A stretch of 37,307 nucleotides of DNA from Clostridium sp. Its GTDB lineage: Bacteria > Bacillota > Clostridia > Acetivibrionales > Acetivibrionaceae. The DNA lies in NCBI GenBank assembly GCA_012798835.1, contig JAAZML010000072.1, positions 1-37,307 on the forward strand, given 5' to 3'. Below the pieces are notes generated by a model. The model had not been told where the DNA came from. It made no database searches and was given only the letters and a program-made list of their open reading frames with translations. Below are positions 1-37,307 of this stretch, piece by piece. Positions within the stretch are counted from its first letter, which is position 1; each line of letters starts with the position of its first letter. Made by a program: the position numbers and the translations under genes.

Positions 1-28
1 ACAATCCCGTCGAAACCATTACGCCCCC
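1..28 (-). ncRNA. ssrA: tmRNA (SsrA), 5' end only, cut by the window start
   Basis: On the minus strand the 28 bases ending at position 1 begin with five G residues and contain GGTTTCGACGGG. This is the conserved 5' end of bacterial tmRNA, whose first bases form half of the tRNA-like acceptor domain. tmRNA rescues stalled ribosomes together with SmpB. The smpB gene lies just upstream on the same strand, the usual Firmicute order. Only the first 28 bases are inside the window, so the tag peptide and 3' half cannot be seen. The call rests on the 5' motif plus gene order. Confidence 0.85.
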
Positions 29-89
29 ATATATAATATTTTGTTTTAATTTATGGTCTTTTTATTTGTAGGTGTCTATAAACCCTAAC

Positions 90-557
90 CTAAGACCTAA
101 AATCCTCTTTTAGCCTTCTATTCATCTCCCTTTGTGCATCCTTTTTTGCAGCGTCCTCTCTTTTATCGTAGAGCTTTTTTCCCTTTCCTAGACCCAAACC
201 AACCTTTACCCTGCCATTTTTGAAATAAACCTCAAGGGGTACTATGGTCATCCCCTTTTGCTGTATACTTCCTATGAGTCTATTTATCTCAAATCTGTTG
301 AGGAGGAGCTTCCTCTCCCTCAAAGGATCCTTGTTAAATATATTCCCCTGCTCATAAGGGCTGATATGCATATTATATATAAATACCTCGCCATTTTTTA
401 TGTTGGCATAGCTGTCACTAATGCTAATCTTGCCCGCCCTTATGGACTTGACTTCGGTACCCGCCAAAACAATTCCGGCTTCAAGGGTCTGGTCGATAAA
501 ATAATTGTGTCTGGCTTTTTTATTTTTTGCTATTGTCTTTTTATTCCCCTTAGCCAT
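90..557 (-). CDS. smpB: SsrA-binding protein SmpB
   Basis: This is a 155-aa SmpB, the OB-fold partner that binds tmRNA and delivers it to stalled ribosomes. The sequence is recognisable from [10 protein letters not shown] near the N-terminus, [11 protein letters not shown], the core ISPYEQGN, and the basic C-terminal tail ending RRLKEDFRS, which folds in the ribosomal decoding site. The ORF-track start (641) adds 28 residues unlike any SmpB. The ATG at 557 gives the family's usual start MAKGNKK and length and is preceded by a GGGCGG stretch. tmRNA follows directly on the same strand. A consensus promoter and a terminator-like hairpin lie upstream (see 600-684). Confidence 0.95.
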
Positions 558-599
558 TATATTACCGCCCGTCAGTTTAGTATTACCGAATGTTCGGAT

Positions 600-625
600 A
601 AAAATAACCCTTCCTAAGGAAAGGG
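600..625 (-). terminator. Terminator-like hairpin inside the smpB leader
   Basis: On the minus strand CCCTTTC and GGAAGGG can pair (7 bp with one G-T) around a 4-base loop, followed directly by TTATTTTT. This is the form of an intrinsic terminator. It lies about 43 bases before the smpB start codon and about 25 bases after the predicted start of transcription, so it could act as an attenuator of smpB rather than as the end of the PHP gene. A second hairpin (GGCAT GATAA with TTATC C ATGCC) precedes it and shares about two bases with it. Confidence 0.55.
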
Positions 626-656
626 CATGGATAATTAACATTTATCATGCCTTTTC

Positions 657-684
657 ATTATATCATTTTTATTTCGCATGTCAA
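657..684 (-). promoter_or_regulatory. Vegetative (sigma-A type) promoter of smpB
   Basis: The minus strand has a perfect -35 TTGACA (684-679), a 16-base spacer and a perfect -10 TATAAT (662-657). Transcription would start near 650-651, giving a leader of about 93 bases before the smpB ATG. The consensus match is the best in the window and fits strong expression of smpB and possibly ssrA. Confidence 0.85.
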
Positions 685-767
685 GCATTTATAAATCTAC
701 TTTAGAGCTAAAAGGCTGTATACACCTAGCTTTGCAAGCTTTAGTAAAAAAATTTCTTTTATAGTGT

Positions 768-1622
768 TCAATTGTTTAAGGTTTGGGCAAGCCTCCTCAA
801 ATCCCTGAATGCCACATAGGGGACCTGGAGGTTTCCCCTTCCCTCTCCCATTTTTATGTCGGGCTTAAAACTTCCATGAAAATCGCTTCCACCTGTAGCG
901 ATAATATTGTGTTTTTGTGCCAACTTCAAAAAATTAATTGTATCCTCTCTTGAATTGTCCACATAGTACGTTTCAACACCCATAAGGCCTTTTAAAACCA
1001 ATTGGGAGAGTAAAATATCCATGTCTTCCAAATCAAGTTTGAGATGGATTGGGTGAGCCAACACTGGTAATCCGCCCGCCTCTTTTATTGCTCTGATGCC
1101 TTCCTTTGGCGTAAGCGAATCCCTCTTTACATAGGCTGTTTTCCCGTTAGAAATGTACTTATCAAAAGCCTCAGCCACAGTTTTAACATAACCCTTTTTA
1201 ACCATTACACTAGCTATATGCGGTCTCGCCAAAACTCTGCCTTGTGCCTCCGCTATAACCTCTTCATTGCTAATATCAAACCCCATTGTATTGAGTTTTT
1301 CAATGATCCTGGGATTTCTTTGCTCCCTTCCTATTCTAAACCTTTTTAGTAGGGGCTCCAATTTCTTGTAACCATCATTAAAAAAATACCCCAGCATATG
1401 CATTTCCGTATTGTAGTCAAGGCTTATCTCGACCCCGGGTACTACCTCAAGCCCTACCCTTTTGCTTTCCTCCATAGCCTGCTCAATTCCATCAACTGTA
1501 TCGTGATCGGTAAGTGCAATGGCAACTAGGCCGATTTTTTTTGCGTGGCGAACTATCTCGGTGGGTGTCATACTTCCATCTGAAGCCGTAGAATGAATAT
1601 GCAAATCCACAAATTTGTCCAT
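768..1622 (-). CDS. PHP-domain phosphoesterase (TrpH/YciV-like)
   Basis: This 284-aa protein of the PHP metal-dependent phosphoesterase family carries the usual motifs in order: DLHIHSTASDGS near the N-terminus, LTDHDT, GVEIS, LAHPIH and a C-terminal GGSDFHG. These His and Asp residues bind the di- or tri-nuclear metal centre. Relatives such as RNase AM/YciV hydrolyse 3',5'-nucleoside bisphosphates or trim short RNA 5' ends. The substrate here is inferred, not shown. The ORF-track start is a TTG immediately after the previous stop codon. The ATG at 1622 is better, because AAGGAG lies 9 bases before it. The gene follows the DUF402 gene closely and is probably cotranscribed with it. Confidence 0.85.
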   Translation of the reverse strand: MDKFVDLHIHSTASDGSMTPTEIVRHAKKIGLVAIALTDHDTVDGIEQAMEESKRVGLEVVPGVEISLDYNTEMHMLGYFFNDGYKKLEPLLKRFRIGREQRNPRIIEKLNTMGFDISNEEVIAEAQGRVLARPHIASVMVKKGYVKTVAEAFDKYISNGKTAYVKRDSLTPKEGIRAIKEAGGLPVLAHPIHLKLDLEDMDILLSQLVLKGLMGVETYYVDNSREDTINFLKLAQKHNIIATGGSDFHGSFKPDIKMGEGRGNLQVPYVAFRDLRRLAQTLNN

Positions 1623-1643
1623 AATCTGCTGCTCCTTAAACAA

Positions 1644-2114
1644 TTAATCGTATTCCGTGCATACCCTTGGCGGAAATTGGCCCCCGTAAGCCATCTTAAG
1701 TATTTTATCCAGTATATAAAGCGATTCACAGGCTTCCTCTGTGGTTATAATACCATTTTTAAGAGCATATGAAAGCTCGTCCGCATCCAGCACCTCAATG
1801 CGTTCATCGGGCAAAACCTTCACGTCTAAAAGTAAATCCGTCAGGGTATATTTGTCCTGTACCTCATCATATAAGACATTTATTATATCGCAATACCAGT
1901 ATATAAATTCTCCAAATGCCCCAAAAAATTTGCTGATCTTATAACCTTCCTTGAGGAATGTAAATGATACCCCCCGGGAAATATCCGTCCTCTTTCTTAT
2001 CGGCTTCCATTTTGTAATTAAAAGATCTTTATCCCTAAAAACCAATGTATCACCTGTTATGTCAATTTCCTCCGAGGGTATGTACCTTTTTCTTAGCACG
2101 GTCGGCTTTTTCAT
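1644..2114 (-). CDS. DUF402 domain protein (FomD-like)
   Basis: This 156-aa protein belongs to the DUF402 family. The recognisable part is the central strand pattern GEFIYWYCDII followed by TLTDLLLDVKVLPD, with the acidic cluster EVLDADEL after it. Family members include FomD-like and Ntdp-like nucleoside di/triphosphate or nucleotidyl-diphosphate hydrolases that use acidic residues to bind metal. The exact substrate cannot be read from the sequence. The start is the ATG at 2114, preceded by AAGGAGG with a six-base gap. A promoter is seen at 2218-2246, and the PHP gene follows without a gap, suggesting a two-gene operon. Confidence 0.75.
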   Translation of the reverse strand: MKKPTVLRKRYIPSEEIDITGDTLVFRDKDLLITKWKPIRKRTDISRGVSFTFLKEGYKISKFFGAFGEFIYWYCDIINVLYDEVQDKYTLTDLLLDVKVLPDERIEVLDADELSYALKNGIITTEEACESLYILDKILKMAYGGQFPPRVCTEYD

Positions 2115-2217
2115 TCATATCCTCCTTCTTTGTTATGATATCAATTTCCTCTTTTTAAAAGCAACAGCAAAAGAAATCTGTTATTATGGGGGACCTTAGT
2201 TTTATTTATTTAAACAT

Positions 2218-2246
2218 ATTATAACTTAAAAAATGTATGTTTACAA
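2218..2246 (-). promoter_or_regulatory. Probable promoter of the DUF402-PHP unit
   Basis: The minus strand reads TTGTAA (2246-2241), a 17-base spacer, then a perfect TATAAT (2223-2218). The predicted transcript start is near 2211, about 97 bases before the DUF402 ATG. Confidence 0.65.
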
Positions 2247-2379
2247 AACAATCCTCAAATATTATTTCCCACATCCTCCCACAATGAGCCGTACAATGCT
2301 ATAATGTTGTAGAGCTAAAAAACAAATTCTTTAAATATTAATACCTGTTTTGCATCATAAAATAATATGTGGATGTTAA

Positions 2380-2408
2380 TTGGGATATCCCTTTACACCT
2401 GTTATAAA
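2380..2408 (+). promoter_or_regulatory. Possible promoter of the Cys-rich/transglycosylase unit
   Basis: TTGGGA (2380-2385) and TATAAA (2403-2408) are spaced by 17 bases. They lie 24 bases ahead of the TTG start codon of the Cys-rich gene. The -35 matches only four of six consensus positions. Confidence 0.45.
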
Positions 2409-2431
2409 ATTTTAGTTGGGAGGATGGAAGC

Positions 2432-2749
2432 TTGCAAAAAAGGAGAACATGTAGCAACTGCCTTAAGGGAACACCGATAAATATAAATGGTGATATATTA
2501 TGTATCGAAAAAGGGGTGGTTTCGGCGGACTATCTATGCTCAAAACATAGATTTATGCCCGCTTTTAAATCTGTCAGAAGAAGGGTTAATACATGTGCCG
2601 ACTGCGAAAACTTTATTATTTTCGATACACTAAATGTTGAGGATAAGGCAATGGGTATATGTCATATGTTTACGGTTAGAAAGTATGATGGCAAGTCCAG
2701 AAGGGTCTGTTCAAAATTCGTTAAAAGACGCAAAAATAAGGTTTCATAA
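2432..2749 (+). CDS. Small protein with two tandem 4-Cys modules, function unknown
   Basis: I do not recognise this 105-aa protein. It has eight Cys residues in two similar units: C7-x2-C10-x13-C24-x11-C36-S-K, and C55-x2-C58-x18-C77-x15-C93-S-K. Each unit opens with T-C-x-x-C and closes with C-S-K, so the protein looks like an internal duplication. Four cysteines per unit suggest one zinc or iron-sulphur site each. The remainder is rich in Arg and Lys, and no signal peptide is seen. The start is TTG, with GGGAGG eight bases upstream; the nearby ATG at 2424 is out of frame. The lytic transglycosylase gene follows 75 bases downstream on the same strand and is probably cotranscribed. Confidence 0.7.
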   Translation: MQKRRTCSNCLKGTPININGDILCIEKGVVSADYLCSKHRFMPAFKSVRRRVNTCADCENFIIFDTLNVEDKAMGICHMFTVRKYDGKSRRVCSKFVKRRKNKVS

Positions 2750-2824
2750 ATTTAAGTATTATGTTACACAACTAAAATGCCGATATACCGTTTGCAAGTA
2801 TATAAAAAGGAGAGAAAACACCCA

Positions 2825-3517
2825 ATGAGAGTCCGTGATATCTTTGAACAAAAATTTAGCGAAATTCAAGGCCGAGTTCCTTTGAAGATAAACAGAGCTC
2901 CTGTTTCATTTGGGGATATATTAGATAAAACTGTAAACAGCGGCATTACCACCAATCCAATAGCTCCCAACAGTCTCAACAGCCCTGGAATAGGAAACCT
3001 GACACAAAAAAACACAAATATAAAAGCAGTGGATAAGGAAGGTAACGATAGAAGTCACGATTACAATAGAGCCCAGATTTCAAGAACTCAAAGCACATCC
3101 TATGTACCCGATGATAAGGATCAATTGACAAGGCTTATAGATCTTAATATTAAGCAAGCCTCAGAAAAATACGGCGTAAACGCAAATCTCATCAAAGCTA
3201 TTATAAGGCAGGAATCGGGCTTTAATCCAAAAGCATTATCCCATTCAGGAGCCCAGGGCCTCATGCAGCTTATGCCTGGGACGGCGGATGCACTAAATGT
3301 AAAAGATCCCTGGGATATTTCACAAAATATAGACGGGGGTACAAGATACATAAAGGATCAGCTTATAAGATTTAACGGTGATACCGTCCTTGCTCTTGCA
3401 GCGTATAATGCGGGTCCATACAACGTAATCAAATATGACGGTATACCCCCCTTTGAGGAGACGCAGAATTATGTAAAAAAAGTAATGCAGTATTACACAT
3501 TATATTCTAAAGAATAG
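2825..3517 (+). CDS. Lytic transglycosylase (SLT domain) without a visible signal peptide
   Basis: This 230-aa protein has a C-terminal SLT/lysozyme-like domain (about residues 105-225). Its motifs are [12 protein letters not shown], whose Glu is the expected catalytic acid, then [13 protein letters not shown] and [13 protein letters not shown]. Such enzymes cleave the MurNAc-GlcNAc bond of peptidoglycan and form 1,6-anhydro ends. The first 100 residues are polar and low in complexity, and no hydrophobic export signal is seen, which is unusual for a wall enzyme. The ORF-track start at 2777 is not used here; the ATG at 2825 has AAGGAGA eleven bases upstream. It follows the Cys-rich gene. Confidence 0.85.
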
Positions 3518-3661
3518 GATTCATTTGGTACTATGAATATAATCAAAAACACATAACAATCAATTTGCAACCTTGCACACGACCATTATATGGTTACATG
3601 GAAGGAAATCTAAAACATACAATAACCAAATTACAACCCTAAAAATGGCATGTACAAATAT

Positions 3662-3744
3662 TAATCCACACTATCCACAGAATTGTCCACAGGTCAAACC
3701 TTTTGACTTATCTATGTTTAAGGGATATTTCCACAATATTCACA
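3662..3744 (+). promoter_or_regulatory. Cluster of DnaA-box-like sequences
   Basis: Against the consensus TTATNCACA the plus strand has TAATCCACA (3662-3670), CTATCCACA (3671-3679), TTGTCCACA (3683-3691), ATTTCCACA (3727-3735) and ATATTCACA (3736-3744). Four have one mismatch and one has two. All have the same orientation and fall in two tight groups. A perfect TTATCCACA follows at 4101-4109. This may be a DnaA-binding cluster away from oriC. No dnaA, dnaN or other origin gene is near. Confidence 0.55.
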
Positions 3745-3894
3745 CGACATGTTTCAACAACATTCGCCAAAAACAGCGTTCTTTGTTTTTGTTAATTTAT
3801 TGATCTAAACATATAAAAAAATTGCTGAATTTATGTAAAACCGCATGTGTAACGTCTTCCAATTTGCTGTATATCGGGTTAAACGCCTTAATAT

Positions 3895-3997
3895 GCCCCC
3901 AATTAAGCTAAAAAGCTTTACTCGTGGGCTAACGCAGTCAAATTTGGAGTAAGTCTTTGCAAATAGACATAAGGACAGGTTATAATCCCTGTCCCTT
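3895..3997. other. Group of inverted repeats, possible structured RNA or weak terminator
   Basis: Several pairings can be drawn. GCCC (3895) pairs with GGGC (3926-3929), enclosing AAGCT-AAAA-AGCTT (3905-3918). TTACTC (3918-3923) pairs with GAGTAA (3947-3952). AAGGACAGG (3971-3979) pairs with CCTGTCCCTT (3988-3997) with one bulge. The last hairpin lacks a clear T tract on either strand, so it is a poor terminator. No known riboswitch class was recognised. Confidence 0.3.
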
Positions 3998-4100
3998 ATA
4001 TTTGTCGCAACACCCTACATTTTACAATATTAACATTTTTCTTGATGGATCCGGAGTAAAGGGAATATTGAAAAGTTCATGCTTCTATAAAATCTAAAAG

Positions 4101-4109
4101 TTATCCACA
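4101..4109 (+). promoter_or_regulatory. Perfect DnaA box
   Basis: TTATCCACA matches the DnaA-box consensus exactly and ends six bases before the tsaD stop codon. It has the same orientation as the five imperfect boxes at 3662-3744. Confidence 0.6.
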
Positions 4110-4114
4110 GTGTT

Positions 4115-5134
4115 TCATCTTTCTCCTAATTTTAGGCTTGGTATAGCATTTAGATATAAATCGGATGTGTTTTCCTTCCCGTATTCGTAGTAAGCGGCCG
4201 AAGCCACCATGGCTGCATTATCTGTACAAAGAATGGGTCTAGGATAGTAAAGCTTTAACCCCCGATTCCGTGCCTTTGTCGAAAGTTCCTTTCTCAACAT
4301 AGAATTGGATGCAACTCCCCCGGCTAGAACAATCTTTTCTACGCCCCTTGTGTCTGCCGCTAAAATAAGATTGTCGGTTAAAACATCCACAACAGCAGCC
4401 TGAAAGCTCGCACAAACATCCTCGATCTTGTAGTTCTCTCCTTTTTGCTCCATCATGTTTAGATAATTTAAAACTGAGGTTTTAAGCCCGCTAAAGCTAA
4501 AATCAAGGCTTCCATCCTTAAAAATAACCCTAGGAAATTTAATTGCTTCCCTGTCCCCATCTTGAGAAAACTTGTCCACCAAAGGACCTCCGGGGTAGCC
4601 TAACCCCAATGCCCTTGCCACTTTATCAAAAGCTTCCCCTGCTGCGTCATCCCGTGTCTTCCCCATAATTTCAAACATGTTATAATCCTCAACGAATATA
4701 ACGTGGCTATGGCCACCCGAGACAACAAGGCAAACAAAGGGGGGCTCTAGATCTTTATGTTCGATATAGTTGGCCGCAATATGTCCTTCAATATGGTGTA
4801 CCCCTATGAGGGGCTTGCTAAGTGCAAAGGATATGGCCTTCGCCGCCGATAAACCCACTAGAAGTGCTCCTACCAGTCCTGGCCCATATGTAACCCCTAT
4901 TGCATCTACCTGTTCAAGGGTTGTATTCGCCTCCTCCAATGCTTGGTGGATAACTGGTATTATTAGCTCAACATGCTTTCTTGAAGCTATCTCCGGCACC
5001 ACCCCGCCATATTTTTTATGGAGTTCGATCTGGGATGATATAATATTAGAAAGCATCCAGCGCCCGTTTTTAACCACGGATGCGGATGTTTCATCACAAC
5101 TTGATTCAATCCCCAATATAATAGTATCTTTCAT
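4115..5134 (-). CDS. tsaD: tRNA N6-adenosine threonylcarbamoyltransferase TsaD
   Basis: This 339-aa TsaD (formerly Gcp/YgjD/Kae1) transfers the threonylcarbamoyl group from threonylcarbamoyl-AMP to A37 of ANN-reading tRNAs. It normally works in a complex with TsaB and TsaE, which are not in this window. The N-terminal [12 protein letters not shown], the metal-binding [10 protein letters not shown] (H114 and H118), the nucleotide-binding [10 protein letters not shown], the [10 protein letters not shown] block and the late CTDNAAMVA are all present. Length is normal. The ATG at 5134 has TAGGTG seven bases upstream. The enzyme making its substrate (tsaC/ywlC) is also in this window at 32874-33926. 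DnaA-box-like sequences lie just beyond its 3' end. Confidence 0.97.
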
Positions 5135-5166
5135 ACAAACACCTACTTTTAATAATTCATAAGTAT

Positions 5167-5195
5167 ATATTATTATTTAAATGCTGTTTTGTAAA
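5167..5195 (-). promoter_or_regulatory. Possible promoter of tsaD
   Basis: The minus strand reads TTTACA (5195-5190), 17 bases, then TAATAT (5172-5167). The predicted transcript start is near 5160, about 26 bases before the tsaD ATG. The match is fair (five of six and four of six positions). Confidence 0.45.
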
Positions 5196-5324
5196 CATAT
5201 CAAAGTAAAGTTGTCCGTATCTTATACAATATTAGATTGAATATTTTATAAACTTGTAAATACTTTACCTTATCAGCATGCCCTTTTAAAAGGATCAAAT
5301 CTTGGGTGTTTGTATCTTCAGAAT

Positions 5325-7001
5325 CTATGCACCTGATGCACTCAGTACATTAACCGCATTTTTTTGCACGGAAACACCCTCTGTTTTGCTTCCATGCTCC
5401 CCAAACACAAGACGCATAACATCGTAAATATCCCTTGCAACTAATACCTCAATGCCTGCATCCCTAAACATGTCCTGCCAATTTTCTTCCGCTATAATTA
5501 CTTTTTTGATACCCGCATTTTTTGCCGCCTCGATCTTGGCCGGCACCCCCCCCACTGGCTTGACCTTGCCCCTTATGGATATTTCCCCAGTCATTGCAAT
5601 CTCACTGCTTATGGGGAGATTACTAATAGCAGAATAAAGTGCCACAGCTATCGCAATTCCCGCCGAGGGTCCATCAATAGGTATTCCTCCAGGAAAGTTA
5701 ATATGGATATCATAATCTTTAAAATCTATGTTGAGTGCCTTTTTAAAAACTGTGAAAACATTATCCACCGAAGCCCTGGCTGAACTAGTCCTTTTTAATC
5801 TCTGACCCCTTGTATCGGTTTCTTCCTCCTCCACTATCCCCGTAATTTTTATATTGGAATTACCTTTGGATTCCTTCATCACACTAACCTCAATCTCAAT
5901 TACGGTACCTATACAATCACCAAACACTGCAAGGCCATTTATGCAACCTATCTGCTCACCTCGGGCAACCTTTTTTTCTAACCTAGGGCTATAATGTCCA
6001 AACCCAATTACCCATTCTATATCATTCCTTTTTATCTCCTTTCTACCTTCTACCGTTGCTACGCCACCGGATATCTGTACAATATTTACAGCTTCCCTTC
6101 CGTTTTGGGCATATTTTGCGACCAGCTCCGCACACCCCTCTTCCATAGTAAAACCACCCTTTAATATGGCATTAACAGTGATTCTAATTATTTCGGACTG
6201 GGTAAGGGGTCTGAAAAACACTTCTACACACCGCGATCTAATTGCAGCGGGGATCTCATCCGAAGCCCTTGTCGTTGCACCCACAAGCCTAAAATCCGCC
6301 GGCAACCCCCTTTGAAAAATCTCGTGAATATGGGATGGGATATTTTTATCCCCGGAGCTATAATATGCGCTTTCAAAAAAAACTTTTCTGTCCTCTAATA
6401 CCTTTAAAAGCTTGTTCATCTGTATGGGATGGAGTTCACCAATCTCATCTATAAAAAGTATGCCGCCATGAGCTCTGGTCACAGCCCCCTGCTTTGGTTG
6501 GGGTACACCTGCAACCCCGTATGCTCCGGCTCCTTGATATATGGGATCATGCACTGAACCAATTAACGGATCGGCAATTCCCCTTTCATCAAACCTGATG
6601 GTCGTTGCATCCATTTCAATAAATTTAGCTTCCCTTTTAAAGGGAGATGTACTGCACCTTTTTGCCTCCTCTAATATCGCCCTAGCCGCCGCCGTTTTGC
6701 CCACACCCGGTGGCCCATAAATTATTACATGCTGGGGGTTTGGACCGCAAAGAGCCGCCTTTAAGGCTTTTATACCTTGGGTCTGTCCCACAATTTCCTT
6801 TAGCATACCGGGTCTGGTTTTTTCAGATAAGGGTTCGGTTAATTTTATCTCCTTCAGCCTTCTTAGCTTCTCCATTTCCTTTTTGGATTCCTTTTCGATT
6901 GCATTCTTGTTTCCCTGCTGCATTCTAAATAGATTTAGGAAATAAAGACCTATTATGACTGAGAAAAAAAACTGCACTATAAATAGAGTATTTGTAACCA
7001 T
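5325..7001 (-). CDS. lonB: ATP-dependent protease LonB
   Basis: This 558-aa LonB-type protease has an N-terminal membrane segment (about residues 5-25) and lacks the long Lon N-domain. The AAA+ module has Walker A GPPGVGKT (96-103) and Walker B ILFIDEIGEL, with an insertion between them. The C-terminal Lon protease domain has the catalytic Ser in GPSAGI (S446) and Lys in GVPAKIEAAK (K489), 43 residues apart as in Lon. In Bacillus subtilis the orthologue is a forespore protein of the sigma-F regulon. The start ATG has AGGGAGG eight bases upstream. It follows clpX, the same neighbourhood as in Bacillus. An 8-bp inverted repeat lies about 37 bases upstream. Confidence 0.95.
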   Translation of the reverse strand: MVTNTLFIVQFFFSVIIGLYFLNLFRMQQGNKNAIEKESKKEMEKLRRLKEIKLTEPLSEKTRPGMLKEIVGQTQGIKALKAALCGPNPQHVIIYGPPGVGKTAAARAILEEAKRCSTSPFKREAKFIEMDATTIRFDERGIADPLIGSVHDPIYQGAGAYGVAGVPQPKQGAVTRAHGGILFIDEIGELHPIQMNKLLKVLEDRKVFFESAYYSSGDKNIPSHIHEIFQRGLPADFRLVGATTRASDEIPAAIRSRCVEVFFRPLTQSEIIRITVNAILKGGFTMEEGCAELVAKYAQNGREAVNIVQISGGVATVEGRKEIKRNDIEWVIGFGHYSPRLEKKVARGEQIGCINGLAVFGDCIGTVIEIEVSVMKESKGNSNIKITGIVEEEETDTRGQRLKRTSSARASVDNVFTVFKKALNIDFKDYDIHINFPGGIPIDGPSAGIAIAVALYSAISNLPISSEIAMTGEISIRGKVKPVGGVPAKIEAAKNAGIKKVIIAEENWQDMFRDAGIEVLVARDIYDVMRLVFGEHGSKTEGVSVQKNAVNVLSASGA

Positions 7002-7037
7002 TAATTATCCTCCCTAAAATTTTGCTTTGAATCGCTC

Positions 7038-7060
7038 ATAATACCCCATCAAGGTATTAT
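7038..7060. repeat. Perfect 8-bp inverted repeat upstream of lonB
   Basis: ATAATACC (7038-7045) and GGTATTAT (7053-7060) are exact reverse complements with a 7-base spacer. They lie 37 bases before the lonB start. They could be an operator or a leader hairpin. A weak sigma-F/G-like pair (TGCATT, then GGGTATTAT on the minus strand) overlaps the right half. Confidence 0.5.
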
Positions 7061-7229
7061 TCAATGCAATCAAACATACCGTATTTATAGTATTTACAGC
7101 GCTACATATTTTATCCTAGAATTTAAAATAATTTGAGGATTTATTCCTTTTGAAAAACCATTCAGAACATCAAAAAGCGGGATTTAGATTCTGTTTATTT
7201 GCCAATTTATATGGATAAAAAGAGATGCG

Positions 7230-7261
7230 AAAAGGACCGGCGCAATTTGACCGATCCTTTT
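7230..7261 (-). terminator. Hairpin terminator after clpX
   Basis: An 11-bp stem with one mismatch is formed by AAAAGGACCGG and CCGATCCTTTT around a 10-base loop, eight bases after the clpX stop. On the minus strand it ends in a short TTTT; on the plus strand a longer T-rich tail follows. It probably ends the tig-clpP-clpX transcript and separates it from lonB. Confidence 0.65.
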
Positions 7262-7268
7262 TAGATTT

Positions 7269-8564
7269 TTAAGAAGCTGATTCTTTTTTAACCCTTGATT
7301 TCTTGTTTAATGGTTTTTTCAAGGGCTTTTTGTTTTCGTTAATTATTATGTCGGGCCTGCTTTTTCCTGCAACAGAGTCTTTGGTGATTATGCACTTTTC
7401 TACATTATCCTGTGAAGGAATATCAAACATTACATCCAGCATAGTCTCTTCTAATATCGCTCTTAAGCCCCTTGCTCCGGTATCCCTTTCAATTGCTTTA
7501 TCTGCTATAGCCTCTAGAGCCTCTTTTTCAAATTCTAAAATTACATCGTCCATTTCAAAAAGTCTTCGGTATTGTTTGACCAAAGCATTTTTGGGTTCGC
7601 TTAGTATTTGCATAAGGGCGGACCTATCGAGAGAATGCAGAGAAACAATTACCGGAAGCCTTCCCACAAATTCCGGGATTAGGCCATACTTTAGCAAGTC
7701 CTGAGGCAAAATATCCTTTAAAACTTCTCCTATATCTCCCTTTTTGCGACTCTCTATCTTGGCACCAAAACCCATTGCCTTTTTACCTATTCTATTTTCA
7801 ATAATTTTATCAATTCCATCAAAAGCACCGCCACAAATAAAGAGTATATTTGTGGTATCAACCTGTATAAACTCCTGATGCGGGTGCTTCCTTCCGCCTT
7901 GCGGAGGTACCGAGGCAACTGTCCCTTCTAATATCTTAAGTAATGCCTGCTGAACCCCCTCACCGCTTACATCCCTCGTTATTGACGGGTTTTCCGATTT
8001 TCTTGCGACCTTGTCTACCTCATCTATATATATTATACCCTTCTCTGCTCTTTCAATATCGTAATCAGCAGATTGAATAAGCTTTAAAAGGATGTTCTCA
8101 ACATCTTCACCTACATATCCCGCTTCAGTTAGGGATGTCGCATCTGCTATTGCAAACGGAACATTTAATATTCTTGCTAATGTCTGTGCCAAAAGTGTCT
8201 TTCCCGAACCCGTAGGCCCTAGCATAACTATATTACTTTTTTGAAGTTCAACATCGGAGCCCTTGACATCTGAATTAATCCTTTTGTAATGATTGTATAC
8301 TGCAACGGATAAGGACTTTTTTGCGGATTCCTGCCCTATTACATATTGATCCAGTATGCCCTTTATTTCATTTGGCTTTGGTATATTACTAAGACCGGAA
8401 TCAGCCCTTGCTTCCTCAAATTCTTCCTCAATTATTTCGGAGCAAAGTTCGATACACTCATCGCATATATATACACCAGGTCCAGCCACTAATCTCTTGA
8501 CCTGTTCTTGTGTTTTTCCGCAGAAGGAACATTTTAGTTGTTTTTTTTCATCATACCTGGACAT
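7269..8564 (-). CDS. clpX: ClpXP protease ATPase subunit ClpX
   Basis: This 431-aa ClpX is the AAA+ unfoldase of the ClpXP protease. The N-terminal zinc-binding domain has C12, C15, C34 and C37 (CSFCGKT and [10 protein letters not shown]). Walker A is GPTGSGKT near residue 118 and Walker B is IIYIDEVDK. The pore loop lies in the stretch around GYVGEDVEN. The short C-terminal extension is rich in Lys. ClpX recognises substrates including SsrA-tagged peptides, linking it to the tmRNA/SmpB genes at the left edge. The start has GAGGTGG seven bases upstream. clpP lies immediately before it (16 bases between genes). Confidence 0.98.
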
Positions 8565-8580
8565 CCTATGACCACCTCAT

Positions 8581-9165
8581 TTATTTTCTTCTTTGCATAA
8601 CTTCGTCTACGATTCCATATTCTTTGGCTTCCTCTGCAGACATGAAAAAATCCCTCTCTGTATCCCTTTCAATTTTTTCTAAAGGCTGGCCTGTTTTTTC
8701 ACTTAAAATCTTATTTATCTTGTTTTTGATCTTAATTATTTGCTCGGCATGGATTTTTATATCCGTAGCCTGCCCCCGCGCACCGCCTAATGGCTGATGT
8801 ATCATGACTTCACTATTTGGAAGTGCAAATCTTTTTCCCTTTGCACCAGCGGCTAAAAGAAATGCACCCATGCTTGCCGCCATCCCCACACAGATTGTGG
8901 AAACGTCGGGCTTAACATATTGCATTGTATCAAATATGGCAAACCCCGATGTCACCGAGCCACCCGGGCTGTTTATATAGAGCTGTATATCCTTGTCAGG
9001 ATCTTCTGCTTCTAAAAATAGCATTTGTGCAACCACAAGGCTTGCAGTCACATCATTTACCTCGTCACTTAAAACTATTATTCTATCTTTTAAAAGTCTT
9101 GAATAAATATCATACGAACGCTCCCCGCGGTTTGTTTGTTCTACTACTATCGGCACCAGACTCAT
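8581..9165 (-). CDS. clpP: ATP-dependent Clp protease proteolytic subunit ClpP
   Basis: This 194-aa ClpP forms the tetradecameric proteolytic chamber that works with ClpX. The catalytic triad is visible at the standard positions: S98 in [10 protein letters not shown]123 in MIHQPLGG, and D172 after ERDTER. The Gly-rich INSPGGSV, which helps form the oxyanion hole, is also present. The ATG at 9165 is preceded by GGGAAGGGG. The order tig-clpP-clpX is the common bacterial arrangement, and the spacing on both sides is short. Confidence 0.98.
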
Positions 9166-9234
9166 AACTATCCCCTTCCCATCATATTTGATTTCTATTT
9201 ATTTTTTCCCACATTATCGATAAATTAAACCCAT

Positions 9235-10521
9235 TTAGGATATTTTTGCGTTCTCGACAAGGAAATTTATAATCTTTTTATTTTCAATTTCCACCCTAAT
9301 ATATTCTATATCGGCATTTGCAAAATGTTTCTTAAAATCTTCAATTTCCATCCCAGAACGTTCGGATTCCTCCTTAATTCTATTATCTATATCCTCCTGA
9401 GTTGCTTTAAGATCTTCATTTTTCATGATTTTATCCAAAACAAGACCCGTTTTAATATCCCTTTGAGCATCCTCCCTTAGCCTTTCTTTAAATGCGTCTG
9501 TACTCATTCCGCTAGAAGAAAGATACCCCTCCATATCAACGCCCTGAGCTTTTAGGGCTGTGCTATATCTTCCGAACATGCTGTTTATCTGATTTTCTAT
9601 CATGATTTCCGGTATTTCCACTTTAGCACCGGCAACAATCTTCTCAACCAGTTTATCCTCTAACATACGTTTTTCCTTCTTTTTTGCTTCCTCAGCCAAT
9701 TTCCCTTTAATATCAGCTTTATATTCTTCCAAAGTATCAAATTCGCTTACATCCTTTGCAAATTCATCGTCTATAATGGGTAATTCCTTGATCTTTACAT
9801 CATTGATAATTACCTTAAACAGTGCATCCTTGCCCGCTAGTTCCTCGCTTGCATAATCTTCTGGGAAAGTGACATTAACATCCACATCATCCCCGGGTCT
9901 TGTCCCTATAAGCTGTTCCTCAAATCCTCCGATAAAGCTTTTGGATCCAATTTCGAGAATATAATCATCTGCCTTTCCCCCCTCAAAGGGTTCTCCATCA
10001 ACAAAACCTTCGAAATCTATTTGTGCTAGATCACCATTTTGTATGCCCCTGTCATCTACCGACATCAGCCTAGCACTTTTTTCGGCGGCAGCCTTCAATT
10101 CCTTTTCTACTTCCTCGTCGGTAATATCAATTTTGGGCTTTTCAATTTCAATTCCCTTATATTCGCCTAGTTCCACATCGGGTTCAACAACTACACTGGC
10201 AGTAAATACAAGGCTTTTATCTTCCCCTATATCCTTGATATCCAGACTTGGGTAATCTACGGGGGAGATACCGTTTTCCTTAACCGCCTGCTGATAAGCC
10301 TCGGTGCAGACAATGTTAATGGCATCCTCATATAATACCTCTTCACCATAATGCCTTTCTACAATATTCCTTGGTGCCCTCCCTTTTCTAAATCCGGGCA
10401 CACTGAATTTTTTCATATTCTTTTGAAAGGATCTTTTAAGTCCTTCTTCAAATTTCTCTGGTTCAAGCTTAATTTCAAATTCCACAACACTTTTATCTTT
10501 TCTTTCCATCTTTACATCCAT
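9235..10521 (-). CDS. tig: Trigger factor, ribosome-associated chaperone and PPIase
   Basis: This 428-aa trigger factor has three domains. The N-terminal ribosome-binding domain carries the signature GFRKGRAPR. The FKBP-type peptidyl-prolyl isomerase domain is about residues 160-250 (IDFEGFVDGEPFEGG, PGDDVDVNVTFPEDY). The helical C-terminal chaperone domain follows. It binds near the exit tunnel and holds nascent chains. The ORF-track start is a GTG only two bases after GGGAGG. The ATG at 10521, eleven bases after the same site, gives the usual N-terminus and is preferred. It leads the tig-clpP-clpX group. Confidence 0.96.
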   Translation of the reverse strand: MDVKMERKDKSVVEFEIKLEPEKFEEGLKRSFQKNMKKFSVPGFRKGRAPRNIVERHYGEEVLYEDAINIVCTEAYQQAVKENGISPVDYPSLDIKDIGEDKSLVFTASVVVEPDVELGEYKGIEIEKPKIDITDEEVEKELKAAAEKSARLMSVDDRGIQNGDLAQIDFEGFVDGEPFEGGKADDYILEIGSKSFIGGFEEQLIGTRPGDDVDVNVTFPEDYASEELAGKDALFKVIINDVKIKELPIIDDEFAKDVSEFDTLEEYKADIKGKLAEEAKKKEKRMLEDKLVEKIVAGAKVEIPEIMIENQINSMFGRYSTALKAQGVDMEGYLSSSGMSTDAFKERLREDAQRDIKTGLVLDKIMKNEDLKATQEDIDNRIKEESERSGMEIEDFKKHFANADIEYIRVEIENKKIINFLVENAKIS

Positions 10522-10596
10522 CCGAAACACGTCCTCCCATTGTATAAGTTCTAAAATATTGTTTATCTATATATATTTGTATCTTTGCCGAAAACC

Positions 10597-10627
10597 GCAT
10601 TATATAGTGGTAAATACCGCATAATGC
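10597..10627. repeat. Nested inverted repeats in the tig leader
   Basis: GCATTAT (10597-10603) pairs with ATAATGC (10621-10627). The 17-base interval contains GGTAAATACC (10609-10618), itself palindromic. Together they could form a two-tier hairpin in the tig mRNA leader or a protein-binding site. Confidence 0.4.
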
Positions 10628-10648
10628 CCATATTAAATTAGCCTTTAC

Positions 10649-10678
10649 ATTATAACATAATATATTTTGAAAATCCAA
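10649..10678 (-). promoter_or_regulatory. Possible promoter of tig
   Basis: The minus strand has TTGGAT (10678-10673), an 18-base spacer, and a perfect TATAAT (10654-10649). The predicted start near 10642 gives a leader of about 120 bases that contains the nested inverted repeats. Confidence 0.45.
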
Positions 10679-10754
10679 TAGAAACGTTCAAATATTCCCT
10701 GGTATTTCCCACTCATTCAGGGGTAGATTTTTCCCTCCCAATATCCCTGCAAAA

Positions 10755-12056
10755 TTATACCTTCCGCCTATTGTTGTTTCGCCCGATGAGTCTTTCCATA
10801 ACAAGAAGCGAAATAACACCCACCACAAAGCCATTGCCTAAGATGGGCCTTAGGATTAAGGGAAATGTATTTAATGTATCCTGGGGTAAAAATGACACGA
10901 TTATGCTAAGCATAAGGCTCAGACCTATAACCAAACCATGCTCAAAGGCAAACTCCTCCGAAGAATTTAGGGCAATAGTCAAACCTGCGGCTATTTGGGA
11001 ACACATAATATAAATTAAAATAGCACCTATTACGGCGGGGGGTATTGCCCCCATAAAAGCTATAATTCCGGGAAAAAAGGATATTGCCAACAAACCTAGG
11101 CCCATGGGTACTAGGGTATACCTAGACGCACACCTCGTTGATACTATTACACCGGGGCTTAAGGAAAAATTAACGGGGCCAATAACCCCAAAAAAACCAG
11201 AAAGTATATTCCCAAGTCCAGTGACGGTTATTCCCCGTGTCACTCGCTTTTTGCCTTTGCCTGGATCGATTAGCTGATTTACCGATTGAATCGAACCCAA
11301 ATCATTGACTGCAAGAGCCAAAAAACAAATCAAAAACGATATAATAGTACCCGTCTCAAAGGTTGGTTTTAAAGTGAAACCCGAAAATAGAGCCGGTGCA
11401 AAACCATAATTTCCTCTGCCGGATATATCGACGGAAAAAAGAAAATTATATATCAGCGTACCCAAAAGAATTGCCCAAATATTCAGGGTCGATTTCCATA
11501 TGCCGGACAAAAACCTATTGGCAGCAAACATCGCAAAGATGATGGCCAATGAAAAAATTAGATTTAAAAACCCGGTCCCCTTCCCCATGGTGGTCGTCAC
11601 CAAATCCGTAATCATCGGTGTAAGGGTAAAAGCTATCAATATAAGAGTCCCCGCTACTACCCGCGGAGTAAATAGTTTTTTTAAGTAATCGAACAACCCT
11701 GTTATACTAAGTACCGCCAGTACCAGACCGCATACCATTATAGAAAAGTATACAGAATCAATGCTGCCGGCTTGGCTCGATGTTATACCCACTAAAAGCA
11801 CCGTAGCCGGACCCACAATTAGCGGTAAACCATGTCCCCAGTAAACCTGCATTAAAACAGTAACGGCCGTCACAAAAAACAGTTTTTGCAAATAGATAAC
11901 TTGCTCTGAAAAGGTATCAAAATGAATCCCCGCTACTACCCCCCCAATAATAATAACAATTGGTATGGTAATAACTAGCCATTGTAAGCCAAGAAGGATC
12001 AGATCCTTTGGGGATGGGACTTCGTTTAAACTGTATTTAAAATCTATTTTATTCAA
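10755..12056 (-). CDS. NCS2-family nucleobase permease (uracil/xanthine type), divergent
   Basis: This 433-aa integral membrane protein has about 12-14 hydrophobic segments and the layout of the NCS2/NAT family (UraA, PbuX), which import uracil, xanthine or related bases with a cation. The segment AVNDLGSIQSVNQLI matches the conserved loop before TM8. The family signature, normally of the form ENxGxxxxTR, is altered here to LSPGVIVSTR, so the substrate is uncertain. The start is TTG with AGGAGAGG four bases upstream. The gene has its own promoter (12123-12152) after the spoIIQ terminator and no close operon partner. Confidence 0.8.
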   Translation of the reverse strand: MNKIDFKYSLNEVPSPKDLILLGLQWLVITIPIVIIIGGVVAGIHFDTFSEQVIYLQKLFFVTAVTVLMQVYWGHGLPLIVGPATVLLVGITSSQAGSIDSVYFSIMVCGLVLAVLSITGLFDYLKKLFTPRVVAGTLILIAFTLTPMITDLVTTTMGKGTGFLNLIFSLAIIFAMFAANRFLSGIWKSTLNIWAILLGTLIYNFLFSVDISGRGNYGFAPALFSGFTLKPTFETGTIISFLICFLALAVNDLGSIQSVNQLIDPGKGKKRVTRGITVTGLGNILSGFFGVIGPVNFSLSPGVIVSTRCASRYTLVPMGLGLLAISFFPGIIAFMGAIPPAVIGAILIYIMCSQIAAGLTIALNSSEEFAFEHGLVIGLSLMLSIIVSFLPQDTLNTFPLILRPILGNGFVVGVISLLVMERLIGRNNNRRKV

Positions 12057-12122
12057 AAAACCTCTCCTTTTATGTATGTTTAATTTTTAGATATAATGGA
12101 TAAAAGCTAAGATGCTTACTTT

Positions 12123-12152
12123 AGTATAAAACACAGCACACAAAAAAAGCAA
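12123..12152 (-). promoter_or_regulatory. Possible promoter of the NCS2 permease gene
   Basis: TTGCTT (12152-12147) and TATACT (12128-12123) on the minus strand are spaced by 18 bases. The leader is about 60 bases. It is too short and lacks the helices for a purine riboswitch. Confidence 0.45.
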
Positions 12153-12176
12153 GCCAATTGCAACTTTTACCACATA

Positions 12177-12205
12177 ATAAAACCTGCCCCAATAAAAGGA
12201 GCAGG
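12177..12205 (-). terminator. Rho-independent terminator after spoIIQ
   Basis: On the minus strand CCTGCTCC pairs with GGGGCAGG (8 bp, one G-T) around a 7-base loop and is followed by TTTTATT. It lies about 20 bases after the spoIIQ stop. Confidence 0.85.
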
Positions 12206-12226
12206 CCAATGATTCATTTTATATTT

Positions 12227-13141
12227 TTAATATAAGGAAAGATATCCCCCCGGATCTACTGGTTTGCCATCCTTTATAACCTCAAAATGCAAATGTGGAG
12301 GTTCCGCCGATTCGATTAATGCAGTATTTCCTACGCTTCCCACAGCATCCCCCCTTTTAACCTTCTGGTTGGGGACAACCATATCGCCATCTGCAAGGTT
12401 TGCATATAAAGTCTTAAGACCGCTGCCGTGTTCAACCACCACCGTCACCCCGAACCTGGGATCATTTTTGATTTCCGCAACTATACCGTCCGCAACAACC
12501 TTGACGGGTGTGCCCCAATCAGCTCTTAAATCTATTCCGCTATGTGCCCTCCATTCTTCGAGGGTTTTTGAGTAAACTAATTGTTCCATCGCATATTCGA
12601 GGGTCACCTCACCAAAAACCGGCATAGCAAATGTTTCTATTGCTTCTTCACTGTTTTCCACTGCATTTAGTACAGCTGTGCTGCTATTTTCTAAGTCTAC
12701 GGTTTCTTGTGCTTTTGCCTCCGATGTCTTTTCCTCAGTTTCCTCCTTAACCGGCTCTGAATTTTCGGTTGTTTCAGGTTTTTGTACCGCTTCGGCGGAA
12801 TCATCGTGTTCTATATTCCCACTGGTATCGATAATCCCGTCTATTTCCTCCAAAGTGCTGGATATAGCCCCGGTTTCACCAGTTTTGTAATACCCCGAAT
12901 ATTCCCCCAGTGCTAAGTAGTTGCTACTTTCGTTTTCGTCCGTTTCCCCATCCGCTATATTAAAAGGTGGACTGCCATAATCCCCGGATGAGCTTATGTT
13001 ATGGGCCGTGACAAGTGCTGCAGTAATTCCAATGGCTGCTATACATAATACCAAAACAATATAGAAACCCTTCTTGTCGAAAAAATCTAACAACTTCTTT
13101 TGTGTTACCTTCTTATTCGGAAACATTTTTTTAAAATCCAC
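12227..13141 (-). CDS. spoIIQ: Stage II sporulation protein SpoIIQ (LytM/M23 domain)
   Basis: This 304-aa protein has a short cytoplasmic start, one membrane segment (about residues 25-45), a long acidic Glu/Ser-rich linker, and a C-terminal M23 domain. It lies next to spoIID and murA, so it is SpoIIQ, the forespore half of the engulfment channel with SpoIIIAH. The zinc-ligand motif HSGID and the PHLHFEV motif are intact. The further catalytic His, usually in a Y-x-H-L context, is Asn here (LYANL). The GTG at 13141 is chosen because GGAGGTG lies six bases before it; the ORF-track ATG at 13156 overlaps that site. A strong sigma-F-like promoter lies upstream. Confidence 0.9.
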   Translation of the reverse strand: MDFKKMFPNKKVTQKKLLDFFDKKGFYIVLVLCIAAIGITAALVTAHNISSSGDYGSPPFNIADGETDENESSNYLALGEYSGYYKTGETGAISSTLEEIDGIIDTSGNIEHDDSAEAVQKPETTENSEPVKEETEEKTSEAKAQETVDLENSSTAVLNAVENSEEAIETFAMPVFGEVTLEYAMEQLVYSKTLEEWRAHSGIDLRADWGTPVKVVADGIVAEIKNDPRFGVTVVVEHGSGLKTLYANLADGDMVVPNQKVKRGDAVGSVGNTALIESAEPPHLHFEVIKDGKPVDPGGYLSLY

Positions 13142-13160
13142 TTTTTTCACCTCCATTTAT

Positions 13161-13190
13161 TATTGTTTCCGCCTATGGCAACAATATACA
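13161..13190 (-). promoter_or_regulatory. Sigma-F-type (forespore) promoter of spoIIQ
   Basis: The minus strand reads TGTATA (13190-13185), a 14-base spacer, then GGAAACAATA (13170-13161). The latter fits the Bacillus sigma-F -10 pattern GGNRANANTW at every fixed position. spoIIQ is a classic sigma-F gene in Bacillus. The predicted transcript start is only a few bases before the ribosome binding site, so the leader would be very short. Confidence 0.7.
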
Positions 13191-13205
13191 TAGAGGTGAA
13201 AAACT

Positions 13206-14261
13206 TTATTGGGTATCTATGGGTAATGCAGTCTCCATCTCCTCGATAAGACCGATACATACGCCCTGGTAATAATATTTGAGGATTTCCTCATATTCTT
13301 CCCCATCTGAAGCCCGATAATTTGCTCCCCACTGGCTCATGCCAACACCGTGGCCGTATCCTATGGTTGTTATCTTAAGCTGCGAATCACCTATATCCTC
13401 GATAGAGAAATTGGTGGATCGTAGGTCTAAAAGATTTCTAAATTCGGTACCTTTAAAAATCGTATCACCCACGCTAATATTTTTTACTCTGCCGGCCTCC
13501 GTACGTTCTAGGATCTCAATTTCATCGTAGAGCTCCGAAATTTCCACCTTCATTTCCGGACACTGGACCTTTAGCTTTTCCACCATATCTTTCTTTTTAA
13601 ATATTCTTTCGACCTCGTATCCCGCAGATACATCCTCGCCTTTGCTTACAACACTTTTTAGGTATGGAACCTTAGTACCCTCCCATACATCCTCGGAATT
13701 TTCGGTCATACCACCGCTATTTGAATGGAACACCGGATTTACTACGCTATTTTCATATAAAAGAATCTGTCCCTCTGTATCCATAACCGCCTTTTCAATT
13801 TTTCCCCAGTTTTCATCCCGGGATTTTTGATTATCCCACTTTCTTAGAGCATCTTGCTTGCTAATCCATGCCTGACAGTGGGCAAAATCCGTACAAACAT
13901 CAGCTCCCGCATGAATATCATCGTCACTGGTATAGATCTTCTTCATACGCCCATAGGCATATGTACGTGCTGCCACGGCCTGCGCCTTCAATGCCTCAAT
14001 TTCAAAATCAACAGGCATTTCAGCGGCAACAACACCCTTTATGTATTCCTCCAAAGGCATTTCTTTGGTTTCGTCTTGAGCTTTTATATATACCCCTATT
14101 ATTACTTCCCCAGTCTTTGCCTGTTCCGGCTCTTGCTCTAGTTTATCGCTCTTTGCAGGTACAATATCGTTTATAACGGTACTGCAACCCTTTACAATGA
14201 GCAGGGGGATTATCACTATTATAATTGTCATAAATAGGATGTAGCCAAAAATATTTTTCAT
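13206..14261 (-). CDS. spoIID: Stage II sporulation protein D (SpoIID), peptidoglycan lytic enzyme
   Basis: This 351-aa SpoIID is the mother-cell lytic transglycosylase that drives engulfment with SpoIIM and SpoIIP. A membrane anchor covers about residues 5-25. The catalytic Glu is E81 in KGVVAAEMP, inside the family signature ALKAQAVAART. The zinc-binding loop VCTDFAHCQAW is present, as is the late YGHGVGMSQWGA block. The start ATG has AAAAGG eight bases upstream. It follows murA and precedes spoIIQ, the conserved Firmicute order. A weak sigma-E-like site overlaps the end of murA. Confidence 0.96.
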   Translation of the reverse strand: MKNIFGYILFMTIIIVIIPLLIVKGCSTVINDIVPAKSDKLEQEPEQAKTGEVIIGVYIKAQDETKEMPLEEYIKGVVAAEMPVDFEIEALKAQAVAARTYAYGRMKKIYTSDDDIHAGADVCTDFAHCQAWISKQDALRKWDNQKSRDENWGKIEKAVMDTEGQILLYENSVVNPVFHSNSGGMTENSEDVWEGTKVPYLKSVVSKGEDVSAGYEVERIFKKKDMVEKLKVQCPEMKVEISELYDEIEILERTEAGRVKNISVGDTIFKGTEFRNLLDLRSTNFSIEDIGDSQLKITTIGYGHGVGMSQWGANYRASDGEEYEEILKYYYQGVCIGLIEEMETALPIDTQ

Positions 14262-14317
14262 TATTCATACCTTTTTATAGCGTAATGGTTTTTGTCCAAG
14301 TTACATTGCTACTAAAA

Positions 14318-14346
14318 TAGATATGATAATATGCTTTCGGTTATTC
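14318..14346 (-). promoter_or_regulatory. Weak sigma-E-like promoter of spoIID
   Basis: The minus strand has GAATAAC (14346-14340), 14 bases, then CATATCTA (14325-14318). This partly fits the mother-cell sigma-E pattern (GHATATT and CATACAHT; five of seven and five of eight positions). spoIID is sigma-E controlled in Bacillus, which is the main reason to note it. Confidence 0.3.
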
Positions 14347-14348
14347 TA

Positions 14349-15617
14349 TTAATCTTCCTCTTCGACCCTTTTAATGTTTGCCCCCAGTGCATTTAGCTTT
14401 TTATCAATTCTTACATATCCTCTTTCTATATGTTCTATTTCCGTGACCTCGGTAGGCCCTTCCGCTGTAAGCCCCGCTAGTATAAGTGCAGCACCAGCCC
14501 TGAGATCCGTAGCCCTCACTACAGCACCCGTGAGTTTGGATCCTCCCTCTATTATGGCGCTTCTTCCTTCTATTTTAGCACTGGCACCCATTCTTTTAAG
14601 TTCAGCTAAATGCATAAACCTATTTTCGAAAATAGTTTCTATAACCATGCTAGTACCCCCGGCCTTGGTCATCAAAGATGTCATTTGCGCCTGCATATCC
14701 GTGGGGAATCCGGGGTATGGATGGGTTTTTATATCTATTGGCTTTATCTCATCCCCCGCTTTTACATGTATACTTGAAAGTTCTTCCGAAACCTCGACTC
14801 CCGCTTCCCTTAACTTTGCGGTTATAGGTTTTACATGATCCGGCACAATATTTTCAATCAATACATCTCCGCCGGTAACCGCCGCTGCCACCATAAAAGT
14901 ACCCGCCTCAATCCTATCGGGAATAACCGCATGGTTTATACCCCTAAGGCTTGAGACCCCATTTATCTTTATTGTATCCGTGCCCGCCCCTTTGATGTCC
15001 GCACCCATGGTTGTCAGGTATGTTGCAAGATCAACAATTTCAGGTTCGGTCGCAGCATTTTCAATTATGGACTGCCCCTCTGCCAAAACCGCCGCCATCA
15101 TTATATTTTCAGTTGCACCCACGCTGGGGAAATCTAGATATATTTTACTGCCCCTAAGTTTCCCATCCACCCGTGCCTCTATATACCCATGTCCCTGGTT
15201 GATCTGTGCACCCATTGCAGCAAATCCCTTAAGATGCAAATCCACAGGTCTTGTCCCTATCGCACACCCACCCGGAAGGGAAATCTTCGCTACCCCTGTC
15301 CTAGCCAGCAAAGGCCCCATAACAAGTATAGATGCCCGCATTTTATTAACCAGCTCATAGGGAGCTGTTGTGTTTATAATATCTTTTAAAATAATGTGGA
15401 GTTTTGATTCTTCTTCAGTAAACTTAACATTTACACCAAAGGACTCTAATAAGTCACACATAATTTTCACATCTGTAAGATTTGGAATTTCGTCTAATAT
15501 GCTTTCTCCGTCACCCAAAATTGATGCAGCCATGATGGGCAGAACCGAATTTTTTGCACCGCTTATTCTTACTTTTCCATTCAAAGGGTTACCTTTGTTT
15601 ATTATTAATTTTGGCAC
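14349..15617 (-). CDS. murA: UDP-N-acetylglucosamine 1-carboxyvinyltransferase MurA
   Basis: This 422-aa MurA makes the first committed step of peptidoglycan synthesis, transferring enolpyruvate from PEP to UDP-GlcNAc. SGAKNS contains the substrate-binding K22. The active-site Cys is C118 in PGGCAIG, the residue targeted by fosfomycin, so the enzyme is of the Cys (sensitive) type rather than the Asp type. The Arg-rich [11 protein letters not shown] block is also present. The ATG has AAAGGAAG upstream. It lies between ywmB and spoIID as in other spore formers. Confidence 0.98.
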
Positions 15618-15680
15618 ATCGATTCTTCCTTTCGTTTTTTTAAAATTTTGTCTTTTGTATACCGATCTACGGATATTTTT

Positions 15681-16430
15681 CTAATATTCAATCATTATTA
15701 CTGGAATTGCAACCCATATGTAGGTTTTGTTCTCATACGAATTATACCTCGTTGCCAAATTCATATTAATCTTTTTTCCATCTAGCAATAGGGTATTATC
15801 TATTGCGGGTGAATAGGCACAAATGCTTGTCAGACCTGAATCCCAAATGCTGCTGATTCCCTTAGCATCCATGCTGCATAATACTTTTTTTATGACTTTA
15901 TTTAGTTCTCTCTCCCCCCGCTCCCCCTCGTAGTACCCAGTAATGCACATGTTTATCCCCGATCTTATTCCATATTTGTCGAGAACATAAAACAGTTTAT
16001 CGTAAATATCTCCAAGTTTCAAATAATCCGTAATTATACTTATAGATATATGAAACCTTTCTTCCGTACTTTTTTTTGGGGCTTTGGCATAAATACTGAG
16101 CCTTCTACCCGCCCCGATAGAACCTTTTAGTTCTATTTTAGAATCATCATCGGCAAACTTTCTAGGACATACCTCATCCTCATTTAAGCCCAAATCCTGG
16201 GCAATGTTATTAATTGTCTTTGAAAGTTCATCAATACTTCTATATTGTTCCCCCAAATCAGCATTAACATAGAATTCTCCGTTTGCAAAATTTGCACCCG
16301 AAATTTCAAATGCTTTTTCAAGGGCAAAAGAAGTTGATCCCTTACTATAATAAAGCTTTGTATACCCAATTGTAAATAGCATTATCAATATTAATACAAA
16401 ATAAAAGTAATACCTCGTATTTTTTTGCAT
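15681..16430 (-). CDS. ywmB: YwmB-family (TATA-box-binding-like) exported protein
   Basis: This 249-aa protein has an N-terminal hydrophobic segment (about residues 8-28) and then a soluble region of the YwmB family. The C-terminal block NLATRYNSYENKTYIWVAIP ending IEY is typical of the family. Its structural fold resembles TATA-box binding protein, but no DNA-binding role is known and the protein appears to be exported. It sits directly before murA, as in other spore-forming Firmicutes. The ATG at 16430 is chosen because AGGGGG lies six bases upstream. The longer ORF-track start adds 11 residues without a good ribosome site. Confidence 0.8.
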   Translation of the reverse strand: MQKNTRYYFYFVLILIMLFTIGYTKLYYSKGSTSFALEKAFEISGANFANGEFYVNADLGEQYRSIDELSKTINNIAQDLGLNEDEVCPRKFADDDSKIELKGSIGAGRRLSIYAKAPKKSTEERFHISISIITDYLKLGDIYDKLFYVLDKYGIRSGINMCITGYYEGERGERELNKVIKKVLCSMDAKGISSIWDSGLTSICAYSPAIDNTLLLDGKKINMNLATRYNSYENKTYIWVAIPVIMIEY

Positions 16431-16625
16431 ATATATCCCCCTATACCACACCATGCCAATCATGAGAAACAGGCATAATCATAGTAAAATTATAACCCTT
16501 AATATAAAAGGATATACATGTATTATTTTTTAAAAAATTTAATTCGGCCACTGATGGGTATAAAAAAATGCATCCAAAACGTTATCCCCTTAAAAATGTT
16601 TCGTTGTAATTTTAAAATCCCCCTA

Positions 16626-17480
16626 TTAATATGTTGAAAGCGCCCGACTTATCATCATCGAACAATCTGCCCGATTTATCGGGTTGTCTTCTGCAAATGT
16701 ATTATAAAGGCTGTCTTCAGCCGATAAAACTCCTACATCAAACATCCTTTTAACCGAATCACTGTACCACATATCTTTTTTAAGCTTTGAGTAAATTCCG
16801 TTTCTTGTGGTTTTAAAAGAAAAAGCTCTGGATATAATTGAACTGACCTCCGCAAAGCTTATCGGGTTATCGGGCCTTATCGTCCCGTCTTCATAACCAG
16901 AAATCAGCCCATGCCCCGACGCAAGCATAATTATATTCCTTGCCCAATGTCCTTCCAAATCTTCAAATTGACTCGTATTTTCTACTCTCCCCTCAATATT
17001 TAGCGCCTTTACGATAAGAACCATAAACTCAGCCCGTGTGATTTTGTTGTAGGGTCTAAAGGAGCCATCGGGCATACCCTTTATAATTCCTGCATTGCGA
17101 AGATGTATAATGTATTCTTTAGCATCTATTTCTTTTATATCATTAAAAGGCACCCAATCCTGATCATTAATGTCTATGAGATTTATGCGTATGGGGGGTA
17201 TAGCCCCCGCCAGATCATAATCAAGACTTACTTTCTTTGGAGCACCCTTTTTGATCTCATAACCAATGTGCAAAACCCTGCCATTTTCCAGATGATAATA
17301 GGCAATCGCCACACCGTTTTCATCCAGGCTTTCAGGAGGTATGCTTATGGTAATTCTCGCCTTTTGGGAAGTCAAATCCGAAAGCCGGTATATAGCCCCT
17401 CCCGCATCGACTTTTTGGACACTAAAGGCAACGGTTAGTACCATGGTTATTATGTATACCTTTATACTGTTTATATTCAC
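16626..17480 (-). CDS. Secreted SLH-domain protein
   Basis: This 284-aa protein has a signal peptide (about residues 1-27, ending near VDAGG), a short beta-rich region, and three S-layer homology modules (about residues 120-284). The modules are seen in GMPDGSFRPYNKITRAEFM, SGYEDGTIRPDNPISFAEV and the last INRADCSMMISRAL. SLH modules bind pyruvylated secondary wall polymer. The start is the GTG at 17480, seven bases after GGGGTG; the ORF-track start is a TTG five codons earlier. It is the last gene of the surface cluster that includes two giant FN3 proteins, 58 bases after the second. Confidence 0.88.
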   Translation of the reverse strand: MNINSIKVYIITMVLTVAFSVQKVDAGGAIYRLSDLTSQKARITISIPPESLDENGVAIAYYHLENGRVLHIGYEIKKGAPKKVSLDYDLAGAIPPIRINLIDINDQDWVPFNDIKEIDAKEYIIHLRNAGIIKGMPDGSFRPYNKITRAEFMVLIVKALNIEGRVENTSQFEDLEGHWARNIIMLASGHGLISGYEDGTIRPDNPISFAEVSSIISRAFSFKTTRNGIYSKLKKDMWYSDSVKRMFDVGVLSAEDSLYNTFAEDNPINRADCSMMISRALSTY

Positions 17481-17538
17481 TATTATGCACCCCAAATCCT
17501 TTTTTAAAAGGCTATTTTTTAAAAAAATATCCAGATAT

Positions 17539-20500
17539 TTATTCCAACTCCCCAGTATATACTAAAATCTTTTCGATAAGCGCCAACATCTCGCCCCTTT
17601 TTATATATTTATCGTTAGCTATAGGTCTTTTATCATCGTCCATAATATATAGCCCATTTTTTTCGATAAACTCATGCTTTTCCTGCAGTTCTAAAACTTT
17701 GCCTGTCTTTAGCTCAAATAACCTTACAATCATTGTATAGGCTTCCTCTGCCGTACAATTTTTATTAGGGTCTTCCTTACCTGTCGTGGAGATAAATCCG
17801 GCTCTGGAAGCCCCTTTCATGAAATTGCTATCATATTCGAAACCCAAAACGTCCATCAAAAATTTTAACGCCTGACCCAGTGTTACATAATTATCGGGCT
17901 CAAAGAGTCTCCCAGATACGCTATTTAAATGATATAAGGAGGCAACATTGTTTATAGAGTCTTCGTATTTGTGATAATATACATCGTCAAAATAAGAATA
18001 ACCCGGCTCGCCTATAATGGTATCACCCATTTTGATCATTCCATACATGAGGCTACCTTTATTCCTATCGTGATCAATAATGTATTTTGTATTCAATTCT
18101 TCCCATGTTTTTGTTCTATTATTTAACCAAAGCCCTGTAGTTTTTCCCATTTTGTATTCATCTTTAAATTCTCTTAAAACCAAAAGAGGTCTTAGAAGTG
18201 ATGATACCGGTACAACGTTCCCACCATCTATCAAGTCAATTCCGATGCTGAATACCTCCCCCTTGAATACCATGTTTTTTGCTGAGGTATCTATATCCTT
18301 GGGGTGGGATATATTTATGATATAATCCGTCTCATATTCTTTATTTGCCGGGAAAACATAAGCATTACCAGGGAATGTGCCCGGTCTTATCGTAAAAGAA
18401 AATTTCTCCGTCTTTATTGTCAGATTCTCGGAAAGTTTGGTCAAACCCTCAAAAACCCTATTACTGATGCACAGTCTCAATTGTTCATAAGTCCCAGGTG
18501 CATCCGTAAGATCGATTGTTACATCTAATTTATTATCTTTTATGACCCTTTCGATAAAACGATCCGCATTTATACCCGTTATTTTTATATTCCATACCCC
18601 ATTTTCTACGGTATCAGCTTTATCAATAAAATCACCGGTTATTACTTCTTCAATATCAACATTCGAATCGTAATCATCACTACTGCTTTTAGTTCTGACC
18701 GATATGGTATGTGTTGCGGCAGATCGCATAGCCTTTACAGGATCATAGGCGTAGAGCCTTGCATAATAGCGGTGGTTTGATATAAGGCCTTCAATTGTAT
18801 ATTCGGAACTCTCACCCGTTTCATATTCGATGGAATCCTCAAAATCCGCATCATGTGAAATCTCTAGTATGTAACCAAAACCCTCATCTTGCATCCACTC
18901 AAAGGTAATGGTGTTTTTTGTTACAGCATCGGCGCTGTTTTTTATTCCAAACCCCTTTGGGCTTTCGGGTGCCACAATATCCAATGTACTCACCAAATAA
19001 GAATCGCTCCATTGGGAAGCAATAGCTCCGCCTGCCGGGTGTGCCTCGGCCTGCAGCCAAAAATAATAAAGCGTTCCGGGATTCAGCCCCCCAACCCTAT
19101 AGTACATAGAGTCATTAAATTCTTCTTGTGTGATCTCAAAGGTTCCGATGGACGAATTTATATTATCCTCGATTCCATACTTGATATAATAGCTATATCC
19201 AGGATTAAATTCCCACCCTAGATCTATATATACATCCCCCGGCATGCTATAGTTAAAAAACGGTACAATGGGTTTTTCATCCGGCGGTATTATAATAGGA
19301 TCCGTGGTCACTACTATAGGTACTGATGCCTCTGATACAAGTCCCATATCCGGCCGCACTGCCCTTACCCACACAACATATGCCGTATTTGCTTCCAATC
19401 CGGTTAATTTGATATCAATATTATGTTTATTGCCATCGGCGCTAAGCAGGGGATTTTCCAACGGATCGTTGGGATTAACAGAAAAATTGGTTACCCAGTC
19501 AGCCGGAATATTTTCGATACCATCGTATGACATACCCTCAACAAATTCGATACATCCTACATCTATTTTAATCTCGGGATCATAAATTACTTTTCTATAA
19601 TGCACGCCATCGATCACAATTTTTTCGGGTCCATCGTCCCCTATGGGATCGTCCCCATCCCCCTCATTTGATCCCGACTCATCTGTAGGTATGAAGGGAG
19701 GGATATCATTTTCGTCTAATTTTTCCGTTCTTATATATTCCCATTGTTTCTTTTCCGTATTAAATTTTTCATACCACATATTTTGAAGCTGGATGGTGAT
19801 AGAATCCTCGGTAATAGCATGCCTACCATCGGCATATTTTTTGACCTTTAAAGGAGGTCTTGCCGGTACTAATGGCTGGTCGATAGGCCCTTTTGGCGGT
19901 GTAACAATGACCTTGAAAGCCGAATCGGATTGATACATTATCCCCTGTAAAACATCGTCGACGTACTCTAAAAACTGCCTTTTGGCAACTATTTTAAAAT
20001 AATAAGTGGAATTGGGGGTTAGTTCTAAAACCGTATAGCTATGCCCTATAACTTTGCTGTCATAGGATATATACGCCCCCTTCTCTATGCTTAGGTTCTG
20101 GGCCCTGAGTGCCTCGGGCGGCGGGTTATCGATTAAATCCGGATCCTCTATAACCCATATATCATATACAATGTTTTCATCCATCTCCCCGTTTCCATCT
20201 AGGGGTGCTCTCCAGATTATTGTGGCCTCTTGAGGGGTAAGATTTTGATCATAACTTGCAATAACATCCCCGTTTTCACTAAGAAATTTATCCACCACTT
20301 CAGGCATCGCAGGGTAAAAAGCAATCTCCTGCTCCTTTAATGTAATTTCCTGGGATTCTATCTTTATTCCTTCATAAACATCATGGCCACCCCTCGTAAC
20401 CAATGCCTTTATAATAAAATAATTTTCTACCCCATCGGGGGGCACGGTAACAAAAAAGCTGACATCGCTTACTTCTGCCACATATTTAGGCAACTCCGAC

Positions 20501-21456
20501 GAACCCACTACCCCCTCATAAATATGATAAACTATTTTTATATCGCTGTCACCAAGCCCGGTAACAACTGGGGTCCAGTCAAGTCTCCACACCGCACCGA
20601 AACTGTCATTTGAAATTTTTGTAGTCTTTACAAGTATGAATGTACTTACTGAAACAATATTACTGTATTGGTTCTTCTCCAGCTCGTTATCGTTTACATC
20701 CGGCTCTATTCTTATATGATAAACTCGCCCCGGATCCCGTGCTGTATAAATATACTCAAGCTTCCCCGTCTCCTGATTAACCTGAATCGGGCCATCTCCC
20801 CCTATCTGCCCTTTTCTTACGTATAATGGGGGGGTATTAGAAAAACTCTTGTCCTCGGATACATACAGCTTATAGTCTATCCTCCCATCGGTATTCCAAA
20901 CATCATCCCAAATGATTTTAATCTTATTATCCTCAATTGAATAGGCGTCTACATTGATATCTGTCATAACCTTGATTCTGTTTGAAGCTGTTGATTCGGG
21001 GCCCGTACCTTTGGTTATATTCGAGCCCTGATCATAATTGTAATCACAGTAGGCGGTTGTATCTATATAGTAAATAGTACCGGATTTAAGGTTTTTTAGT
21101 CTATGCTGTTCATTTTTAAATTCACCATCAGTGTTTGTCACAACTATCTGTTCCTTAAAAGAACGGGCACCCCCGCCTTTATAGGGTTTTGGTATTTCAC
21201 GGGTATAAAACTTGGTGTATCCTGTATTGAAATAATATGGAGAACTAAGGGGGAGATACAAAGCATCCCACTTAACATCCGCATAATAACCATCAAAACG
21301 GTTATATCCTATAGCTGGTTCATCAGGATTTAGTGTATGAAGCACCAGATTTTTTGTTTGTGCATCGCCGGCATATACATTAAAACTCCCCATTTGACAT
21401 ATCAGTACAAATATTGCAAATAAGACTATGTTTTTACCCCTTCGAAATATCGTCAT
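17539..21456 (-). CDS. Giant secreted FN3-repeat protein with C-terminal SLH-like region (paralogue B)
   Basis: This 1305-aa protein has a signal peptide (about residues 1-30). It then has roughly seven fibronectin type III-like units to about residue 930, each closing with a strand like LTPNSTYYFKI or LNPGTLYYFWLQA. An Asp-rich linker interrupts them. A region at about 940-1130 contains FTIRPGTFPGN and resembles the same part of the neighbouring 1611-aa protein. The last 140 residues look like degenerate SLH modules. The likely role is cell-surface attachment or scaffolding; no enzymatic motif is seen. The ATG has GGAGGG five bases upstream, inside the end of the preceding gene, whose stop is only two bases away, so the two are translationally coupled. 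Confidence 0.85.
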   Translation of the reverse strand: MTIFRRGKNIVLFAIFVLICQMGSFNVYAGDAQTKNLVLHTLNPDEPAIGYNRFDGYYADVKWDALYLPLSSPYYFNTGYTKFYTREIPKPYKGGGARSFKEQIVVTNTDGEFKNEQHRLKNLKSGTIYYIDTTAYCDYNYDQGSNITKGTGPESTASNRIKVMTDINVDAYSIEDNKIKIIWDDVWNTDGRIDYKLYVSEDKSFSNTPPLYVRKGQIGGDGPIQVNQETGKLEYIYTARDPGRVYHIRIEPDVNDNELEKNQYSNIVSVSTFILVKTTKISNDSFGAVWRLDWTPVVTGLGDSDIKIVYHIYEGVVGSSELPKYVAEVSDVSFFVTVPPDGVENYFIIKALVTRGGHDVYEGIKIESQEITLKEQEIAFYPAMPEVVDKFLSENGDVIASYDQNLTPQEATIIWRAPLDGNGEMDENIVYDIWVIEDPDLIDNPPPEALRAQNLSIEKGAYISYDSKVIGHSYTVLELTPNSTYYFKIVAKRQFLEYVDDVLQGIMYQSDSAFKVIVTPPKGPIDQPLVPARPPLKVKKYADGRHAITEDSITIQLQNMWYEKFNTEKKQWEYIRTEKLDENDIPPFIPTDESGSNEGDGDDPIGDDGPEKIVIDGVHYRKVIYDPEIKIDVGCIEFVEGMSYDGIENIPADWVTNFSVNPNDPLENPLLSADGNKHNIDIKLTGLEANTAYVVWVRAVRPDMGLVSEASVPIVVTTDPIIIPPDEKPIVPFFNYSMPGDVYIDLGWEFNPGYSYYIKYGIEDNINSSIGTFEITQEEFNDSMYYRVGGLNPGTLYYFWLQAEAHPAGGAIASQWSDSYLVSTLDIVAPESPKGFGIKNSADAVTKNTITFEWMQDEGFGYILEISHDADFEDSIEYETGESSEYTIEGLISNHRYYARLYAYDPVKAMRSAATHTISVRTKSSSDDYDSNVDIEEVITGDFIDKADTVENGVWNIKITGINADRFIERVIKDNKLDVTIDLTDAPGTYEQLRLCISNRVFEGLTKLSENLTIKTEKFSFTIRPGTFPGNAYVFPANKEYETDYIINISHPKDIDTSAKNMVFKGEVFSIGIDLIDGGNVVPVSSLLRPLLVLREFKDEYKMGKTTGLWLNNRTKTWEELNTKYIIDHDRNKGSLMYGMIKMGDTIIGEPGYSYFDDVYYHKYEDSINNVASLYHLNSVSGRLFEPDNYVTLGQALKFLMDVLGFEYDSNFMKGASRAGFISTTGKEDPNKNCTAEEAYTMIVRLFELKTGKVLELQEKHEFIEKNGLYIMDDDKRPIANDKYIKRGEMLALIEKILVYTGELE

Positions 21457-21458
21457 AT

Positions 21459-24400
21459 TTACCCTCCAATAAGTTCTAGAAGTTTTATAAAGATGCTGGC
21501 CAGCTCTGCACGGTTTACATTTTTCTCGGGTATAAATGCATTGTTGTTATCAAGCTTCATTACGTCCAAATCCAACACCATCGTTACATGTTTAAAATAT
21601 TCATCGTCAATTTTGTTTTCATCACTAATGAAAATATATCCCTTAGGTATTAGGTTTCTGGTATCAACCCCGGTTTTTTCAGAATATATCTCCATTACAA
21701 CAAAGGCTGTTTCTTGCCGGTTAGCGTCTCTTAAAATACCGCCAACCCCCAAAAGATCTTTTAGCCCGTATTTATTTGCCTTCTGGCTTATGGTAAGACC
21801 AAAACTTTGGGCCCCTTTGCCCAGCACTTCTTCATACAATAAAATAATTTCTTTTATTGTAACGGCATCCTCCGGATAAAAAGTTTCCATAGAACCAAAT
21901 ATCTCTCTCATGTCGTATTTTTCTATAAATGTCTTTATATCATCTCCCGCAGGGTAATTGCTCGGTACATCCAAGGGGGAAAGATTTAGTGAGAAAATGG
22001 CATATTCACCGGTGCCGACTACATTGAAAACCATGCTATTGCCCAAAAAAGCGGTATTGTGAACCAGCTTTCTCCAGTCCCTTTCATCGTCGTATAAAAC
22101 ATAGGGTAGTTTAATCCCCCCTGTATCATCGTTTATGTACATTTTTATCATCATGGGCCTATCAAATGTTTGGATTGCCTTGGTTAGGGAAATTACAGGA
22201 TGCATGTCTGTACCTCCCTCGATTCTTTTTTTTATGTATTGTGACAATTCCAACTCAATATCCTCGATAAATTCATTGGCCATCTCTCCAAATTTTGCGG
22301 ACCGATGAATATTATCATAAGCCCTTTTTAGCTTTTCTTGTAAAAGTCCCGTGTCCTCGTTATATATTTTGTTTTTTATTTCATGCTCAAGCCTTGGTAC
22401 ACTTATGCTTATGCCTATAATGTCTACATCCAGGCGATTTTGTATTGCTGCAGGTATGCAATCTTTTGGCAGAGGCCTTACCGATTTTGCCATACGATTT
22501 ATTACAAGCCTATAATAAACGCCATTTATATTTGCTTTATCCTTTATCTTTATAAGTTCTGGATTATTACCTGTAAAAGTTTGGGGTCTTATGCTGTATT
22601 CAGAATCCATCGTCTTTATAACAAGGCTTTTATTTTCCCTATTCAAAGCTTCAATAACATTTTCGGGAATATATATAATATCACTGTCTAGGCCTTGGGC
22701 AATATTCGATATATCCAGTATAAAGGGGTTGGCACCGCTATTTTCAATTGCATTTACCATTCTTTCACCCTTTATTAAAAGCTTATTGGAAAATCCATTT
22801 CCTATATCCACCCTCCAGTACAGCCACCTTCCAAATTGCTGCATAGCATCGTGAAGTGCCTCCTCTTTTCGCCTTTCCTCATCTTCTTTATCATATTCTT
22901 CTTGATCAAACTCTGTCCTGCCAATTATAGGCCCAGCGTATTTTGAATATGATACCTTGTCTGTTTCCACAGGATCTTCCTTTATCGCCCTTACTTTTAT
23001 GTAATATTTGGTATTGGGGTTAAGGGATATGTTTTGGACATCCCCATCGCCCACTCTTACGGGAATAGATTTTATCCTTGCGAAACAATATTCGTGGTTG
23101 TTTTCAAAAGTTTTGTTATTTTCTTCGGTATAATAGGGGAGTACTCTTCCGTCACTTACGGCATATTCTTGCAGATTATCGTCTGTCAAGGTAATATAGT
23201 CGTCATCAAAGTATGATTTTAAAGCAACCTCGTACTTATAGCCATAAATACCATCCCATACTATTTCGATTTGATGGCGATCATCCCTTGTTTTCATGTT
23301 TTCACCACTAAATTTGGGAATTGTATTATTTCCCTTATGGACATCCACATCATAATAGGTATTTGGCTCAAGGCCCAATATTCTTACATAGCAGATCTCA
23401 TTCATTTTAAAAATTGTGTATTTGTTTTGGGATAGATATCTTCCGGTAAGCTCTCCCCTTGATTTTAAATACACCTTATAATCATCTGCCTTTGCGTTTA
23501 CATCGGCATCAGTAAAGAAGAACCCAAGCCCCACATCACTTACCAGTTCCAAATATTCCGGCTGTTCAATAAGGGATGTGGTGACGGGGATACTAACCCA
23601 GGGGCTGTATTTTGTGCTGTCTTCTTTATCCACCGCCCTAATACTAAAATAATACAGCCTATTTGGAAACAACCATCTATCTATTGTCAGTTGACATTCA
23701 CCGCTGATTGCTTCATACTCAAACCCTTCTTCCGGATTTGGCAACAGGGGATCGAGTATGATATCCCCAAATTCCTCAGAAAAACTTTTTGACACCGGAT
23801 CCGAAGATATATTAAATTGTTCGTTGGGTTCAACCCTTTTGGAGCTGCAAATAATTTCATAGACAACCCCGTCTTCCTTTTTGCTCCACATAAATTTTGC
23901 CTTAGTACTTTCCACCATGGGGTTGTTGTCTCCATCCATTGCTATTGCAAAATCCGTTGGCGCCAAGGGCCTTTTGTTAGACTCGTCCGGCTGCTCATAA
24001 ATACCCTTTATTGTGGTAACAGATACTGCTGCAGTGGGCAGGGATTCTCTTTCGGCATCACCAATTTTAAGTCTTGTTTTTATATAAAAATAATATGTGC
24101 TGTTGGGTCTTAGAGCATCCCCAAAAGCTGTGTATGCATCGGTATCGTGTGAAAAATGTCTTACTGTCGCCCTTATGCTTTTATTTTTTGCATCCTCTAC
24201 ACCTGAAAACACCAGGTCTCCCTCCAAATCTTCCGTGGTTCCTATCATTCTAAAAGTATTTGCGTTCGGATTAGACCCCATATATATATCGTAAAATACC
24301 TCTTTTTCTACATCCGTGTCTTCTGCATAGTTATCCCAATTTATATTTGTCTTTTCAAACTGAAGTTCTACATAGTTAGATATTTCAACCGTCTCATCAA

Positions 24401-26294
24401 TATTAACATCAGCATCATTTTTTGAGATCCTCAGATTTTGGGCCAGAGGCACCTCTACCTCGCCTACTGATAATGTGGTAAAGCTTACTATCACAGATTT
24501 GTCCGGCAATTCATCTTCAACGGCATTCCTTGATTCTGCTATTGTTGCACACATTTGCATATAATATACCGTGTTAGGAAGCAAAAACTCCGGATACCCC
24601 TCGGTGTCCCCAATATCATCCAGGACAATTTCGGGTTCATCGCCAGCCATACTTCTAAAATATTCGCCCTTGAAAAGTTCGAGCCCCTTTATGGTATATT
24701 CAAGCCTGTCTCCATTCTCCTGCACGCATTTTGATGAAAAATACAGCACCTTTCTGTACTTTATAGGAAATGATCCGTGATTTACACCCTCAGCTATAAG
24801 TTCGGATTTTTCTGTGGTATCGGTATTTATTGGCCTTGTGCTTAACAACACATGAAATACAATATCCTTTTCAGGAACGGTATTTGATTTGATTTGCTCC
24901 CAGTTAGCAGGCTTTTTCCACGATATGGTGATATCTGTAGATTTTTTATAGCTCTCTCCATCCTCTTTTGATACGGCATTTCTCCCGATTATACTGATAT
25001 CGCTTGGCGCTTGTGGCTTGCCTGTATCTTCTGCCAATTTATAGGGCAGGGGCTGGGATTCAAGCCAATCGGAAGGGGAATCGGTTTTTGCCACAACCCG
25101 GTAATATATTTCATTATCCGCCGCCACACCCGTTATAACCGTTATGGCGCTGTCGGAACCATAGGGAAATGAACTATCATCCATTTTCTTTTTGTTTTCC
25201 CAATCATCGGCACTGTTGGGATCATTTTTTGCCTGAATTTCATAAAACATATTCGGCATATTAAGGCTTCCCTGGTTCACTCTATAAACCTTAGCGTAAA
25301 TGTTGTTTTCTGTATCCTTGGATAATTGAAATCGTGTATAGGTGTACGTATAGGGCTTGTCCCCCAAAATCGGACTGCTTTTATAATATATAAAAGAGCT
25401 TAAACCCGGTACTTCCTTATCAAATTTAAATATGGGGGTTATATTCATATAATACACTGTGCCAGGAAGTATTCCATCATGCAAAAGAACATCTTGCTCC
25501 GACACATCGGGCATAGATGCATACTCATCCTTTCTGCCCAAAAGATTAAAACTCATATTCCCAGATTCATTGGCGACCACAGCGCTTCTGTCTGTATTGC
25601 CAGATACATAAGCTCCAAATCCCTGCACCCCGTCCTCAATTATAACCGAACTTACATCAGGGCCGCTGTTTAGCAAGGAATAGTCGGTAGAAATATTGAA
25701 TCTAAATCCCAGATCCTCTATCGAAAAATCTAATCCATATATGTCCTTTAGCTTTTGGCATATATAAGTTTTGGCTTCTTGTTCATTCGCCGCAATAACT
25801 GCCTTATTATTGTCGACCCATACCCTGGGCATAGACCATTTTAGCTTTAATTGCGGTTTATCCCCGATTTCAAAACCCCCACCCGCAAGCTCCGTCCTTT
25901 CCTGTCCTACCCTTTCAACACGGAAACTAATACCCGGTAAAAAGTATAAAAGCCCTTTCCCTATCGGGTTTCCTTCACAATTTTCTTCGTCATAAATCTC
26001 TATGAAAATATCGTAAATATAATCGTTTTTTATACCCGATAATACATGCGTACTTTGTACCTGTGTACCGGTAGCCTCTACGGTTTTTAGGTCTCCATTG
26101 GGTTCATGATAGACTAATTTATAAGATTTTGCTCCCGATGGATTGTTCCATTTAAGCTCCAAATTCCCATCTTCTGCGAAGGAAACAACGGAGATTTGTA
26201 TAGGATTTTGAGCCGCAAAAACAGTGTTCTTGAGGGGCAAAACCAAAAGACAAATAAGCACAGCAATGGTTAAAACACTCGTATATTTTTTCAC
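21459..26294 (-). CDS. Giant secreted FN3-repeat protein with C-terminal SLH-like region (paralogue A)
   Basis: This 1611-aa protein has a signal peptide (residues 1-27, cut near VFAAQ) and about eight FN3-like units up to residue 1125. Their closing strands include LLPNTVYYMQM, LRPNSTYYFYI, LFPNRLYYFSI and LNPNTKYYIKV. A short charged helix (EEYDKEDEERRKEEA) follows. Next comes a domain at about 1140-1440 with YSIRPQTF, shared with paralogue B, and SLH-like modules at 1445-1611 (VNRAELASIFIKLL near the end). It is predicted to be exported and wall-bound. The start is GTG, seven bases after GGGGG. That site is one arm of an inverted repeat flanking a tandem-repeat array (26302-26465), which suggests regulated translation. 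Confidence 0.86.
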   Translation of the reverse strand: MKKYTSVLTIAVLICLLVLPLKNTVFAAQNPIQISVVSFAEDGNLELKWNNPSGAKSYKLVYHEPNGDLKTVEATGTQVQSTHVLSGIKNDYIYDIFIEIYDEENCEGNPIGKGLLYFLPGISFRVERVGQERTELAGGGFEIGDKPQLKLKWSMPRVWVDNNKAVIAANEQEAKTYICQKLKDIYGLDFSIEDLGFRFNISTDYSLLNSGPDVSSVIIEDGVQGFGAYVSGNTDRSAVVANESGNMSFNLLGRKDEYASMPDVSEQDVLLHDGILPGTVYYMNITPIFKFDKEVPGLSSFIYYKSSPILGDKPYTYTYTRFQLSKDTENNIYAKVYRVNQGSLNMPNMFYEIQAKNDPNSADDWENKKKMDDSSFPYGSDSAITVITGVAADNEIYYRVVAKTDSPSDWLESQPLPYKLAEDTGKPQAPSDISIIGRNAVSKEDGESYKKSTDITISWKKPANWEQIKSNTVPEKDIVFHVLLSTRPINTDTTEKSELIAEGVNHGSFPIKYRKVLYFSSKCVQENGDRLEYTIKGLELFKGEYFRSMAGDEPEIVLDDIGDTEGYPEFLLPNTVYYMQMCATIAESRNAVEDELPDKSVIVSFTTLSVGEVEVPLAQNLRISKNDADVNIDETVEISNYVELQFEKTNINWDNYAEDTDVEKEVFYDIYMGSNPNANTFRMIGTTEDLEGDLVFSGVEDAKNKSIRATVRHFSHDTDAYTAFGDALRPNSTYYFYIKTRLKIGDAERESLPTAAVSVTTIKGIYEQPDESNKRPLAPTDFAIAMDGDNNPMVESTKAKFMWSKKEDGVVYEIICSSKRVEPNEQFNISSDPVSKSFSEEFGDIILDPLLPNPEEGFEYEAISGECQLTIDRWLFPNRLYYFSIRAVDKEDSTKYSPWVSIPVTTSLIEQPEYLELVSDVGLGFFFTDADVNAKADDYKVYLKSRGELTGRYLSQNKYTIFKMNEICYVRILGLEPNTYYDVDVHKGNNTIPKFSGENMKTRDDRHQIEIVWDGIYGYKYEVALKSYFDDDYITLTDDNLQEYAVSDGRVLPYYTEENNKTFENNHEYCFARIKSIPVRVGDGDVQNISLNPNTKYYIKVRAIKEDPVETDKVSYSKYAGPIIGRTEFDQEEYDKEDEERRKEEALHDAMQQFGRWLYWRVDIGNGFSNKLLIKGERMVNAIENSGANPFILDISNIAQGLDSDIIYIPENVIEALNRENKSLVIKTMDSEYSIRPQTFTGNNPELIKIKDKANINGVYYRLVINRMAKSVRPLPKDCIPAAIQNRLDVDIIGISISVPRLEHEIKNKIYNEDTGLLQEKLKRAYDNIHRSAKFGEMANEFIEDIELELSQYIKKRIEGGTDMHPVISLTKAIQTFDRPMMIKMYINDDTGGIKLPYVLYDDERDWRKLVHNTAFLGNSMVFNVVGTGEYAIFSLNLSPLDVPSNYPAGDDIKTFIEKYDMREIFGSMETFYPEDAVTIKEIILLYEEVLGKGAQSFGLTISQKANKYGLKDLLGVGGILRDANRQETAFVVMEIYSEKTGVDTRNLIPKGYIFISDENKIDDEYFKHVTMVLDLDVMKLDNNNAFIPEKNVNRAELASIFIKLLELIGG

Positions 26295-26301
26295 AGAATG
26301 A

Positions 26302-26465
26302 CCCCCGGGTAAAATGATATTTCACTTTAATTTGTCAGTGAAATGATGTTTCACTTTAATTTGTCAGTGAAATGGTATTTCACTTTAATTTGTCAGTGAA
26401 ATGGTATTTCACTTTAATTTATCGGTAAAATAAAGTAAAAACTTTAACATTCATGTTCCCGGGGG
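26302..26465 (-). promoter_or_regulatory. Repeat-rich leader of the FN3 operon with arms able to mask the ribosome site
   Basis: CCCCCGGG (26302-26309) and CCCGGGGG (26458-26465) are perfect reverse complements that bracket four 29-bp tandem repeats. On the minus-strand mRNA the downstream arm contains the GGGGG Shine-Dalgarno site of the 1611-aa gene, seven bases before its GTG. Pairing of the two arms would block ribosome access. The upstream arm starts eight bases after the stop codon of the DUF2325 gene. The arrangement is seen directly; the regulatory role is inferred. Confidence 0.5.
26312..26427. repeat. Four tandem 29-bp repeats with alternating complementary arms
   Basis: Units occupy 26312-26340, 26341-26369, 26370-26398 and 26399-26427; the last is degenerate at its end. 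Each unit contains ATTTCAC and GTGAAAT (second unit GTTTCAC). These arms are complementary within a unit (12-base gap) and also across unit boundaries (3-4-base gap), so two alternative sets of hairpins are possible. There are no unique spacers between units, so this is not a CRISPR array. Confidence 0.9.
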
Positions 26466-26473
26466 AATAGAGA

Positions 26474-28222
26474 TTAGGACGCCGAGTTATCCCCATCTTG
26501 TCCCTGCTCTATTGCAAGAACCTGCTCTAATATTCTGTTGGCTCCATCAAATTCTGAGTAAATGACAGGTATATCCTCTATCTCTTTTTTAGCTCTCCAC
26601 ATATTATCATGGGATACATGGGAAGTGACAACAACAACGATATCGGTTTCTTTAAGTTCGGTGCTAATTTTTGCCCAAGGCTCAAATCCTTCCAAAACCT
26701 CCGCCCTGTAACCAAACTTTAGAAGGCAAAGTTTGTATGAATTTTCGTAGGCCTTATTTCCTAAAACCAAAATTTGCTTTGTAACTTCTATTCTCTCTTT
26801 TTTATCCTGTCTTTTAAAGGTTTGGATATTGGTAATATTCCTTTTGACCGCATCGTCCCCTAGTTCTAGTCCATCATCTTCTACGCCACAAAAATTATTA
26901 TATTCGTCCACATAGGCCACTTGCCCTACTCTTAAGTAGGGAGGTGCATCATTTATTATTACTTTTTCTCCGGAAAGCTTCTTTAGGAAGGTTAGACCCT
27001 CTTTTATTTCCACCACACCGTATTCAAACCTGTCATAAAAGCTCGAAAGTGTGTAAAATCTTCCCGAAGCTATTGAGTGCACAATACTTCCATTTTTAAG
27101 ACATAATATCTGTTGTTCCTTAAAATTTATTTTATCCGTATCCATAGATTTAAAAAATTCCTTCCCCGTCTCTATCTCCCTTAGTAAAACACCTCCGGGC
27201 AGAACCTTTAAAACAAATACAAAAATATGTTCTTTGATCTTGGCTGAAAACATAAAACTATCCGCATTATGCTTTGCCTGCCTGTAAAATCTAATAAAAT
27301 TGTTATCGTTATCTATAGATACAATGTTTTTATCCCTCAGTTTAATATTGGATGGGATATTGTTAAGGGGCAGATACTCATTATCACCTTTATTTATAAA
27401 AATACCTGAATCATTTATTGTTACTACTGCAAAACTGCTTATGTTGGAAGTTATTATTTCGTTATCGCCCACCCAATACGGGAAAACATATTTAAAACAA
27501 CTATATTCGTCAACAAGGACAAACTGACTTTGGGCAATATAAATTGGTGTAGGTATTTCGTAGATCTCATTTCTTTGTTTGTTGGGGAAAACCACATAAT
27601 GGCGATTGTTCTCAATCTCACAGTAGCCAATCCTCGGGGTGTCAAAGACCTTGATAAATCTTTTAAGTTTATTGTGTTCATCCTCTTCGCCCATAGCTAA
27701 TACCAAATTTTCTTTTTTGGACCTTCGGCCCTCCGGTTCATAAACGGTTATAAACGTAAGCAGTTCGGATCCGTATTTACAGCAATTAATAAGCTCTATA
27801 TTCTGATCAATATGGGCTGCCACACATTTATCGTATTTCGAAAAATCATGGCCAACGCATAGAATCCCCACATTACCCCAATTGATGTTTGCTGCACTTA
27901 TGCTAAGACCGCTTTTTGCCAAATTCTCGCTAAAAACATATTTATGTCTAACAAGCCATTCTAAATAATAAATACCCTGGCCTATGATGTTATCTCTTTC
28001 TTCTTCTTGAAACAATAAAATTATGGGATTGTTATTACTGTCCACAGCAATTCCATCAATTATATCACCTCCATCAATAATATAGTCTTCTGCAATAAGC
28101 TTTAAATTTAGAAACAAATCTGCATATTTTTTTATTTTATCTTTTGTCAATCGATCAATAAATGGGCTGCAGCCTCTCAATTCTTTCAAATTTTTAATGT
28201 CAAATATTTTTACTTGGCTCAT
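26474..28222 (-). CDS. DUF2325 protein with a nuclease-like N-terminal region
   Basis: I recognise both ends of this 582-aa protein but not the middle. The C-terminus (about 484-575) reads ILVLGNKAYENSYKLCLLK, then VVVVTSHVSHDNMW, the pattern of DUF2325. The N-terminus (about 20-110) has GIAVDSNNNPIILLF and then IIGQGIYYLEWLVRHK, like DUF91/NucS-type PD-(D/E)xK domains. However, the expected E-x-K after the second strand is missing, so it is probably inactive as a nuclease. The middle (about 120-480) is mostly beta-strand-like. No signal peptide is seen, so it is likely cytoplasmic. GGAGG lies seven bases before the ATG. It precedes the FN3/SLH genes and may control or accompany them. Confidence 0.65.
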   Translation of the reverse strand: MSQVKIFDIKNLKELRGCSPFIDRLTKDKIKKYADLFLNLKLIAEDYIIDGGDIIDGIAVDSNNNPIILLFQEEERDNIIGQGIYYLEWLVRHKYVFSENLAKSGLSISAANINWGNVGILCVGHDFSKYDKCVAAHIDQNIELINCCKYGSELLTFITVYEPEGRRSKKENLVLAMGEEDEHNKLKRFIKVFDTPRIGYCEIENNRHYVVFPNKQRNEIYEIPTPIYIAQSQFVLVDEYSCFKYVFPYWVGDNEIITSNISSFAVVTINDSGIFINKGDNEYLPLNNIPSNIKLRDKNIVSIDNDNNFIRFYRQAKHNADSFMFSAKIKEHIFVFVLKVLPGGVLLREIETGKEFFKSMDTDKINFKEQQILCLKNGSIVHSIASGRFYTLSSFYDRFEYGVVEIKEGLTFLKKLSGEKVIINDAPPYLRVGQVAYVDEYNNFCGVEDDGLELGDDAVKRNITNIQTFKRQDKKERIEVTKQILVLGNKAYENSYKLCLLKFGYRAEVLEGFEPWAKISTELKETDIVVVVTSHVSHDNMWRAKKEIEDIPVIYSEFDGANRILEQVLAIEQGQDGDNSAS

Positions 28223-28586
28223 AAAATCGCCTCCACTTTATCTATCTTATTTTCTAAAAATGGGCATAATAATTTCTAATCGAATATAATATTCATCCCT
28301 GGGCTTCTGCGTTTTTTGTAAATCATCTAGGATATTTGGATTTTGGAGCAACGTTATTTCTTCCCATAATATATGATACCTTATATACAAATATTATATG
28401 TATCATAAGCTTTATTTCCCAAAAAGAAGTTGAATATCCTGGAACCTTTGACTCTGACTCTGAAAAGAATTTGATTCAAAACTATAAATGTTTGTTGGAA
28501 AATGCATAGATAACTTCAAAGCATAATTTACTATGAAAATTGCTTTTTATGGTTTTTGTTTGATTTGAAATATTATTTTAATATAA
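28223..28586. other. Gene-free stretch between tagO and the DUF2325 gene
   Basis: This 364-base AT-rich region has no ORF of note. It contains one clear inverted repeat, TATGATAC (28372-28379) with GTATCATA (28400-28407). A minus-strand TATAAT (28398-28393) lies inside the loop. An AT-only hairpin lies just after the tagO stop. No strong promoter pair or terminator with a T tract was found. Confidence 0.5.
28372..28407. repeat. 8-bp inverted repeat enclosing a -10-like element
   Basis: TATGATAC and GTATCATA are perfect complements separated by 20 bases. The loop holds TATAAT on the minus strand, 150-176 bases before the DUF2325 start. It could be an operator flanking a -10 box, but no good -35 is visible. 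Confidence 0.4.
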
Positions 28587-29741
28587 TTAATTTCTCTTAC
28601 CATGTATATCTAATTTACCGTGTCCCTGCTTGCCGATCACTGGATTTACTGTCTCTGTTTCTTTTTTATCTTCTTCTATGAATTCTATTTCATCGTTCTC
28701 CAACATATATTTTGCGCCGCCAATAACAAAAATGGCAACGGTAATTACCAAAATTATCGCACTAACAAAACCCCTGTCCGCCAAGACGATGGCACTAAGC
28801 CCTAATGTTGCACTCAGTGTATACATAACAAGGACCGCCTGTTTATGGCTATAGCCCATATCCATGAGCCTGTGATGCAGATGTCCTCTATCTCCCTGCA
28901 TGATGGGCTTTCTTTTTAAAAGCCTTCTAACTACTGTAGATAAGATGTCAAACAACGGCAAACCCAACACCAGCAGCGGTATCGCAATTGATAGGGCTGC
29001 ATAAAATTTCAGCATCCCCTGAATCGAAACAATTGACAGGGTAAAACCTAAAAATGTTGAGCCCGTATCCCCCATAAATATCTTTGCCGGATTGAAATTG
29101 TATGGCAAAAAACCCAGTGTGGAACCGGCCAGAATTATGGTAATTAGTGCACTTTCCGGATCCCCTGTTATGAGAGCAACAAAAAATAGGGAAAGGTATG
29201 ATATTGATGAAACTCCCGCCGCAAGACCGTCAAGTCCATCTATTAAATTGATTGCGTTGGTAACACCTACTATCCAAAGCACGGTCAAAGGATAAGATAT
29301 ATAATTGCTAAGCTGGGTTGTTCCTCCTTCGATAAAGGGGTTGGTTAAGTTTACAATCCGGGTACCGGAAATTATTATTACGATTACGGTAGCAATAATT
29401 TGGAAAAACAGTTTGATTTTTGGTCCCAACTGTTTGACATCGTCAATAATACCAACAGTAACTATAATAACAGCCCCCATAAGAAGCCCAATAAGCTGTT
29501 TGCTTGGGATAATACCCGTCTTATTAATGTATGTACATGCAATCCCAAATGTAAGCGAAACCATAAATCCGATAAATATAGATAATCCCCCAAGCCTTGC
29601 GGTAGGTTTTTTGTGTATTCTCCTTGGGTCATCAGGCACATCAATAGCCCCCAACTTGAAAGAAATCTTTTTCGCTACCGGCGTAAAAGAAAATGCCACA
29701 ATAAATGCTAGGGCAAAGGAAATAACATATTCATAAATCAT
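28587..29741 (-). CDS. tagO: Undecaprenyl-phosphate N-acetylhexosamine-1-phosphate transferase (TagO/WecA type)
   Basis: This 384-aa multi-spanning membrane enzyme transfers GlcNAc-1-phosphate (or a similar sugar phosphate) from UDP-sugar to undecaprenyl phosphate. It starts teichoic-acid or secondary wall polymer synthesis. Family motifs are in place: DVPDDPRRIHKKPTARLGG, the Asp-rich NLIDGLDGLAAG, FMGDTGSTFLGF and the cytoplasmic RGHLHHRLMDMGYS. About ten membrane segments precede a short polar tail. This is relevant to the nearby SLH proteins, which bind such polymers. The ATG at 29741 has AAGGG eight bases upstream. GTG or TTG starts one to three codons earlier cannot be excluded. Confidence 0.92.
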   Translation of the reverse strand: MIYEYVISFALAFIVAFSFTPVAKKISFKLGAIDVPDDPRRIHKKPTARLGGLSIFIGFMVSLTFGIACTYINKTGIIPSKQLIGLLMGAVIIVTVGIIDDVKQLGPKIKLFFQIIATVIVIIISGTRIVNLTNPFIEGGTTQLSNYISYPLTVLWIVGVTNAINLIDGLDGLAAGVSSISYLSLFFVALITGDPESALITIILAGSTLGFLPYNFNPAKIFMGDTGSTFLGFTLSIVSIQGMLKFYAALSIAIPLLVLGLPLFDILSTVVRRLLKRKPIMQGDRGHLHHRLMDMGYSHKQAVLVMYTLSATLGLSAIVLADRGFVSAIILVITVAIFVIGGAKYMLENDEIEFIEEDKKETETVNPVIGKQGHGKLDIHGKRN

Positions 29742-29805
29742 TGTCAACACCCTTCTCCTATCAGAGTCATTTAATCATTTGTATCTTGCACTCAGTGCTA
29801 TTTAG

Positions 29806-29811
29806 ATTATA
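29806..29811 (-). promoter_or_regulatory. Extended -10 promoter element before tagO
   Basis: The minus strand reads TGTTATAAT, an extended -10 with a perfect TATAAT. The -35 (TTCAGT) is poor. The predicted start is near 29800. An 11-base palindrome (GCACTCAGTGC, 29788-29798) lies at the start of the leader. Confidence 0.45.
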
Positions 29812-29846
29812 ACACTACTTAGTATTAAACTGAAACTAAATTTATA

Positions 29847-30302
29847 TTAAATTTTATCATCCGGTTCAAATTTTATAACCCTAATACCGCCTTCCTCTAA
29901 CATATCCATAGCAAGCTTATCCGGATAATCTCCCCTAAATACAATCCTCCTAATTCCAGCATTTATGGACATTTTAGCACACAGCACACAGGGTTGATGG
30001 GTAACATATAAAGTTGCTCCATTAATGCTGGTGCCCGAATATGCCGCCTGTACTATTGCGTTTTGTTCTGCGTGCATGGCTCTGCAAATTTCATGCCTTT
30101 GCCCGGATGGTATCTTTAGTGCATCCCGCATACAACCCACCTCGACACAGTGTTTACAACCCATCGGGGCACCATTGTAGCCTGTTGAGAGAATTCTTTT
30201 ATCCTTTACTATAATAGCACCAACCTGACGCCTAAGGCAGGTCGATCTAGTTTTTATAAGCTCAACTATTTCCATGAAATATTCATCCCACGATGGCCTC
30301 AT
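29847..30302 (-). CDS. comEB: Deoxycytidylate deaminase family protein (ComEB type)
   Basis: This 151-aa zinc-dependent deaminase converts dCMP to dUMP for dTMP synthesis. The catalytic zinc site is HAEQNAI (His ligand and proton-shuttling Glu) with PCVLCAK (two Cys ligands). The insertion [13 protein letters not shown] with extra Cys residues is typical of dCMP deaminases of the ComEB group. The ATG has GGGGGG upstream. It follows upp with a 20-base gap and precedes tagO, a common order in Clostridia, where it salvages pyrimidines together with upp. Confidence 0.92.
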
Positions 30303-30322
30303 AAACTTTCACCCCCCGCACT

Positions 30323-30952
30323 TTATTTAGTACCAAACAGCCTATCCCCCGCATCACCCAATCCCGGAAGAATATACCCATGACTGTCTAACTTTTTGTC
30401 TATGGAAGCACAAAATATCATCACATCCGGGTGCTCCTTTCTAAGTCTATCTATTCCATCCTCCGATGCAACAAGGCACATTAGTTTGATGCCGGTTATG
30501 CCATTTTCTTTAAGATAGCCTATTGCAGCCGATGCCGTACCGCCGGTCGCAAGCATGGGCTCTAGCACAACTATTTCCCTTTCATGGGCATCAGAGGGGA
30601 GCTTGCAGTAATATTTCACCGGTTTGAGCGTGTCGGGTTCTCTGTACAAACCCATATGCCCAACCTTTGCCATTGGCAATAGTCTTAACATTCCATCGAC
30701 CATGCCCAATCCCGCCCTTAGTATGGGTAAAATACCCATCTTTTTGCCGGATATAACCTTTGTCTTGGCCACACCAACGGGAGTCTCGATTTCTACCTCC
30801 TTGAGGGGCATGTTCCGCGTAACTTCGTACCCCATCAACATAGATATTTCCGAAACTAACTCACGAAACTCCTTTGTTTGGGTATTCTTGTCCCTTAAAA
30901 GCGATATCTTATGCTGTATTAGTGGATGATCCATAATAAAAACATTATCCAT
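30323..30952 (-). CDS. upp: Uracil phosphoribosyltransferase
   Basis: This 209-aa Upp converts uracil and PRPP to UMP. The PRPP-binding loop is [14 protein letters not shown], and the N-terminal [14 protein letters not shown] and the late [11 protein letters not shown] are family hallmarks. Length is standard. AGGAG lies twelve bases before the ATG, a little far, but the N-terminus aligns with other Upp proteins from this Met. rpiB ends 15 bases upstream, so rpiB-upp-comEB probably form one transcript. Confidence 0.97.
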
Positions 30953-30967
30953 AGGTCTTCACATCTC

Positions 30968-31417
30968 CTATTTGTTGTATTCTTTCTCTATTTTATTAAT
31001 TTTATCTATCCTATTTGTATGTCTTTCCCCAAGAAATTCAGACCTTAGCCATACCTTAACTATATCTATTGCAATATCAAAACCCAAGATCCGTTCCCCA
31101 AGAGCTAGCACATTCGCATCATTATGTCTTCTGCTCATCCTTGCCATATAGGTATTGGTACACACAGCAGCCCTGATTCCTGGTATCTTGTTTGCTGCAA
31201 TAGACATCCCAAGGCCCGTTCCACATACCAAAATACCCCTATCACATTCTCCGCTCTTTACTGCTTCCGCTACCTCACGGGCAAATTCTGGATAATCCAC
31301 AGATTCTATATTATGCGTCCCAAAATCCCGAATGTTGTAGCCATTTTCCTTTAGGTGGTTTATTATCTTACCCTTTAGGTTGAAACCCCCATGATCACTT
31401 CCAATCCCGATTCTCAT
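30968..31417 (-). CDS. rpiB: Ribose-5-phosphate isomerase B
   Basis: This 149-aa RpiB/LacAB-family isomerase interconverts ribose 5-phosphate and ribulose 5-phosphate in the pentose phosphate pathway. SDHGGFNLKG is the N-terminal phosphate/sugar loop, the catalytic Cys lies in VCGTGLGMSIAANK, and the RHNDANVLALGER block is typical. The ATG has AGGAGG six bases upstream. It has its own near-consensus promoter at 31512-31540 and leads the rpiB-upp-comEB group. In Bacillus the orthologue YwlF also lies near ywlE, ywlC and upp. Confidence 0.96.
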   Translation of the reverse strand: MRIGIGSDHGGFNLKGKIINHLKENGYNIRDFGTHNIESVDYPEFAREVAEAVKSGECDRGILVCGTGLGMSIAANKIPGIRAAVCTNTYMARMSRRHNDANVLALGERILGFDIAIDIVKVWLRSEFLGERHTNRIDKINKIEKEYNK

Positions 31418-31511
31418 ACTAAGCCTCCTCGATATTTACAAGTAACCCTGTACTTATGGGCTATTTTATTTTGGCCTTTTATCATCAGATATAAAGGTAT
31501 TCTAGTAGTAT

Positions 31512-31540
31512 ATTTTATAACATTAGAATCCTTGTGTCAA
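31512..31540 (-). promoter_or_regulatory. Near-consensus promoter of rpiB-upp-comEB
   Basis: The minus strand has a perfect TTGACA (31540-31535), a 17-base spacer and TAAAAT (31517-31512). The predicted start near 31505 gives a leader of about 88 bases. Confidence 0.75.
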
Positions 31541-31567
31541 AAAATTTTGCAGGGGTTTTAGACACCG

Positions 31568-31915
31568 CTAAATGCAAGTAATAATCCAATCGGCTATGGC
31601 AACAATTAGCATGAGCAAAAAAGAGATTTTTGCCGCATAATCGGTTGACTTGATAATGTTATGATGACCTTCTAACCTGCCTCTCACGCTCCTGCGTATT
31701 ACCTCTGATAAACAAAATACGTATACCAAAATTCCCGCCTTGTTAAACGCAAAAGCACTGGCAAAATCGCCGCAACCCAAAGAAGCAAAACACCTTGTCA
31801 TGCCGCAGAAGGGACAATTATGACCGGTAATAAGCCTGAAGGGACATATAAACACGCTCCTAAAATAAAGCCCGGGTATCTTTACGTAGGCATATCCATC
31901 ATTGAGCACCAGCAT
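31568..31915 (-). CDS. DUF2752 membrane protein, N-terminus encoded further upstream
   Basis: This is a small membrane protein of the DUF2752 family, recognised by ICPFRLITGHNCPFCGMTRC, then GDFASAFAFNKAG, and a final membrane segment. Function is unknown. The coordinates given start at the first ATG (115 aa), but that start removes the first membrane helix. The same frame continues upstream with EWGIIIFLILILISPF and stays open to 32077 with no ATG, GTG or TTG. The likely true start is the ATT at 32002, five bases after GGGGGCGG, giving 144 aa, the normal family size. An ATA at 32062 after GAGGTG is a second choice. Confidence 0.75.
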   Translation of the reverse strand: MLVLNDGYAYVKIPGLYFRSVFICPFRLITGHNCPFCGMTRCFASLGCGDFASAFAFNKAGILVYVFCLSEVIRRSVRGRLEGHHNIIKSTDYAAKISFLLMLIVAIADWIITCI

Positions 31916-32077
31916 AAAAGGGGAAATTAAAATGAGAATCAGGAATATAATTATTCCCCATTCACTTCTTTTGCATAGGTTATTAGTTCTTACATTCCTA
32001 ATGCTAGCCGCCCCCGCCCGTTTGCTATGCGAGGGGTCTAGAACCTTTTTATTTCCGTTTATTTTATAAACACCTCT
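31916..32077 (-). other. In-frame upstream extension of the DUF2752 gene without a standard start codon
   Basis: Reading the minus strand in frame with the DUF2752 ORF gives a polar stretch followed by a hydrophobic helix ending at the first ATG; the frame closes at the TAA at 32078-32080. Possible starts are ATT (32002-32000) with GGGGGCGG five bases before, or ATA (32062-32060) with GAGGTG eight bases before. From 32081 to 32303 no gene, promoter pair or terminator is convincing. Confidence 0.6.
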
Positions 32078-32303
32078 TTACATTCCGCCTCAATACAAAC
32101 CGCATGCTATAACTTAAGCATAACCACCACGAATGCCCATATAACGGATAACGCATGCAAACCTAAATCACGAATTTACGATATGCGAAAAAAATCCCAA
32201 GGGTATCCATTCACTTAATAATTATGATATAATATAACATATGATTTGTCATCTGTTTTAGGAGTAATTTGTATAAATGTTTGAAAAATCCACTTCTTTT
32301 ATG

Positions 32304-32789
32304 CTATAAAGGTTCAAGCTTCGACATCAACTCATCAATAGCCTGCTTTAGAATTCCTGCACAGTATCTATAGGTTTCTGCCGACATACCATAGGGGTCG
32401 GGGATATTCATACATGTAGAGCTTTCGCCCCTTTTGCCTCCAAAAACAAATTCTTTTAATACCCAAACCTTTTCCAGCGCCTCAGGAAACATTTTTATAA
32501 TTGCATTTTTGTGATCATAAGTCATTGTCAGTATCAAAAACGCCTCAGCGATATCACCCTTTGTAAGCCGACGGGATTTATGCGTTTTAATGTCAATCCC
32601 GTAACCCTCTTTTAGCACTTCTATCGCTTTAGGGTTTGCCCCATACCCTTCAAAAGCGGATACACCAGCCGAAATACCCTTGTAGCCCTCCAACCCCTTT
32701 TCGCTGTTTTTTATGGCAAAATTAAAAAGTCCCTCCGCCATACTGCTTCTGCATGTGTTCCCCGTGCATACAAAAAGAATCTTTTTCAT
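32304..32789 (-). CDS. ywlE: Protein-arginine phosphatase (YwlE type, low-molecular-weight phosphatase family)
   Basis: This 161-aa protein has the active-site loop VCTGNTCRSS (Cys8 to Arg14) and the general acid Asp in IPDPYGM near residue 135. The Thr in the loop (CTGNTCRS) is the residue that in YwlE favours phospho-arginine over phospho-tyrosine. It therefore probably reverses McsB-type arginine phosphorylation, which marks proteins for Clp degradation. The ORF-track TTG start overlaps the ribosome site; the ATG at 32789 has AGGAG eight bases upstream. It follows tsaC/ywlC after 84 bases, as in Bacillus. Confidence 0.92.
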   Translation of the reverse strand: MKKILFVCTGNTCRSSMAEGLFNFAIKNSEKGLEGYKGISAGVSAFEGYGANPKAIEVLKEGYGIDIKTHKSRRLTKGDIAEAFLILTMTYDHKNAIIKMFPEALEKVWVLKEFVFGGKRGESSTCMNIPDPYGMSAETYRYCAGILKQAIDELMSKLEPL

Positions 32790-32873
32790 CTTTAGAGCTC
32801 CTCTCCCCAATCGTATGTATCATATTTGGGCAATTTCCCCGCTGATACGACCCTAGGTTTTGCTATTTTAGTT

Positions 32874-33926
32874 TCAAACTCTGATAATGTTATAACCAGA
32901 GGCCTTCTCCAAGCGATTCATTATTGCAAGACCTATTCCCTGATCACTTATTGCTTCGGCAAGTATAAGTTTTACGCCAATATTGTCAAAATCCCTTAAC
33001 GCCTTAAAAAGGTTTGATGCAATGGTTCTGGGATTCTGTCGATCCCCTACAGAAATTGTTGGCGTGCCGTTGTAAAATGCACTTGTCTGCTCGGTGGAAA
33101 GTATACCAACAGCAATATTATCTGCCTTACATCCTTTTGCTAATGCCTTTATTTTTTCAACAACTTTTAAAATCTCACCCTCAACAACAATAATATCGGC
33201 CTTGGGGGAATAATGCGTATATTTCATCCCCGGTGCCCTAGGCGCAAGCCCCTCCAGATTTTTATTCCTCAGTGACTTATCCATCGCCACATCCCCAATA
33301 ACAGCAGTCAGCTCCTCAAAGGATATCCCGCCCGGTCTTAATATCATCGGGGGATCAATAGTCATATCAAGGACTGTAGACTCAACTCCAACCCTTGCAC
33401 AACCCCCATCTATTATTATGTCCACCTTGCCGTATAAATCATCCATAACATGGCTTACAGCCGTGGGACTAGGTCTACCGGATGTATTCGCACTAGGAGC
33501 GGCTATGGGTATTCCCGCTTCCTGAATTAGGGCAAGGGCAATAGGGTGGGAGGGTACTCTCAAGCCAACCGTTTGGAGTCCTGCGGTAATTATGTCGGGT
33601 ATTAGCTTAGATTTTTCAAACAAAATAGTCAAAGGACCGGGCCAAAATTTGTCCATTAAAGTTTTTGCTTTAGAAGGGATCGATAGAACTAATTTGTCAA
33701 TAGATCCCTGATCAGTTATATGTAGAATTAGGGGGTTGTCCGTTGGTCTGCCTTTTGCCCTAAAAACTTTTTCAACGGCTTTTACATCCAAGGCGTTGGC
33801 CCCCAGCCCGTAAACTGTTTCGGTTGGGAAGGCCACAACTCCCCCCATTTGCAAAACCTTAGCTGCATATTCTATCTTTTTTATATCTATGTTTTCAATT
33901 TCTATCTTGAGTATTTCAGTTTTCAT
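32874..33926 (-). CDS. ywlC: L-threonylcarbamoyladenylate synthase (Sua5/YwlC type)
   Basis: This 350-aa enzyme makes threonylcarbamoyl-AMP from threonine, bicarbonate and ATP, the first step of t6A tRNA modification. TsaD (4115-5134) uses this product. The N-terminal YrdC domain (about 1-200) contains VVAFPTETVYGLGANA, the RPTDNPLILH nucleotide loop and PSANTSGRPSPT. The C-terminal Sua5 domain (about 230-350) makes it the long form. The ORF-track TTG start lies in the ribosome site; the ATG at 33926 is seven bases after GGGGTG. Confidence 0.95.
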   Translation of the reverse strand: MKTEILKIEIENIDIKKIEYAAKVLQMGGVVAFPTETVYGLGANALDVKAVEKVFRAKGRPTDNPLILHITDQGSIDKLVLSIPSKAKTLMDKFWPGPLTILFEKSKLIPDIITAGLQTVGLRVPSHPIALALIQEAGIPIAAPSANTSGRPSPTAVSHVMDDLYGKVDIIIDGGCARVGVESTVLDMTIDPPMILRPGGISFEELTAVIGDVAMDKSLRNKNLEGLAPRAPGMKYTHYSPKADIIVVEGEILKVVEKIKALAKGCKADNIAVGILSTEQTSAFYNGTPTISVGDRQNPRTIASNLFKALRDFDNIGVKLILAEAISDQGIGLAIMNRLEKASGYNIIRV

Positions 33927-34001
33927 ATCTTTACACCCCAAATTTTACTGCTTCCCTTTATCCTAAGTAACGCATATACCAAACCTTTTGCACTTTAAAA
34001 A

Positions 34002-34742
34002 TTAATTTAATAATGTAACTACCACACCGCAAACAAAGCCCATTAAATTTCCTATAGGAGACAACCTACCTGTATGCAGTCTTCTAGACTCTGCTATCAG
34101 CTCCCCATATATTACATAAAGCATAGCACCTGCAGCAAATCCCAGGCATGTGCCGATAAAACCTTTGGATATTCCCCCCAGAACGGCACCCGCTAAAGCA
34201 CCAATACCCATAGGGACACCCGATAGAACGGTAATTAAAAAAGCCTTGCTTTTGCTAAATCCCCCCGCCCTTAAGGGAATGGCCATGGCAATTCCCTCTG
34301 GAATATCATGGATCATAATAACAGTGGTTAGCATAATACCAAGAGTTGTTGAAGCCCCAAAACCCGCCCCAACTGCAAATCCTTCCGGGAAATTGTGAAG
34401 GGATATACCCACCGCCATTAATATACCCGCTCTTAAAAGACCGGTTTTCTTGTTTTTTTGTTTCCTGTCCCCAGCCCTTGTAATAAATTCTTCGACTATC
34501 ATTATTGTTAGTACACCAATTAGTATACCAATAAAAGCAGAAGCCGTCCCCCCATAAGAAAAAGCCTCCGGGATTAGTTCAAAACAAACAACAGCGGTCA
34601 TTAAACCTGCAGCAAATTCTAGAATAAAGCTCAAAAATCGCGGATTCATATCCTTTATAAAAAAAACTGCAAGCCCCCCGGTGCCTGTTCCCGTAATGCC
34701 GGTGACAAGACCTATAAGTGTTATTTTAATTATGTTATCCAT
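34002..34742 (-). CDS. ZIP-family divalent metal transporter
   Basis: This 246-aa protein has about eight membrane segments. Two metal-site helices carry the ZIP signatures HNFPEGFAVG and HDIPEGIAMA, in which His and Glu line the transport path. ZIP proteins of the ZupT type import zinc and other divalent metals. Which metal is carried here cannot be told. The ATG at 34742 has GGGGGG five bases upstream. The ORF-track start 17 codons earlier would add a charged tail before the first helix without a ribosome site. It sits between prfA and ywlC. Confidence 0.9.
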   Translation of the reverse strand: MDNIIKITLIGLVTGITGTGTGGLAVFFIKDMNPRFLSFILEFAAGLMTAVVCFELIPEAFSYGGTASAFIGILIGVLTIMIVEEFITRAGDRKQKNKKTGLLRAGILMAVGISLHNFPEGFAVGAGFGASTTLGIMLTTVIMIHDIPEGIAMAIPLRAGGFSKSKAFLITVLSGVPMGIGALAGAVLGGISKGFIGTCLGFAAGAMLYVIYGELIAESRRLHTGRLSPIGNLMGFVCGVVVTLLN

Positions 34743-34857
34743 ATCTGCCCCCCGAATACACTTTTCTGGTTTATCTTCTATTTGTATTCGCATTCGGGGT
34801 ACATTATTATAAGGTACTCTTTTTGATGTAGTGCTTTTTTAAGTATAGGTCAATATC

Positions 34858-35925
34858 CTAATCGCCGTGCCCTAATTTTTCTGCCTGCTCTGTAGTAATA
34901 AGTTCATCCACTATTTCATCTATTTCCCCATCCAATACATTTTCTATTTTGTAGAGGGTAAGCCCAATCCGGTGGTCAGTTATCCTTCCCTGGGGATAAT
35001 TGTATGTCCTTATTCTCTCGCTTCTATCCCCCGTTCCCACCTGGCTCTTTCTTTCTTGGGCTATCTCACTGCTTTGCTCAATTTGCGCTGTCTCATAAAG
35101 TTTGGATCTTAAAATTGCCATTGCCCTATCCTTATTTTTGTACTGCGATCTTTGATCCTGACAGGTAACAACCAAGCCCGTAGGTAAATGGGTTATACGT
35201 ATTGCAGAATCCGTCTTATTGACATGCTGCCCACCAGCACCCGATGCCCTATAAGTATCTATCCTCAAGTCGTTGGGGTTTATATCTACATCGACCTCTT
35301 CAACTTCGGGTAATACCGCCACAGTCACGGTAGATGTATGTATTCTTCCGCCCGATTCGGTGGTAGGTATCCTTTGAACCCTATGAACACCGCTTTCGAA
35401 TTTTAATTTGCTATATGCGCCGGTACCCTCTATGGAAAAAACCACTTCCTTAAATCCCCCTATCTCCGTAGGGTTGGAATCTAACATCTCTGTTTTCCAT
35501 CCCCTTCTTTCCGCATAACGTGTATACATTCTGAAAAGATCGCCTGCAAACAATGCGGCCTCATCCCCTCCTGCACCTCCCCGTATTTCAACGATAACAT
35601 TCTTATCATCGTTTGGATCTTTGGGAATGAGGAGTATTTTCATTTCGTTTTTAATAACCTCGAATCGCTCTTGGGCTCCCTTTAGCTCTTCCTCGACCAT
35701 CTCGTGGAATTCCTTGTCCAGCTTTTCATTGAGCATCTCTTTGGCATCGGTAATCTCCTGCTGAACTTTTTTATACTCAGTATATTTTCCTACGAATTCC
35801 TCCAATTCGGTGTGTTCTTTCATAAGCTTTCTATATTCATCTTGGTTTGCTATCACGGAAGGATCGCTAATCTTGTGGTTAATCTCATCGTATCTGTTTT
35901 CCGCTGACTGAAATTTTTCTAACAT
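34858..35925 (-). CDS. prfA: Peptide chain release factor 1
   Basis: This 355-aa RF1 reads UAA and UAG. The GGQ motif that triggers peptide release is in [16 protein letters not shown], and the P-x-T codon-reading motif of RF1 is PTT in [14 protein letters not shown] (RF2 would have SPF). No in-frame stop that would signal RF2-like frameshifting is present. The ATG has AGAGGTG four bases upstream. An extended -10 promoter lies at 35969-35977. The usual partner prmC is not next to it in this window. Confidence 0.97.
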
Positions 35926-35968
35926 ATTGCACCTCTTAACATATCCAAAATTGGTTTTACAACCATTT

Positions 35969-35977
35969 ATTATACCA
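35969..35977 (-). promoter_or_regulatory. Extended -10 promoter of prfA
   Basis: The minus strand reads TGGTATAAT, a perfect -10 with the TG extension. No good -35 is seen, which extended -10 promoters tolerate. The predicted start is near 35962, about 37 bases before the prfA ATG. Confidence 0.6.
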
Positions 35978-36138
35978 CTTTTCTTCAGTTTGTTCTATGT
36001 AAATAGTTCCCTTGAATTTCTTTACAACAGTTGTTCTACATAAATCATCCCAAGGATAATGTCAATGGTGCTGGAGTTTTTAATTTGAAAGCACGATAAT
36101 TGAAAACTCAACTTTATAAAGATAAAATCTTTGGATCA

Positions 36139-37307
36139 TCACTTTGTCAAACTATTGGGGAACGTAACCACTTCGTTTGTTTTTACTGAAACCTTTATAT
36201 CTCCCAGTAAACTCGCAAAAGATACACTCTTTTCACCATACTTTTCCCGTATTTTATAAATGGTTTCATCTATAGTTTCCTTCTTTTTCTGCTCCGCATA
36301 ATCGTGGAAAATATCCAACTGTACGGGGGTACCCTTTTGTACCAAGTTTATAGCCCTTATTGTCAAGGCGCGGACTGGGTGTGACCAATCATATCTTTTC
36401 TCAAATAAGGTAGAGGCCGCCTGTGTCAATATTATTGAGCTGGAAGTTGTACATGGTAGAGGGCATTGGAATTGCCTTGAATGCAGCCTGTTGTCTTTAA
36501 CAGTTATTTGGACACCCTCGGCTTCAATCTCATTTTCTTGAAGCCTTTTTGATACACCCAACGAAAGTTCTTGGAAAACCCAACGTACCTCTTCATTCTT
36601 TACTAAATCCGATGTGCAGGTTGTCCCATGGCCTATGCTCTTTACGGGTGCTTTATCCTTGGCATCCATAACAGGGCTATCATCTATGCCATTTGCAAAT
36701 TGCCACAGACTCATACCGTTTATGCCTAATTGGGCCTTGAGAAACCCTGGATCTGAACATGCCAAATCCCCTAACGTTCTAATCCCGAAGGTATTTAATT
36801 TGCGTTTGGTGGCCTTTCCTATCCCGAGCATTTTATCAATTTCCTGCGGCCACACAATTTCTTTGAATCTTTCTTTGGGGATCACTGTTACCGCATCGGG
36901 CTTTTTAAGATCGCTGCCCATCTTTGCAAATATTTTATTATAGCTGACACCTACACTGATGGTTAAACCCAATTCCCTCTTCATTCTTTCTTTTAATTCG
37001 TTTGCTATACTCTCGCCATCCCCAAAAAGATGGACAGAACCACTAACATCAAGCCAGCATTCGTCAAGTCCAAAGGGCTCAACTTGGTTGGTATAAGAAT
37101 AATATATTTTTCTTGCCAGGCGAGAATGCTTTAAATATTCATCATAATGGGGCGGAACCACTAGAAGCTTTGGGCACTTTTGTTTTGCCTTCCAAATGAC
37201 TTCCCCAGTTTTGACTCCTAGCACTCTTGCTTCCTGTGATCTTGCCAACACAACACCATGCCTATCCTCAGATGAGCCGCAAACAGCTAGTGGCAGGCCT
37301 TTCCCCT
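36139..37307 (-). CDS. dinB: Y-family DNA polymerase (DinB/Pol IV type), 5' end outside the window
   Basis: The ORF continues past the track's GTG start to the window end, reading LPLAVCGSSEDRHGVVLARS, which is the conserved N-terminal part of Y-family translesion polymerases. About 25 N-terminal residues with the first catalytic Asp are therefore missing. Present are the palm motif GLDECWLDVSGS (catalytic Asp-Glu), the helix-hairpin-helix LGIGKATKRKLNTFGI, the little-finger domain, and QLDIF near the C-terminus, which matches the beta-clamp-binding motif. Its promoter and any LexA site are outside the window. Confidence 0.93.
   Translation of the reverse strand, partial: GKGLPLAVCGSSEDRHGVVLARSQEARVLGVKTGEVIWKAKQKCPKLLVVPPHYDEYLKHSRLARKIYYSYTNQVEPFGLDECWLDVSGSVHLFGDGESIANELKERMKRELGLTISVGVSYNKIFAKMGSDLKKPDAVTVIPKERFKEIVWPQEIDKMLGIGKATKRKLNTFGIRTLGDLACSDPGFLKAQLGINGMSLWQFANGIDDSPVMDAKDKAPVKSIGHGTTCTSDLVKNEEVRWVFQELSLGVSKRLQENEIEAEGVQITVKDNRLHSRQFQCPLPCTTSSSIILTQAASTLFEKRYDWSHPVRALTIRAINLVQKGTPVQLDIFHDYAEQKKKETIDETIYKIREKYGEKSVSFASLLGDIKVSVKTNEVVTFPNSLTK

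Follow-up and report, generated by a model that had tools for sequence, protein, structure and literature searches.

The window analyzed here, i.e., the whole stretch of 37,307 nt, is one contig of a 2.29 Mb MAG (171 contigs, 91% complete). In it, tsaD (gcp) and a convergent lytic transglycosylase-like gene are separated by an intergenic region of 597 nt, which houses an array of DnaA boxes and a further box close to the tsaD stop codon (Table 1). An earlier note on this DNA had described five same-orientation 9-mers spanning 83 nt, a perfect TTATCCACA beside the tsaD stop, an AT-rich stretch, and the absence of dnaA and dnaN. All of this was found to be so: the five 9-mers lie on the + strand, the perfect box occupies positions 4101-4109, the GC content is 0.23-0.25 at 3760-3849, and neither dnaA nor dnaN is present in the window. 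Missed at that time were a sixth conserved, weaker box (GTTTCAACA) and the fixed internal geometry; in all, six same-strand DnaA-box-like 9-mers lie within positions 3662-3759. A search of the window against Rfam returned no RNA family.

Table 1. Features at the 3' end of tsaD in the window, and origin regions inspected in relatives.
Feature	Position	Strand	Remarks
Lytic transglycosylase-like gene, convergent neighbor	2825-3517	+	ORF
Array box 1, TAATCCACA	3662-3670	+	99% pairwise identity between genomes
Array box 2, CTATCCACA	3671-3679	+	abuts box 1; start-to-start distance 9
Array box 3, TTGTCCACA	3683-3691	+	TTATCCACA in most relatives; start-to-start distance 12
Linker, 35 nt	3692-3726		length conserved, sequence not; mean pairwise identity 45%
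Array box 4, ATTTCCACA	3727-3735	+	two mismatches; TTTCCACA core invariant in 27-sequence alignment
Array box 5, ATATTCACA	3736-3744	+	abuts box 4
Array box 6, GTTTCAACA	3751-3759	+	weak box-like match; TTTCAACA in most order-level relatives
Terminator-like hairpin between tsaD and array core	3971-3996	-	terminator-like on + strand too
Stop-proximal DnaA box, TTATCCACA, perfect	4101-4109	+	beside tsaD stop
tsaD (gcp), anchor gene of the array	4115-5134	-	ORF, 339 aa; array lies 3' of tsaD
oriC regions inspected	L067 2397-3290; L069 1-570, 1895-2310		next to dnaA

The copy of the array in the window is partly decayed: box 3 reads TTGTCCACA, and the inverted partner of the stop-proximal box has been lost. 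In most order-level relatives, the stop-proximal box is kept 2-32 nt past the tsaD stop. As a separate observation, many relatives (L003-L031) carry past this stop an inverted pair of DnaA boxes, approximately 15-18 nt apart and capable of forming a hairpin, of which the window has one half. In a few relatives the palindrome TAGGACTNNNGTCCTA adjoins the array, but this is rare.

Within the window, taken by itself, the cluster has only mild significance. Over its whole length, the window shows no enrichment of boxes with one mismatch or fewer (53 vs. 48.6 expected). Four such boxes on one strand within 83 nt were reached in none of 100 dinucleotide shuffles of the window, in which the maximum was three, and five boxes within 83 nt, with two mismatches allowed, were reached in 38 of 100. 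The window's own genome was surveyed by pattern and model searches, and exact TTATCCACA showed no global enrichment there (31 occurrences vs. 35 for the reversed control), while a two-box pattern gave 13 matches vs. 9 in its control, pair patterns being uninformative in this genome. The window by itself thus provides weak evidence, and the weight of the case rests on the comparison with relatives.

Conservation of the array in the order and across the phylum

TsaD orthologues were found in all 40 genomes searched, the window's own genome included. In each of the 30 order-level loci (12 families, again including the own genome), the array lies 3' of tsaD and occupies the opposite strand. The start-to-start spacing of boxes 1 to 6 is 9-12-44-9-15, with 43 replacing 44 in a few loci; in three loci of one genus, box 5 is degenerate and a further box lies downstream. 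In a core of 27 sequences, the mean pairwise identity was 99, 89 and 95% for boxes 1-3, and 85, 74 and 75% for boxes 4-6, the latter values being lowered by three loci that are shifted by one base beyond the linker. The linker is 45% identical, yet its length varies by only 1-2 nt over families; drift in sequence but not in length is a mark of selection on spacing. Moreover, the transglycosylase-like neighbor was present in the flanks of 19 of 29 order-level relatives and in none of 57 phylum-level flanks, and this change of neighbor across the phylum indicates that the array is tied to the tsaD 3' end rather than to the gene beside it.

Beyond the order, a model of the array (R1), which uses sequence only and whose E-values are rough, had matches with E <= 0.001 in 176 of the 300 phylum genomes. 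Among its 30 best matches, own genome included, 27 abut TsaD. In the 25 phylum genomes that were shared with an independent TsaD search and whose best R1 match was among those listed, this match lies 8-413 nt 3' of tsaD in 22, and in 21 of these the boxes are opposite to tsaD. The only inversion among the 22 adjacent matches was observed in G096 (L220), where the array lies 3' of tsaD on the gene's own strand. In addition, 57 tsaD 3' flanks were chosen over the phylum without regard to the array. Their first 500 nt contain 196 opposite-strand vs. 33 same-strand boxes, the counts at 800-1300 nt downstream being 15 vs. 12, and at least three opposite-strand boxes were found in 35 of the 57 flanks.

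The spacing was then scored in tsaD 3' flanks with a four-box pattern (box-12-box-d-box-9-box, d free between 30 and 60, at most seven mismatches in total). This geometry was detected in 30/30 order-level, 33/57 phylum-level and 68/80 Bacillaceae loci, and in none of 1670 shuffled flanks, which bears out the suggestion in the earlier note that the position 3' of tsaD is conserved across distant Firmicutes. That note had proposed comparing the tsaD 3' region in relatives and had taken an absence of boxes there as a refutation; boxes are present, and neither this condition nor the other one it had set, similar chance clusters in many intergenic regions of the genome, led to a refutation. With at most five mismatches, d was 44 in 25 of 29 order loci, 41-44 in 18 of 19 phylum loci, and 42-43 in 50 of 58 Bacillaceae loci; over all sets, the long spacing was 42-44 in 95 of 106 matches, though 30-60 was permitted. 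The site is dispensable in some lineages: the geometry test was negative for approximately 40% of the phylum loci, and an opposite-strand box is lacking altogether in 16 of the 57 flanks.

The Bacillaceae sample comprised 80 gcp loci from named species, collected with an approximate B. subtilis TsaD query (98% to B. spizizenii); the analysis used the retrieved loci alone, not the query. Clusters 3' of gcp are general in this family, with a 12-42/43-9 unit on the strand opposite gcp. Box number and spacing vary more than in the order. The spizizenii/subtilis group has kept boxes but not the complete 12-42-9 unit. The 9-12-44-9-15 array of the order is the more regular one, many other Bacillaceae having 12-42/43-9 and the subtilis group only part of it.

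Boxes away from tsaD and at oriC

The three of the 30 best R1 matches that are not at tsaD are L161, L170 and L179. At L161 (1505-1576), a near-identical array with spacing 9-12-42 lies upstream of murC, and the arrays at L170 and L179 lie near CBS-domain transporter-like genes; gene names at these three loci are our reading of the translations. These locations suggest that the array can move as a unit. Furthermore, a three-box pattern search of 40 relatives uncovered another conserved array, which has the spacing 9-12-30 and lies upstream of hpf, the gene of a ribosome hibernation factor; in the own genome it is found at G000:C38:17886-17945 (region 17870-17945). In many order-level relatives (L052-L066), the hpf array was observed approximately 430 nt upstream of hpf, with a conserved palindrome, ACAAAACANNTGTTTTGT, alongside. 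One genome, G015, has several extra arrays (L057 3164-3483 and 6476-6528; G015:C1:4616000-4626000), 69-72 kb from dnaA, whose neighbors are dinB-like and LysM-domain-like genes.

A PF00308 search of the own MAG assembly gave one weak match only, dnaA being apparently missing from the assembly. In complete relatives, the array is 350-935 kb from dnaA, and in 11 array-bearing genomes that are complete or nearly so, this distance is 10-27% of the chromosome; the locus in relatives is hence outside oriC and not adjacent to dnaA/dnaN. Proximity to oriC was considered as evidence for the array and rejected, as tsaD is similarly placed in 5/5 genomes without it. The array shares with oriC the presence of multiple DnaA boxes and an AT-rich neighborhood, but it is not near dnaA/dnaN, and the oriC boxes by dnaA in two relatives (G002 and G009) are mostly of the TTATCAACA/TTATTAACA type rather than TTATCCACA. 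It is at tsaD and hpf that clusters of perfect TTATCCACA boxes occur. Judging from these two origins, the boxes closest to consensus are found elsewhere than in the origin, which a model of titration or restraint would predict.

Relation to known DnaA sites and proposed function

The statement in the earlier note that B. subtilis has a non-origin DnaA-box cluster by gcp proved accurate. This cluster is region 4 of an IDAP-seq study ("downstream of gcp; downstream of ydiF"), where it has 10 sites, a Kd of 0.15 uM for ATP-DnaA, and 16-fold more DNA recovered with ATP- than with ADP-DnaA at low concentration; it binds DnaA in vitro and belongs to the eight regions that were detected in vivo (PMC4447404). 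That such clusters restrain initiation, as the same note had stated, is also in agreement with reviews, which report that deleting six extra-oriC clusters in B. subtilis results in early initiation (PMC13220808, PMC5295017). These clusters have been treated as titration sites. The array described here occupies the same place 3' of tsaD/gcp and is oriC-proximal, as the B. subtilis cluster is, and it fits the description of a gcp-type cluster in having several boxes within approximately 100-200 bp, 3' of gcp/tsaD and, in relatives, away from dnaA. In Bacillus gcp loci, TTATNCACA boxes are likewise numerous and for the most part opposite in strand to gcp. It differs in having another convergent neighbor, and DnaA binding has been shown in B. 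subtilis but not here. No literature on the fixed geometry, on conservation of the gcp cluster or on clostridial DnaA boxes by tsaD was found, subscription papers being mostly outside the search. Extra-oriC DnaA-box clusters are already known as a kind; the newly seen property of the present one is the deep conservation of its geometry.

Among E. coli sites, DARS has its first core box reversed and prefers ADP-DnaA, whereas in datA the core boxes point in one direction at fixed intervals (PMC5742627). Like datA, the array is intergenic and outside oriC, with boxes in one direction and at fixed intervals, and with groups split by a spacer that in datA is bendable. ATP-DnaA is also the form on which datA acts and the one preferred by the B. 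subtilis gcp site. Unlike datA, the array has different genes around it and is not a positional homologue, ATP-DnaA hydrolysis has been shown for no Bacillota site, and the specific IHF-binding sequence of datA has no conserved counterpart in the linker. DARS1 and DARS2 resemble the array in the fixed spacing of their core boxes and in lying outside oriC, but their box I faces the other way from boxes II and III, while the six array boxes are on one strand, the stop-proximal inverted pair being separate; their preference for ADP-DnaA also differs from that of the B. subtilis orthologue. By analogy, the array and its B. subtilis orthologue may be regarded as closer to datA than to DARS, because of the uniform direction, the fixed interval, and the preference of the B. 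subtilis orthologue for ATP-DnaA.

Altogether, we hold it to be highly probable that the array is a regulatory DnaA site outside oriC, the positional orthologue of the B. subtilis gcp/ydiF cluster, of fixed geometry and acting to delay initiation. It is most likely an ATP-DnaA negative regulatory site, the clostridial orthologue of the gcp cluster, with binding and function both inferred: there are no binding or functional data for clostridial sites, and DnaA binding, a looped complex and a negative role are inferences for them. The array comprises three tandem boxes, the 35-nt linker, two tandem boxes and the weak sixth, and is joined by the box near the end of tsaD. In the proposed mechanism, each tandem group would be loaded cooperatively and head-to-tail with DnaA, probably in its ATP form; contact between the two groups across the linker would then give one complex that would hold or inactivate DnaA, with initiation at oriC delayed as a result. 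The tandem boxes are 0 or 3 nt apart, which suits head-to-tail DnaA, and the conserved 12-nt step matches the preference of E. coli DnaA for box pairs 2-3 bp apart, for which binding is lost when the gap is increased by one base pair (PMC11317965). As no IHF-like sequence is conserved in the linker, bending, if any, may rely on a protein without sequence specificity, for example HU; B. subtilis has no IHF (PMC13220808).

An alternative explanation would be a pure titration sink, in which the boxes do no more than bind up DnaA by mass action and owe their spacing merely to common descent. The B. subtilis phenotype does track the number of clusters, and one cluster placed elsewhere relieves it in part (PMC5295017); the greater variability of the Bacillaceae boxes is compatible with this too. 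However, neutral linkers would be expected to collect insertions and deletions, and the poorly conserved linker described above holds its length over families, with 42-44 recurring in Bacilli, so we consider this explanation rather doubtful. From the sequences compared, the fixed geometry appears to speak for a defined nucleoprotein complex over passive titration. The earlier note had left titration and regulation side by side, against oriC: this interpretation largely holds, the geometry exceeds simple titration, and the negative role remains inferred from B. subtilis. A lower standing still was given to a DnaA-dependent roadblock or regulator of tsaD or the convergent gene, in which bound DnaA facing tsaD would stop read-through or antisense transcription. 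The boxes lie nearly always opposite the tsaD strand and one is usually next to its stop, which speaks for it, but in the window a terminator-like hairpin precedes the array core, the array sits at a 3' end and not at a promoter, the neighboring gene changes, and arrays exist by murC and other genes (L161, L170, L179) and inverted in G096; this makes the idea improbable.

The dense boxes beside an AT-rich stretch could also recall a cryptic or accessory replication origin, which we regard as very unlikely in view of the distance to dnaA in complete relatives. The AT-rich stretch is without the long DnaA-trio-like run of two oriCs in relatives: the longest such run has 2-4 repeats, vs. 5-6 at those two, although a third oriC has only three. 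The B. subtilis clusters are regarded as inhibitory, and the use of an alternative origin was judged unlikely (PMC11019786). As to a chance cluster in an AT-rich intergenic region, the loose two-mismatch criterion is readily matched by shuffled windows, but the recurrence of place, strand and spacing in every order-level locus and across the phylum refutes it, and virtually no credence is left to it.

The regulatory DnaA site thus preferred admits a bolder version, in which Bacillota inherited from their ancestors a counterpart of datA, namely this array. It would be a nucleoprotein site whose geometry is essential to altering the nucleotide or oligomer state of DnaA, older than the split of Bacilli and Clostridia, retained 3' of tsaD and now and then relocated intact. 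This is possible but only tentative. According to a 2026 review, it is not known whether regulators of the DnaA-ADP/ATP balance exist in B. subtilis (PMC13220808). That the same row of boxes, with near-same spacing, occurs at the same place in distant Clostridia and Bacilli suggests, as far as sequence comparison can tell, an old and precisely built site that helps limit the timing of the replication start; with strand, place and spacing shared nearly to the base pair, at least one such cluster would be an old, shaped element. The tsaD and hpf arrays represent candidate DnaA regulatory sites in many anaerobes whose control of replication has not been studied.

A further observation concerns the neighboring genes. 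In the window, tsaC (the ywlC orthologue) lies at 32874-33941, with no DnaA-box cluster by it. In B. subtilis, DnaA clusters adjoin gcp (tsaD), ywlC (tsaC) and trmE (mnmE), all of which are tRNA-modification genes.
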